Shown here one piece after another: positions 1-64,000 of a DNA stretch of 64,000 nt (the first letter of the stretch is position 1; every line of letters starts with the position of its first letter). The stretch comes from Procambarus clarkii (lineage: Eukaryota > Arthropoda > Malacostraca > Decapoda > Cambaridae): assembly GCF_040958095.1 (NCBI RefSeq), contig NC_091193.1, positions 30,086,565-30,150,564 of the forward strand. The letters are read 5' to 3'. The position numbers were made by a program, and so were the translations under genes. The notes under the pieces are model-generated. The model did no database searches. It was not told the origin of the DNA and saw only the letters and a list, made by a program, of their open reading frames with translations.

Positions 1-143
1 GTGGAGCAAGACTAGTGACTCACTATAGATGTAAAGTGCCTCGTATAGTGACTGTTGTGAGCCTCTTGTAATGTCACTTGTGACACCTCTTTGTCACTTG
101 TGACACAAAGATTATTGATGTGTGTAATTGTGTGGGTGATTAG

Positions 144-220
144 ATATGTATGTGTATGTATATGTGTATACGTATATATATATGTACATGTATGTATGAG
201 GGTGTGTACATGTGTATACA
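144..220. repeat. TG/TA-rich simple sequence
   Basis: A short tract of alternating purine-pyrimidine sequence (TATGTATGTG, TATATATATG, GTGTGTACAT). It is an imperfect TG/TA microsatellite in AT-rich flank. The reading frame across it on the minus strand is low complexity (His/Thr/Tyr) and not a gene. Confidence 0.7.
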
Positions 221-1424
221 ACATTGATAATTTTGTAACTAGCGTCAAATATTGTTATTTGCTTAGCTAAACGAACTAGAGGGTTCAGTTCCTGAACCGA
301 TTATGTGCCTCTGTAATCCTTTACACCACCGCCCACGGGATGGGTATGGGGTGCATAATAAAGAAAGAAATTGAAATTGAGCAATGTTATGTACTCTCTA
401 GAGAAAATGTATGTTCTTGTATATAAATGAATAAATAAATTCGTTTGTTTAATTCTAATGCTTGTAGGCGAGAACAGTTGTGAACGCCAGCTAGCGCACA
501 AGTACATGAGCGCCCAAAATACTTTTACACAAAAGACATGTACAGACAGGCGTGTGGCTTCCGACTTCTTTTTTATTGATTAATATTAAATATTAGGCGC
601 TTACCTATAATAGTTATCATTTTATACAAGTATAACTATCACATAATAAATATAAAAGGAGTTTATCCAAAAACTGGCAGAAGTGTTGTGTTTTGTGCGT
701 TGTATCGTGTTTGTGGGCATTCGGGTGTGTTGTGTTTACGCTGGCGGGCGGCGTCCTTACCAACTCCGGATTATGTCTATTACATCACTAAACTTCATTT
801 AATAATTATATGCCTATTAAGTGTAAGATTTAAATTGTTAATAGCATTATATTGTCGTTTTAATATGGAACACGTACACATATGCGAAACGTCCAAAGCT
901 GGTGTCCGAAGTGGTAAAAATATTAGTGTGCGATGTTGTCATTGTACGGAGTGTCTTGTATCCCCCTTAAGAATAAAACAGCAGCAACAACAATAGCCAA
1001 AACAACAAAAAAAAACAAGAAACAATTGCCCTGAAACGTGATATGAAACCTTTTGGAATTCCTGTTATATTTTGTATATTTTTATGTTGTGACTAACGGG
1101 TACGCCGGAGCGCAACCGATCCCACGATCGTCGGGGATCCCCTAAATCAACAACAACACGAGTGGACAAGGAGAGGTTGGCTTCTTAATTCTACTGTGTG
1201 GAGACTTGCTAATTTATCCTTTCAAGATTGATGTTTGAGGTAAGCAAGAATCAAAGTTATTGTTGTTTAATTATAAAAGCTTGATAATGGCACCAAAGAC
1301 TGGGGAGTCTGTAGGTGGAGTTCCTATGGCGCGCAGTAAACTTTTTTGGGGTAATCATCAGGATATCTCAATGTTATGGGACTCTTGTTCAACCCTGATG
1401 ACATACAGACGTCTGGACACAAAC
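221..1424. other. AT-rich sequence, no gene recognised
   Basis: About 1.2 kb of AT-rich sequence with no long conserved reading frame. The stretch around 300-360 (a GC-rich CCACCGCCCACGGGATGG core followed by AATAAAGAAAG) resembles a dispersed decapod repeat that I only partly recognise. The 102-codon frame at 688-996 ends in a CAG/CAA run and has no recognisable domain, so I do not call it. Confidence 0.5.
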
Positions 1425-1523
1425 TCTGCCAGGGGACGTTGACCAGACCACACACTAGAAGGTGAAGGGACGACGACGTTTCGGTCCGTCCTGGACCATT
1501 CTCAAGTCAATCTGCCAGGGGAC
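1425..1523 (-). mobile_element. Penelope-derived 73-bp unit with 13-bp TSD
   Basis: Bases 1438-1510 match, in reverse orientation, the central part of the Penelope-like pLTR unit also present at 15766-15967 and 57108-57714. The insert is flanked by a perfect 13-bp direct repeat, TCTGCCAGGGGAC, at 1425-1437 and 1511-1523. This shows it entered as a discrete 73-bp retroposed unit rather than as a decayed remnant. Read on the minus strand it begins TTGACTTGAGAATGG and ends GGTCTGGTCAAC. It has no coding capacity. Confidence 0.85.
1465..1505 (-). ncRNA. hammerhead-like fold in pLTR unit
   Basis: On the minus strand a 5-bp hairpin, GGTCC-AGGAC-GGACC (1483-1497), is followed directly by CGAAAC and then ACG-TCGT-CGT-C. 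This matches the stem II / GAAA / short stem III / cleavage-C half of a type I hammerhead ribozyme. Penelope-like elements are known to carry such ribozymes in their pLTRs. The upstream box is CTTGAGAATG rather than a clean CTGANGA, so activity is doubtful. The same arrangement recurs at 15797-15833, 15864-15902, 57139-57175 and 57590-57626. Confidence 0.35.
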
Positions 1524-1569
1524 CACCGGAACACCTGCCGCGATTATATCCATTGGGTCTAGGTCCTGG

Positions 1570-1899
1570 TCCGTCTAATTACCACAAGCTACACAAAGCT
1601 TCCTGGCAATACGTTAGTAATGAATAAATATGATATGTTAGGTTGACCTAACCTAACCTAATCTAACCTAACCTAACCGACGCTTGGATCGTCAACTTGA
1701 TTTGGCGTCACCAGCTCTTTTTTTCGTCTAATTTCTTTATAAAAAGATACTTTTTCAGATTAAAATTATGTTTTTTCGTGTTGTACATTCAGCACCAACA
1801 TTATAATGAGTAAATATATCATTTATTCATTACTAACGTATTGCCAGGAAGCTTAGTGAAGCTTGTGTAGCTTGTGGTAGCTTGCAGTAATTAGGCGGA
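1570..1899. mobile_element. 330-bp inverted-repeat element (MITE-like)
   Basis: The left arm from 1570 (TCCGTCTAATTACCACAAGC onward to about 1632) is repeated in reverse complement at 1818-1899. The shared features are the TAATTA(G/A)(A/G)CGGA end, the CTTGTGTAGCTTG segment and the ATACGTTAGTAATGAATAAA segment. The right arm holds a short internal duplication (GCTTAGTGAAGCTTG). There is no coding capacity. Structure and size fit a non-autonomous DNA transposon, but I cannot place it in a superfamily and no clear target duplication is seen. Confidence 0.7.
1646..1678. repeat. (CCTAA)n interstitial telomere-like motif
   Basis: Five to six tandem CCTAA units, one altered to ATCTAA, the complement of the arthropod telomere repeat TTAGG. 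It lies inside the inverted-repeat element at 1570-1899, so it is more likely part of that element than a chromosome end. Confidence 0.75.
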
Positions 1900-1998
1900 C
1901 TGGTCGAGGGGTCCAAGCGACAATGTTGTGGAACGACTTATCCAAGATAAATTGTCACCTGGAGAGAGTTTGCTGGCATATCAGCCTCTTGTACACAG

Positions 1999-2014
1999 TA
2001 TAATAATAATAATA

Positions 2015-2053
<39 letters not shown>

Positions 2054-2400
2054 GTTTATTTAGGAAAAGTACATACATAGATGCAGAGTTAGAAACATTC
2101 TAATTATTTATAGACAGAGCTAGTAGGTTAGCTAGGTAACTCCATATAAGGTAGGTTACATGGAGTTAATTAGGTAGTACTTAGTTTTCATCTTAAACTG
2201 GTTGAGAGAGGTACAGCCTTTGACATGATTGGGAAGGTCATTACACATTCTGGGTCCCTTGATTTGTAGAGCATTTCTAGTTTGATTAAGTCGTTTGATT
2301 AAGTCATAAAAAACTGTTCCCGTAGCAGTAGGAGAATGCTCATCAAACTTGCAAATCCCACTGTTAAGTTTGACCTCATACAATCACCTGCTAAGCAAAA
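1999..2400 (-). mobile_element. LINE 3' end with (TTA)n tail
   Basis: On the minus strand, 2383-2156 encodes about 75 residues with the typical carboxyl end of a non-LTR retrotransposon polymerase: RNALQIKGPRMCNDLPNHVK, then a CTSLNQFK segment. This motif occurs at the end of many LINE ORFs. It is followed by a 3' UTR and a (TTA)n run (2053 down to 1999 on the plus strand) that serves as the 3' tail. It is heavily 5'-truncated, with no reverse transcriptase core. Confidence 0.7.
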
Positions 2401-3032
2401 AACTAACCTCTATATAAATGAGTGCCTTACAAAGCGGCATGGATTCCTCCTCTTCAGGCTGCGTAAAATTCGCAAACTAAACCCTAAAATTCGCAAAACA
2501 AACTAAAGCAGTGCTACACTAGGAATGGAACGATCATTGTAAAAAAGGAAAGTGCAGGAAAATGATATGAAATAAAGTGTGACCAACAACTACTGGCCTA
2601 CTTTAGTGATTGTGGTATATCTGAAAACCTGAACCCGATCAATGCCAATACTGAAAATAACTCTTTGAGTGTCTGAGCCTAACCCAACTTAATCCAAACT
2701 TGTCCAAGGTGCTGTCTCTGCCTTACCATTTACCTAATGTTCTCTCATTCATATAAATTCCTAAGTAATCAGTCAAGTCTCCATGCACTTATGCAAGCAT
2801 CTACCTCAGTATCATTGTAAAATTTTACTCTTAAATCTAATCTTACCCTATTCTTTTTAAATTTAAAATTTAATTGTACTGATTTATGTCATTTATTGAA
2901 ATTAATTATTGATCTCATTTTGTTTTCTTAAGTTCATACTAATTATAGGTTCAAAACTAAGCTAAATAAAATTAATTATCTTTAAGATTATTTTACTTTG
3001 CAATTATCATTTGTCTCATTACTTTTTTGTTA
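2401..3032. other. AT-rich sequence, nothing recognised
   Basis: About 630 bp of AT-rich DNA between the LINE 3' end and the mariner-like terminus. I see no coding exon, tRNA or long direct repeat here. The part after 2660 may be another decayed repeat tail, but I cannot show it. Confidence 0.5.
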
Positions 3033-3240
3033 TACAGTGGTACCTCGGAACACGAGTGTCCCTGTATGCGAGTTTTTCGGAATACGAGCCGGATTTCCTC
3101 GGAAAATGTGTCTCGGAAGGCGAGGGTTACCTCGGAACGCGAGTTTGTTGATACGCGTTCAGGCCGACCTAGCGCGTGGTGGTACGGCGATCGTCGCCCC
3201 TCCACCCCTTAGTTTACCATTGTCTCCCGCCCAGTGACTA
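3033..3240 (+). mobile_element. mariner-like terminus
   Basis: After a TA dinucleotide the sequence CAGTGGTACCTCGGAACACG starts a series of degenerate CGGAA-x-ACGAG repeats. This is typical of a mariner/Tc1-derived terminal region found in many animals. No transposase frame is visible. A reversed, partly similar end lies beyond the DIRS element at about 36425-36466 (GTAAGTTG...GTGCCACTG), so DIRS copy A may have inserted into this element. That link is weak. Confidence 0.5.
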
Positions 3241-3282
3241 TCCCTCCTGAATTCTTCACAAGGATTTACAGTTTTATGTCGG

Positions 3283-3710
3283 TTTTCTGGGGGGAGCCCC
3301 GTCGGCTCCCCGGAGCTCTACCGGCTGATATGCTAATGTCAGACTTTGGCATCAGTCATGTGTATGGAGTTCTAGGGCCTACCGGGGACCATGGCCAGAA
3401 CCTGGCCCCCTCAGAGAGGCAAGGGGAGCAATGGCCTATAGAAGCCCCCGTGTGGTTGGAAGCATTCTATGTCTGCCATCGACCGGGTCAAGCATCCAGA
3501 AAGGTAAGCATTCCAAAACAAACCCCTATTGTGGTGAAAATTGCTACCTAAAGCCGAACTAGTGGATAGAACTCTTCAACAGAAAACAAGGAAACTAGTA
3601 TGACGTCATATGTCACCGCGCCGCTGTCTGCGCAGCTCCCCCCTCCCCGGGAGGGGGAAGGGGGAGCCCCAGACCTCCCACGCCGGCTATCCACCCACCA
3701 GTTCTTCGGC
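3283..3710 (+). repeat. left ITR of DIRS copy A
   Basis: It begins with a T-run followed by CTGGGGGGAGCC. GGGGAGCC/GGCTCCCC form a short hairpin. Further in lie AGCATTCTATGTCTGCCATC and a GC palindrome around CTCCCCGGGAG at 3649-3659. The whole segment is the reverse complement of 35925-36400, with divergence. The same ITR starts copies B (39264), E (54423) and F (61396). Confidence 0.85.
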
Positions 3711-4379
3711 TGATGCTATAGGCAACGGTTATGTGCTCCGGCTCCAGTGGTTGTTTCAGCACTGTACCTAGAGTGTGGTGTCTGTTTTCTAGGTGGTGCG
3801 TGAGCCGGGAGTGATTCTTCAGTACTCGGGCTGCATGCGCCTAGGGTTCCCTTCCCTAGGTGCCCTGTAAGTACTGCCCTTGGGGCTTGGGGCCACCTTC
3901 CACAAGTTCCTTGGGTCTTGCCCCTGCTTGGCCGTTTACTGCTTGGTTTTCGGCCGCTCTTTGTGTGCTCGGGTGTTCTGTCTCCCTTGTTCGCCTTAGA
4001 GTAAGGGGCAGTGTTTGCACTGGTGGGGTGCAGGGTACTGTGCAGCTTGTCTTTACCAATCATAGCGGCCGGCTCTGTTCCGCTTGGGTACGCTGTCCTC
4101 TTGCGGGGCTTTCTTTTTCTTTTTGTTTATCTACCTGGTGGGGGGGGGGTTCTCCCTTCGTTCTTGCCCCTTGTGTCCCTTGTGTTCTGAGTATTTTCTG
4201 GTGGTACCCCCTGCTAGGTCCCCGTGAGTGTACACATCCCGGGGGTTCAGCTCTTAGAAAGTTATTTGGTAGCTTTGGGTGCCGGTTAGCAGTACCCTGC
4301 CTGGGATTACCTGAGTGCGAGTCCTCTTATAGTAAACGCTCGGGACCCTGGGAAACCCCTGGGAGCGCGTGGGTCCGAT
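3711..4379 (+). other. 5' untranslated region of DIRS copy A
   Basis: GC- and T-rich leader shared with copies B, E, F and G. A recognisable anchor is GGGCTGCATGCGCCTAGGG, followed by GCCCTGTAAGTACTGCCCTT. It holds a run of ten Gs at about 4140. No convincing reading frame is conserved between copies here. Confidence 0.6.
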
Positions 4380-5104
4380 GGATGTGACACCAGAGTCCCC
4401 CCCCTCGCTTCCAGCGAGTTTGAGGGTTGCTCTCACCTTTTGTCTCTGGGTGACTCTCTGTTTTGCCTCCGTCTGCTACCTGTGGGGTCGGTGACACCTT
4501 CGACCCGGAGTCCTGCGAGTTTGGTTGCTCGTTGTGGCTTGGTTACCCAGTTGTTCTAACGAAGCGGGTGCGGGCAGCAGGGGCGTTGCACTTGAGCTTT
4601 GCTGGTGGCAACGTTCTCGTGGTTTCCTCCCCGGGAGCCCCGGGGCTGCCCCGTTGTAGTTCGTTTTGGGACTTGGGGGTGTTGGTTGCTTCGGTTCAAT
4701 CCACGCCCCCTTGTCTTTCCCCTGGTTCACCCTTCCTGCCTGCATCCGGTTCCTTACTGTCTGTAGGTTCGGGGCGGGGTTTTTGGTGGTGTTGAGACTC
4801 GGGCAGTCTCGGGGAATTCCCCTTCCGGGGTAGTGACGGGGGCATTTGAGCCTGTTCCTCCAGCCGTGTTGTATGAGTCTGCCAGTGGGGTCCCTTCCTT
4901 AGTGTTTTCACGGCTGCCCCGGTTTTCTGGTACGGCCGGGGCTTTGGGGAAACGGCTCGACCCTGGGGCCTGTCGTGTCGGTTGCCGGGGCTGGGGAGGG
5001 GCTGACTTGGGGGGCCTTGGCCCCGTTGGACCCCATGGGGGTATTTATCCCCCTCTAGGCGGGGCTTGTGGTTACGCGGAGTGGGGTCTTTCCTCCCCAC
5101 TCAG
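4380..5104 (+). pseudogene. DIRS ORF1 (gag-like), 5' remnant, copy A
   Basis: It aligns with the ORF1 start of copies B, E and F, where the amino end reads CEFEGC then CxxxH-A-CW and CELCC, a Cys/His-rich zinc-binding pattern of DIRS ORF1 proteins. In this copy the first Cys is Ser (AGC instead of TGC), the histidine region is altered, and small indels break the frame near 4485. The homology runs to about 5100 and then stops abruptly at the 28-bp satellite. Confidence 0.7.
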
Positions 5105-8100
5105 GAGTGGTTGTAAGTGTGGTGGGTGGCAGGAGTGGTTGTGGGTGTGGTGGGTGTCAGGAGTGGTTGTGGGTGTGGTGGGTGGCAGGAGTGGTTGTGG
5201 GTGTGGTGGGTGTCAGGAGTGGTTGTGGGTGTGGTGGGTGTCAGGAGTGGTTGTGGGTGTGGTGGGTGTCAGGAGTGGATGTGGGTGTGGTGGGTGGCAG
5301 GAGTGGTTGTGGGTGTGGTGGGTGGCAGGAGTGGATGTGGGTGTGGTGGGTGGCAGGAGTGGTTGTGGGTGTGGTGGGTGGCAGGAGTGGTTGTGGGTGT
5401 GGTGGGTGGCAGGAGTGGTTGTGGGTGTGGTGGGTGGCAGGAGTGGTTGTAGGTGTGGTGGGTGGCAGGAGTGGTTGTGGGTGTGGTGGGTGGCAGGAGT
5501 GGTTATAGGTGTGGTGGGTGGCAGGAGTGGTTGTAGGTGTGGTGGGTGGCAGGAGTGGTTGTAGGTGTGGTGGGTGGCAGGAGTGGTTGTGGGTGTGGTG
5601 GGTGGCAGGAGTGGTTGTGGGTGTGGTGGGTGGCAGGAGTGGTTGTGGGTGTGGTGGGTGGCAGGAGTGGTTGTGGGTGTGGTGGGTGGCAGGAGTGGTT
5701 GTAGTTGTGGTGGGTGGCAGGAGTGGTTGTGGGTGTGGTGGGTGGTAGGAGTGGTTGTGGGTGTGGTGGGTGGCAGGAGTGGTTGTGGGTGTGGTGGGTG
5801 GCAGGAGTAGATGTGGGTGTGGTGGGTGGCAGGAGTGGATGTGGGTGTGGTGGGTGGCAGGAGTGGATGTGGGTGTGGTGGGTGGCAGGAGTGGTTGTGG
5901 GTGGGTTTTGGGTGGCAGGAGTGGGTGTGGGTGTGGTGGGTGGTAGGAGTGGTTGTAGGTGTGGTGGGTGGCAGGAGTGGTTGTGGGTGTGGTGGGTGGC
6001 AGGAGTGGTTGTAGGTGTGGTGGGTGGCAGGAGTGGTTGGGGTGTGGTGGGTGGCAGGAGTGGTTGTAGGTGTGGTGGGTGGCAGGAGTGGCTGTGGGTG
6101 TGGTGGGTGGCAGGAGTGGGTGTGGGTGTGGTGGGTGGTAGAAGTGGTTGTAGGTGTGGTGGGTGGCAGGAGTGGTTGTAGGTGTGGTGGGTGGCAGGAG
6201 TGGATGTGGGTGTGGTGGGTGGCAGGAGTAGATGTGGGTGTGGTGGGTGGCAGGAGTGTGGGTGTGGTGGGTGGCAGGAGTGGATGTGGGTGTGGTGGGT
6301 GGCAGGAGTGGTTGTGGGTGTGGTAGGTGGCAGGAGTAGGTGTGGGTGTGGTGGGTGGCAGGAGTGGATGTGGGTGTGGTGGGTGGCAGGAGTGGATGTG
6401 GGTGTGGTGGGTGGCAGGAGTGGTTGTGGGTGTGGTGGGTGGCAGGAGTGGATGTGGGTGTGGTGGGTGGCAGGAGTGGTTGTGGGTGTGGTGGGTGGCA
6501 GGAGTGGATGTGGGTGTGGTGGGTGGCAGGAGTGGATGTGGGTGTGGTGGGTGGCAGGAGTGGTTGTGGGTGTGGTGGGTGGCAGGAGTGGTTGCAGGTG
6601 TGGTGGGTGGCAGGAGTGGATGTGGGTGTGGTGGGTGGCAGGAGTGGTTGTAGGTGTGGTGGGTGGCAGGAGTGGTTGTAGGTGTGGTGGGTGGCAGGAG
6701 TGGTTGTGGGTGTGGTGGGTGGCAGGAGTGGATGTGGGTTTGGTGGGTGGCAGGAGTGGTTGTAGGTGTGGTGGGTGGCAGGAGTGGATGTGGGTGTGGT
6801 GGGTGGCAGGAGTGGGTGTGGTGGGTGGCAGGAGTGGATGTGGGTGTGGTGGGTGGCAGGAGTGGTTGTAGGTGTGGTGGGTGGCAGGAGTGGTTGTAGG
6901 TGTGGTGGGTGGCAGGAGTGGATGTGGGTGTGGTGGGTGGCAGGAGTGGATGTGGGTGTGGTGGGTGGCAGGAGTGGTTGTAGGTGTGGTGGGTGGCAGG
7001 AGTGGTTGTAGGTGTGGTGGGTGGCAGGAGTGGTTGAAGGTGTGGTGGGTGGCAGGAGTGGTTGTAGGTGTGGTGGGTGGCAGGAGTGGTTGTAGGTGTG
7101 GTGGGTGGCAGGAGTGGATGTGGGTGTGGTGGGTGGCAGGAGTGGTTGTGGGTGTGGTGGGTGTCAGGAGTGGATGTGGGTGTGGTGGTTGGCAGGAGTG
7201 GTTGTGGGTGTGGTGGGTGGCAGGAGTGGATGTGGGTGTGGTGGGTGGCAGGAGTGGTTGTGGGTGTGGTGGGTGGCAGGAGTGGTTGTGGGTGTGGTGG
7301 GTGGCAGGAGTGGTTGTGGGTGTGGTGGGTGGCAGGAGTGGTTGTAGGTGTGGTGGGTGGCAGGAGTGGTTGTGGGTGTGGTGGGTGGCAGGAGTGGTTA
7401 TAGGTGTGGTGGGTGGCAGGAGTGGTTGTAGGTGTGGTGGGTGGCAGGAGTGGTTGTGGGTGTGGTGGGTGGCAGGAGTGGTTGTGGGTGTGGTGGGTGG
7501 CAGGAGTGGTTGTGGGTGTGGTGGGTGGCAGGAGTGGTTGTGGGTGTGGTGGGTGGCAGGAGTGGTTGTGGGTGTGGTGGGTGGCAGGAGTGGTTGTGGG
7601 TGTGGTGCGTGGCAGGAGTGGTTGTAGTTGTGGTGGGTGGCAGGAGTGGTTGTGGGTGTGGTGGGTGGCAGGAGTGGTTGTGGGTGTGGTGGGTGGCAGG
7701 AGTGGTTGTGGGTGTGGTGGGTGGCAGGAGTAGATGTGGGTGTGGTGGGTGGCAGGAGTAGATGTGGGTGTGGTGGGTGGCAGGAGTGGATGTGGGTGTG
7801 GTGGGTGGCAGGAGTGGATGTGGGTGTGGTGGGTGGCAGGAGTGGTTGTGGGTGGGTTTTGGGTGGCAGGAGTGGGTGTGGGTGTGGTGGGTGGTAGGAG
7901 TGGTTGTAGGTGTGGTGGGTGGCAGGAGTGGTTGTAGGTGTGGTGGGTGGCAGGAGTGGTTGTAGGTGTGGTGGGTGGCAGGAGTGGTTGTGGGTGTGGT
8001 GGGTGGCAGGAGTGGTTGTAGGTGTGGTGGGTGGCAGGAGTGGCTGTGGGTGTGGTGGGTGGCAGGAGTGGTTGTGGGTGTGGGTGTGGTGGGTGGTAGG

Positions 8101-11100
8101 AGTGGTTGTAGGTGTGGTGGGTGGCAGGAGTGGTTGTAGGTGTGGTGGGTGGCAGGAGTGGATGTGGGTGTGGTGGGTGGCAGGAGTAGATGTGGGTGTG
8201 GTGGGTGGCAGGAGTGTGGGTGTGGTGGGTGGCAGGAGTGGATGTGGGTGTGGTGGGTGGCAGGAGTGGTTGTGGGTGTGGTAGGTGGCAGGAGTGGTTG
8301 TGGGTGTGGTAGGTGGCAGGAGTAGGTGTGGGTGTGGTGGGTGGCAGGAGTGGATGTGGGTGTGGTGGGTGGCAGGAGTGGATGTGGGTGTGGTGGGTGG
8401 CAGGAGTGGTTGTGGGTGTGGTGGGTGGCAGGAGTGGATGTGGGTGTGGTGGGTGGCAGGAGTGGTTGTGGGTGTGGTGGGTGTCAGGAGTGGATGTGGG
8501 TGTGGTGGGTGGCAGGAGTGGTTGTGGGTGTGGTGGGTGGCAGGAGTGGATGTGGGTGTGGTGGGTGGCAGGAGTGGTTGTGGGTGTGGTGGGTGGCAGG
8601 AGTGGTTGTGGGTGTGGTGGGTGGCAGGAGTGGTTGTGGGTGTGGTGGGTGGCAGGAGTGGTTGTAGGTGTGGTGGGTGGCAGGAGTGGTTGTGGGTGTG
8701 GTGGGTGGCAGGAGTGGTTATAGGTGTGGTGGGTGGCAGGAGTGGTTGTAGGTGTGGTGGGTGGCAGGAGTGGTTGTGGGTGTGGTGGGTGGCAGGAGTG
8801 GTTGTGGGTGTGGTGGGTGGCAGGAGTGGTTGTGGGTGTGGTGGGTGGCAGGAGTGGTTGTGGGTGTGGTGGGTGGCAGGAGTTGTTGTAGTTGTGGGGG
8901 GTGGCAGGAGTGGTTGTGGGTGTGGTGGGTGGCAGGAGTGGTTGTGGGTGTGGTGGGTGGCAGGAGTAGATGTGGGTGTGGTGGGTGGCAGGAGTAGATG
9001 TGGGTGTGGTGGGTGGCAGGAGTGGATGTGGGTGTGGTGGGTGGCAGGAGTGGATGTGGGTGTGGTGGGTGGCAGGAGTGGTTGTGGGTGGGTTTTGGGT
9101 GGCAGGAGTGGGTGTGGTGGGTGGTAGGAGTGGTTGTAGGTGTGGTGGGTGGCAGGAGTGGTTGTAGGTGTGGTGGGTGGCAGGAGTGGTTGTGGGTGTG
9201 GTGGGTGGCAGGAGTGGTTGTGGGTGTGGTGGGTGGCAGGAGTGGGTGTGGGTGTGGTGGGTGGCAGGAGTGGTTGTAGGTGTGGTGGGTGGCAGGAGTG
9301 GTTGTGGGTGTGGTGGGTGGCAGGAGTGGTTGTAGGTGTGGTGGGTGGCAGGAGTGGTTGTGGGTGTGGTGGGTGGCAGGAGTGGTTGTAGGTGTGGTGG
9401 GTGGCAGGAGTGGCTGTGGGTGTGGTGGGTGGCAGGAGTGGTTGTGGGTGTGGGTGTGGTGGGTGGTAGGAGTGGTTGTAGGTGTGGTGGGTGGCAGGAG
9501 TGGTTGTAGGTGTGGTGGGTGGCAGGAGTGGATGTGGGTGTGGTGGGTGGCAGGAGTAGATGTGGGTGTGGTGGGTGGCAGGAGTGTGGGTGTGGTGGGT
9601 GGCAGGAGTGGATGTGGGTGTGGTGGGTGGCAGGAGTGGTTGTGGGTGTGGTAGGTGGCAGGAGTAGGTGTGGGTGTGGTGGGTGGCAGGAGTGGATGTG
9701 GGTGTGGTGGGTGGCAGGAGTGGATGTGGGTGTGGTGGGTGGCAGGAGTGGTTGTGGGTGTGGTGGGTGGCAGGAGTGGTTGTGGGTGTGGTGGGTGGCA
9801 GGAGTGGGTGTGGGTGTGGTGGGTGGCAGGAGTGGTTGTAGGTGTGGTGGGTGGCAGGAGTGGTTGTGGGTGTGGTGGGTGGCAGGAGTGGTTGTAGGTG
9901 TGGTGGGTGGCAGGAGTGGTTGTGGGTGTGGTGGGTGGCAGGAGTGGTTGTAGGTGTGGTGGGTGGCAGGAGTGGATGTGGGTGTGGTGGGTGGCAGGAG
10001 TGGTTGTGGGTGTGGGTGTGGTGGGTGGTAGGAGTGGTTGTAGGTGTGGTGGGTGGCAGGAGTGGTTGTAGGTGTGGTGGGTGGCAGGAGTGGATGTGGG
10101 TGTGGTGGGTGGCAGGAGTAGATGTGGGTGTGGTGGGTGGCAGGAGTGTGGGTGTGGTGGGTGGCAGGAGTGGATGTGGGTGTGGTGGGTGGCAGGAGTG
10201 GTTGTGGGTGTGGTAGGTGGCAGGAGTAGGTGTGGGTGTGGTGGGTGGCAGGAGTGGATGTGGGTGTGGTGGGTGGCAGGAGTGGATGTGGGTGTGGTGG
10301 GTGGCAGGAGTGGTTGTGGGTGTGGTGGGTGGCAGGAGTGGATGTGGGTGTGGTGGGTGGCAGGAGTGGTTGTGGGTGTGGTGGGTGGCAGGAGTGGATG
10401 TGGGTGTGGTGGGTGGCAGGAGTGGATGTGGGTGTGGTGGGTGGCAGGAGTGGTTGTGGGTGTGGTGGGTGGCAGGAGTGGTTGCAGGTGTGGTGGGTGG
10501 CAGGAGTGGATGTGGGTGTGGTGGGTGGCAGGAGTGGTTGTAGGTGTGGTGGGTGGCAGGAGTGGTTGTAGGTGTGGTGGGTGGCAGGAGTGGTTGTGGA
10601 TGTGGTGGGTGGCAGGAGTGGATGTGGGTTTGGTGGGTGGCAGGAGTGGTTGTAGGTGTGGTGGGTGGCAGGAGTGGATGTGGGTGTGGTGGGTGGCAGG
10701 AGTGGGTGTGGTGGGTGGCAGGAGTGGATGTGGGTGTGGTGGGTGGCAGGAGTGGTTGTAGGTGTGGTGGGTGGCAGGAGTGGTTGTAGGTGTGGTGGGT
10801 GGCAGGAGTGGATGTGGGTGTGGTGGGTGGCAGGAGTGGATGTGGGTGTGGTGGGTGGCAGGAGTGGTTGTAGGTGTGGTGGGTGGCAGGAGTGGTTGTA
10901 GGTGTGGTGGGTGGCAGGAGTGGTTGAAGGTGTGGTGGGTGGCAGGAGTGGTTGAAGGTGTGGTGGGTGTCAGGAGTGGTTGTAGGTGTGGTGGGTGTCA
11001 GGAGTGGTTGTAGGTGTGGTGGGTGGCAGGAGTGGATGTGGGTGTGGTGGGTGGCAGGAGTGGTTGTGGGTGTGGTGGGTGGCAGGATTGGTTGTGGGTG

Positions 11101-12405
11101 TGGTGGGTGGCAGGAGTGGATGTGGGTGTGGTGGGTGGCAGGAGCGGTTGTAGGTGTGGTGGGTGTCAGGAGTGGTTGTAGGTGTGGTGGGTGTCAGGAG
11201 TGGTTGTAGGTGTGGTGGGTGGCAGGAGTGGTTGTGGGTGTGGTGGGTGGCAGGAGTGGATGTGGGTGTGGTGGGTGGCAGGAGTGGATGTAGGTGTGGT
11301 GGGTGGCAGGAGTGGTTGTAGGTGTGGTGGGTGGCAGGAGTGGTTGTGGGTGTTGGTGTGGTGGGTGGTAGGAGTGGTTGTAGGTGTGGTGGGTGGCAGG
11401 AGTGGTTGTAGGTGTGGTGGGTGGCAGGAGTGGTTGTAGGTGTGGTGGGTGTCAGGAGTGGTTGTAGGTGTGGTGGGTGTCAGGAGTGGTTGTAGGTGTG
11501 GTGGGTGGCAGGAGTGGATGTGGGTGTGGTGGGTGGCAGGAGTGGTTGTGGGTGTGGTGGGTGGCAGGAGTAGATGTGGGTGTGGTGGGTGGTAGGAGTG
11601 GATGTGGGTGTGGTGGGTGGCAGGAGTGGATGTGGGTGTGGTGGGTGGCAGGAGTGGTTGTGGGTGTGGTGGGTGGCAGGAGTGGATGTGGGTGTGGTGG
11701 GTGGCAGGAGTGGTTGTGGGTGTGGTGGGTGGCAGGAGTGGATGTGGGTGTGGTGGGTGGCAGGAGTGGATGTGGGTGTGGTGGGTGGCAGGAGTGGATG
11801 TGGGTGTGGTGGGTGGCAGGAGTGGATGTGGGTGTGGTGGGTGGCAGGAGTGGATGTGGGTGTGGTGGGTGGCAGGAGTGGTTGTGGGTGTGGTGGGTGG
11901 CAGGAGTGGATGTGGGTGTGGTGGGTGGCAGGAGTGGTTGTAGGTGTGGTGGGTGGCAGGAGTGGATGTGGGTGTGGTGGGTGGCAGGAGTGGATGTGGG
12001 TGTGGTGGGTGGCAGGAGTGGTTGTAGGTGTGGTGGGTGGCAGGAGTGGTTGTAGGTGTGGTGGGTGGCAGGAGTGGTTGTAGGTGTGGTGGGTGGCAGG
12101 AGTGGTTGTAGGTGTGGTGGGTGTCAGGAGTGGTTGTAGGTGTGGTGGGTGGCAGGAGTGGATGTGGTGGGTGGCAGGAGTGGTTGTAGGTGTGGTGGGT
12201 GGCAGGAGTGGGGTGTGGTGGGTGGCAGGAGTGGGGTGTGGTGGGTGGCAGGAGTGGATGTGGGTGTGGTGGGTGGCAGGAGTGGTTGTAGGTGTGGTGG
12301 GTGGCAGGAGTGGTTGTAGGTGTGGTGGGTGGTAAAAGTGGTTGTAGGTGTGGTGGGTGGCAGGAGTGGTTGTAGGTGTGGTGGGTGAGTGTTGTAGGTG
12401 TGGTG
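5101..12405 (+). repeat. 28-bp G-rich satellite (about 260 copies)
   Basis: A tandem array of a 28-bp unit with core GTGGTGGGTGGCAGGAGTGG followed by TTGTGGGT. Three main unit types differ at the TTGTGGG / ATGTGGG / TTGTAGG position. Rare marker units show higher-order duplication: GGGTTTT at 5903, 7854 and 9090; a 4-bp-shortened unit at 6251, 8209, 9579 and 10141; near-identical blocks at offsets of 562, 1370 and 3890 bp. The plus strand is about two-thirds G with almost no C. The unit has no stop codon and its length is not a multiple of three, so all three frames stay open with an 84-bp coding period. These frames are not genes. Confidence 0.97.
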
Positions 12406-12905
12406 NNNNNNNNNNNNNNNNNNNNNNNNNNNNNNNNNNNNNNNNNNNNNNNNNNNNNNNNNNNNNNNNNNNNNNNNNNNNNNNNNNNNNNNNNNNNNNN
12501 NNNNNNNNNNNNNNNNNNNNNNNNNNNNNNNNNNNNNNNNNNNNNNNNNNNNNNNNNNNNNNNNNNNNNNNNNNNNNNNNNNNNNNNNNNNNNNNNNNNN
12601 NNNNNNNNNNNNNNNNNNNNNNNNNNNNNNNNNNNNNNNNNNNNNNNNNNNNNNNNNNNNNNNNNNNNNNNNNNNNNNNNNNNNNNNNNNNNNNNNNNNN
12701 NNNNNNNNNNNNNNNNNNNNNNNNNNNNNNNNNNNNNNNNNNNNNNNNNNNNNNNNNNNNNNNNNNNNNNNNNNNNNNNNNNNNNNNNNNNNNNNNNNNN
12801 NNNNNNNNNNNNNNNNNNNNNNNNNNNNNNNNNNNNNNNNNNNNNNNNNNNNNNNNNNNNNNNNNNNNNNNNNNNNNNNNNNNNNNNNNNNNNNNNNNNN
12901 NNNNN
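12406..12905. other. assembly gap (500 N)
   Basis: Exactly 500 Ns, which suggests a placeholder of unknown true length. The 28-bp satellite ends on its left and the 21-bp satellite begins on its right, so the junction of the two arrays is not observed. Confidence 0.99.
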
Positions 12906-15900
12906 CTCACCTGTCCCCAGTGTTGCCTCACCTGTCCCCAGTGTTGCCGCACCTGTCCCCAGTGTTGCCTCACCTGTCCCCAGTGTTTTCTCACCTGTCA
13001 CTGTTGTCTTGCCTGTCCCCAGTGTTGCCTCACCTGTCCCCAGTGTTGCCTCACCTGTCCCCAGTGTTGCCTCACCTGTCCCCAGTGTTGCCTCACCTGT
13101 CCCCAGTGTTGCCTCTCCTGTCCCCAGTGTTGCCTCACCTGTCCCCAGCGTTGCCTCACCTGTCCCCAGTGTTGTCTCACCTGTCCCCAGTGTTGTCTCA
13201 CCTGTCCCCAGTGTTGTCTCACCTGTCCCCAGTGTTGCCTCACCTGTCCCCAGTGTTGCCTCACCTGTTCCCAGTGTTGCTTCAACTGTCCCCAGTGTTG
13301 CCTCACCTGTCCCCAGTGTTGTCTCACCTGTCCCCAGTGTTGTCTCACCTGTCACTGTTGCCTCACCTGTCCCCAGTGTTGTCTCACCTGTCACTGTTGC
13401 CTCACCTGTCCCCAGTTTTGTCTCACCTGTCCCTAGTGTTGCCTCACTTGTCACTGTTGTCTCACCTGTCCCCAGTGTTGTCTCACCTGTCCCCAGTGTT
13501 GCCTCACCTGTCACTGTTGTCTTGCCTATCCCCTATGTTTCCTCACCTGTCCCCAGTGTTGTCTCACCTGTCCCCAGTGTTGCCTCACCTGTCCCCAGTG
13601 TTGTCTCACCTGTCATTGTTGTGTTGCCTGTCCCCAATGTTGCCTCACCTGTCCCCAGTGTTGTCTCACCTGTCCCCAGTGTTGCCTCACCTGTCCCCAG
13701 TGTTGTCTCACCTGTCCCTGTTGTCTTGCCTGTCCCCAGTGTTGCCTCACCTGTCCCCAGTGTTGCCTCATCTGTCCCCAGTGTTGCCTCATCTGTCCCC
13801 AGTGTTGCCTCACCTCTCCATAGTGTTGCCTCAGCTGTCCCCAGTGTTGTCTCACCTGTCCCCAGTGTTGCCTCACCTGTCCCCAGTGTTGCCTCACCTG
13901 TCCCCAGTGTTGCCTCACCTGTCCCCCGTGTTGCCTCACCTGTCCCCAGTGTTGCCTCCCCTGTCCCCAGTATTGCCTCACCTGTCACTGTTGTCTTGCC
14001 TGTCCCCAGTGTTGCCTCACCTGTCCCCAGTGTTGCCTCACCTGTCCCCAGTGTTGCCTCATCTGTCCCCAGTGTTGCCTCATCTGTCCCCAGTGTTGCC
14101 TCACCTGTCCCCAGTGTTGCCCCACCTGTCCCCAGTGTTGCCTCACCTGTCCCCAGTGTTGTCTCACCTGTCCCCAGTGTTGTCTCATCTGTCCCCAGTG
14201 TTGCCTCACCTGTCCCCAGTGTTGCCTCATCTGTCCGCAGTGTTGCCTCACCTGTCCCCAGTGTTGTCTCACCTGTCCCCAGTGTTGCCTCACCTGTCCC
14301 CAGTGTTGTCTCACCTGTCCCCAGTGTTGCCTCACCTGTCCCCAGTGTTGTCTCACCTGTCACTGTTGTCTCTCCTGTCCCCAGTGTTGCCTCACCTGTC
14401 CCCAGTGTTGTCTCACCTGTCCCCAGTGTTGCCTCACCTGTCCCCAGTGTTGCCTCACCTGTCCCCAGTGTTGCCTCACCTGTCCCCAGTGTTGCCTCCC
14501 CTGTCACTGTTGTCTTGCCTGTCCCCAGTGTTGCCTCACCTGTCACTGTTGTCTTGCCTGTCCCCAGTGTTGCCTCACCTGTCCCCAGTGTTGCCTCACC
14601 TGTCCCCAGTGTTGTCTCACCTGTCCTCAGTGTTGCCTCACCTGTCCCCAGTATTGTCTCACCTGTCCCCAGTGTTGCCTTACCTGTCCCCAGTGTTGCC
14701 TCACCTGTCCCCAGTGTTGCCTCACCTGTCCCCAGTGTTGCCTCCCCTGTCACTGTTGTTTTGCCTGTCCCCAGTGTTGCCTCACCTGTCCCCAGTGTTG
14801 TCTCACCTGTCCCCAGTGTTGTCTCACCTGTCCTCAGTGTTGCCTCACCTGTCCCTAGTGTTGTCTCACCTGTCCCCAGTGTGGCCTCACCTGTCCCCAG
14901 TGTTGCCTCACCTGTCCCCAGTGTTGCCTCCCCTGTCACTGTTGTCTTGCCTGTCCCCAGTGTTGCCTCACCTGTCCCCAGTGTTGCCTCACCTGTCCCC
15001 AGTGTTGCCTCACCTGTCCCCAGGGTTTTCTCACCTGTCACTGTTGTCTTGCCTGTCCCCAGTGTTGCCTCACCTGTCCCCAGTGTTGCCTCACCTGTCC
15101 CCAGTGTTGCCTCACCTGTCCCCAGTGTTGCCTCTCCTGTCCCCAGTGTTGTCTCACCTGTCCCCAGTGTTGCCTCACCTGTCCCCAGTGTTGCCTCACC
15201 TGTCCCCAGTGTTGTCTCACCTGTCCCCAGTGTTGTCTCACCTGTCCCCAGTGTTGTCTCACCTGTCCCCAGTGTTGTCTCACCTGTCCCCAGTGTTGTC
15301 TCACCTGTCCCCAGTGTTGCCTCACCTGTCCCCAGTGTTGTCTCACCTGTCCCCAGTGTTGCCTCACCTGTCCCCAGTGTTGTCTCACCTGTCCCCAGTG
15401 TTGCCTCACCTGTCCCCAGTGTTGTCTCACCTGTCCCCAGTGTTGTCTCACCTGTCACTGTTGCCTCACCTGTCCCCAGTGTTGCCTCACCTGTCCCCAG
15501 TGTTGTCTCACCTGTCACTGTTGCCTCACCTGTCCCCAGTGTTGTCTCACCTGTCCCCAGTGTTGTCTCACCTGTCCCCATTGTTGCCTCACCTGTCACT
15601 GTTGCCTCACCTGTCCCCAGTGTTGCCTCACCTGTCCCCAGTGTTGCCTCACCTGTCCCCAGTGTTGTCTCACTTGTCCCCAGTGTTGTCTCACCTGTCC
15701 CCAGTGTTGTCTCACCTGTCCCCAGTTTTGCCTCACCTGTCACTGTTGCCTCACCTGTCCCCAGTGTTGACCAGACCACACACTAGAAATTGAAGGGACG
15801 ACGACGTTTCGGTCCGTCCTGGACCATTCTCAAGTCGATTGTGAGTGATCATTCCACAATCGACTTGAGAATGGTCCAGGACGGACTGAAACGTCGTCGT

Positions 15901-18900
15901 CCCTTCAATTTCTAGTGTGTGGTCTGGTCAACATACTTCAGCCACGTTATTGTGACTCATCGCCTGCTGTCCCCAGTGTTGCCTCACCTGTCCCCAGTGT
16001 TGCCTCACCTGTCCCCAGTGTTGTCTCACCTGTCCCCAGTGTTGTCTCACCTGTCCCTAGTGTTGCCTCACCTGTCACTGTTGTCTCACCTGTCCCCAGT
16101 GTTGTCTCACCTGTCACTGTTGTCTCACCTGTCCCCAGTGTTGTCTCACCTGTCCCCAGTGTTGTCTCACCTGTCCCCAGTGTTGCCTCACCTGTCACTG
16201 TTGTCTTGCCTGTCCCCAGTGTTGACTCACCTGTCCCCAGTGTTGTCTCACCTGTCACTGTTGTCTTGCCTGTCCCCAGTGTTGACTCACCTGTCCCCAG
16301 TGTTGTCTCACCTGTCACTGTTGTCTCACCTGTCCCCAGTGTTGCCTCTCCTGTCCCCAGTGTTGTCTCACCTGTCCCCAGTGTTGCCTCACCTGTCCCC
16401 AGTGTTGCCTCACCTGTCCCCAGTGTTGTCTCACCTGTCCCCAGTGTTGTCTCACCTGTCCCCAGTGTTGTCTCACCTGTCCCCAGTGTTGTCTCACCTG
16501 TCCCCAGTGTTGTCTCACCTGTCCCCAGTGTTGCCTCACCTGTCCCCAGTGTTGTCTCACCTGTCCCCAGTGTTGCCTCACCTGTCCCCAGTGTTGTCTC
16601 ACCTGTCCCCAGTGTTGCGTCACCTGTCCCCAGTGTTGTCTCACCTGTCCCCAGTGTTGTCTCACCTGTCACTGTTGCCTCACCTGTCCCCAGTGTTGCC
16701 TCACCTGTCCCCAGTGTTGTCTCACCTGTCACTGTTGCCTCACCTGTCCCCAGTGTTGTCTCACCTGTCCCCAGTGTTGTCTCACCTGTCCCCATTGTTG
16801 CCTCACCTGTCACTGTTGCCTCACCTGTCCCCAGTGTTGCCTCACCTGTCCCCAGTGTTGCCTCACCTGTCCCCAGTGTTGTCTCACTTGTCCCCAGTGT
16901 TGTCTCACCTGTCCCCAGTGTTGTCTCACCTGTCCCCAGTTTTGCCTCACCTGTCACTGTTGCCTCACCTGTCCCCAGTGTTGCCTCACCTGTCCCCAGT
17001 GTTGCCTCACCTGTCCCCAGTGTTGCCTCACCTGTCCCCAGTGTTGCCTCACCTGTCCCCAGTGTTGCCTCACCTGTCCCCAGTGTTGTTTCACCTGTCT
17101 CCAGTGTTGTCTCACCTGTCCCCAGTGTTGTCTCACCTGTCCCTAGTGTTGCCTCACCTGTCACTGTTGTCTCACCTGTCCCCAGTGTTGTCTCACCTGT
17201 CACTGTTGTCTCACCTGTCCCCAGTGTTGTCTCACCTGTCCCCAGTGTTGTCTCACCTGTCCCCAGTGTTGCCTCACCTGTCACTGTTGTCTTGCCTGTC
17301 CCCAGTGTTGACTCACCTGTCCCCAGTGTTGTCTCACCTGTCACTGTTGTCTTGCCTGTCCCCAGTGTTGACTCACCTGTCCCCAGTGTTGTCTCACCTG
17401 TCACTGTTGTCTCACCTGTCCCCAGTGTTGTCTCACCTGTCCCCAGTGTTGCCTCACCTGTCACTGTTGTCTCACCTGTCCCCAGTGTTGTCTCACCTGT
17501 CCCCAGTGTTGTCTCACCTGTCCCCAGTGTTGTCTCACCTGTCCCCAGTGTTGTCTCACCTGTCCTCAGTGTGGACTCACCTGCCCCCAGTGTTGCCTCA
17601 CCTGTCCCCAGTGTTGTCTCACCTGTCCCCAGTGTTGTCTTGCCTGTCCCCAGTGTTGCCTCACCTGTCCCCAGTGTTGTCTCACCTGTCCCCAGTGTTG
17701 CCTCACCTGTCCCCAGTGTTGCCTCACCTGTCCCTAGTGTTGTCTCACCTGTCCCCAGTGTTGTCTTGCCTGTCCCCAGTGTTGCCTCACCTGTCCCCAG
17801 TGTTATCTCACCTGTCCCCAGTGTTGCCTCACCTGTCCCTAGTGTTGTCTCACCTGTCCCCAGTGTTGTCTTGCCTGTCCCCAGTGTTGCCTCACCTGTC
17901 CCCAGTGTTGCCTCACCTGTCCCCAGTGTTGTCTTGCCTGTCCCCAGTGTTGTCTCACCTGTCCCCAGTGTTGCCTCACCTGTCCCCACTGTTGCCTCAC
18001 CTGTCCCCAGTGTTGCCTCACCTGTCCCCAGTGTTGCCTCACCTGTCCCCAGTGTTGTCTTGCCTGTCCCCAGTGTTGCCTCACCTGTCCCCAGTGTTGC
18101 CTCACCTGTCACTGTTGTCTCACCTTACCTGTCACTGTTGTCTCACCTTACCAGTCACTGTTGTCTCACCTGTCCCCAGTGTTGTCTCACCTGTCCCCAG
18201 TGTTGTCTCACCTGTCCCCAGTGTTGTCTCACCTGTCCCCAGTGTTGCCTCACCTGTCACTGTTGCCTCACCTGTCCCCAGTGTTGCCTCACCTGTCCCC
18301 AGTGTTGCCTCACCTGTCCCCAGTGTTGTCTCACTTGTCCCCAGTGTTGTCTCACCTGTCCCCAGTGTTGTCTCACCTGTCCCCAGTGTTGTCTCACCTG
18401 TCCCCAGTGTTGCCTCACCTGTCACTGTTGCATCACCTGTCCCCAGTGTTGCCTCACCTGTCCCCAGTGTTGCCTCACCTGTCCCCAGTGTTGCCTCACC
18501 TGTCCCCAGTGTTGCCTCACCTGTCTCCAGTGTTGTCTCACCTGTCCCCAGTGTTGTCTCACCTGTCCCCAGTGTTGCCTCACCTGTCACTGTTGTCTCA
18601 CCTGTCCCCAGTGTTGTCTCACCTGTCACTGTTGTCTCACCTGTCCCCAGTGTTGCCTCACCTGTCCCCAGTGTTGTCTCACCTGTCCCCAGTGTTGCCT
18701 CACCTGTCACTGTTGTCTTGCCTGTCCCCAGTGTTGACTCACCTGTCCCCAGTGTTGTCTCACCTGTCACTGTTGTCTTGCCTGTCCCCTGTGTTGACTC
18801 ACCTGTCCCCAGTGTTGTCTCACCTGTCACTGGTGTGTCACCTGTCCCCAGTGTTGTCTCACCTGTCCCCAGTGTTGTCTCACCTGTCCCCAGTGTTGCC

Positions 18901-21900
18901 TCACCTGTCACTGTTGTCTCACCTGTCCCCAGTGTTGTCTCACCTGTCCCCAGTGTTGTCTCACCTGTCCTCAGTGTTGTCTCACCTGTCCTCAGTGTTG
19001 ACTCACCTGCCCCCAGTGTTGCCTCACCTGTCCCCAGTGTTGTCTCACCTGTCCCCAGTGTTGTCTTGCCTGTCCCCAGTGTTGCCTCACCTGTCCCCAG
19101 TGTTGTCTCACCTGTCCCCAGTGTTGCCTCACCTGTCCCCAGTGTTGCCTCACCTGTCCCTAGTGTTGTCTCACCTGTCCCCAGTGTTGTCTTGCCTGTC
19201 CCCAGTGTTGCCTCACCTGTCCCCAGTGTTGTCTCACCTGTCCCCAGTGTTGCCTCACCTGTCCCTAGTGTTGTCTCACCTGTCCCCAGTGTTGTCTTGC
19301 CTGTCCCCAGTGTTGCCTCACCTGTCCCCAGTGTTGCCTCACCTGTCCCCAGTGTTGTCTTGCCTGTCCCCAGTGTTGTCTCACCTGTCCCCAGTGTTGC
19401 CTCACCTGTCCCCACTGTTGCCTCACCTGTCCCCAGTGTTGCCTCACCTGTCCCCAGTGTTGCCTCACCTGTCCCCAGTGTTGTCTTGCCTGTCCCCAGT
19501 GTTGCCTCACCTGTCCCCAGTGTTGCCCCACCTGTCACTGTTGTCTCACCTTACCTGTCACTGTTGTCTCACCTGTCCTCAGTGTTGTCTCACCTGTCTC
19601 CAGTGTTGTCTCACCTGTCCCCAGTGTCCTCACCTGTCCCCAGCGTTGTCTCACCTGTCCCCAGTGTTGCCTCACCTGTCCCCAGTGTTGTCTCACCTGT
19701 CCCCAGTCTTGTCTCACCTGTCCCCAGTGTTGCCTCACCTGTCCCCAGTGTTGCCTCACCTGTCACTGTTGTCTTGCCTGTCCCCAGTGTTGCCTCACCT
19801 GTCCCCAGTGTTGTCTTGCCTGTCCCCAGTGTTGTCTCACCTGTCACTGTTGCCTCACCTGTCACTGTTGCCTCACCTGTCACTGTTGCCTCACCTGTCC
19901 CCAGTGTTGCCTCACCTGTCGCCAGTGTTGTCTCACCTGTCACTGTTGCCTCACCTGTCACTGTTGCCTCACCTGTCCCCAGTGTTGCCTCACCTGTCCC
20001 CAGTGTTGTCTTGCCTGTCCCCAGTGTTGTCTCACCTGTCCCCAGTGTTGCCTCACCTGTCCCCAGTGTTGTCTCACCTGTCCCCAGTGTTGTCTCACCT
20101 GTCCCCAGTGTTGCCTCACCTGTCCCCAGTGTTGCCTCACCTGTCCCCAGTGTTGTCTCACCTGTCCCCACTGTTGTCTCACCTGTCCCCAGTGTTGTCT
20201 CACCTGTCCCCAGTGTTGTCTCACCTGTCACTGTTGCCTCACCTGTCACTGTTGTCTCACCTGTCCCCAGTGTTGTCTCACCTGTCCCCAGTGTTGTCTC
20301 ACCTGTCACTGTTGTCTCGCCTGTCGCCAGTGTTGCCTCACCTGTCCCCAGTGTTGCCTCACCTGTCCCCAGTGTTGCCTCACCGGTCACTGTTGCCTCA
20401 CCTGTCCCCAGTGTTGCCTCACCTGTCCCCAGTGTTGTCTTGCCTGTCCCCAGTGTTGCCTCACCTGTCCCCAGTGTTGTCTCACCTGTCCCCAGTGTTG
20501 TCTCACCTGTCCCCAGTGTTGTCTTGCCTGTCCCCAGTGTTGCCTCACCTGTCCCCAGTGTTGCCTCACCTGTCCCCACTGTTGCCTCACCTGTCCCCAG
20601 TGTTGTCTCACCTGTCCCCAGTGTTGTCTTGCCTGTCCCCAGTGTTGCCTCACCTGTCCCCAGTGTTGCCTTACCTGTCCCCACTGTTGCCTCACCTGTC
20701 CCCAGTGTTGCCTCTCCTGTCCCCAGTGTTGTCTCACCTGTCCCCAGTGTTGCCTCACCTGTCCCCAGTGTTGCCTCACCTGTCCCCAGTGTTGTCTCAC
20801 CTGTCCCCAGTGTTGTCTCACCTGTCCCCAGTGTTGTCTCACCTGTCCCCAGTGTTGTCTCACCTGTCCCCAGTGTTGCCTCACCTGTCCCCAGTGTTGC
20901 CTCACCTGTTCCCAGTGTTGTCTCACCTGTCCCCAGTGTTGCCTCACCTGTCCCCAGTGTTGTCTCACCTGTCCCCAGTGTTGTCTCACCTGTCACTGTT
21001 GCCTCACCTGTCCCCAGTGTTGCCTCACCTGTCCCCAGTGTTGTCTCACCTGTCACTGTTGCCTCACCTGTCCCCAGTGTTGCCTCACCTGTCCCCAGTG
21101 TTGCCTCACCTGTCCCCAGTGTTGTCTTGCCTGTCCCCAGTGTTGTCTCACCTGTCCCCAGTGTTGCCTCACCTGTCCCCTCTGTTGCCTCACCTGTCCC
21201 CAGTGTTGCCTCACCTGTCCCCAGTGTTGCCTCACCTGTCCCCAGTGTTGTCTTGCCTGTCCCCAGTGTTGCCTCACCTGTCCCCAGTGTTGCCCCACCT
21301 GTCACTGTTGTCTCACCTTACCTGTCACTGTTGTCTCACCTGTCCTCAGTGTTGTCTCACCTGTCTCCAGTGTTGTCTCACCTGTCCCCAGTGTTGCCTC
21401 ACCTGTCCCCAGCGTTGTCTCACCTGTCCCCAGTGTTGCCTCACCTGTCCCCAGTGTTGTCTCACCTGTCCCCAGTCTTGTCTCACCTGTCCCCAGTGTT
21501 GCCTCACCTGTCCCCAGTGTTGCCTCACCTGTCACTGTTGTCTTGCCTGTCCCCAGTGTTGCCTCACCTGTCCCCAGTGTTGTCTTGCCTGTCCCCAGTG
21601 TTGTCTCACCTGTCACTGTTGCCTCACCCGTCACTGTTGCCTCACCTGTCCCCAGTGTTGCCTCACCTGTCGCCAGTGTTGTCTCACCTGTCACTGTTGC
21701 CTCACCTGTCACTGTTGCCTCACCTGTCCCCAGTGTTGCCTCACCTGTCCCCAGTGTTGTCTTGCCTGTCCCCAGTGTTGTCTCACCTGTCCCCAGTGTT
21801 GCCTCACCTGTCCCCAGTGTTGTCTCACCTGTCCCCAGTGTTGTCTCACCTGTCCCCAGTGTTGCCTCACCTGTCCCCAGTGTTGCCTCACCTGTCCCCA

Positions 21901-24900
21901 GTGTTGTCTCACCTGTCCCCACTGTTGTCTCACCTGTCCCCATTGTTGTCTCACCTGTCCCCACTGTTGTCTCACCTGTCCCCAGTGTTGTCTCACCTGT
22001 CCCCAGTGTTGTCTCACCTGTCCCCAGTGTTGTCTCACCTGTCACTGTTGTCTCGCCTGTCCCCAGTGTTGCCTCACCTGTCCCCAGTGTTGCCTCACCT
22101 GTCCCCAGTGTTGCCTCACCGGTCACTGTTGCCTCACCTGTCCCCAGTGTTGCCTCACCTGTCCCCAGTGTTGCCTCACCTGTCCCCAGTGTTGTCTTGC
22201 CTGTCCCCAGTGTTGCCTCACCTGTCCCCAGTGTTGTCTCACCTGTCCCCAGTGTTGTCTCACCTGTCCCCAGTGTTGTCTTGCCTGTCCCCAGTGTTGC
22301 CTCACCTGTCCCCAGTGTTGCCTCACCTGTCCCCACTGTTGCCTCACCTGTCCCCAGTGTTGTCTCACCTGTCCCCAGTGTTGTCTTGCCTGTCCCCAGT
22401 GTTGCCTCACCTGTCCCCAGTGTTGCCTTACCTGTCCCCACTGTTGCCTCACCTGTCCCCAGTGTTGCCTCTCCTGTCCCCAGTGTTGTCTCACCTGTCC
22501 CCAGTGTTGCCTCACCTGTCCCCAGTGTTGCCTCACCTGTCCCCAGTGTTGTCTCACCTGTCCCCAGTGTTGTCTCACCTGTCCCCAGTGTTGTCTCACC
22601 TGTCCCCAGTGTTGCCTCACCTGTCCCCAGTGTTGCCTCACCTGTTCCCAGTGTTGTCTCACCTGTCCCCAGTGTTGCCTCACCTGTCCCCAGTGTTGTC
22701 TCACCTGTCCCCAGTGTTGTCTCACCTGTCACTGTTGCCTCACCTGTCCCCAGTGTTGCCTCACCTGTCCCCAGTGTTGTCTCACCTGTCCCCAGTGTTG
22801 CCTCACCTGTCCCCAGTGTTGCCTCACCTGTCCCCAGTGTTGTCTCACCTGTCACTGTTGCCTCACCTGTCCCCAGTGTTGCCTCACCTGTCCCCAGTGT
22901 TGCCTCATCTGTCCGCAGTGTTGCCTCACCTGTCCCCAGTGTTGTCTCACCTGTCCCCAGTGTTGCCTCACCTGTCCCCAGTGTTGCCTCACCTGTCCCC
23001 AGTGTTGTCTCACCTGTCACTGTTGTCTCACCTGTCCCCAGTGTTGCCTCACCTGTCCCCAGTGTTGTCTCACCTGTCCCCAGTGTTGCCTCACCTGTCC
23101 CCAGTGTTGCCTCACCTGTCCCCAGTGTTGCCTCCCCTGTCACTGTTGTCTTGCCTGTCCCCAGTGTTGCCTCACCTGTCACTGTTGTCTTGCCTGTCCC
23201 CAGTGTTGCCTCACCTGTCCCCAGTGTTGCCTCACCTGTCCCCAGTGTTGTCTCACCAGTCCTCAGTGTTGCCTCACCTGTCCCCAGTATTGTCTCACCT
23301 GTCCCCAGTGTTGCCTCACCTGTCCCCAGTGTTGCCTCACCTGTCCCCAGTGTTGCCTCCCCTGTCACTGTTGTTTTGCCTGTCCCCAGTGTTGCCTCAC
23401 CTGTCCCCAGTGTTGCCTCACCTGTCCCCAGTGTTGTCTCACCTGTCCCCAGTGTTGTCTCACCTGTCCTCAGTGTTGCCTCACCTGTCCCTAGTGTTGT
23501 CTCACCTGTCCCCAGTGTGGCCTCACCTGTCCCCAGTGTTGCCTCACCTGTCCCCAGTGTTGCCTCCCCTGTCACTGTTGTCTTGCCTGTCCCCAGTGTT
23601 GCCTCACCGGTCACTGTTGCCTCACCTGTCCCCAGTGTTGCCTCACCTGTCCCCAGTGTTGTCTTGCCTGTCCCCAGTGTTGCCTCACCTGTCCCCAGTG
23701 TTGTCTCACCTGTCCCCAGTGTTGTCTCACCTGTCCCCAGTGTTGTCTTGCCTGTCCCCAGTGTTGCCTCACCGGTCACTGTTGCCTCACCTGTCCCCAG
23801 TGTTGCCTCACCTGTCCCCACTGTTGCCTCACCTGTCCCCAGTGTTGTCTCACCTGTCCCCAGTGTTGTCTTGCCTGTCCCCAGTGTTGCCTCACCTGTC
23901 CCCAGTGTTGCCTTACCTGTCCCCACTGTTGCCTCACCTGTCCCCAGTGTTGCCTCTCCTGTCCCCAGTGTTGTCTCACCTGTCCCCAGTGTTGCCTCAC
24001 CTGTCCCCAGTGTTGCCTCACCTGTCCCCAGTGTTGTCTCACCTGTCCCCAGTGTTGTCTCGCCTGTCCCCAGTGTTGTCTCACCTGTCCCCTGTGTTGC
24101 CTCACCTGTCCCCAGTGTTGCCTCACCTGTTCCCAGTGTTGTCTCACCTGTCCCCAGTGTTGCCTCACCTGTCCCCAGTGTTGTCTCACCTGTCCCCAGT
24201 GTTGTCTCACCTGTCACTGTTGCCTCACCTGTCCCCAGTGTTGCCTCACCTGTCCCCAGTGTTGTCTCACCTGTCACTGTTGCCTCACCTGTCCCCAGTG
24301 TTGTCTCACCTGTCCCCAGTGTTGCCTCACCTGTCCCCAGTGTTGCCTCACCTGTCCCCAGTGTTGCCTCACCTGTCCCCAGTGTTGCCTCACCTGTCCC
24401 CAGTGTTGTCTCACCTGTCCCCAGTGTTGCCACACCTGTCCCCAGTGTTGCCTCACCTGTCCCCAGTGTTGCCTCACCTGTCCCCAGTGTTGCCTCACCT
24501 GTCCCCAGTGTTGTTTCACCTGTCCCCAGTGTTGCCTCATCTGTCCCCAGTGTTGCCTCACCTGTCCGCAGTGTTGCCTCATCTGTCCGCAGTGTTGCCT
24601 CACCTGTCCCCAGTGTTGTCTCACCTGTCCCCAGTGTTGCCTCACCTGTCCCCAGTGTTGCCTCACCTGTCCCCAGTGTTGTCTCACCTGTCACTGTTGT
24701 CTCACCTGTCCCCAGTGTTGCCTCACCTGTCCCCAGTGTTGTCTCACCTGTCCCCAGTGTTGCCTCACCTGTCACTGTTGTCTTGCCTGTCCCCAGTGTT
24801 GACTCACCTGTCCCCAGTGTTGTCTCACCTGTCACTGTTGTCTTGCCTGTCCCCAGTGTTGACTCACCTGTCCCCAGTGTTGTCTCACCTGTCACTGTTG

Positions 24901-27900
24901 TCTCACCTGTCCCCAGTGTTGTCTCACCAGTCCCCAGTGTTGCCTCACTTGTCACTGTTGTCTCACCTGTCCCCAGTGTGGCCTCACCTGTCCCCAGTGT
25001 TGTCTCACCTGTCACTGTTGTCTCACCTCTCCCCAGTGTTGCTTCACCTGTCCCCAGTGTTGCCTCACCTGTCCCCAGTGTTGTCTCACCTGTCCCCAGT
25101 GTTGTCTTGCCTGTCCCCAGTGTTGTCTCACCTGTCCCCAGTGTTGCCTCACCTGTCCCCAGTGTTGCCTCACCTGTCCCCAGTGTTGTCTCACCTGTCC
25201 CCAGTGTTGTCTCACCTGTCCCCAGTGTTGTCTCACCTGTCCCCAGTGTTGCCTCACCTGTCCCCAGTGTTGCCTCACCTGTCCCCAGTGTTGTTTCACC
25301 TGTCCCCAGTGTTGCCTCATCTGTCCCCAGTGTTGTCTCACCTGTCCCCAGTGTTGTCTTGCCTGTCCCCAGTGTTGTCTCACCTGTCCCCAGTGTTGCC
25401 TCACCTGTCCCCAGTGTTGTCTCACCTGTCCCCAGTGTTGCCTCACCTGTCCCCAGTGTTGTCTCACCTGTCCCCAGTGTTGCCTCACCTGTCCCTAGTG
25501 TTGTCTCACCTGTCCCCAGTGTTGTCTTGCCTGTCCCCAGTGTTGCCTCACCTGTCCCCAGTGTTGCCTCACCTGTCCCCAGTGTTGTCTCACCTGTCCC
25601 CAGTGTTGTCTTGCCTGTCCCCAGTGTTGCCTCACCTGTCACTGTTGTCTCACCTTACCTGTCACTGTTGTCTCACCTGTCCTCAGTGTTGTCTCACCTG
25701 TCCCCAGTGTTGCCTCACCTGTCCCCAGCGTTGTCTCACCTGTCCCCAGTGTTGCCTCACCTGTCCCCAGTGTTGTCTCACCTGTCCCCAGTCTTGTCTC
25801 ACCTGTCCCCAGTGTTGCCTCACCTGTCCCCAGTGTTGCCTCACCTGTCACTGTTGTCTTGCCTGTCCCCAGTGTTGCCTCACCTGTCCCCAGTCTTGTC
25901 TCACCTGTCCCCAGTCTTGTCTCACCTGTCCCCAGTGTTGCCTCACCTGTCCCCAGTGTTGCCTCACCTGTCCCCAGTGTTGTCTCACCTGTCACTGTTG
26001 CCTCACCTGTCACTGTTGCCTCACCTGTCCCCAGTGTTGCCTCACCTGTCACTGTTGCCTCACCTGTCACTGTTGTCTTGCCTGTCCCCAGTGTTGTCTC
26101 ACCTGTCACTGTTGCCTCACCTGTCACTGTTGCCTCACCTGTCCCCAGTGTTGCCTCACCTGTCGCCAGTGTTGTCTCACCTGTCACTGTTGCCTCACCT
26201 GTCACTGTTGCCTCACCTGTCCCCAGTGTTGCCTCACCTGTCCCCAGTGCTGTCTTGCCTGTCCCCAGTGTTGTCTCACCTGTCCCCAGTGTTGTCTCAC
26301 CTGTCCCCAGTGTTGTCTCACCTGTCACTGTTGCCTCACCTGTCCCCAGTGTTGTCTCACCTGTCCCCAGTGTTGTCTTGCCTGTCCCAGTGTTGCCTCA
26401 CCTGTCACTGTTGTCTCGCCTGTCCCCAGTGTTGCCTCACCTGTCCCCAGTGGTGCCTCACCTGTCCCCAGTGTTGCCTCACCGGTCACTGTTGCCTCAC
26501 CTGTCCCCAGTGTTGCCTCACCTGTCCCCAGTGTTGTCTCGCCTGTCCCCTGTGTTGTCTTGCCTGTCCCCAGTGTTGTCTTGCCTGTCCCCAGTGTTGC
26601 CTCACCTGTCCCCAGTGTTGCCTCACCTGTCTCCAGTGTTGTCTCACCTGTCCCCAGTGTTGCCTCACCTGTCCCCAGTGTTGCCTCACCAGTCCCCAGT
26701 GTTGCCTCACCTGTCCCCAGTGTTGTCTCACCTGTCCCCAGTGTTGCCTCACCTGTCCCAAGTGTTGCCTCACCAGTCCCCAGTGTTGCCTCACCTGTCC
26801 CCAGTGTTGTCTCACCTGTCCCCAGTGTTGCCTCACCTGTCCCCAGTGTTGTCTCACCTGTCCCCAGTGTTGCCTCACCTGTCCCCAGTGTTGTCTCACC
26901 TGTCCCCAGTGTTGTCTTGCCTGTCCCCAGGGTTGTCTTGACTGTCCCCAGTGTTGCCTCACCTGTCCTCAGTGTTGTCTCACCTGTCCCCAGTGTTGTC
27001 TCACCTGTCCCCAGTGTTGCCTCACCTGTCCCCAGTGTTGTCTCACCTGTCACTGTTGCCTCACCTGTCCCCAGTGTTGTCTCACCTGTCCCCAGTGTTG
27101 TCTCACCTGTCCCCAGTGTTGTCTTGCCTGTCCCCAGTGTTGCCTCACCTGTCCCCAGTGTTGTCTCACCTGTCCCCAGTGTTGCCTCACCTGTCCCCAG
27201 TGTTGCCTCACCTGTCCCCAGTGTTGTCTCACCTGTCCCCAGTGTTGCCTCACCTGTCCCCAGTGTTGTCTCACCTGTCCCCAGTGTTGTCTCACCTGTC
27301 CCCAGTGTTGCCTCACCTGTCCCCAGTGTTGCCTCACCTGTCCCCAGTGTTGTCTCACCTGTCCCCAGTGTTGTCTCACCTGTCCCCAGTGTTGCCTTAC
27401 CTGTCCCCAGTGTTGTCTCACCTGTCCCCAGTGTTGCCTCACCTGTCCCCAGTGTTGCCTCACCTGTCCCCAGTGTTGTCTCACCTGTCACTGTTGTCTC
27501 ACCTGTCCCCAGTGTTGCCTTACCTGTCCCCAGTGTTGCCTCACCTGTCACTGTTGTCTCACCTGTCCCCAGTGTTGTCTCACCTGTCCCCAGTGTTGTC
27601 TCACCTGTCACTGTTGTCTTGCCTGTCCCCAGTGTTGTCTCACCTGTCACTGTTGTCTCACCTGTCCCAAGTGTTGTCTCACCTGTCCCCAGTGTTGTCT
27701 TGCCTGTCCCCAGTGTTGCCTCACCTGTCCCCAGTGTTGCCTCACCTGTCACTGTTGTCTCACCTGTCCCCAGTGTTGTCTCACCTGTCACTGTTGTCTC
27801 ACCTGTCCCCAGTGTTGCCTTACCTGTCCCCAGTGTTGTCTCACCTGTCCCCAGTATTGCCTCACCTGTCCCCAGTGTTGCCTCACCTGTCCCCAGTGTT

Positions 27901-30900
27901 GTCTCACCTGTCACTGTTGTCTCACCTGTCCCCAGTGTTGTCTCACCTGTCCCCAGTGTTGCCTCACCTGTCCCCAGTGTTGCCTCACCTGTCCCCAGTG
28001 TTGTCTCACCTGTCACTGTTGTCTTGCCTGTCCCCAGTGTTGTCTCACCTGTCACTGTTGTCTCACCTGTCCCCAGTGTTGCCTCACCTGTCCCCAGTGT
28101 TGCCTCACCTGTCCCCAGTGTTGCCTCACCTGTCCCCAGTGTTGCCTCACCTGTCCCCAGTGTTGTCTCACCTGTCCGCAGTGTTGTCTCACCTGTCCCC
28201 AGTGTTGCCTCACCTGTCACTGTTGTCTTGCCTGTCCCCAGTGCTGTCTCACCTGTCCCCAGTGTTTTCTCACCTGTCCCCAGTGTTGTCTCACCTGTCC
28301 CCAGTGTTGTCTCACCTGTCCCCAGTGTTGCCTCACCTGTCCCCAGTGTTGTCTCACCTGTCACTGTTGTCTCACCTGTCCCCAGTGTTGTCTCACCTGT
28401 CCCCAGTGTTGCCTCACCTGTCCCCAGTGTTGCCTCACCTGTCCCCAGTGTTGTCTCACCTGTCCCCAGTGTTGTCTCACCTGTCCCCAGTGTTGCCTCA
28501 CCTGTCACTGTTGTCTTGCCTGTCACCAGTGCTGTCTCACCTGTCCCCAGTGTTGTCTCACCTGTCCCCAGTGTTGTCTCACCTGTCCCCAGTGTTGTCT
28601 CACCTGTCCCCAGTGTTGCCTCACCTGTCCCCAGTGTTGTCTCACCTGTCACTGTTGTCTCACCTGTCCCCAGTGTTGTCTCACCTGTCCCCAGTGTTGT
28701 CTCACCTGTCCCCAGTGTTGTCTCACCTGTCACTGTTGTCTCACCTGTCCCCAGTGTTGCCTCACCTGTCCCCAGTGTTGTCTCACCTGTCACTGTTGTC
28801 TCACCTGTCCCCAGTGTTGCCTCACCTGTCCCCAGTGTTGTCTCACCTGTCACTGTTGTCTCACCTGTCCCCAGTGTTGTCTTGCCTGTCCTCAGTGTTG
28901 TCTCACCTGTCACTGTTGTCTTACCTGTCCCCAGTGTTGCCTCACCTGTCCCCAGTGTTGTCTCACCTGTCCCCAGTGTTGCCTCACCTGTCACTGTTGT
29001 CTTGCCTGTCCCCAGTGCTGTCTCACCTGTCCCCAGTGTTGTCTCACCTGTCCCCAGTGTTGCCTCACCTGTCCCCAGTGTTGTCTCACCTGTCACTGTT
29101 GTCTTGCCTGTCCCCAGTGCTGTCTCACCTGTCCCCAGTGTTGTCTCACCTGTCCCCAGTGTTGTCTCACCTGTCCCCAGTGTTGTCTCACCTGTCCCCA
29201 TTGTTGCCTCACCTGTCCCCAGTGTTGTCTCACCTGTCCCCAGTGTTGTCTCACCTGTCCCCAGTGTTGCCTCACCTGTCCCCAGTGTTGTCTCACCTGT
29301 CCCCAGTGTTGTCTCACCTGTCCCCAGTGTTGTCTCACCTGTCACTGTTGTCTCACCTGTCCCCAGTGTTGCCTCACCTGTCCCCAGTGTTGTCTCACCT
29401 GTCCCCAGTGTTGTCTCACCTGTCCCCAGTGTTGTCTCACCTGTCCCCAGTGTTGTCTCACCTGTCCTCAGTGTTGCCTCACCTGTCACTGTTGTCTCAC
29501 CTGTCCCCAGTGTTGTCTCACCTGTCCCCAGTGTTGTCTCACCTGTCCCCAGTGTTGTCTCACCTGTCCCCAGTGTTGCCTCACCTGTCACTGTTGTCTC
29601 ACCTGTCCCCAGTGTTGTCTCACCTGTCCCCAGTGTTGTCTCACCTGTCCCCAGTGTTGTCTCACCTGTCCCCAGTGTTGTCTCACCTGTCCCCAGTGTT
29701 GCCTCACCTGTCCCCAGTGTTGTCTCACCTGTCACTGTTGTCTCACCTGTCCCCAGTGTTGTCTCACCTGTCCCCAGTGTTGTCTCACCTGTCCCCAGTG
29801 TTGTCTCACCTGTCCCCAGTGTTGTCTCACCTGTCACTGTTGTCTTGCCTGTCCCCAGTGTTGTCTCACCTGTCCCCAGTGTTGCCTCACCTGTCCCCAG
29901 TGTTGCCTCACCTGTCCCTAGTGTTGCCTCACCTGTCCCCAGTGTTGTCTCACCTGTCCCCAGTGTTTCCTCACCTGTCCCCAGTGTTGTCTCACCTGTC
30001 CCCAGTGTTGTCTCACCTGTCCCCAGTGTTGTCTCACTTGTCCCCAGTGTTTCCTCACCTGTCCCCAGTGTTGTCTCACCTGTCCCCAGTGTTGTCTCAC
30101 CTGTCCCCAGTGTTGTCTTACCTGTCACTGTTGTCTCACCTGTCCCCAGTGTTGTCTCACCTGTCACTGTTGTCTTGCCTGTCCCCAGTGTTGCCTCACC
30201 TGTCCCCAGTGTTGTCTCACCTGTCCCCAGTGTTGCCTCACCTGTCACTGTTGTCTTGCCTGTCCCCAGTGTTGCCTCACCTGTCCCAAGTGTTGTCTCA
30301 CCTGTCCCCAGTGTTGTCTCACCTGTCACTGTTGTCTTGCCTGTCCCCAGTGTTGCCTCACCTGTCCCCAGTGTTGTCTCACCTGTCCCCAGTATTGTCT
30401 CACCTGTCCCCAGTGTTGTCTCACCTGTCCCCAGTGTTGTCTCACCTGTCACTGTTGTCTCACCTGTCCCTAGTGTTGCCTCACCTGTCCCCAGTGTTGC
30501 CTCACCTGTCCCCAGTGTTTCCTCACCTGTCCCCAGTGTTGTCTCACCTGTCCCCAGTGTTGTCTCACCTGTCCCCAGTGTTGCCTCACCTGTCACTGTT
30601 GTCTTGCCTGTCCCCAGTGTTGCCTCACCTGTCACTGTTGTCTCACCTGTCCCCAGTGTTGCCTCACCTGTCCCCAGTGTTGTCTCACCTATCCCCAGTG
30701 TTGTCTCACCTGTCCCCAGTGTTGTCTCACCTGTCCCCAGTGTTGTCTCACCTGTCCCCAGTGTTGTCTCACCTGTCACTGTTGTCTCACCTGTCCCCAG
30801 TGTTGTCTCACCTGTCACTGTTGTCTCACCTGTCCCCACTGTTGTCTCACCTGTCACTGTTGTCTTGCCTGTCCCCAGTGTTGCCTCACCTGTCCCCAGT

Positions 30901-32333
30901 GTTGCCTCACCTGTCCCCAGTGTTGTCTCACCTGTCCCCAGTGTTGTCTCACCTGTCCCCAGTGTTGTCTCGCCTGTCCCCAGTGTTGTCTCACCTGTCA
31001 CTGTTGTCTCACCTGTCCCCAGTGTTGTCTCACCTGTCACTGTTGTCTTGCCTGTCCCCAGTGTTGCCTCACCTGTCCCCAGTGTTGTCTTACCTGTCAC
31101 TGTTGTCTCACCTGTCCCTAGTGTTGTCTCACCTGTCCCCAGTGTTGTCTCACCTGTCCCTAGTGTTGTCTCACCTGTCCCCAGTGTTGTCTCACCTGTC
31201 CCCAGTGTTGCCTCACCTGTCCCCAGTGTTGTCTCACCTGTCCCCAGTGTTGTCTCACCTGTCCCCAGTGTTGTCTCACCTGTCCCCAGTGTTGTCTCAC
31301 CTGTCCCCAGTGTTGTCTCACCTGTCCCCAGTGTTGTCTCACCTGTCCCCAGTGTTGCCTCACCTGTCACTGTTGTCTCACCTGTCCCCAGTGTTGTCTC
31401 ACCTGTCCCCAGTGTTGCCTCACCTGTCACTGTTGTCTCACCTGTCCCCAGTGTTGTCTCACCTGTCCCCAGTGTTGTCTCACCTGTCCCCAGTGTTGCC
31501 TCACCTGTCACTGTTGTCTCACCTGTCCCCAGTGTTGTCTCACCTGTCCCCAGTGTTGTCTCACCTGTCCCCAGTGTTGTCTCGCCTGTCCCCAGTGTTG
31601 TCTCACCTGTCCCTAGTGTTGCCTCACCTGTCCACAGTGTTGCCTCACCTGTCCCCAGTGTTGCCTCACCTGTCCCCAGTGTTGTCTCGCCTGTCCCCAG
31701 TGTTGTCTCACCTGTCCCCAGTGTTGTCTCACCTGTCCCCAGTGTTGCCTCACCTGTCCCCAGTGTTGTCTTGCCTGTCCCCAGTGTTGTCTCACCTGTC
31801 CCCAGTGTTGTCTCACCTGTCCCCAGTGTTGTCTCACCTGTCCCCAGTGTTGCCTCACCTGTCCCCAGTGTTGTCTCACCTGTCACTGTTGTCTCACCTG
31901 TCCCTGGTGTTGCCTCACCTGTCCCCAGTGTTGTCTCACCTGTCCCTAGTGTTGCCTCACCTGTCCCCAGTGTTGCCTCACCTGTCCCCAGTGTTGCCTC
32001 ACCTGTCCCCAGTGTTGTCTCGCCTGTCCCCAGTGTTGTCTCACCTGTCCCCAGTGTTGTCTCACCTGTCCCCAGTGTTGCCTCACCTGTCCCCAGTGTT
32101 GTCTTGCCTGTCCCCAGTGTTGTCTCACCTGTCCCCAGTGTTGTCTCACCTGTCCCCAGTGTTGTCTCACCTGTCCCCAGTGTTGCCTCACCTGTCCCCA
32201 GTGTTGTCTCACCTGTCACTGTTGTCTCACCTGTCCCCAGTGTTGCCTCACCTGTCCCCAGTGTTGCCTCACCTGTCCCCAGTGTTGTCTCACCTGTCCC
32301 CAGTGTTGTCTCACCTGTCACTGTTGCCTCATA
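12906..32333 (+). repeat. 21/18-bp C-rich satellite (about 19.2 kb)
   Basis: A tandem array of a 21-bp unit (CACCTGTCCCCAGTGTTG plus CCT or TCT), mixed with an 18-bp variant in which CCCCAGTG is shortened to CACTG. Both lengths are multiples of three and contain no stop in the plus frames, so enormous open frames appear: SPVPSVA, LSPVLPH, CLTCPQC, and antisense TLGTGEA. Rare variants trace duplications. CACCTTACCT occurs at 18121, 19547, 21314 and 25651. CACCGGTCAC occurs at 20381 and 22117. CTGCCCCCAG occurs at 17581 and 19007, a spacing of 1426 bp. The array is interrupted once, at 15766-15967, by a Penelope-like insertion. Confidence 0.97.
15756..15977. mobile_element. Penelope-like palindromic insertion in the satellite
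   Basis: Two inverted pLTR arms (about 15766-15843 and 15855-15931) are joined by GAGTGATCATTC and followed by the pLTR extension ending CATCGCCTGC at 15967. Satellite sequence TGTCCCCAGT is duplicated at 15756-15765 and 15968-15977 as a target-site duplication. Both arms carry the hairpin plus CGAAAC/TGAAAC hammerhead-like half. The element has no coding capacity and probably depends on an autonomous Penelope element elsewhere. Confidence 0.85.
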
Positions 32334-33130
32334 GCGGAGGACTTGCGCGCCCGGGGCCTTTTGGCTTCGGGCTTGCGGTTCTTTTCCCTCCTGGGCCTGT
32401 CCTCGGATTGGCTCGTGGAGGATGTGAGGACGCTTGGGTCCGTCCCGGGGTCCGGCGCCTTGTCCTCGGCAGCGCGTTCGTCGGCTGCCTTGTTGAAGCT
32501 GTTCACGCCGATTTTGTGTGATGCGGTTTTCCTGTTTTTGCTTTCTGTCTCGCGTATCGGCAGACGGTGCTGGGCTCCTCCGTGGAATCTGCTTGGGCTC
32601 TGGCTCTTAGGCGTTCTTCGCCTTTTTGTTCTCTTCTGTTTGAGGAGTCGGCTGGGGCGCAGTTTATTCAGGCTGCGTCGTCGGCTTGTCGTCCGATGTT
32701 GAACTTGATGGTTTTCCGGGGGTCCCGGGGTGGGTCTTCCCGGAAGGGTCGTGCCAGGGCTCAGGGTTCCTCTCGTCATGGTAGGCCACTGGTGTCAGGT
32801 TAGGGTTCGGCTCCTACCTCGGACCCTCCCTCGTCTGGTCGGCGCGGTGTTCGCTCTGTGCGGGGTTCTGGGTCTCGTAAGGGTTGCCGGCCCTTTCGCG
32901 GTTTGCTCCATTGACGGAGCGATGGGGGAGGGCGGCTTGCGCTGTTCGCCCACATCTGGTCCCACGATTCGTGGGCCTTTTGGGTCGTGTCTGTCGGCCT
33001 GCGGTGGCGTTGGGTGGCACCCCCCGTCCCTTGGTGGGGTCGGGGCTGGCAGGGCAGGTTTCTTTCCCTGCGCTCTGTCGGGTCATCTTGAGTGGGTTCG
33101 CTTGGGCATCGTTGAAACGACGTCGTCCCT
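32334..33130 (+). pseudogene. DIRS ORF1, 3' remnant, copy A
   Basis: The sequence resumes with GCGGAGGACTTGCGCGCCCG, matching copy F at 63713. It encodes AEDLRARGLLASGLRFFSLL, a leucine-rich helical region of ORF1, followed by a basic Arg/Ser-rich tail (GRSLFRLRRRL) and a linker. The frame is open from 32343 to about 32702 and shifts afterwards. It joins directly to satellite sequence at about 32333. Confidence 0.7.
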
Positions 33131-33772
33131 CAGATGGGTTTTCCGTCTGTTTCCGGTTCTGAAACGGGACTGCGCGGACCTGCGGTTCATTCTGACTTGT
33201 CCCGTCTTAACCCCTGGGTTCATTGCCCCTCCTTTCGGATGACTACGCTGTCTCAGGGTCAGCTCCTCTTGGAGCTGGGCGCTTGGATGGTGTCCTTGGA
33301 CCTCCGGGACGCTTATTGGCATGTCCCGATTCATGCACGGTTCAGGGACTGGCTCGGTTTTGTTGTGGGGCATCCGAGTTACTGCTTTCGTTGTCTCCCG
33401 TTCGGGTTGAACCTGACACCTCACGTGTTCACGCGCTTTATACGGGTTGTGGTGGCCCGTTTGCGTCTCCTAGGTGTTCAGGTGTTGGCCTACCTCGACG
33501 ACTGGCTGGTTTGGGCTCCCAGCCGGTCAGCTTGCTTGCTAGCCAGGGATTTGGTTCTTTCCCAGCTCGCCGGGTTCAGGTTCTTGGTGAACTGGAGGAA
33601 GTCCCATCTGGTCCCATCTCAGGTTCGGACTTGGCTGGATCTCGTTTGGGACTCTCGGACCGCCTCCTTGTCTCTCCCTCCGGAATCTCTCCTGCAGCTG
33701 CGGTCCCACCTTTGTTTCTGGTGGGCCCTCGGGTCACCTGACGGTTGCTCGAGGGGCTGTGCGGGAGCCTGA
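33131..33772 (+). pseudogene. DIRS reverse transcriptase, copy A
   Basis: The open frame 33134-33772 carries the hallmarks of a DIRS/Ngaro-type RT: DLSRLNPWV near the start, SLDLRDAYWHVPIH (first catalytic Asp region), LPFGLNLTPHVFTRF, and YLDDWLV, the YxDD catalytic box, followed by GFRFLVNWRKS. The catalytic aspartates look intact. The frame is lost near 33740, where the RNase H part continues in another frame (from 33745), so the protein would be truncated. Confidence 0.85.
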
Positions 33773-34750
33773 ACTTTGCGATGGTGGTCTACCCGCCGGG
33801 TCAGATTTGGCTTCGTCGGCTGTTCTGGTTCCTTCGGGGTCACCCCTTCTGCCTCTCTCGCGATCGCAGGGTTCGACCCCCGGGGGGCCTTGCGTCGGTT
33901 GCTTCGTCATCGGCTTCCTCTTTGGGTTTTTCGGTGTTCAGTGCCTTGGTGCCTACCCGAGCCCTCACTCGATGTGTACACAGATGAGTCATCTCTCGGC
34001 TGGGGCTCTGTGACCAGTGCTTACCAGGCCGGCTAGGGGCGTTGAGATCCGTCCTTCCGTCGACCTCACAGCACGGTGCGGGAGTTCGCGGCAGTGTAGT
34101 TTGCTCTTGGGAGGATTCAGGTGGCCCGCGGATCGACGATTCGGCTCCATTCGGACTGCTCTCCGTGGGTTCATTGCGTGAACCGCGGGGGTTCGATGTG
34201 GTCCTTGTCTCTTTGGGGTTGGTCACTTCGGGTGACTCGTCTGCTGAGTTCTCGGGGTTTAGCTCTCCTGGCAGTTCACGTACAGTGAGTGTCCAACGTC
34301 TTGGCCGACACCCTGTCTTGCTTCGTTCCCCTCTACACGGAGTGGACGGTCGACGACGAGTCCTTCCATTGGCTTTGCCAGACGTTCGGTCGCCCCGAGG
34401 TGGACCTCTTCGTGTCGGCGTGGTCGCGGCGTCTTCCCGTGTATGCGGCGCCCTTCCCCCGATCGCGAGGCTGTCGGGGTCGATGCCTTTCGGCTAGACT
34501 GGTCGAGGTGGGGGTTCCTGTATTTCCCTCAGTTCGGCTGTTGCTCCAGGTTCTGACTCCCTTAGAGACTTACCAGGGGAGAGTTGTCCTTCTGGCCCCT
34601 TGGTGGCCGGCCCAGCCTTGGTTTCAGGCGCTGGTTGCTCGGTGTCCGAACCCGAGGGTTTTCCCGCGGCTCCGCCTCTTTCAGCATATCGGGCCAGTAC
34701 GTCACGTGGCTGGTTCGATCTTCTCCTCGAGTCTTCACACATGGGTTTTT
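33745..34750 (+). pseudogene. DIRS RNase H region, copy A
   Basis: It continues the RT polyprotein in shifted frames: EGLCGSLNFA, then VYTDESSLGWG (RNase H first Asp), TIRLHSDCSPWVH (second acidic region), SNVLADTLSCF (last Asp) and the DIRS-typical tail EVDLFVSAWS. In-frame stops near 34035 and other indels break it. In DIRS elements RNase H removes the RNA template during cDNA synthesis. Confidence 0.75.
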
Positions 34751-35720
34751 TGACTCGAGTTTATCATCATCTCTATGTTCATCAGGTGGCCTCCTTGTTG
34801 GTGTCCCACCTGAGGGCTTCTTCTCAGCGGCAGTATGAAGTTTCCTGGCGGTCCCTCTGTTAATTTTTGCGTCTTCGTCGTGTTAGTTCCTTGTCTGTTA
34901 GGGTGGCCTTGTCCTTCCTCTCGTGGTTGTTTCAGGACCGTCATCTTATGCCTAACACTGTCGCCTCGTATTGTGCGGCGCTGGCGGAGCCGCTTCAGCT
35001 TGCCTTTGGTATCGATGTTATGTCTGCGCTGTTTCGCAAGCTGTCTCATGCATTACTTCACCTCCGGCCTGCTCATGCGCCGCCTGAGTCATCCTGGTCT
35101 TTGGACCGAGTGCTCACCTTCCTTTCGTCTCCTCGTTTCGTTGTGGCCCCTTCAGTCCAAGATTGTTTCTCCAAGGCTCTTTTCTTGTTGGTATTAGCCT
35201 CTGGGGGTCGGGTAGGGGAGCTTCATGCTCTCTTCCGGCGCAGGGGTTTCTGCTCTTTTGGTCGTGGAGATGGTTTTGTTCGCTGGCAGCCGTCTCCTTC
35301 TTTTCTGGCGAAGAATGAGACTGCTGCGTTCCGGAGGGGTCCGTGGGTGGTTGATGCTTGGTTGGTCAGGCCGGGGGTACATGATGTTTTGTGTCCGGTT
35401 GCGGCGCTTCACCGTTATTTGCGCTCCACGGCTTCTGTGTCCAGGGACGCGCTTTGGGTTGATCCAGTTTCCCTTCTTCCCTGTTCGCGGGTTCGGGTCG
35501 TCCAGGTTGTCCATAGGGTTATTAAGTCCAGCCAGCCTGTGGTCTATCCCGGTGCCCATGACGTCTGGCTCTTGCTGCCGTCTTTGGGAATATATCTTGG
35601 TCTGATATTCGGGCGCAGGGATTTTGGCGGTCGAACAGGGTCCTGGCTGCTCGTTACCTTGTGAATGTCCCTGGGCCCCATCGGGCCTGTGTTGCTTTGG
35701 GTCGGCGGTTGCAGCCAGTT
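34751..35720 (+). pseudogene. DIRS tyrosine recombinase, copy A
   Basis: The reading frame 34867-35664 gives 265 residues with an amino-terminal helical domain (DRHLMPNTVASYCAALAEPL) and a catalytic domain. ASGGRVGELHAL carries the first catalytic Arg. The H-x-x-R box starts as AHDV, but about 10 bp is missing compared with copy E, which removes the second Arg and shifts the frame. The downstream AARYLVN, with the likely nucleophilic Tyr, is present only in the other frame. This copy is therefore inactive although most of the domain is well preserved. Confidence 0.8.
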
Positions 35721-35811
35721 GTCTCAGCTTCAAGTTGAGGAGTGAGCGACAACCGCCTCCCGGGTAAGTCCCTCTTTTTTCCGTCTGTGGGTAGCTTGCT
35801 CCGGGGAGCCA

Positions 35812-35888
35812 ACGCGGCTTCCCCCAGAAAATCAGCATTGAATGTAATGAAACACCATTTTCTGGGTGAGTCCCGGAGGCTCCCCGGC
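35812..35888 (+). repeat. internal complementary region (ICR), copy A
   Basis: The first half (GCTCCGGGGAGCC...CCCCCAGAAAA) is the reverse complement of the outer end of the left ITR at 3286-3318. The second half (ATTGAATGTAATGAAACACC and on to CTGGGTGAGTCCCGGAGG) is the reverse complement of the outer end of the right ITR at 36335-36395. This fused arrangement is the ICR of DIRS elements, which templates the ends of the circular cDNA. Confidence 0.8.
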
Positions 35889-35924
35889 ATTCCTCCCTCC
35901 CTCCGGTCAGCGTTTTTTTCACGT

Positions 35925-36400
35925 TTTTGATATCCAGGCTCAAGAACTGAGGTGTGGGTAGCCGGCGTGGAGGGTCTCGGGCTCCCCCTTTCCCCTCCCG
36001 GGGAGGGGGGAAGCTGCGCAGACAGCGCTGCGGCGACGTGTGATGTCACACTAGTTTGCTTGTTTTCTGTTGGGGAGTTCTATCCACTAGTTCGGCTTTT
36101 GGTAGCAATTTTAACCAGAATAGGTGTTTGTTTTGAGGCGCTTACCTTTCTGGGTGCCTGTTCTGGTCGATGGCAGACATAGAATGCTTCCAACCACACG
36201 GGGGCTTCTATAGGCCATTGCTCCCCTTGCCTCTCTGAGGGGGCCCGGTTCTGGCCATGGTCCCCGGTAGGCCTAAGAACTCCATCACATGACTGATGGC
36301 AAAGTCTGACATTAGCATATCAGCCTGGAAAAGCTCCGGGGAGCCTCTGGGACTCACCCAGAAAATGGCGTTTCATTACATTCAACGCTGGTTTTTTTCA
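35925..36400 (+). repeat. right ITR of DIRS copy A
   Basis: Inverted counterpart of 3283-3710. It contains the CTCCCGGGGAGG palindrome, GATGGCAGACATAGAATGC and CATTAGCATATCAGCC. It ends ACTCACCCAGAAAATGGCG...CGCTGG followed by a T-run at about 36390-36399. Confidence 0.85.
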
Positions 36401-36597
36401 TCAAAATTGGGGTCGTAAGTATAAATTCGTAATTCGTAAGTTGTAAGTTGAAGTGCCACTGTTCTGTAATTCGATGACCTGAATTACTTATTTCAGTTTT
36501 TGTTTGTTTTCATTGCTAAATTATGCATTTTGATTAATAAAAGTTGTGTATGAACACATATGATAAGATGGTTGTAATGATTCTTTAATGTTTGCAG

Positions 36598-36719
36598 ATT
36601 GACAATGGAATGCGCAGTATATAAGGAACAAAGTCTCAACTGTCAACCAGCAAACACTTACACTAAATTGTCCTCATATCAATTAAAATTACAAAGGAGG
36701 AAGCCAAAAGAAGAGTAAC
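36598..36719 (+). other. probable 5' UTR exon part of BROMI
   Basis: A pyrimidine-rich stretch ending TTTGCAG at 36591-36597 looks like a splice acceptor. It would place the exon start at 36598, 122 bp before the ATG at 36720 (context AACATGG). If so, upstream noncoding exons and the promoter lie left of the DIRS/satellite block or beyond this window. Confidence 0.45.
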
Positions 36720-38835
36720 ATGGAAGATAAAATTGAAGATAATGCAGGGATGGGGACAAAACCTCAAGTGAAAGACCTTTTAGCACACATGGACCCTATG
36801 ATATATCTAGCAGGAACTGCTGACAATACCTCAGAAATGTTGTTATACCTTTCTGACATGGATCCTGCATTTCACAAGTTGCTGCTGGTCAAAAGTTTGA
36901 GAAAAGGAATGCGGGAGGAACTTAGTGCAGTTATAGAGGGACTTGTTGAAGATTACCTGAAGGAACATAAAGGAAAAATGCGATCTGAGAACCCAGTTGA
37001 TTTCTTATTGGAAAAAGTTGTATCTGAAGAAAAATTTAATGATTTTTTGAAAAATGTTAAGTTAAGCTTGGAAAGTTCAGTGCAAGACATTACTAATCAT
37101 TTTGATGATGAAATAGTGACAGGAATGTTTGCAAATTATGAAGAAACCACATACGCTAGCCCAAATAACTCAAATGAGTCTTCTTTAAATTCCTCATTAA
37201 ATCAATCTGGACTCTTATTTTTGCACCCAGCACAATATCATAACATAGCCAAATGTCTTCAAAGCAGAAAAGATAGAGAAGCTTGCAATGATTCCTTAAA
37301 TATCTTGCTAGCAGTAACACCTTGCGAGCCAGTGATGCAGGATTGTTGGTGTGACTTAAAGAAAGGGCTAAGAGAATGCCTGTTTGATGACACACCAGAA
37401 ATATTTGACAAAGCCTTGAAGGTACATTGTAAACTTCTAACATCTCAAGTACATAATGCAGTAAAAGAGGCATATTTAAATCTTTTGGGTGCTGTTGCTG
37501 GCTTTTACATGTCTAAGCGGTTTCTTTCAAAAATTCCATTAAAGGGAGAAAATATTAATTTGAACTCGTGTGCAAACATTATTAGACTCTTAAAAATCTT
37601 AATTGACTTTCAAAAAGAACTACCTCTTCTTTGGATAAGATATCCGGAAAGATTTGTTGATGATATGGTTGAAGCCACATTTAACTTATTAGGTTTAAAT
37701 CTTTCCATCAAGGATAATAAACAGATGACAGTACTGGATATGTATTCTGTAATTGACCCCCAAGCTTCATGGCTAAGAAAGTGGGTACATGGGCAGTGGG
37801 GAAGAAGCAAAACGTTTTCTGCAATGAGAAGTAACTCAATGGTACTTCTCCACTCTGTGTCATTTTGCATTAAACACTTGGAAAATGTGACAGAAATTTC
37901 ACAAGTAGACACTAGAGAGATAATTAGTTCTAGCCTTGTATCTCATTTAAGATTTGTCCATAGTATTAATGTAATCATGGCAGTCCTGGAATATTCTGAT
38001 GGAAGGAAACTCTTTCCTGTGAATGTTCCTTCCAAAGAAGAGCTGGTGACCATGCAAGGAATAATTCAAACTCTTATCAGAGCAGTTAACTGCAATATAT
38101 CTGAAATAATAAATATAGAAGTAAGTAGTCTGTTAAACAAGTTCTGTTCACATGATGAAATGAAAAGTTGGATTTTATGTGATGCTGGAGTTGTAGAGTT
38201 ACTTCTTCAAGAAGTGAGCAATTTTGATAACCTCCCACAACAGAAAAAAGATTTGAAAGGAGATTTAGAAAAAATGATTCCATCAAGTTATATTAAGGCT
38301 GTCCTTGTTATTCTGGATACCATTTTAGCAACTCACATTGGACAAAAGTACATCTTACTAGGAAGGAAGAGGAAATCCAGTTCCAAATCTGGCTTGTCTG
38401 GGATTATTAGCAGCCCAGCACATGAAGTGATGAATTTGGTTTTACACATATTGAGAAGTAAACATGCCAGCTCAGATTTAAAAAGGATTTCAATCAGTGT
38501 CTGCTGCAACTTGCTTGCCTCACCGATAGGCATGCACATGTGTGCTAAACATCCTCTCATAGAAAGTGTGATTGAACACCTCAAGAATAAAAATAAATCG
38601 GTTTCAACAGAAAAAATCTCACTTGGGATTGATCCAAGAACAAGTGAGTTACTTCATCTTAGCGTTCCACAGTCACTGCCTCTGCTGACTACACTGTTGC
38701 TGTCGTATAAAGGATTCTTTCTCTTGGAGAGTGAAGGAGTGTTACCTTTGGCACTAACACAGGTTTTGCCAGAGATGGCCAGAAAGGGCACCCTGAATGC
38801 CAAAATTCTTGCAAGTGTTTGCTGCTCACCACAAG
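36720..38835 (+). CDS. TBC1D32: TBC1D32/BROMI (broad-minded), 5' coding exon
   Basis: 705 uninterrupted codons match the amino-terminal half of protein broad-minded, a large ciliary scaffold that acts with CCRK/CDK20 in cilium assembly and Hedgehog signalling. Diagnostic stretches are LYLSDMDPAFHKLLLVKSLR (about residue 42), LWIRYPERFVDDMVEATFNL (about 302), DPQASWLRKWVHG (about 345) and DGRKLFPVNV (about 427). An Asn/Ser-rich linker lies near residues 147-164. The vertebrate protein is about 1250 residues, so the carboxyl half with the TBC-like domain is missing. The exon probably ends at a GTATGC donor (AAG|GTATGC at 38836), giving a phase-1 intron after CSPQ. Read-through would stop six codons later. 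AT-rich codon use contrasts with the GC-rich mobile elements on both sides. No later exon is recognised in the window. Confidence 0.9.
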
Positions 38836-39263
38836 GTATGCAATTATATCTATCATGAATTTGAGTTTTATCAATATTTATGAGCTGTCTCATGTGGTGG
38901 CTTCCTAAGGCAAGATTCCACTTTAATATAAACTGGAATAATGAATAGATGGGTAGAACAAAGTTTAGGCACAAACACTGCGGAGATTTGTTATCATCCC
39001 AATTAGGTCATATAATGAGCTAGGGAGGCACTGGAATTAAAATAAAGTGTTCATAAATATCGTTACATCTATCACCGACCAGCTATCTTGGGGCCAAGAT
39101 GGCTGGTCGGCAGAAACTAACATCAATCACAGCTTTAAGTTCTTTATTACAAACACTTGTGCTATGACATTTACTAGGAAACATATCATCCACCATCTAC
39201 CCTGGCCCATGTATGGAAGTCAAGTTGTATACATATTAGGAGTATGCAAAAGTTTTAGGGATG
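38836..39263 (+). other. probable BROMI intron start
   Basis: AT-rich unique-looking sequence between the putative donor and the left ITR of DIRS copy B. I see no exon or structured RNA. A short inverted repeat, ACCAGCTATCTTGG...CCAAGATGGCTGGT, lies near 39077-39106. Confidence 0.5.
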
Positions 39264-40307
39264 GTTTTTGTGGAAAGCCCTTTCAGCTCCCCGGAGCTAT
39301 ACCAAGCTGATGTTTATATATTAGACCGTGGCAATAGTCATTCGACGGAGTTCTTAACCTACTGGGAACCACAAGCCAGAACCTGACCCCCCTCAGTGAG
39401 GCATGAGGAGCAATTGTCTATGGACACCCCCCATATAGTTGGGAGCTGTCTATGTCTGCCATCTACCTGGTCAGGCACCAGAAAGGCAGGAATCCCAAAA
39501 CAAACTACAGCTGGTTAAAAATTGCAAACCGAAAACCGAACGAGCAGGCAGAACTCCCCCATCAGAAAACAAGCATGACATCACCACAGCTGCTGCACTG
39601 CTGTCTGCGCAGTTCCCCCCTCCTCGGGAGGGGGAAGGGGGAGCCCCAGACCTCCTGTGCCAGCTACCCAACCCCAGTTCTGAGGCTGTCGTGTAGAGTG
39701 GTGGTCGATCGACTCTGGCTCCAATCCTTGAGCAGTGCTGTGCTTTGTGGTGTTGTGCTGCGGTGTGGTGGTGTGCGAGCCAGGAGTAATTCCAGATATA
39801 TTGAGGCTGCATGTGCCTAGGGTCACATTCTGTAGGTGCCCTGTAAGTACTGCCCTGGCAGTTTAGAGTTACCTTCCACAAACTGTTCAGGGGACTCCCT
39901 CCACAGAGTTCTTTTCCTGCTCGGTGATTGCTCGCCCTTGAGGTCAGCTGGGGTTTTTCCTACCACTGTTTGGCCTTGGGTAGGAGGTAGCCTCGTCGCT
40001 GACTGGGGCGCAAGGTATTGTGCAGCTGTCTTATATTATGCATAGAGGCCGGTTCTATTCCTGCTGGAGGTGTACTTTTGCGGGGTGTTTCTCTTCTTGT
40101 GTTTCTTTGTTTTTGTTTTGCCTGATGGGGGGCAGGGTCTGCCTAGTGTGGCTGTAAAACCTCTTGTGTTATTTTGCTGGCCCTCCACTAGGTCCTCATG
40201 ATTGCACATGTCACAGGGGTTAATCTTTTGTTTGTTTGTTTGGTAGTTCTGGGATAACAAGTTAACATTACCTTGCCTGGGCTTCTCTTAGCAGTCAGTC
40301 TGAGGGC

Positions 40308-40468
40308 CTTACCTTGAGGTTACCTTGAGGTGCTTCCGGGGCTTAGCGTCCCCACGGCCCAGTCGTTGACCAGGCCTCCTGGTTGCCGGACTGATCAACC
40401 AGGCTGTTGGACGCGGCTGCTCGCAGCCTGACGTATGAGTCACAGCCTGGTTGATCAGGTATCCTTTG
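40308..40468 (-). mobile_element. LINE-B 3' fragment in DIRS copy B
   Basis: Reverse-strand copy of the last 160 bp of the LINE at 50400-51988. It includes the 17-bp stem arms CTGATCAACCAGGCTGT (40391-40407) and its complement (40442-40458), and two CTCAAGGTAAC tail units. It interrupts the DIRS leader between GAGGGCC and GGCCCTGG, leaving at most a 4-bp GGCC duplication. Confidence 0.85.
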
Positions 40469-40499
40469 GAGGCCCTGGAAACCCCCGTTAGGGTTCTTT

Positions 40500-42545
40500 G
40501 GTCCAGTGGATGTGTCCTCTGAGTTCCATCTTGCTTCGTGCGAGTTTGAAGGTTGCTCTGTCCCCTTGTCTCAGGGTGACACTCACCGTCTTTGCCCCCA
40601 TCATTCTGCCTGTTGGGTCAATGACACCTTTGACTCGAAGTCCTGCGAGTGGTGTTCCTTGCTTGTACTCCAGTTTACCCAATCCTCTGATACTGATATT
40701 CGGGAGCAAGCAGCTTCTGCATTGCATGCGAGGTTTAGGTTGCTACAATGAGTTAGGTTGGTTGCCTTTCCGGATGCCCCGTGGCTGCCCTGCTTAAGTT
40801 ATAGTGACCCGGACTTGGGAAAGTTAGTCTCCTTGACTTTAGTTTCGTCCATGCCACCTTGTCCTTTCCCTGTTGTGGTTCATTCTGCTCCCCTTCCCCT
40901 GCTCCCGACTCCCAAAATGTCTGCGGGTTTCAGAGTCGGGGAAGGGCTTTCTTGGTGGTGAGACATGGGAGGGCTTTGGGGACTGCCCCTTATGGATTGG
41001 CGGCAGAGGCCTTCGAGCCTGTTCCTCCTGCCGGGGCTTTTGAGTCGGGCCAGCAGATGTCCCTTTTCCCTGCTTTTCCAGTGAACTCTTCCCTTTCTCA
41101 AGAGGCAGAGGGTTTGGAGGATGGCTTTGTCCCGGGTCCTGACATGGAGGATCCCGGGGCTGGGGAGTGGACTTGGGGGGGGGGGGCTTGGGCCCCATTT
41201 GATCCTGCTTGGGTGTTGGTACCCTTGGCGCGGGGCTTGTTGTTACAGGGGGAGGGGTTTCCCTATTCCCTCCCCCCTCCCTGTGTGAGTTTGATATGGG
41301 TTTGGCTCCTCCTCGGATTCGATTCTAGGTTCCCTTGGGTTCCTTGGTTCCTTCCTTCCGGAGGTTTTTGGCTTCCCACATCCCGTCTTGGAAGGTGTGG
41401 GAGGCCTTTGCGGCTTACCTCTTGTGAGACCCGGATTACACCTTGATAATGGATCCTCCTCCTTTTTTTAATTTGGCTCCTCTTTTCCTTACTGGGTGCA
41501 TTATGGAGTGCTGAAGTCTTCCTGGCTGGCAGACTGCCTGTTGTGTGTTTTGTTGGGGGGCGGGGGGGTGTAGCATGCGTTATTTCAGACACTCATGCTT
41601 GAATGGCGGGAGTTGACTAAGATTGTTCAGGTTTACCTGAGGGGCGAGTTGGAGTGCCTCAATGCATGCTTGATTTCCCCTGTGTTTCCTCACGATGTCG
41701 GCTAGGTGCAGCTTCACGTGCAGGTTCCCTCCCTTTTGGCGTCTCTGGTCGCTGAGGATTTGTGCGCCCGTTGACATTTGGCTTTGGTCTTGCGTTTCTT
41801 TTCCCTGCTGGAGCTGTTTTCGGACTGGCGTGAGGATGTGGAGGAGCTGGGTTATGGGCCAGCGTCCGTTGCTCTTGCCTCGGCAGCTCGGGTGTCGGCT
41901 GCCTTGTTGAAGTTGTTTGCGCCGATTCTGAAGGAAGCAGTGTCTCTTTTCTTTGCTTCTCGCCTCGCGTGCCGACAGGCGGTGCTTGTCCACTTTTTGG
42001 AACCTTCTTGGGCCCTGGTTCTTAAATTTTCATCGCCTTATTGTCCGTTGCTGTTTGCAGAGTCTGCGGTGGTGCATTTTCTGCAGGCAGCTTTGTCTAG
42101 TTGCCGGGGGATATCGGACTTGTTGGTTCTCCGGGGGGGGGGGGGGGCCATGAGGGTCCTGCTTGGAAGGTTTGTGCCAGGGCTCGGGATTCTTTTGATC
42201 GCTGTAAGCCAGTGGTGCTGGATTTGGGGCTGGCCCTTCTTGCGGAGCCGCCGGCGTCTGGTTGGTGCAGTAATCGCTCTGAGCATCTGTCGGGCTCTCG
42301 TAAGGGTAGTCAGCCTTTTTGCAGTTGGCCAACGAGCCTTTCCCTTGGGGAAAAGGCTTGTGCTGTTAGCTCTCGCCTGGTCCCACAATTCGTGGGTGTT
42401 TTGGGTTGTTTCCTCCAGCCTGCGGTGGCATTGGGTGGTTCCTCCTCCTTTGGGGGTGGTTTGGGACTGGTGGGGCAGGCCTCTTTCCCTGCGCTCTATT
42501 GGGTCATCCTGGAGTGGGTACACTTTGGCGTGGTCAAAACGACGA
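40500..42545 (+). pseudogene. DIRS ORF1, copy B
   Basis: The start encodes SCEFEGCSVPLSQGDTH then CPHHSACW and SCEWC, the zinc-binding Cys/His pattern of this family. The ORF is broken by a stop at about 40750, by G-runs (11 Gs near 41175, 13 Gs near 42126) and by other indels. The later leucine-rich part (LVLRFFSLLELFSDW, from about 41780) matches copies A and F. Function is inferred as the DIRS ORF1 or capsid-like protein. Confidence 0.7.
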
Positions 42546-43560
42546 CGTCCCTTAGGCGGGTTCCTCGCCTGTTTCCAGTTATAAAATGGATCCTGTGTGG
42601 ATCTGAGGTTTATTTTGGACTTGTTCCATCTGAACCCCTGGGTCTTTTACCCCTCCTTTCAGGTGACAACTCTACCCCAGGTTCAGCTGCTTTTGTAGCT
42701 TTTTGTAGCTGGGTGCTAGGATGGTGTCCCTAGATCTTCGGGATGCATATTGGCACATCTTGATTCATCCGGAGTTCAGGGACTGGCTCAGTTTTGTCGT
42801 GGAGAAGCACGCTTACTGCTTTCATTGCCTTCCATTCAGCTTGAATCTGGCATCTCACATTTTTTAACTCGCCCTACCCTGGTCGTGGTGACCTGTTTGC
42901 GTCTGTTCGGGGTTCGGGTTCTGGCTTACCTCGACGACTTGCTGGTCTGGGCTTCCAGCTGGTCCGCGTGTCTGCTCGCCAGGGATTTGGCTCTTTCCCA
43001 GCTCACCGGGTTCGGGTTCTTGGTTAACTGGAGGAAGTCCCAATTTGTTCCCTCTCAGGTTTAGACTTGGCTGGGTCTTGTGTAGGACTCTCGGACTGCT
43101 TCCTTGTCTCTCCCTCCCATGGTGTGGCTGCGGCTGAGGTCCCACCTTCGGCTATTTTTGGGAGGCACCCAGGTCACTCATTGGTTGTATGAGCAACTGT
43201 GCGGAAGTCTGAACTTTGCTGTGCTGGTGTACCCGTTGGGTCAGATCTTGCTTTGGCCGCTGTTCTGGTTCCTTCAGGGACGTCCCTTCCGCTGCTCTCG
43301 CGATTGCTGAGTTCGGACCCTGGGGGTCTTGCGTCAGCTGCTGCATCACTGGCGTTCTCTTCAGGTTTTTCGGGATTCGGTGTGGTGGCGCCTACTTGAG
43401 CCCTAGCTCGATGTGTTCACGGATGCAAAATCTCTTGACGAGTTTTGTGACCAGTACTCACCTGACCGGCCAGGATCGGTGCATCCATCCTTATGGGCTC
43501 ACAGCATGGTTCACGGCGGTGTGGCTTTCGCTTCAGAGGGTTCGCATCCCTCTGAAGAGA
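42546..43560 (+). pseudogene. DIRS RT and partial RNase H, copy B
   Basis: RT blocks are recognisable: SLDLRDAYWH at about 42726, a frameshifted middle, then VRVLAYLDDLLVWASSWSAC with the YLDD box at about 42930, and FLVNWRKSQFVPSQV followed by a stop. RNase H begins (DVFTDAKSLDEFC near 43410) and is cut off by the internal deletion at about 43555. Confidence 0.75.
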
Positions 43561-43985
43561 AAGGGATGCGAACTCTTTCGAGACCCTTTCTTTGGTACGA
43601 AACTAATGCATAATGTAGATGAGGCCACATTATGCCTGTACCACGTTTTCTGTTGGGGAGTTCTGTTCACTACTTCGGCTTTCAGTAACAATATTTTAAC
43701 CAGAATAGGGGTTTGTTTTGGGGTGCTTACCCTTTTGGGTGCCTGACCTGGTCGATGGCAGATATAGAATGCTTCCAACCACACAGAGGTTTCTATAGGC
43801 CATTGCTCCTCGTGCCTCAATGACGGGGTCAGGCTTTGGCTTGTGGTCCCCGGTAGGCCTAGAACTCCATGTGCATTGACTGATGCCAGCGTCTAATACA
43901 TTCATATCAGCCCAGTTACTTCTGGGGAGCCTCTGGGTCTCGCCCAGAAAATGGCGTTTTTCATTATATTCAACGCTGGTTTTTT

Positions 43986-45282
43986 TTATGCCTCTCGTAG
44001 GTATCCCATGTTCTTTATCTGTGCATCAAGGTCTCCAGCTTACTCAAAGTCTTGTTGCATATGTCTGGAATTTTTACATTTCTTTTTTACATTACATTAC
44101 ATTTATAGTTTACATTTACATTTTACATTTACATATACATTTTACGTTTCTCCATTTTCACTCCTGGTTTAACCTGTTTAAATTGGACTATGGTTGTTTT
44201 ATGTATTTGCCAGCTCTGCCCTTGCCAATTCATTGTCTTAACACTTTACACCAAACTGGCCTGCATCTCGGCTCGGGAATTTTGTATTTTTTAACAAACT
44301 CAGAGTTTATACAGTGTATGTGAAAACTGGTGCTCATAATTACAAGATTGTCATGACCTTTATTAGCTTCAGTAGTGTACACAGTTCCTCCAATGTCCCC
44401 ATTGAAATCCCTACTAGCTCTCAAGCGTGTAGGAAAGCCTCACTCTCCCAGCCTTTGTCGAGTCATCTCAGAGTAAGTGCTTTTGGGTATGGTCGAAATT
44501 ATTTCATCTCTTCAGTGGGTTTCCCGTGTGGGGAAATCTGGTTCTAGTTTAATACTAATAATGTATAATTTTATGAATGCAAAATAATATATAATTCAAA
44601 GATAGCTCAAAGGACCAGAATTCTATTCTAAATGAGAGAACCAGTGACTTATGGATCTCTATGATCTCTATGCAATAAATTCTATTATTCTATTATGCAG
44701 TGAACTGTAAAATTCTATACATTCTAGAACCATCTTCCCATGACACATTTTGGGGGGTCTTCTATGAGGTTAGTCTACGTGATACATATATAATAATTGT
44801 ATACATGATAATGATGATAAAATGCACACACACACAGATTATATTGATTAGTAAATTGTAATGCGAAAATACTACTGCATACTAAAGATCAAATAATATG
44901 TAATCAATATGCAATATAGTATGTATTGACTCTCACAACTGAGAGAGAACTATCTACAATAAGAACTAATTAAATCTCAGCTGTGACAGAGGAACGTAGT
45001 TGGCGTCCAATCTCTACAACAGTGTGTAATCAGCCCTGAGATAGTGATCTTGTGAACACGTGAGCATACGGACAGTCACACGCCTCCTCAGTTGTCTTGC
45101 ACACCGTGCTCCAATAATTAAATTCCATAATTTCCGCTCCAAACTAGTATTTACACAAATGCAAGAGCTAAATATTTGGAGGGGGGTGGAAACAGCACTT
45201 ACATGGGGGTTTATTTTATCGCCTACAGCGTCATGACAGGGTATCTACATTAGCAAAATATTCAAGAGCTCAGTAATAACCA
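43986..45282. other. AT-rich intron-like sequence, no exon seen
   Basis: About 1.3 kb of AT-rich sequence between DIRS copies B and G. It holds TTTACATT-type simple repeats at 44075-44150 and a short (AC)n at 44823-44836. No BROMI exon, tRNA or mobile-element protein is recognisable. It is probably remaining intron. Confidence 0.5.
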
Positions 45283-46845
45283 CCCCCCCTTCCCGGGAGG
45301 GGGAAGGGGGAGCCCCAGATCCTCCACGCCGGCGATCCAACTGGCGGTTCTTGACTGATAGAATTACTGTCAGTCGAGTGCGTCTGGCTCCGATTTTTGT
45401 TTCAGTTCTGTGCCTTGTGGTGTGGACTGCCTCTACCGGTGGGGTGTGAGCCAGGAGTAAGATTTCACGGTACTCGGGCTGCATGCGCCTAGGGCTCTCT
45501 TCCCTAGGTGCCCTGTAAGTACTGCCCTTGGGGTTTGGGGCCACCTTCCACAAGTTACTTTGGGTTCTACCTCTGCTGTGTCCTTTACTGCTCGGTACTG
45601 GGCCGCCCTTGGAGTCGGCTGGGGTTTTGTTGCCCTGGTTTGTCTTTGGGTAGGTGGTAGTTTTCGTCACTGGTAGGGGCGCGGGGTACTGCACAGCTAG
45701 TTTTCACCTATAACAGCGGTCGGCTGTGTTCTGCCTGGGTACGTTGTCCTCTTGCGGGGATTTCCTTTTGTTTTTGTTTTTGCCTGGTGGGGGGTCTGCC
45801 TTTATGGTCCCTCTTTACTGTTATAGGTGTTTTTATTTAGATATTTTCTGTTGGTGGTACTCCCCGCTTGGCCCCCGTGAGTGGACACGTCCCGGGGGTT
45901 CAGCTTTTAGAAGTTTATTTGGTAGACTTGGGCGCCGGTTCGCAGTACCCTGCCTGGGCTTCTCTTAGCGTGTACCAAAGGCTAAGGCCCATGGAAAACC
46001 CCACGGGGGCTCCGTGGTCCTATGGGTGTGTCCCCGGAATCCCCCCCTCGCATCTTGTGAGTTTGACGGTTGATCTGTCCCCTTGTCTCAAGGTGACACT
46101 CACCGGTTGTGCCTCCACCATGCTGCCTGTTGGGTCATTGTTTCTTATGGCCCAGAGTCATGCGACGGGTGTTGTCGGTACGTGCTCTCGTTCACCCAGG
46201 CCACTGGTCTTGACAATTGGGTGCAGGCAGCTGTGGCGTTGCTTGCTAGGTGTAGGTTGCTGCAACACTCTTGGTTGTTGCGGCCCTGGATGGCCCGAGG
46301 CTGCCCCATTTTGGTTGTTGGGGTCCGGACTTGGGGGTGTGGATCGCTTCGGCTCTGGCTCCAGCTCCTTCCACTCCTCGTCCTTCCCCTTCTGTTCTGC
46401 ACACTTCCTCCCTTGCTTCCGGCTCCGAACCATAGGCGGGTTTCAGGGTTGGAGCGGGGTCTGGTTGGTTTGAGACTCGCGGGGTCTCTGTTCTTTTTTT
46501 CCTCTTTCGGGGTGGCGGCGGAGGCATTCCAGTCTGTTCCTCCCACCGTGTCGTATGGGTCTGACCAGTGGGCTCCATTCCTTAGTGTTTGTACGGCTGC
46601 CCCGGCTTTTCCTTGTAAAGCTGGGGCTTTGGGGGTGCGGCTTGCCCCGGGTCTTGCCGTAGAGGTTCCCGGGGTTGGGGAGGGGTTGCCTGGGGGGCCT
46701 TGGCCCTATTTGCCCGTCTTGGGTCTTTGTACCCTCGGTGAGGGGCTGGCAGTTCCTCAGAGTGGGGTTGTTCCTTCCCCCTCTGTGTTCATGTTAGTTT
46801 CGGATATACCCCACCCTGGGTTCAGTTCCGTGTCCCTTTGGGTCC
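45283..46845 (+). mobile_element. DIRS-like copy G, 5' fragment
   Basis: It begins inside the left ITR at the CTTCCCGGGAGGGGG palindrome, so the outer ITR is lost. It continues through the leader and into ORF1 (GTGAGTTTGACGGTTG at about 46056, matching the CEFEGC region). The encoded PPTVSYGSDQWAPFLSVCTA part matches ORF1 of copies E and F. Homology fades at about 46845, with no RT. Confidence 0.75.
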
Positions 46846-48567
46846 GTCAGTCTTGTCGTTACTGGGGGTGTGTTTCGCCCTTTTTCCTCACCCTTTTTGC
46901 ACTTCCGTCGCGTTACTGCTCCCTTCGTATTGAGGTCCCTGTTTGGCCCTTGATCAGGGGGTGTATTTTTGTCTATATGTACCTCCGTGCATTTGTGCTT
47001 GCTTGTCGTGGTTCTCATTGGTTCGTGAACCTCTTCGTACCTTCCAATATTATTAGAACGTCTGTTGACTTTCGATGGGGGTTCCCTCTGGTCCTTTGTC
47101 GGCCTCGTTGGTTCCTTTCCGTCCTCTTTGTCTTCTTTTGTTCTGGTTTCACCTTGTTTTGTTTTCACGTCTTCTCTCCTTCCAGTTTCGACGTTCCTCA
47201 TCTTCGTTACATACACCTTCCTGGTATTTGTACGATGTGAGTATACGATGTGTCTGTACATTATGTGTATGTACGATATGTGTGTCCACCTGGTATACGA
47301 GCCATGCCACCCGGTAGACTGGTGTTGTGTTTCATACCTCGCGCGCTGGGGCCGGGGTGTTCGTTTTGTTTCTGGGCGGTGTGCTCATGTGTTCCGTGTT
47401 GTTTATAGCGGTTTTCTACGGCTTCTTGCTCGTTTTCTCCCTCCAGTCGTAGCCCTCTAGATGCTGGGAGTGTTCTGGATTTTATATATGGGGACGTCGC
47501 TTCGTTCTTTCCTCTGCTTCCGAGTGTAGGGAGTGTCGGAGTGGCACCTCCTTCCCCACTGTATTGCTCCTTGTCTTCAGCTGGGCGCGCGTCTCTGGAC
47601 ATATTTTACCTTCGACTGCCGATTTTTATTCAGGTAACAGTACATGCAATGCTTCTTGCCTCTTGTATGCATGGCGTTCAAGCGCACCACTAGCGATGCT
47701 CCTGGTATGTTACTTGGCTCGACTGTGTTGTGGCACGGTTGTGTCTCTGCTCTGCCAGTGAGATTGTCCTGTCGGGTGCCTCTGTCAGCCAGGTGCCGGT
47801 TCTTAACTTTTGGTGGGGTGCTTGCCTAGTTGTGCTTGCGGGAGTTGAGCTATGGCTCTTTGGTCCCGCCACTCTCCTGTCAGTCGACAGGTGGGCAGTT
47901 TCCAGAGCCTCCTGGGCACTATCTTCTCTATGTTTGCTCCTGTGGGTGGAGTCTGCCTCCACCACGTTGCTTCCTAGTGCATTCCTATCTATCTCCTCTG
48001 ACATTGATCAGGTTCATGTTCATGTCTATGGCTCATTTGGGTACTCAGCTTCCTCGTGTGTCTCCTTATGCATGTGCCACCCTTGGTCACTGCTCCATCC
48101 TTGTTTACTCTGTCACTTCCCCGCTTGGCAGGGTTGTGTCGATGACTCCTAGCAGGGGTGTTAGGTGTTGTGTGTTTTGTTTGGACATCTTGCGTGTGTC
48201 TTCAGTGACTTTCCTTTGTCCATGTATCTTGTTCTTTGTTGTCCTGTGGGGCTCTGCCCCACATTTCGGTGCTTTTGGTTTCGTTTGTCGGCACCTGGGT
48301 CTTTTCCCTATCTTTGGACACTCCTTCATTCCCTTGGTCTTTGTTTGTGTCCTTCATTGCTTAGTTTCTGATCTCTGGACACTCATTCCTTGCCTATCTT
48401 CTGTGCCTGGCTGCACCCTGATATCCATGGTATCCCTCGGGTATGTGCGCCCTCCACTGAAACTTTTGTGGTTGGTCGTATGCATTGCATTCCCGGCTGC
48501 TCCTTGGTCCGTGTTCGGGGTTTTCCTTGCCTATTTCCGTTTTTCCTCCTCCTATACTACATATGAC
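46846..48567. other. T/C-rich sequence of unknown nature
   Basis: About 1.7 kb of pyrimidine-rich sequence that does not match the DIRS copies. Apart from the degenerate LINE segment at 47815-48010 I cannot assign it. Several 60-255-codon frames exist on both strands but have low-complexity hydrophobic translations and no domain. Confidence 0.4.
47815..48010 (-). mobile_element. degenerate LINE-C 3' end
   Basis: On the minus strand VVEADSTHRSKHREDSAQE matches VVEADSIHSFKCRYDRAQLA of the LINE 3' end at 50165-50399. The downstream part (TTGAGCTATGGCTCTTTGG on the plus strand) is shared too. It is strongly diverged, so it is an old copy. Confidence 0.65.
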
Positions 48568-48913
48568 TGTAATTACCTAAGTGTAGTTACAGGATGAGAG
48601 CTACGCTCGTGGTGTCCCGTCTTCCCAGCACTCTTTGTCATATTTGCAGTCTCCGTGGTGTAGTGGTAAGATACTCGCCTGGCGTTCCGCGAGCGCTAAG
48701 TCATGGGTTCGTATCCTGGCCGGGGAGGATTTACTAGGCGCAATTCCTTAACTGTAGCCTCTGTTTAACACAACAGTAAAATGTGTACTTGGATGAAAAA
48801 ACGATTCTTCGCAGCAGGGGATCGTATTCCAGGGACTGTAGGATTAAGGACCTGCCCGAAACGCTACGCGTACTAGTGGCTGTACAAGAATGTAACAACT
48901 CTTGTATATATCT

Positions 48914-48957
<44 letters not shown>

Positions 48958-49745
48958 GCTTTGAAACTACTGACGGTCTTGGCCTCCACCACCTTCTCAC
49001 TTAACTTGTTCCAACCGTCTACCACTCTATTTGCGAAGGTGAATTTTCTTATATTTCTTCGGCATCTGTGTTTAGCTAGTTTAAATCTATGACCTCTTGT
49101 TCTTGAAGTGCCAGGTCTCAGGAAATCTTCCCTGTCGATTTTATCAATTCCTGTTACTATTTTGTTTGTAGTGATCATATCACCTCTTTTTCTTCTGTCT
49201 TCTAGTTTTGGCATGTTTAATGCTTCCAACCTCTCCTCGTAGCTCTTGCCCTTCAGTTCTGGGAGCCACTTCGTAGCATGTCTTTGCACCTTTTCCAGTT
49301 TGTTGATGTGCTTCTTAAGATATGGGCACCACACAACAACTGCATATTCTAGCTTTGGCCTAACAAAAGTCATGAACAATTTCTTTAGTATATCGCCATC
49401 CATGTATTTAAATGCAATTCTGAAGTTAGAAAGCATCGCATAGGTTCCTTGCACAATATTCTTTATGTGGTCCTCAGGTGATAGTTTTCTATCTAGAACC
49501 ACCCCTAGATCTCTTTCTTTATCAGAATTCTTTAAAGATTTCTCACATAATATATAGGTTGTATGGGGTCTATGTTCTCCTGTTCCACATTCCATCACAT
49601 GACATTTATTAACATTAAATTCCATTTGCCAAGTGGTGCTCCATATACTTATTTTGTCCAGGTCTTCTTGAAGGGCATGACAATCATCTAAATTTCTTAT
49701 CCTTCCCTCATTCCTGTTCGGGTCTGCTGGGCGTTTAGTTTGTCT
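48568..49745 (-). mobile_element. LINE-A, 5'-truncated, split by a SINE
   Basis: On the minus strand 49720-48960 is an uninterrupted frame of about 250 residues from the end of a non-LTR reverse transcriptase: DCHALQEDLDKISIWSTTWQ, LGVVLDRKLSPEDHI, VRPKLEYAVVVWCPYLKKHI and RRKRGDMITTNKI. It starts just after where the FADD box would be, so the 5' part is missing. The 3' UTR (complement of TGTAATTACCTAAGTGTAG) lies on the other side of the SINE, at 48568-48648. The open frame suggests a fairly young copy. Confidence 0.8.
48649..48956 (+). mobile_element. tRNA-derived SINE with 42-nt poly(A)
   Basis: It starts GTCTCCGTGGTGTAGTGGTA, which includes an A-box-like GTGGTGTAGTGG. A B box, GGGTTCGTATCC, follows at about 48704-48715, then a tRNA-unrelated body and CTTGTATATATCTC before a run of 42 A (48915-48956). 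It is an RNA polymerase III-type SINE that needs LINE machinery. It is inserted in LINE-A between the 3' UTR and the coding end. Confidence 0.85.
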
Positions 49746-50399
49746 GTGGTCTTGGTTTTTTAGGTTAGGGTGCGTGGTGTCCGCCTCCCAGATCCGGGGA
49801 GCCGAAGGGGCTCCCCCTAGAAAACCAGTGTTGAATGTAATGAAACACCATTTCCTGGGCGAGTCTGGGAGGCTCGCCGGCATCCCTCCCTCCTTCCGGT
49901 CGGCGGTGTTTTTCGCGTATTTTGACATTCAGCCTAAGAACTGCCAGTTCGATCGCCGGCGCAAAGGCTCTGGGGCTCCCCCTTCCCCCTCCCGGGAAGG
50001 GGGGATTGCGCAGATGGCGGCACGGCGACGTGATGACATCATGCAAGTTTGATAATTTTGTTTGGGGCATTCTGTTCACTTGTTTGGCTTTCGGTAGCAA
50101 TATTTTCACCAGAAAAGGGGTTTGTTTTGGGGCGCCTACCTTTCTGGATGTCTATCCCGGTCGATACTCACCTAGTTGTACTCGCCTAGTTGTGTTTGCG
50201 GGGGTTGAGCTCTGGCTCTTTGGTCCCGCCTCTCAACTGTCAGTCAACTAGTGTACAGATTCCTGAGCCAATTGGGCTCTATCATATCTACATTTGAAAC
50301 TGTGTATAGAGTCTGCCTCCACCACAACGCTACTTAATGCATTCCATTTGTTAACTACCCCTGACACTGAAAAAATTCTTTCTAACGCTAACTTTCTAA

Positions 50400-51941
50400 C
50401 TAAAACCACTATCGCAGGCCCTCCACATTCTGTGGAGACAAAGCCTAGATACTGGCATTATTCCTGATATACTAAAAACAGCAGAGATAGCACCACTTCA
50501 TAAAGGAGGAAATAAGGCAGAGGCAAAAAATTACAGACCGATAGCACTAACATCGCACATCATAAAAATTTTTGAGAGAGTGCTAAGAAGTAAGATCACA
50601 AAATACATGGAATCACAGCATCTCCATAACCCCGGACAACATGGTTTCAGAACAGGGCGCTCTTGCCTGTCGCAGTTGCTGGACCACTATGATATGGCAT
50701 TAGATGCTATAGAAGACAAACAAAACGCTGATGTAATTTACACAGATTTCACAAAAGCTTTTGATAAATGTGACCATGGTGTTATTGCACATAAAATGCG
50801 TTCAAAAGGAATTACCGGAAAAATAGGCAGATGGATCTACAATTTCCTGACCAACAGAACCCAATGTGTAATAGTCAACAAAATAAAATCCAGCCCATCA
50901 ACCGTGAAGAGCTCAGTCCCCCAGGGTACTGTGCTTGCTCCAGTACTTTTTCTCATCCTCATATCGGACATAGACAAGAACACAACCTATAGCGCTGTAT
51001 CATCCTTTGCAGATGACACTAGGATCTTCATGAGAGTAGGCAACATAGAGGACACGGCGAACCTCCAGTCAGATGTAGATCAGGTCTTTCTATGGGATAC
51101 AGAAAATAATATGGTGTTTAACGAAGATAAGTTCCAGCTTATGCGCTATGGAAAAAATGAAAATATAAAAACGGAAACCACGTACAAAACTCAGGCAAAT
51201 CATAACATAGAACGAAAAGGCAATGTAAAGGATCTGGGTGTACTCATGTCGGAAGACCTTACCTTTAAAGAACACAATAAAGTAGCCGTCACAACTGCAA
51301 GAAAAATGACAGGTTGGAAAACAAGAACTTTTCACACTAGAGATGCTATACCGATGATGATACTTTTCAAAACGCTTGTGCTCTCTAGAGTGGAGTACTG
51401 CTGCACAATGACAGCACCTTTCAAAGCTGGAGAAATTGCTGACCTGGAGAGCATGCAGAGATCCTTTACTGCTAGAATCCACTCAGTAAAACATCTAAAC
51501 TATTGGGACCGACTAAAGAGCCTAAAACTGTACTCCCTTGAGCGCAGGCGGGAGAGGTACATAATAATTTACACACGGAAAATATTAGAGGGGCTGGTCC
51601 CAAACCTGCACACAGAAATAACATCACATGAGACCAGAAGACATGGCAGGATGTGCAGAATACCCCCGTTGAAAAGCAGAGGTGCAACAGGTACTCTGAG
51701 AGAGAACTCTATCAACATCAGAGGTCCGAGACTGTTCAACACGCTTCCACTACACATAAGGGGCATAACTGGCCGACCCCTCACAGTGTTCAAGAAAGAA
51801 CTGGATAAGCACCTCCAAAGGATACCTGATCAACCAGGCTGTGACTCATACGTCAGGCTGCGAGCAGCCGCGTCCAACAGCCTGGTTGATCAGTCCAGCA
51901 ACCAGGAGGCCTGGTCGACGACCGGGCCGAGGGGACGCTAA
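50400..51941 (+). CDS. LINE-B reverse transcriptase, partial, open
   Basis: Open in frame from 50400 (no start codon of its own because of 5' truncation) to a stop at 51941, about 513 residues. It contains NYRPIALTS (RT block 1), HGFRTGRSC, YTDFTKAFDKCDHGV (first catalytic Asp), SVPQGTVLAPVLFLILISDI and SFADDTRIF (FADD catalytic box), then KDLGVLMSEDLTFKEH and the carboxyl GPRLFNTLPLHIRGI typical of CR1/jockey-group LINEs. No endonuclease domain remains. The last part, PDQPGCDSYVRLRAAASNS, overlaps the conserved RNA stem-loop. With all RT residues present and no stop, this is one of the youngest insertions in the window. Confidence 0.85.
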   Translation, partial: LKPLSQALHILWRQSLDTGIIPDILKTAEIAPLHKGGNKAEAKNYRPIALTSHIIKIFERVLRSKITKYMESQHLHNPGQHGFRTGRSCLSQLLDHYDMALDAIEDKQNADVIYTDFTKAFDKCDHGVIAHKMRSKGITGKIGRWIYNFLTNRTQCVIVNKIKSSPSTVKSSVPQGTVLAPVLFLILISDIDKNTTYSAVSSFADDTRIFMRVGNIEDTANLQSDVDQVFLWDTENNMVFNEDKFQLMRYGKNENIKTETTYKTQANHNIERKGNVKDLGVLMSEDLTFKEHNKVAVTTARKMTGWKTRTFHTRDAIPMMILFKTLVLSRVEYCCTMTAPFKAGEIADLESMQRSFTARIHSVKHLNYWDRLKSLKLYSLERRRERYIIIYTRKILEGLVPNLHTEITSHETRRHGRMCRIPPLKSRGATGTLRENSINIRGPRLFNTLPLHIRGITGRPLTVFKKELDKHLQRIPDQPGCDSYVRLRAAASNSLVDQSSNQEAWSTTGPRGR

Positions 51942-51988
51942 GCCCCGGAAGCACCTCAAGGTAACCTCAAGGTAACCTCAAGGTAACG
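50400..51988 (+). mobile_element. LINE-B (plus), 5'-truncated
   Basis: A 5'-truncated LINE carrying an intact RT frame (see the CDS entry) and a short 3' end with three CTCAAGGTAAC units at about 51955-51988. A 17-bp perfect stem (51826-51842 with 51877-51893) lies at the end of the ORF. It is inserted in LINE-C. Joining the flanks restores a continuous LINE-C 3' end. Confidence 0.85.
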
Positions 51989-52615
51989 TCTCTGTGGCTC
52001 ATCTGGGTGCTAAGTTTCCACCTGTGTCCCCTTGTTCGTGTTCCACCTGTGCTAAAGGGTTTGTCTTTGTCCACTCTGTCAATTCCCCTGAGAATTTTGT
52101 AGGTGGTTATCATGTCTCCCCATACTCTTCTGTTTTCTAGGGTTGTGAGGTTCAGCTGCCTTAGCCTTTCCTCGTAACTCATTCCTCTCAGTTCCGGGAC
52201 CAGTCTGGTGGCATTCCTCTGAATCTTCTCTAACTTCGTCTTGTGTTTAACTAGGTATGGACTCCAGGCTGGAGCTGCATACTCCAGGATTGGTCTTACA
52301 TAAGTGGTATACAGGGTCCTGAACGATTTCTTACACAAGTTTCTAAAGGCACTTCTTATATTGGCCAGTCTAGCATATGCGGCCGATGGCAGACATAGAA
52401 TGCTCCCAACCACATGGGGGGTTTCTATAGGCCATTGCTCCTCGTGCCTCTCTGAGAGGGCCAGGTTCTGGCTCATGGTCCCCGGTAGGCAAGAACTCCA
52501 AGCATTTTGACTGATGCCAGAAAGCTATACATATCTATTCAGCCTGGATAGCTCTGAGGAGCCTCCGGGACTCACCCAGAAAATGGCGTTTCATTACATT
52601 CAACGCTGGTTTTTT

Positions 52616-54422
52616 ATGCATTTGACTTGGTTCGTGGTGATCCGTCTCCGTTTGTCACGTCTTCAGGTCTTGGCCTACCTCGACAACTGGCTAGTTAAGG
52701 CTCCCAGCTGGTCTGCTTGTCTGCTAGCCAGAGATCTGGGGCCAGATTCACGAAAGCACTTACGCAAGCACTTACGAACCTTTACATCTTTTCTCAATCT
52801 TTGGCGGCTTTGTTTACAATTATTAAAGAGTTAATGAGATCCGAAGCACCAGGAGGCTGTTTATAACAATAAGAACAGTTGATTGGCAAGTTTTCATGCT
52901 TGTAAACTGATTAATAAATGTAACCAAAGCCGTCAAAGATTGAGGAAAGATGTACACGTTCGTAAGTGTTCTTTTGTGAATCTGGCCCCTGGTTCTTTCC
53001 CAGTTTGCACAACAAAGGTTCCTGGTGAACTAGTGAAAGTCGGAGTTGGTTCTGTTTTGGGTTTAGATCTGGTTGGGCCCGACTTGGGATTCTCGGTTGA
53101 CGTCACTTTCCTTGCCTCCAGCAGCCTTGCTCTGGCTGCATTCCCGCTGTCTGGTAGTGTTGAGGGAGACCCCGTGACACAGTGGTTGCTCGAACAGCTG
53201 TACGGGAGCCTTAACTTTGCCCTTCTGGTTTACCTGTTGGGCAGGGTTTTTCTTCAGAGGCTGTTCTGGTTCCTTCATGGCAGTCCCTTTTGCCACTCAC
53301 GCAATCGCTAGGTACTTTATCTGGTGTCCCTGCGCTAGTTGCTGCATCACCTGCTTCCTCTCTGGGTTTTTACAGGGTTCTCTGCCATGGCGCTGTCTCC
53401 GTCCCTCGATCAAAGTTTTCATAGATGCCTCGGCTGTTGGGGGGTGCACAATATAATGTGGGAATTCGTGGCTGTGTGGCAGGGGCTGCGGAGAGTGCGA
53501 TTCCTCGGGCCTCTTCTTTCCACAGAATGGACCATCGATGCCGATTCCATCATCTGGCTTTACTAGATGTTCAGGTGCCCAGATGTCGAACTCTATGTGT
53601 TGGCGTGGTATTGGCATCTGCCTCTTTATGCAGCACTGTTTCCTAACTGCGAGACCCTCATGGCAGATGCCTTTCCGCTGGACTGGTTGAGATGGGGGTT
53701 CCTTTACCTCATTCCTCTGGTCCAGCTGTTGCTCTGGGTTCTGGCACAGCTGGAGTCTTACAGGGAAAGAGTGATCCTTCTGACTCCTTGGTGGTCGGCC
53801 CAGACTTGGTTTCAAGTGGTGCTTGGTCAGTGTCTGAACCCCAAGTGTTTTTCTATGGCTCTGCCTCTATCAAAAGGTCAGACGGGTGACGTACCTCGCT
53901 GGTTCGTTCTTCTGAACTTTTTGACAGGTCTTTATCCCCATTTGTATGGTGATCGGGTGGCTGGGTTGATGGTGTCTGACCTGCAGTCTTCTTTTCATTG
54001 ACAGTATGAAACTTCTTAGCGATCTTTTCACCATTTTCTCTCCTTCGTCATTTTCGTTCCGTTTCATTGTTTTGTCCTTTCTTTCTTATCTTTTTTTCTA
54101 TTAGAATCTTCTGCTGAATACTGTCACTTTGTATCATGCAGAATTGGCGGAGACGCTTCTGCTTGCATTTGGAGTGCATACATCTTCAGTCTGGTTTTGT
54201 AAGCTTTCTCGGGCCTCCTTTCACTTCCAGCCTGATCCAACGCTGCCTGGATTTTGGGTTGGGTTCTTTTATTTTCTTTCTTTCTTCCACTCATTTTACA
54301 GTGACCCCTTTGGTCCAGGATTGTTTTCAGAAAATGTTGTTTTGGTTTCCTTGGTCTCCATCTGTCAGGTTGGTGAGCTTCATGCTCTGGTCTGGCACCA
54401 AAGATTTTGTTCTTTTGTTTTG
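52616..54422 (+). mobile_element. DIRS-like copy D, internal fragment
   Basis: It starts inside RT (VIRLRLSRLQVLAYLDNWLV, with the YLDD box changed to YLDN) and is cut by a MITE at 52738-52989. It continues through RNase H (FIDASAVGGC near 53420) and the tyrosine recombinase amino part (LLLAFGVHTSSVWFCKLSRA, then VGELHALVWHQRF near 54370). It then stops at the T-run where copy E begins. Many stops and a divergent sequence mark it as an old copy. Confidence 0.8.
52738..52989. mobile_element. 252-bp MITE with GGGGCCAGATTCAC ends
   Basis: The left end GGGGCCAGATTCACGAAAGC and right end (GTGAATCTGGCCCC) are inverted repeats, each followed inward by ACTTACG/CGTAAGT. The interior is also partly palindromic (CAAAGCCG/CGGCTTTG-like arms, TGTTTACAATTATT). 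It has no coding capacity. It interrupts the RT of DIRS copy D between GCCAGAGATCT and CTGGTTCTTTC. Confidence 0.85.
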
Positions 54423-54840
54423 TTTTTCTGGGGGGAGCTCCTACGGCGCCCCGGAGTTATCCATGGCTGATATGGATACCCTAACTATTTTGCATCAGTT
54501 GATGTGGGTGTTCTAGCCTAGCGGGGACCACGAGCCAGGACCTGGCCCCCTCACAGAGACACGGGGAGCAATGGCCCCATAGAATTTCACATGTGATTTG
54601 GAGCATTCTATATCTGCCATCAACTGGACAGGCACCCAGAAAGGTAAGCGCCACAAAACAAACCCCTATTCTGGTTAACAACCAAAATCGACAAACGAAT
54701 GGACAGAACTCCCCAAAAGAAAAATGAGCAAACAAGCATGATGTCAAACGAGCCACACCGCATGTCTGTGCAGCTCCCCCCTCCCCGGGAGGGGGAAGGG
54801 GTAAGCCCCAGACCCCCGCGCCGGCGATCCCCGCCTCAGT
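54423..54840 (+). repeat. left ITR of DIRS copy E
   Basis: A T-run then CTGGGGGGAGCTCC...GCGCCCCGGAG, CATTCTATATCTGCCATC and the CTCCCCGGGAGG palindrome at about 54780. It is the inverted partner of 60940-61395. Confidence 0.85.
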
Positions 54841-55495
54841 TCCTCGGCTGATGGGACAGTGCATGGTCGTGTGGCTCCAGCTCCGGTGTTGTCTCAGTGC
54901 TGTGACTTGTTTTCAGTGCTGCTCTTACAGTGGTCATGTGAGCTGGGAGTAGTATTCTCACGTACTCGGGCTGCATGTGCTTAGGGTCACCTTCCCCGAG
55001 TGCCCTGTAAGTACCGCCCTTGGAGCTTGAGGTTGCCTTCCTCAAGTCACCTTGGGTCTACCTCTGTTGGCTTTTCGCTGCTTGGCGTTTGGCCGCCCCG
55101 AGTGTTTGGTGGTTTTCCTCCCTTGTTTACCTTGGGGTTAGTGGTAGTTATAGCACTGGTGAGGCGCAGGGTACTGCGTAGCTAGTTTTCACCAATAACA
55201 GCGGCTGGCTCTGTTCCCACTGGGTACGTTGTCCTCTTGCCAGGTTCTTCTTTTATTTTTGTTTTGCCTGGTGGGGGGGAGGGGTCTGCCTTGTGTTTTT
55301 CCCTCCCTCTTATATTAGGGTCGTTTGTGTGGTGGCACCACCTGCTTAGCCCTCGCGAGTGGACACGTCTCGTGGGTTCAGCTTTTAACAGTTTGCTTGG
55401 TAGTTGGGACGCCGGTTAGCAGTGCCCTGCCTGGGATAACCGTTAGCAGACCAGTCTAGGGGGCCTGGGAAACCCCGCGGGGGCTCTCAGGTTCG
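54841..55495 (+). other. 5' untranslated region of DIRS copy E
   Basis: Leader sequence homologous to 3711-4379 and 61816-62480, with the GGGCTGCATGTGCTTAGGG and GCCCTGTAAGTACCGCCCTT anchors. No protein is conserved. It probably contains the promoter, but I cannot point to one. Confidence 0.5.
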
Positions 55496-57107
55496 ATGGA
55501 GGAGACCCTTGTGTCCCTTCTCGCTGTGTGCGAGTTTGAGGGTTGCTCTGTCCCCTTGTCTCAGGGTGACTCTCATTGTTTATGCCTCCGTCATGCTGCC
55601 TGTTGGGTCGGTGACACATTCGACCCTGAGTCCTGCGAGCTGTGTTGCTTGTTCGTGACTCAGTTCACCCAGTCTGCTGATGATTTACTTCGGGTGCAGG
55701 CAGCTCGTGCATTGCAAGGTAGGTTTAGATTGTTGCAACGCGCTCGGGTTGTCACTTCCCCGGATGCCCCGAGGCTGCCCCGCTTTGTGTATTGGGACCC
55801 GGACTTGGGGGTGTTGGTCACTTCGGCCTTGGTTCCGTCTGCGCCCCCTTGTTCTTCCCCCTTTGGTGGTTCATTCTGTCCCCCCCTCTTCCCCCCCCCC
55901 CCCGACTTCCGGCCCCTAAGTGTCTCAGGGCTTTGGGGTCGGGGTAGGGCTTAGAGGTTTCTGAGACTCGGGCAGTTTTGGGGGTTGCCCCGTCCGGGGT
56001 GGCTACAGAGGCATTCGAGTCTGTTCCTCCGGCCAATGCTCCGGGGTCTGACCAGTGGGCCCCTTTTCTTCCGGCTCTTTTGGCTGCCCCGGCTTTTTCT
56101 TGTGAGGCCGGGGCTTTGGAGGACGGCTCAGCCCCGGGGCCTGGTGTAGAGGCTCCTGGGGCTGAGGAGGAGCGGACTTGGGGGCCTTGGGCTCCATTGG
56201 ACCGTGCATGGATGTTCCGTCCTTCTGAGCGGGGCTTACTTTTGCAAGGAGTGGGGTTTTCCTTTCCCCCCTCTGCGTACAATTGGACTTGGGTTCTGCT
56301 CCTCCCTGGGTTCGGTTCCGTGTCCCTGTGGATTCTTCGGTTCAGTCCTTCCGGAGGTTTTCGGCTACCCGCATCTCTCCGCCTGAGGTGCGGTCGACCT
56401 TTGCGGCTTACCTCCTGCGTGACCCGGAGTACGCCTCCATAATGGATCCTTCTTCGTTCAGGTTTGGATCGTCGTGTCCTTCCTGGGTGCGTTATGAGGT
56501 TTCGGGGTCATCCTGGTTTGCAGACTGCCCCTTGTTTTCACTGGATGCTTGGGACTCGTTCTGTCGGACCCCCACGTTTGAGTGGCGTGAGGCATTGACA
56601 GTGGTCCAGGTTTAGCTGGGCGGTGATTTTAAGCACCTTAATGAGTGTCTTCGCTCCTGCCTTTCTGTGGGATGTTGGTGTGGTGCAGCTCCATGTGCAG
56701 GTTCCTTCCCTGTCGGCTGCTCTTGTGGCTTTTTTGGCTTCGGTCCTGCTTTTCTTTTCCCTCCTGGAGCTATCTTCTGACTGGCTTGCGGAGGATGTTG
56801 AGGCGCTTGGGGCCGTTCCTGGGTCTGATGCTTTGTTCTCGGCTGTTCGGGCATGGTCTGCCATGTTGAAGCTTTTTGCGCCGATCCTGCGGGAGGCGTT
56901 GCTGTGGTTTTTCGATGTGCATTTCGCATGTCGTTAGGCGGTCCTTGCTTCCTCCTTGGAATTCGCTTGGGCCCTGGTTCTTAGATTGTCTTCTCCCTTT
57001 TGTCCTCTGCTTTTTGAGGCTTCTGCGGTTGAGCGTTATATTCAGACGACTTCTTCCTCTTGCCACCCTATGTCTGAGTTGTTAGTGCTCAGGGGGACCT
57101 GGGGGTT
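55496..57107 (+). pseudogene. DIRS ORF1 (gag-like), copy E
   Basis: The amino end 55496-55954 encodes CEFEGCSVPLSQGDSHCLCL, then RHAACWV and SCELCC, a Cys/His-rich zinc-binding module, then FTQSADDLLRVQAARALQGR (helical) and a Pro-rich linker. A C13 run at about 55895 shifts the frame. Later conserved blocks are FRRFSATRISPPEVRSTFAA and LLRDPEYASIMDPSSFRFG. A stop lies at 56613. The frame is finally split at 57107 by the Penelope insertion. Its role is inferred as the DIRS ORF1 nucleic-acid-binding or capsid-like protein. Confidence 0.75.
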
Positions 57108-57725
57108 GTTGACCAGACCACACACTAGAAGTTGAAGGGACGACGACGTTTCGGTCCGTCCTGGACCATTCTCAAGTCGATTGTGATGAGGAGGTAGGGA
57201 CAGGCAATAAATAGGCAAGAGAGAGCTGAGGAGGAAAGTAAGGTGTAGGGGATAGTAGTAAAAATGAGAACTGCAGAAGGCCTATTGGCCCATAAGGCGG
57301 GCATGTTCAGGGAAAGGAGATCCAGAAGTGTTGAACTGGAGAAAGTGAGATAAAGAAAGAGGGAGAACTTGCTCAGCAAGACAGTCTTTGAGAAACCTGA
57401 GCTGGTTCTTTCGACGCTTGGCGGCAAGAAGGGAAGATTCAAGGGCGCGAAAAGGCCGTTTGAAGGAAGGTAGAGCATCGAAGAAATTAAACAGAGTAAG
57501 ACGCGTACGTGTGGTATCCATATGCAAGCGATGAGTCACAATAACGTGGCTGAAGTATGTTGACCAGACCACACACTAGAAGTTGAAGGGACGACGACGT
57601 TTCAGTCCGTCCTGGACCATTCTCAAGTCGAACCGAAACGTCGTCGTCCCTTCAACTTCTAGTGTGTGGTCTGGTCAACATACTTCAGCCACGTTATTGT
57701 GACTCATCGCCTGCACCTGGGGGTT
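57097..57725 (-). mobile_element. Penelope-like element with 11-bp TSD
   Basis: The insert 57108-57714 is flanked by ACCTGGGGGTT at 57097-57107 and 57715-57725, in DIRS ORF1. On the minus strand it has a palindromic pair of pLTR pieces (57714-57547), a coding segment (57521-57282), a short 3' region and a terminal pLTR (about 57185-57108). The arrangement of inverted plus direct pLTRs is characteristic of Penelope-like elements. Most of the RT and the GIY-YIG endonuclease are absent, so it is non-autonomous. Confidence 0.85.
57282..57521 (-). pseudogene. Penelope-like ORF, amino-terminal remnant
   Basis: 79 codons read LFNFFDALPSFKRPFRALES, then SLLAAKRRKNQLRFLKDCLA and EQVLPLSLS. They resemble the region before the RT domain in Penelope-like proteins, with basic Lys/Arg helices followed by FLxxCLxxxVLP. 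A stop follows at LMGQ. The domain assignment rests on the pattern and on the flanking pLTRs. Confidence 0.55.
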
Positions 57726-58129
57726 CCTTCCCGGCAGGGTCGTACCAGGGCTCGCGGTTCCGTTCGTCAGGGTAGGCCAAAGGTGTCGGGTTTGGTGCTG
57801 GTGCCACCTGCGGTCCCGCCTGTGCCTGGTCGGCGCGGTGTTCGCTCTGCGTGCAGGTCGGGTTCTCATAAGGGGCAGCGGCCCTTTCGCTGTTCGCCCC
57901 ATTCATGGGGAGATGGGGGGAGGCTTTCTCTGTTCGCTCATGCTTGATCTCACGATTTGTGGGCTTTTCGGGTCGTTTCTCGCGGCCTGCGGTGGCGTTG
58001 GGTGGCTCCTCTTCCTATGGGGGGTTCAGGGCTGAAGGGGCAGGTTTCCTCTCCTTCGCTCCGTCGGGTCATCTTGGAGTGGGTGCGCTTGGGCGTGGTC
58101 GAAACGACGCCGTCCCTCAGGTGGGTTTC
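57726..58129 (+). pseudogene. DIRS ORF1 end / linker to RT, copy E
   Basis: Resumes the DIRS sequence after the Penelope insertion (TTCCCGGCAGGGTCGTACCA, matching copy A at about 32738). It encodes a basic Arg/Gly/Pro-rich segment in overlapping frames. The boundary between ORF1 and the RT polyprotein cannot be fixed because frames are broken. Confidence 0.55.
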
Positions 58130-58889
58130 CTGCCTGTTTCCGGTTCCGAAACGGGACTGTACAGACCTGCGGTTCATTCTGGACTTGTTCCCTCTGAACC
58201 CTTGAGTTTCTTGTCCCTCGTTTTGGATGACCACTCTGTCCCAGGTCCGGCTTCTGTTGGAGCCAGGTGCTTGAATGGTGTCCCTGGACCTCAAGGACGC
58301 GTATTGGCACGTAACTATTCATATGGGGTTCCGGGACTGGCTCAGTTTTGTTGTGGGGCGTCAGTGCTACTGCTTTTGTTGTCTTCCCTACGGGTTGAAT
58401 CTGGCACTTCGCGTGTTTACACGCATTACCCGGGTCGTGGTGGCCTGTCTGCGTCTGTTAGGTATTCAGGTGTTGGCTTACCTCGACGACTGGCTGGTTT
58501 AAGCTCCCAGTCAGTCAGCGTGTCTGCTCGCCAGGGATTTGGTGCTTTCCCAGCTCGCTGGGTTCGGATTTCTGGTGAACTGGCAGAAGTCCCGTCTGGT
58601 TCCCTCCCAGGTTCGGACCTGGCTGGGTCTTGTGTGGGACTCTTGGACCGCTTCCTTGTCTCTTCCTCCAGAGTTTCTCCTTCGGCTGCGGTCTTGCCTG
58701 TGTCTGTTTCTGGGGGGCTTCCGGGTCACCCAGCGGTTGCTCGAGGGTTTGTGCGGGAAACTGAACTTCGCGGTGTTGGTCTACTTGCCGGGTCGGGTTT
58801 GGCTTCGTCGGCTGTTCTGGGTCCTGCGGGGATGTCCCTTCCGCCTCTCTCGCAATTGCTGGGTTCGACCCCTGGGGGCTTTACGTTGA
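58130..58889 (+). pseudogene. DIRS reverse transcriptase, copy E
   Basis: RDCTDLRFILDLFPLNP ends in a stop at about 58204. Then come SLDLKDAYWHVTIHMGFRDW, LPYGLNLALRVFTRITRVVV and YLDDWLV, with a TAA right after the YLDD box at 58500. The remainder (VLSQLAGFGFLVNWQKSRLV through LEGLCGKLNFAVLVYLPGR) is open to 58889. Catalytic residues are present but three or more breaks make the copy dead. Confidence 0.85.
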
Positions 58890-58931
58890 CTGCTGTGTCG
58901 CCGGCTTCCTCTTCGGGTTTTTCAGGGTTCA

Positions 58932-59750
58932 GTGCCTTGGCGCCTGCCCGAGTCTTCACTCGATGTGTTCATGGACGCGTCGTCTCTCGGCTGGGGCTTT
59001 GTGACCAGTGTTCACCAGGCCGGCCAGGGGCAGTGGGGTCCGTCCTTCCATTGGGTCCACAGCATGGTGCGGGAGTTCACGGCGGTGTGGTTTGCGCTCC
59101 GGAGCGTTCGGGTCGCCCGCAGATCGACGATCCGGCTCCATTCGGACTGCTCCCCGGTGGTTCATTGCCTGCACCGAGGGGGTTTGGTGCAGTCCTTGGC
59201 TCTTTGGGGTTGGTTGCTTTGGGTGCCTCGTTTGCTGAGTTCTTGGGGTTTGGCTCTCCTGGTGGTTTACGTCTGGGGGGTGGGGAGGGTGTCCAACGTC
59301 CTGGCGGATGGCCTATCCAGGTTCGTTCCCCTCTCCACAGAATGGACAGTCGATGCCAATTCCTTCAGTTGATTCTGCCGGACGTTCGGGCGCCTGGAGG
59401 TGGACCTCTTCGTGTCTGCGTGGTCGAGGTGTTTTCCGGTTTATGTGGCGCCCTTCCCCAACTGCGATGCTGTCGGGATTGACGTTTTTCAGCAGGACTG
59501 GTCGAGGTGGGGGTTCCTGTACCTCTTTCCCCCGGTTCGGCTGCTGCTCCGGGCCCTGGCTCGCTTGGAGACCAGGGTCGAGTGGTTCTCTTGGCCCCGT
59601 GGTGTCTGGCCCAGCCGTGGTTTCAGGCGCTGCTTGCCCTGTGTCTGGACCCGGAGGTTTTTCCGCGGCTCCGTCTCTTTCAGGAGATCGGGCCAGTCTG
59701 GTACGTGTCTGGTTCGCTCTTCTCCGCAAGTCTTCCCGTTTGGTGTTTTT
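58932..59750 (+). pseudogene. DIRS RNase H region, copy E
   Basis: The open frame 58932-59372 carries LDVFMDASSLGWGFVTSVHQ (first Asp; TD changed to MD), VREFTAVWFAL with the catalytic Glu, TIRLHSDCSPVVH and SNVLADGLSRFVPL. The DIRS tail MDLFVSAWSRCFPVYVAPFP then follows in a different frame from 59400. It is the best-preserved RNase H in the window. Confidence 0.8.
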
Positions 59751-59755
59751 GACTC

Positions 59756-60746
59756 GTGTTTATCACCATCTTAATGGTGAGCAGGTGGCTTCCTTGTTGG
59801 TTTCTCACTTGCTGGTTTCCTCTCGGCGGCAGTATGAAGTTTCCTGGGAATCCTTCCGGTTCTTTTTGGCCCTTCGTCGTTTTTCGTCACTTTCAGTTCG
59901 GGTGGTGTTGTCCTTTCTCTCTTAGTTGTTTCAGGACCGTCATCTGATGCCTAATACTGTTGCCTCATATCGTGCGGCGCTGGCGGAGCCGCTGTGGCTT
60001 GCTTTCGGTATTGATGTTACTTCTGCGCCATTTCGCAAGCTTTCTCGGGCGTTGCTTCACCTCCGGCCTGCTCATGCGCCGCCTGAGCCATCCTGGTCTT
60101 TGGACAGAGTGCTCATCTATCTTTCTTCTCCTCTGTTTGTTGTGCCCCCTTCGGTTTAAGATTGCTTTGCTAAGGCTCTTTTTCTGTTGGCATTGTCCTC
60201 TGGGGGTCACGTGGCGGAGCTTCATGCTCTTCTCCGGCACAGAGTTTTTGCTCCTTTGATTGCTGTCTTAAGTATGTTCGTCTGCAACCATCTCCCTCTT
60301 TTTTGGCGAAGAATGAGATTGCTGCTTTCCGGAGGGGTCCTTGGGTTGTTGATGCTTGGGTTGTCAGGCTAGGGGGTTCACCATATGTTGTGTCCAGTTG
60401 CGGCCCTCCGCCGTTGTTTGTGCACCACGGCTTCTGTGTCTGGGGATGCGCTTTAGGTTGATCCGGTTTCCTTTCTTCCCTGTTTGCGGGTTCGGGTCTC
60501 TCAGGTCGTCTGCAGGGTTATTAAATCCAGCCAGCCTGCTGTCTATCCCCGTGTTGTGACGTTCGTAAGTTTGCTGCTCCTGCTGCCGTCTTCGGCAATA
60601 TGTCTTGGGCTGACTTTCAGGCACGGGGATTTTGGCGGTTGAACAGGGTCCTGGCTGCACGCTCTCTTGTGAATGTTTCTGGGCCCAGTTGGGCCTGTGT
60701 TGCTTTGGGTCAGTGGATGCAGCCCTTTGTCTCGACTTCGCGTTGA
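59756..60746 (+). pseudogene. DIRS tyrosine recombinase, copy E
   Basis: Amino domain: DRHLMPNTVASYRAALAEPL at about 59929. The first catalytic Arg region is SSGGHVAELHALL (Arg changed to His). The H-x-x-R region is GACGTTCGTAAG (DVRK) with a 1-bp deletion before it. The nucleophile position reads AARSLVN (Tyr changed to Ser). The frame ends in TGA at 60744-60746. Stops at about 59925, 60160 and 60370 also occur, so the enzyme cannot be active. Confidence 0.8.
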
Positions 60747-60814
60747 GCAGTGGAGCACCGACTGCCTGTCTGGTAAGTCCCCATGGTTTTCTTTGGTAGT
60801 CTTTGGTGAAGTAG

Positions 60815-60905
60815 CTCCGGGAAGCCATAGGGGCTTTCCAAGGATACCAGTGTTGAATGTAATGAAACGCCATTTTCTGGGTGAGTCCCGGAGGCTCCCC
60901 GGCAA
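60815..60905 (+). repeat. internal complementary region (ICR), copy E
   Basis: GCTCCGGGAAGCCATAGGGG is complementary to the left ITR end. It is directly followed by ACCAGTGTTGAATGTAATGA...CTGGGTGAGTCCCGGAGGCT, complementary to the right ITR end at about 61335-61390. It has the same fused layout as 35812-35888 and 49792-49880. Confidence 0.8.
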
Positions 60906-60939
60906 CCCTCCCGCCCTCCGCTCGCCGTTTTTTCATGGT

Positions 60940-61395
60940 TTTTGATATCCAGCCTCTGAACTGGGGCGAGGATCGCCAGCTCAGGGGGTCTGGGGTTCCC
61001 CCCTTCCCCCTCCCGGGGAGGGGGGAGCTGCGCAGACATGCGGCGCAGCTCGTGTCGACATGCTTGTTTGCTCATTTTTCTTTTGGGGAGTTCTGTCCAT
61101 TCGTTTGTCGATTTTCATTGTTAACCAGAATAGGGGTTTGTTTTGAGGCGCTTATCTTTCTGGGTGTCTGTCCTGGTCGATGGCAGATATAGAATGCTCC
61201 AAATCACATGTGCCATTGCTCCCCGTGCCTCTGTGAGGGGGCCAGGTTCTGGCTCGTGGTCCCCGGTAGGCTAGAACTCCACCCACATTGACTGATGCAA
61301 AATAGTTAGTTTATCCATATCAGCCATGGATAGCTCCGGGGAGCCTCCGGGACTCACCCAGAAAATGGCGTTTCATTACATTCAACACTGTTTTT
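60940..61395 (+). repeat. right ITR of DIRS copy E
   Basis: Inverted copy of 54423-54840, with CTCCCGGGGAGGGGGG at about 61012, GATGGCAGATATAGAATGC at about 61180 and a final CATTCAACACTG plus T-run at 61379-61398. Confidence 0.85.
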
Positions 61396-63820
61396 TTTTC
61401 TGGGAGAGCCCCCTACGGCTCCCCGGAGCTTACTAGGCTGATATGCTAATGTCAGACTTTGGCATCATTCATGTGTATGGAGTTCTTGTGGGCCTACCGG
61501 GGACCACGAGCCAGAACCTGGCCCCCCATTAGAGAGGCAAGGGAAGCAATGGCCTGTAGAAACCCCCGTGTGATTGGAAGCATTCTACGTCTGCCATCGA
61601 CCGGGTTAGGCACCCAGAAAGGTAGGCGTCCCAAAACAAACCCTTATTCTGGTGAAAATTGTAACCAAAGACCGAACGAGTGGATAGAACTTCCCAAACG
61701 AAAACGAGCAAACTAGTATGACATCACCCGTCATCGCGCCTCTGTCTGCGCTGCTCCCCCCTCCCCGGGAGGGGGAAGGGGTAGCCCCAAACCCACCGCG
61801 CTGGCGACCCACACCCCCAGTTCTTGAGGCTGATGTTATTGCCTCGGTTTTGTGCTCTGGCTCTGGTCTTTTGCGGCGCTGCGCCTTGTGTGTGGCTGCT
61901 GTACTTCAGGGGTGTGAGAGCCTGGAGTTATTCTTCAGTACTCGGGCTGTATGCGCCTAGGGTTCCCTTCCCTAGGTGCCTTGTAAGTACTGCCCTTGGA
62001 GCTTGGAGTTACCCTCCACAAGTTCCTCGGGGTCTGCCTCTGTGTGTCCGTTTCACTGCTCGGTTTTTCGGCTGCCCTTTGGGTACTTGGGTGTTTTGTC
62101 TCCCTCATTTACCTTAGGGTAAGAGGCAGTTTTTGCACTGGTAGGGGATGCAGGGTGCTGCACAGCTAGTTGTCACCTATCACAGCGGTCGGCTCTGTTC
62201 CTTGGGGTACGTTGTCCTCTTGCGGGGGTTTTGTTTTTTCTTTTTGTACTTGCTCAGGTGAGGGGGGGGGGGGTTCTGCCCTACTTGCCACTGGTGTTTG
62301 GCCTCACCCTGATATTTGGTGGTGCCCCCTGCTTGGTCCCCGTGAGTGTACACGTCCCTGGGGTTCACCTTTAGTCTGTTTGGTTGGTAGTTTTTGGACA
62401 CCAGTTAGCAGTACCCCTGCCTGGGCACGAGTCCTCTTAAAGTAAACGCTCAGGACCCTGGGAATCCCCTAGGGGATGCATGGGTCTGATGGATGTGACC
62501 CCAGGGTTTCCCCCCCTCGCTTTGTGCAAGTTTGAGGGTTGTTCGGTCCCCTTGTCTCAGGGCGACCCTCACTGTTTTTGCCTCCGTCACGCAGCCTGTT
62601 GGGTCGGTGACACTTTCGACCCTAAGTCCTGTGAGTACTGCTGCTTACTGGTGACTCAATTTACCCAATCTGTGGATGATCATCTTCAGGTACAGGCTGC
62701 GCGAGCGTTGCATTCTAGGTTTCGTTTGTTGCAACAACTAGGTTAGTTGCTCACTCGGATGCCCCACGGCTGCCCCGTTTTGCTTATAGGGACCCGGACT
62801 TGGGGGTGGGGGTCGCTTCAACCCTGGTTCAGTCGCAAACTCCTAGTCCTTCCCCTTCTGTTGTACGTTCTGGTCCCCCTCCCCTGCTTCCGGCCCCAAA
62901 ACGTCTGAGGGTTTCGGAACCGGAGCTGGGGTTAGTTGGTCTTGAGACTTGGGCAGCCTCGGGGGATACCCCTTCCGGTGTGGCAACAGAGGCATTCAAA
63001 TCTCCTCCCCCAGCCGAAGCCTCTGGGTCTGACCAGTGGGCCTCATTCTATCCGGCTTCTACGGCTGTGCCGGCCTTGTCTGGTGGGCTTGGTGCTTGGG
63101 GGGAGTCTTGGCCCCGGGTCCTGTGGAGGAGGACCCTGGGGCTGGGGAGGGGCTGGCTTGGGGGCCTTGGGCTTCGTTGGACCCCGCCTGGGTTTTTCTG
63201 CCCTCTGAGTGGAGCTTTCTGTTACAAGGAGTGGGGTTTTCTTTTCCCCCCTCTGCGTATGAGTTGGACTTGGTGTCTTCTCCTCCCCTGGTTCGGTTCC
63301 GTGTTCCCCCGGGTGCTTTGGTTCCGTCTTTCCGGAGGTTTTCGGCTTATCGCATCCAACCTGCTGCGGTGCGGGCGGCCCTTGCAGCTAACCTCCTGTG
63401 TGACCCGGATTATGCCTCGGCAATGGATCCCTTGGCTTTCAGGTTTGCAATTTCGTTCCCTTTCTGACTCCGTTACAAGGTTCCGGAGTCTTCCTGGCTG
63501 GCGAGCTGTCCTGTCTTTGCTTTGGAGGCTTGCCACTCCTGCAGTTCCCGCACGTTTGAGTGGTGGGAGGCTTCAACGTTGCTTCAGGTTTTCCTGGGGG
63601 GGGGGCGACCTTGAGCACCTCAGTGAGTGCTTGTTTGCTCCTCCCCTTCCCTGGGATTTTGGTGTCGTTCAGCTACACGTGCATGTCCCCCTCCTTTCGG
63701 CGGCACAGGTGGCGGAGGACTTGCGCGCTCGGGGCCTTTTGGTTGCGGCCTTGCGCTTTTTTTCCCTCCTGGAGCTGTCTTCGGACTGGCTCACGGCGGA
63801 TGTGGGGGCACTGGGGCTTG
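61396..63820 (+). mobile_element. DIRS-like copy F, 5' part
   Basis: The left ITR 61396-61815 begins CTGGGAGAGCCCCCTACGGC directly at the T-run that ends copy E. The leader and ORF1 follow up to about 63818, where the DIRS sequence is replaced by a LINE-B 3' end. The RT and recombinase are not in this window. Confidence 0.85.
62480..63818 (+). pseudogene. DIRS ORF1 (gag-like), copy F
   Basis: The frame 62480-62746 encodes CKFEGCSVPLSQGDPHCFCL, then RHAACWV and SCEYCC (zinc-binding module), ending in a TAG at 62744. The next frame, 62800-63831, is open for 343 codons and includes PPAEASGSDQWASFYPASTA, FRLIASNLLRCGRPLQ (shifted) and VVQLHVHVPLLSAAQVAEDL with AALRFFSLLELSSDW. It is the longest ORF1 frame in the window but still contains indels (a G-run near 63597). 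Confidence 0.75.
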
Positions 63821-64000
63821 ACTGCACATAAGGGACATAACTGGCCGACCCCTCACAGTGTTCAAGAGAGAACTGGATAAGCACCTCCAAAGGATACCTG
63901 ATCAACCAGGCTGTGACTCATACGTCAGGCTGCGAGCAGCCGCGTCCAACAGCCTGGTTGATCAGTCCGGCAACCAGGAGGCCTGGTCGACGACCGGGCC
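63819..64000 (+). mobile_element. LINE-B 3' end, cut by window edge
   Basis: It matches 51746-51926 closely (ACTGGCCGACCCCTCACAGT). It encodes the last RT residues (GRPLTVFKRELDKHLQRIPD) and the conserved 17-bp stem (63898-63914 with 63949-63965). The tail lies beyond the window. It interrupts DIRS copy F ORF1. Confidence 0.85.

Follow-up and report, generated by a model that had tools for sequence, protein, structure and literature searches.

A 73-bp insertion in Procambarus clarkii as a probable short, single-ended product of a Penelope-like element

In a 64-kb stretch of Procambarus clarkii DNA (64,000 nucleotides, hereafter the window), a 73-bp insert (insert A; positions 1438 to 1510, minus strand) lies between two exact copies of a 13-bp sequence, TCTGCCAGGGGAC (1425 to 1437 and 1511 to 1523); it is confirmed here as a real insertion, and blastn to other copies and comparison of their ends identify it as a single no-tail unit of a Penelope pLTR. 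We consider it probable that A is a short, single-ended insertion of a Penelope-like element (PLE), the cDNA of which would have been begun at an internal, no-tail site of a longer RNA, with the 13-bp duplication arising from repair. The family of A is best read as a PLE in which most of the sampled insertions are very small and their ends appear to record its start sites, and the 73-bp insert is explicable without a new ribozyme element. PLE integration is poorly known; a purified lizard PLE enzyme was presented as the first to be active in vitro (PMC11167929). The tens of thousands of short insertions described here, with readable ends and duplications, form a natural record of PLE integration, which agrees with internal starting at two sites, yields a sharp candidate for the RNA 5′ end and reveals a rule for foldback copies that is open to biochemical confirmation or rejection.

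Insert A is bounded by a target-site duplication

The perfect 13-bp duplication proposed by a sequence-only reading of the window was upheld. TCTGCCAGGGGAC occurs exactly at the two places given above and nowhere else in the window. The genome assembly (4.03 Gb, 2308 contigs) was searched with an empty-site query in which the flanks were joined around one target copy; 18 rows were returned, of which four were the two filled copies themselves and 14 were other places at 78–85% identity, the joint being crossed by 13 of the 14 alignments. The five of these places that were fetched (79–81% identical) all carried one target copy and lacked the insert, and all five read CTCTG(C/T)CTGGG..CACC/CGCC without interruption; the reading was taken from the letters, and MAFFT aligns the right flanks of these sequences against the start of the insert. 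The five are diverged paralogues, not alleles, and with a single target copy in each, a tandem duplication that pre-existed in insert-free relatives was found in none of them. The 99-bp block formed by A and its duplications is present, identical, at C44:30734488, 646 kb away, within a 2.9-kb duplicate of the A locus (98.5% identical); since both copies sit in this segmental duplication, A and its twin represent one insertion event.

By blastn, insert A matched five other stretches of the window (95.8–98.6% identity over 51–71 bp), which lie within two further insertions of the same family, B and C, and have the same first base as A, at GTTGACC. Insertion B (15766 to 15967) is a foldback, with a no-tail GTTGACC end at the left and an inverted arm with a tail ending GCCTGC at the right; its apparent duplication, TGTCCCCAGT, is ambiguous and located in satellite. 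Insertion C (57108 to 57714) consists of a unit, about 380 bp of body, a second unit and an inverted arm with a tail, between two copies of the target-site duplication ACCTGGGGGTT (57097 to 57107 and 57715 to 57725). B and C both start with GTTGACC and end with an inverted arm and a 35-bp extension finishing GCCTGC. On its minus strand, the body of C translates as MVQDG...RRRPFNF*CVVWSTYFSHVIVTHRLHMDTT..., a frame interrupted by one TAG only, and the ORF starts there. Since this open frame is on the minus strand, we take that strand as the sense strand, with the unit at the ORF start; reverse transcription would then have started at the 1438 end, and 1510 would lie closest to the RNA 5′ end. 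Within C (57557 to 57285, minus strand), the frame from the ATG of stem II (see below) passes through the tail into the ORF, the single TAG lying between. The best miRNA-family match of the copy C hairpin (E 0.00025) was below the gathering score; these weak matches are ascribed to the inverted repeat of the hairpin.

Most sampled insertions are single units or small foldbacks

The genome holds 15,272 exact 35-mers beginning GTTGACC, 42,331 exact 21-mers of the inner unit and at least 2,734 exact 37-mers running on into the body, a lower bound in that an exact 16-base extension was required. From contig C1 we sampled 60 loci, corresponding to 66 of the 100 places among the 35-mer matches listed (34 were left out), and near-identical loci were collapsed to give 53 distinct loci. 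Of these, 29 are foldbacks, in which the tail lies either on the side of the unit that was read (18) or on the opposite side (11), and 24 are single units, 14 of them with a tail and 10 without. For a duplication to be called, its score had to reach 8 and to exceed that of every one of 20 shuffles; at the GTTGACC end, no more than small shifts (−4 to +3) were permitted. Clear duplications, of 8–17 bp (median 12), were found at 33 of the 53 loci (22 of the 29 foldbacks, eight of the 14 tail singles and three of the 10 no-tail singles, hence 11 of the 24 single units), and 20 loci lacked one. At 52 of the 53 loci the insertion is a short unit or a foldback; A, the size of which was earlier read as far below that of known Penelope copies, is no exception here.

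The C1 sample is no test of how often the GTTGACC end is lost, because it was picked by a 35-mer beginning GTTGACC. Six insertions were present in an unselected random sample of 200 kb (with N excluded, about 189 kb). Four were foldbacks, of which one is old and another is missing about 29 nt on the left, and two were singles: L050, with 78 bp of unit and nine extra bases before GTTGACC, and L066, with about 65 bp of unit, 12 of filler and the duplication AGTCTA(C/T)CTTT. Among the nine unselected insertions, that is, these six and the three in the window, three depart from an intact GTTGACC end or cannot be read with certainty: L056, without about 29 nt of it, L050, with its nine extra bases, and L061, which is too old.

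A pattern taken from A's own right end, CCGTCC...AAGTCAATCT, occurs at 12 places in the genome. In this list, chosen by that end, A and its twin are joined by three inserts with duplications of their own (L004, 73 bp, TCTACAGCCTT; L038, 73 bp, TCTGGCTCTT; L005, 76 bp, ACTACTTTA), the other seven places being foldbacks, tail forms or filler-bearing copies. A-like insertions also occur in the sample that was not chosen by right end (L103, 71 bp; L115, 83 bp; L101, 106 bp with filler). The unit was thus retroposed alone, as had been proposed: the insertions are independent, their two ends being almost identical and their target duplications distinct.

Direct repeats of the unit were found, among the loci read, only at C66, at L128 and in copy C. 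The first (L006/L046, C66:23468903-23469138) is a 99-bp tandem array holding three unit copies, each with about 28 bp of flank, so the unit can seed a tandem repeat; L128 (C1:32837371 onward) is a short-period tandem array from the inner unit part ACCACACACTAGAAGGTGAAGGGACG.

PLEs are described as having such units, tails, inverted arms and variable duplications (PMC3846280, PMC8969392), which points to PLE machinery. The pLTR of PLEs carries an optional tail of about 30–40 bp and may be accompanied by an inverted pLTR; here the tail is 35 bp, inverted arms occur at 29 of the 53 loci, and the duplications vary, that of A, with 13 bp, falling within the range sampled. Membership is assigned on anatomy, since no complete RT/GIY-YIG ORF of A's family was found beside the unit in searches at C, at L134 and in the random sample. 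The 91-aa frame of copy C had no Pfam match; the 2-kb extension of L134, one body-bearing sampled locus, contained other ORFs and no recognised PLE (no Pfam scan was made of it); and GIY-YIG was found in none of ten scanned ORFs of the random sample. No match was obtained when viral and prokaryotic collections were scanned with exact patterns, or by blastn to phages, and a text search of papers for the letters of the unit found none.

Two outer ends and one inner boundary

Two alternative outer ends, GTTGACC and GCAGGCGATGAG...GTAT, lie 35 nt apart, the no-tail side beginning GTTGACC and the tail side GCAGGC. Of the ends that could be read, 16 of 22 on the no-tail side and 32 of 39 on the tail side have a T at −1 of the target (15 unreadable no-tail entries and one tail entry were dropped), which agrees with reports of AT-rich cutting by PLEs.

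For the inner side, the 45 arms carrying GACCATTCTCAAG in the 53 loci were followed onward against the body-bearing sequence of copy C: the match persisted in 33 arms at unit position 73, in 22 at 76, in 10 at 79, in one at 80 and in none beyond. L077, the one distinct sampled locus that enters the body, in a variant form, diverges at position 74 and was counted as ending at 73. The right end clusters under a hard boundary at unit position 79–80, and purely random truncation of a long element was rejected on the absence of any match past 80 among the 45 arms. Below the boundary, the right end scatters between about 69 and 80 in most copies, and three C1 singles (L094, L096 and L127), none with a clear duplication, end at 49–51, adjoining stem II, where the enzyme perhaps has a stalling point. 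The sequence-only reading had set as its test whether copies share the same two ends, with independent duplications; many copies do have duplications of their own, but the right end is not one fixed base. Insert A halts at unit position 71 and then adds AA, its right end being CAAGTC-AA as against CAAGTC-GA in the body-bearing form, which is a point against the explanation that we favour. Judged from these DNA ends, the boundary at 79–80 would be the RNA 5′ end, and TCATCACAATC, located there, resembles an initiator motif.

In a lizard Penelope element, reverse transcription is initiated within the RNA, at two sites close together that give 'tail' and 'no-tail' ends (Frangieh et al. 2024; PMC11167929). 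The two ends described here, 35 nt apart, fit the enzyme of this element and suggest that the element ends correspond to internal start sites. In the mechanism that we propose for A, the PLE protein would nick the target, and reverse transcription would begin inside the PLE RNA at the no-tail start site (the GTTGACC end), near the pLTR–ORF junction. The cDNA would run some 71–80 nt towards the RNA 5′ end, A reaching this end or coming within some 8 nt of it, and would be joined to the opposite side of the break, the 13-bp duplication being left when the staggered cut was repaired. Tail units would be started at the alternative site, 35 nt further 3′; when both target strands were primed, a foldback would result, with two cDNAs head to head, one with a tail end and one with a no-tail end. 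The lizard enzyme starts within a longer RNA and depends on ORF sequence 3′ of the point of initiation (PMC11167929), so an insert of 73 bp is no sign of an RNA of 73 nt; the tiny RNA template envisaged earlier can be dispensed with, and a longer RNA would suffice for A.

An unlikely alternative is that the template was a discrete short RNA, a non-autonomous transcript of 80 or 115 nt that starts in a pLTR, ends in the same pLTR and is copied from its 3′ end. The sharpness of both outer ends and of the inner boundary would agree with such an RNA, as would the excess of units (42,331 exact 21-mers) over copies that run exactly into the body (2,734). However, internal starting from a longer RNA, as shown for a PLE, gives the same ends without a second RNA, and units of this kind are without the ORF sequence 3′ of the start site that the lizard enzyme needs (PMC11167929).

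Foldbacks join one tail end and one no-tail end

Both outer ends could be evaluated in 26 of the 29 foldbacks (L074, L086 and L093 being the exceptions), and all 26 had one tail and one no-tail end; with a free choice at each end, and assuming independent events, the odds of such a result would be no better than about one in 2^26. The foldback centres differ in all 16 readable cases (13 of the 29 have no simple centre), which favours a fresh joining event each time over the copying of one foldback element. The pairing rule is new here: neither it nor the abundance of short units was found in the literature searched, which is no proof of absence. Strict pairing might arise from an asymmetric dimer or from the use of both sites on a single RNA. 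A broader proposal, which we advance tentatively and at somewhat less than even confidence, is that this PLE inserts mostly as by-products of 75–200 bp, each target strand being primed on a different start site, by an asymmetric enzyme dimer or from one RNA read at both sites, and copied to the RNA 5′ end; A would be the one-sided form.

The foldbacks also offer a different template for A, the RNA of a foldback copy, with copying halted at the hairpin loop. Foldbacks are the commonest form, CAAGTCAATC, at A's right end, is also found at many foldback centres, and a copied foldback would explain the constant pairing of tail and no-tail ends. Yet the 14 tail singles would require a second, oppositely directed transcript, the readable centres are all different, and there is no known reason for the enzyme to halt at the loop; we regard this origin as decidedly unlikely.

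The hammerhead-like stretch of insert A

A degenerate hammerhead-like stretch lies at 1475 to 1506 (minus strand) and is composed of CTTGAGA (an altered core), stem II GGTCC..GGACC, GAAAC and GTC. On the sense strand it reads CTTGAGA-ATGGTCCAGGACGGACC-GAAAC-GTC, with an ATG at 1499-1497, at the start of stem II, and the GUC ending at +25, an arrangement shared with the lizard PLE, in which the hammerhead cut site is 26 bp after the start codon (PMC11167929). The predicted cut in A falls between 1475 and 1474, in the middle of the insert, so the ends of A are not ribozyme ends. A minimal type I hammerhead has the core CUGANGA ... GAAA and an NUH cleavage site; A's unit differs from CUGANGA at core positions 5 and 6 and, as far as its sequence goes, would not be classed as a hammerhead ribozyme. 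CUGANGA was found in none of the 140 examined matches with stem II and GAAA (some loci being counted more than once), and CTTGAGA was present in at least 109 of them, as counted over the 15 commonest forms. A canonical CUGANGA core with the surrounding stem intact occurs at eight exact genomic places, at the same position in the unit. Nothing in the window reached the gathering score of an Rfam family, and even at E ≤ 10 no hammerhead was returned for 1300–1700 or 57050–57760; of the 'hammerhead-like core' described earlier, the position stands and Rfam recognition is lacking.

The small size, the hammerhead-like layout and the many single units of similar size had suggested a minimal retrozyme, that is, a 73-nt self-cleaved or circular hammerhead RNA retroposed as such. 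This is very improbable. The ends of A lie off the predicted cut; the core is altered, to judge by its sequence, in A and in all 140 matches examined, with only the eight canonical places just noted and no Rfam hammerhead; tandem units bounded by cut sites are not what is seen, 29 of the 53 sampled distinct loci being inverted foldbacks; and insertion by the lizard PLE in vitro was unaffected by hammerhead mutants (PMC11167929). Insert A is very probably neither a self-cleaved ribozyme segment nor a retrozyme: it fails the ribozyme tests that could be made.

Comparison with known elements

Like Poseidon of Anolis carolinensis and canonical GIY-YIG PLEs, A's family has pLTR units with an optional tail of about 35 bp, an ATG at stem II of the hammerhead-like motif and a T- or AT-rich target side (PMC11167929). 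Unlike in Poseidon, the hammerhead core residues are changed here, single units and small foldbacks are nearly all of the sampled copies, and the foldbacks that can be evaluated all combine a tail end with a no-tail end, whereas the two strands are reported not to differ in start site with the lizard PLE in vitro (PMC11167929). Penelope of Adineta vaga is similar in its inverted pLTR, in the tail optionally present at one inverted pLTR, in its solo pLTRs and in its duplications, of 8–9 bp; it differs in its low copy number and in several solo pLTRs without duplications (PMC3846280). Such rotifer solo pLTRs are ascribed to recombination or deletion (PMC3846280), but the chance that A is not an insertion, and reflects a chance repeat, a tandem duplication or the deletion of a larger copy, is negligible, given the perfect 13-bp duplication and the single-copy empty sites in all five fetched paralogues, by which a chance or tandem repeat was rejected.

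Metazoan non-LTR retrozymes are, like A's family, small, abundant and non-coding, with a hammerhead-related layout; they differ in that here there is no intact hammerhead core, the units are inverted and not tandem, and the unit measures 73–115 bp against about 150–350 (PMC7229834, PMC7761336). Dispersed minimal type I hammerheads of metazoans (Cervera and de la Pena 2014; Lunse et al. 2017; both via PMC7761336) likewise form thousands of short motifs, some of them in PLE pLTRs; the present data go beyond these in showing, for one family, dispersal with target duplications.

Other features of the window

Insert A is adjoined by a 54-bp inverted repeat, 91% complementary (1583 to 1867), and telomere-like CCTAA repeats (about 1640–1680) lie near the inner edge of its left arm. 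Repeats of the CACCTGTCCCCAGTGTTGTCT type occur where insertion B lies, and an extensive region resembling satellite DNA, from about 11000 to 32500, contains long open frames on each strand. Between B and C, a 712-aa open frame (36720 to 38858) matches the Broad-minded (BROMI) Pfam families, with no introns in the stretch, and is either a very large exon or a retrocopy.
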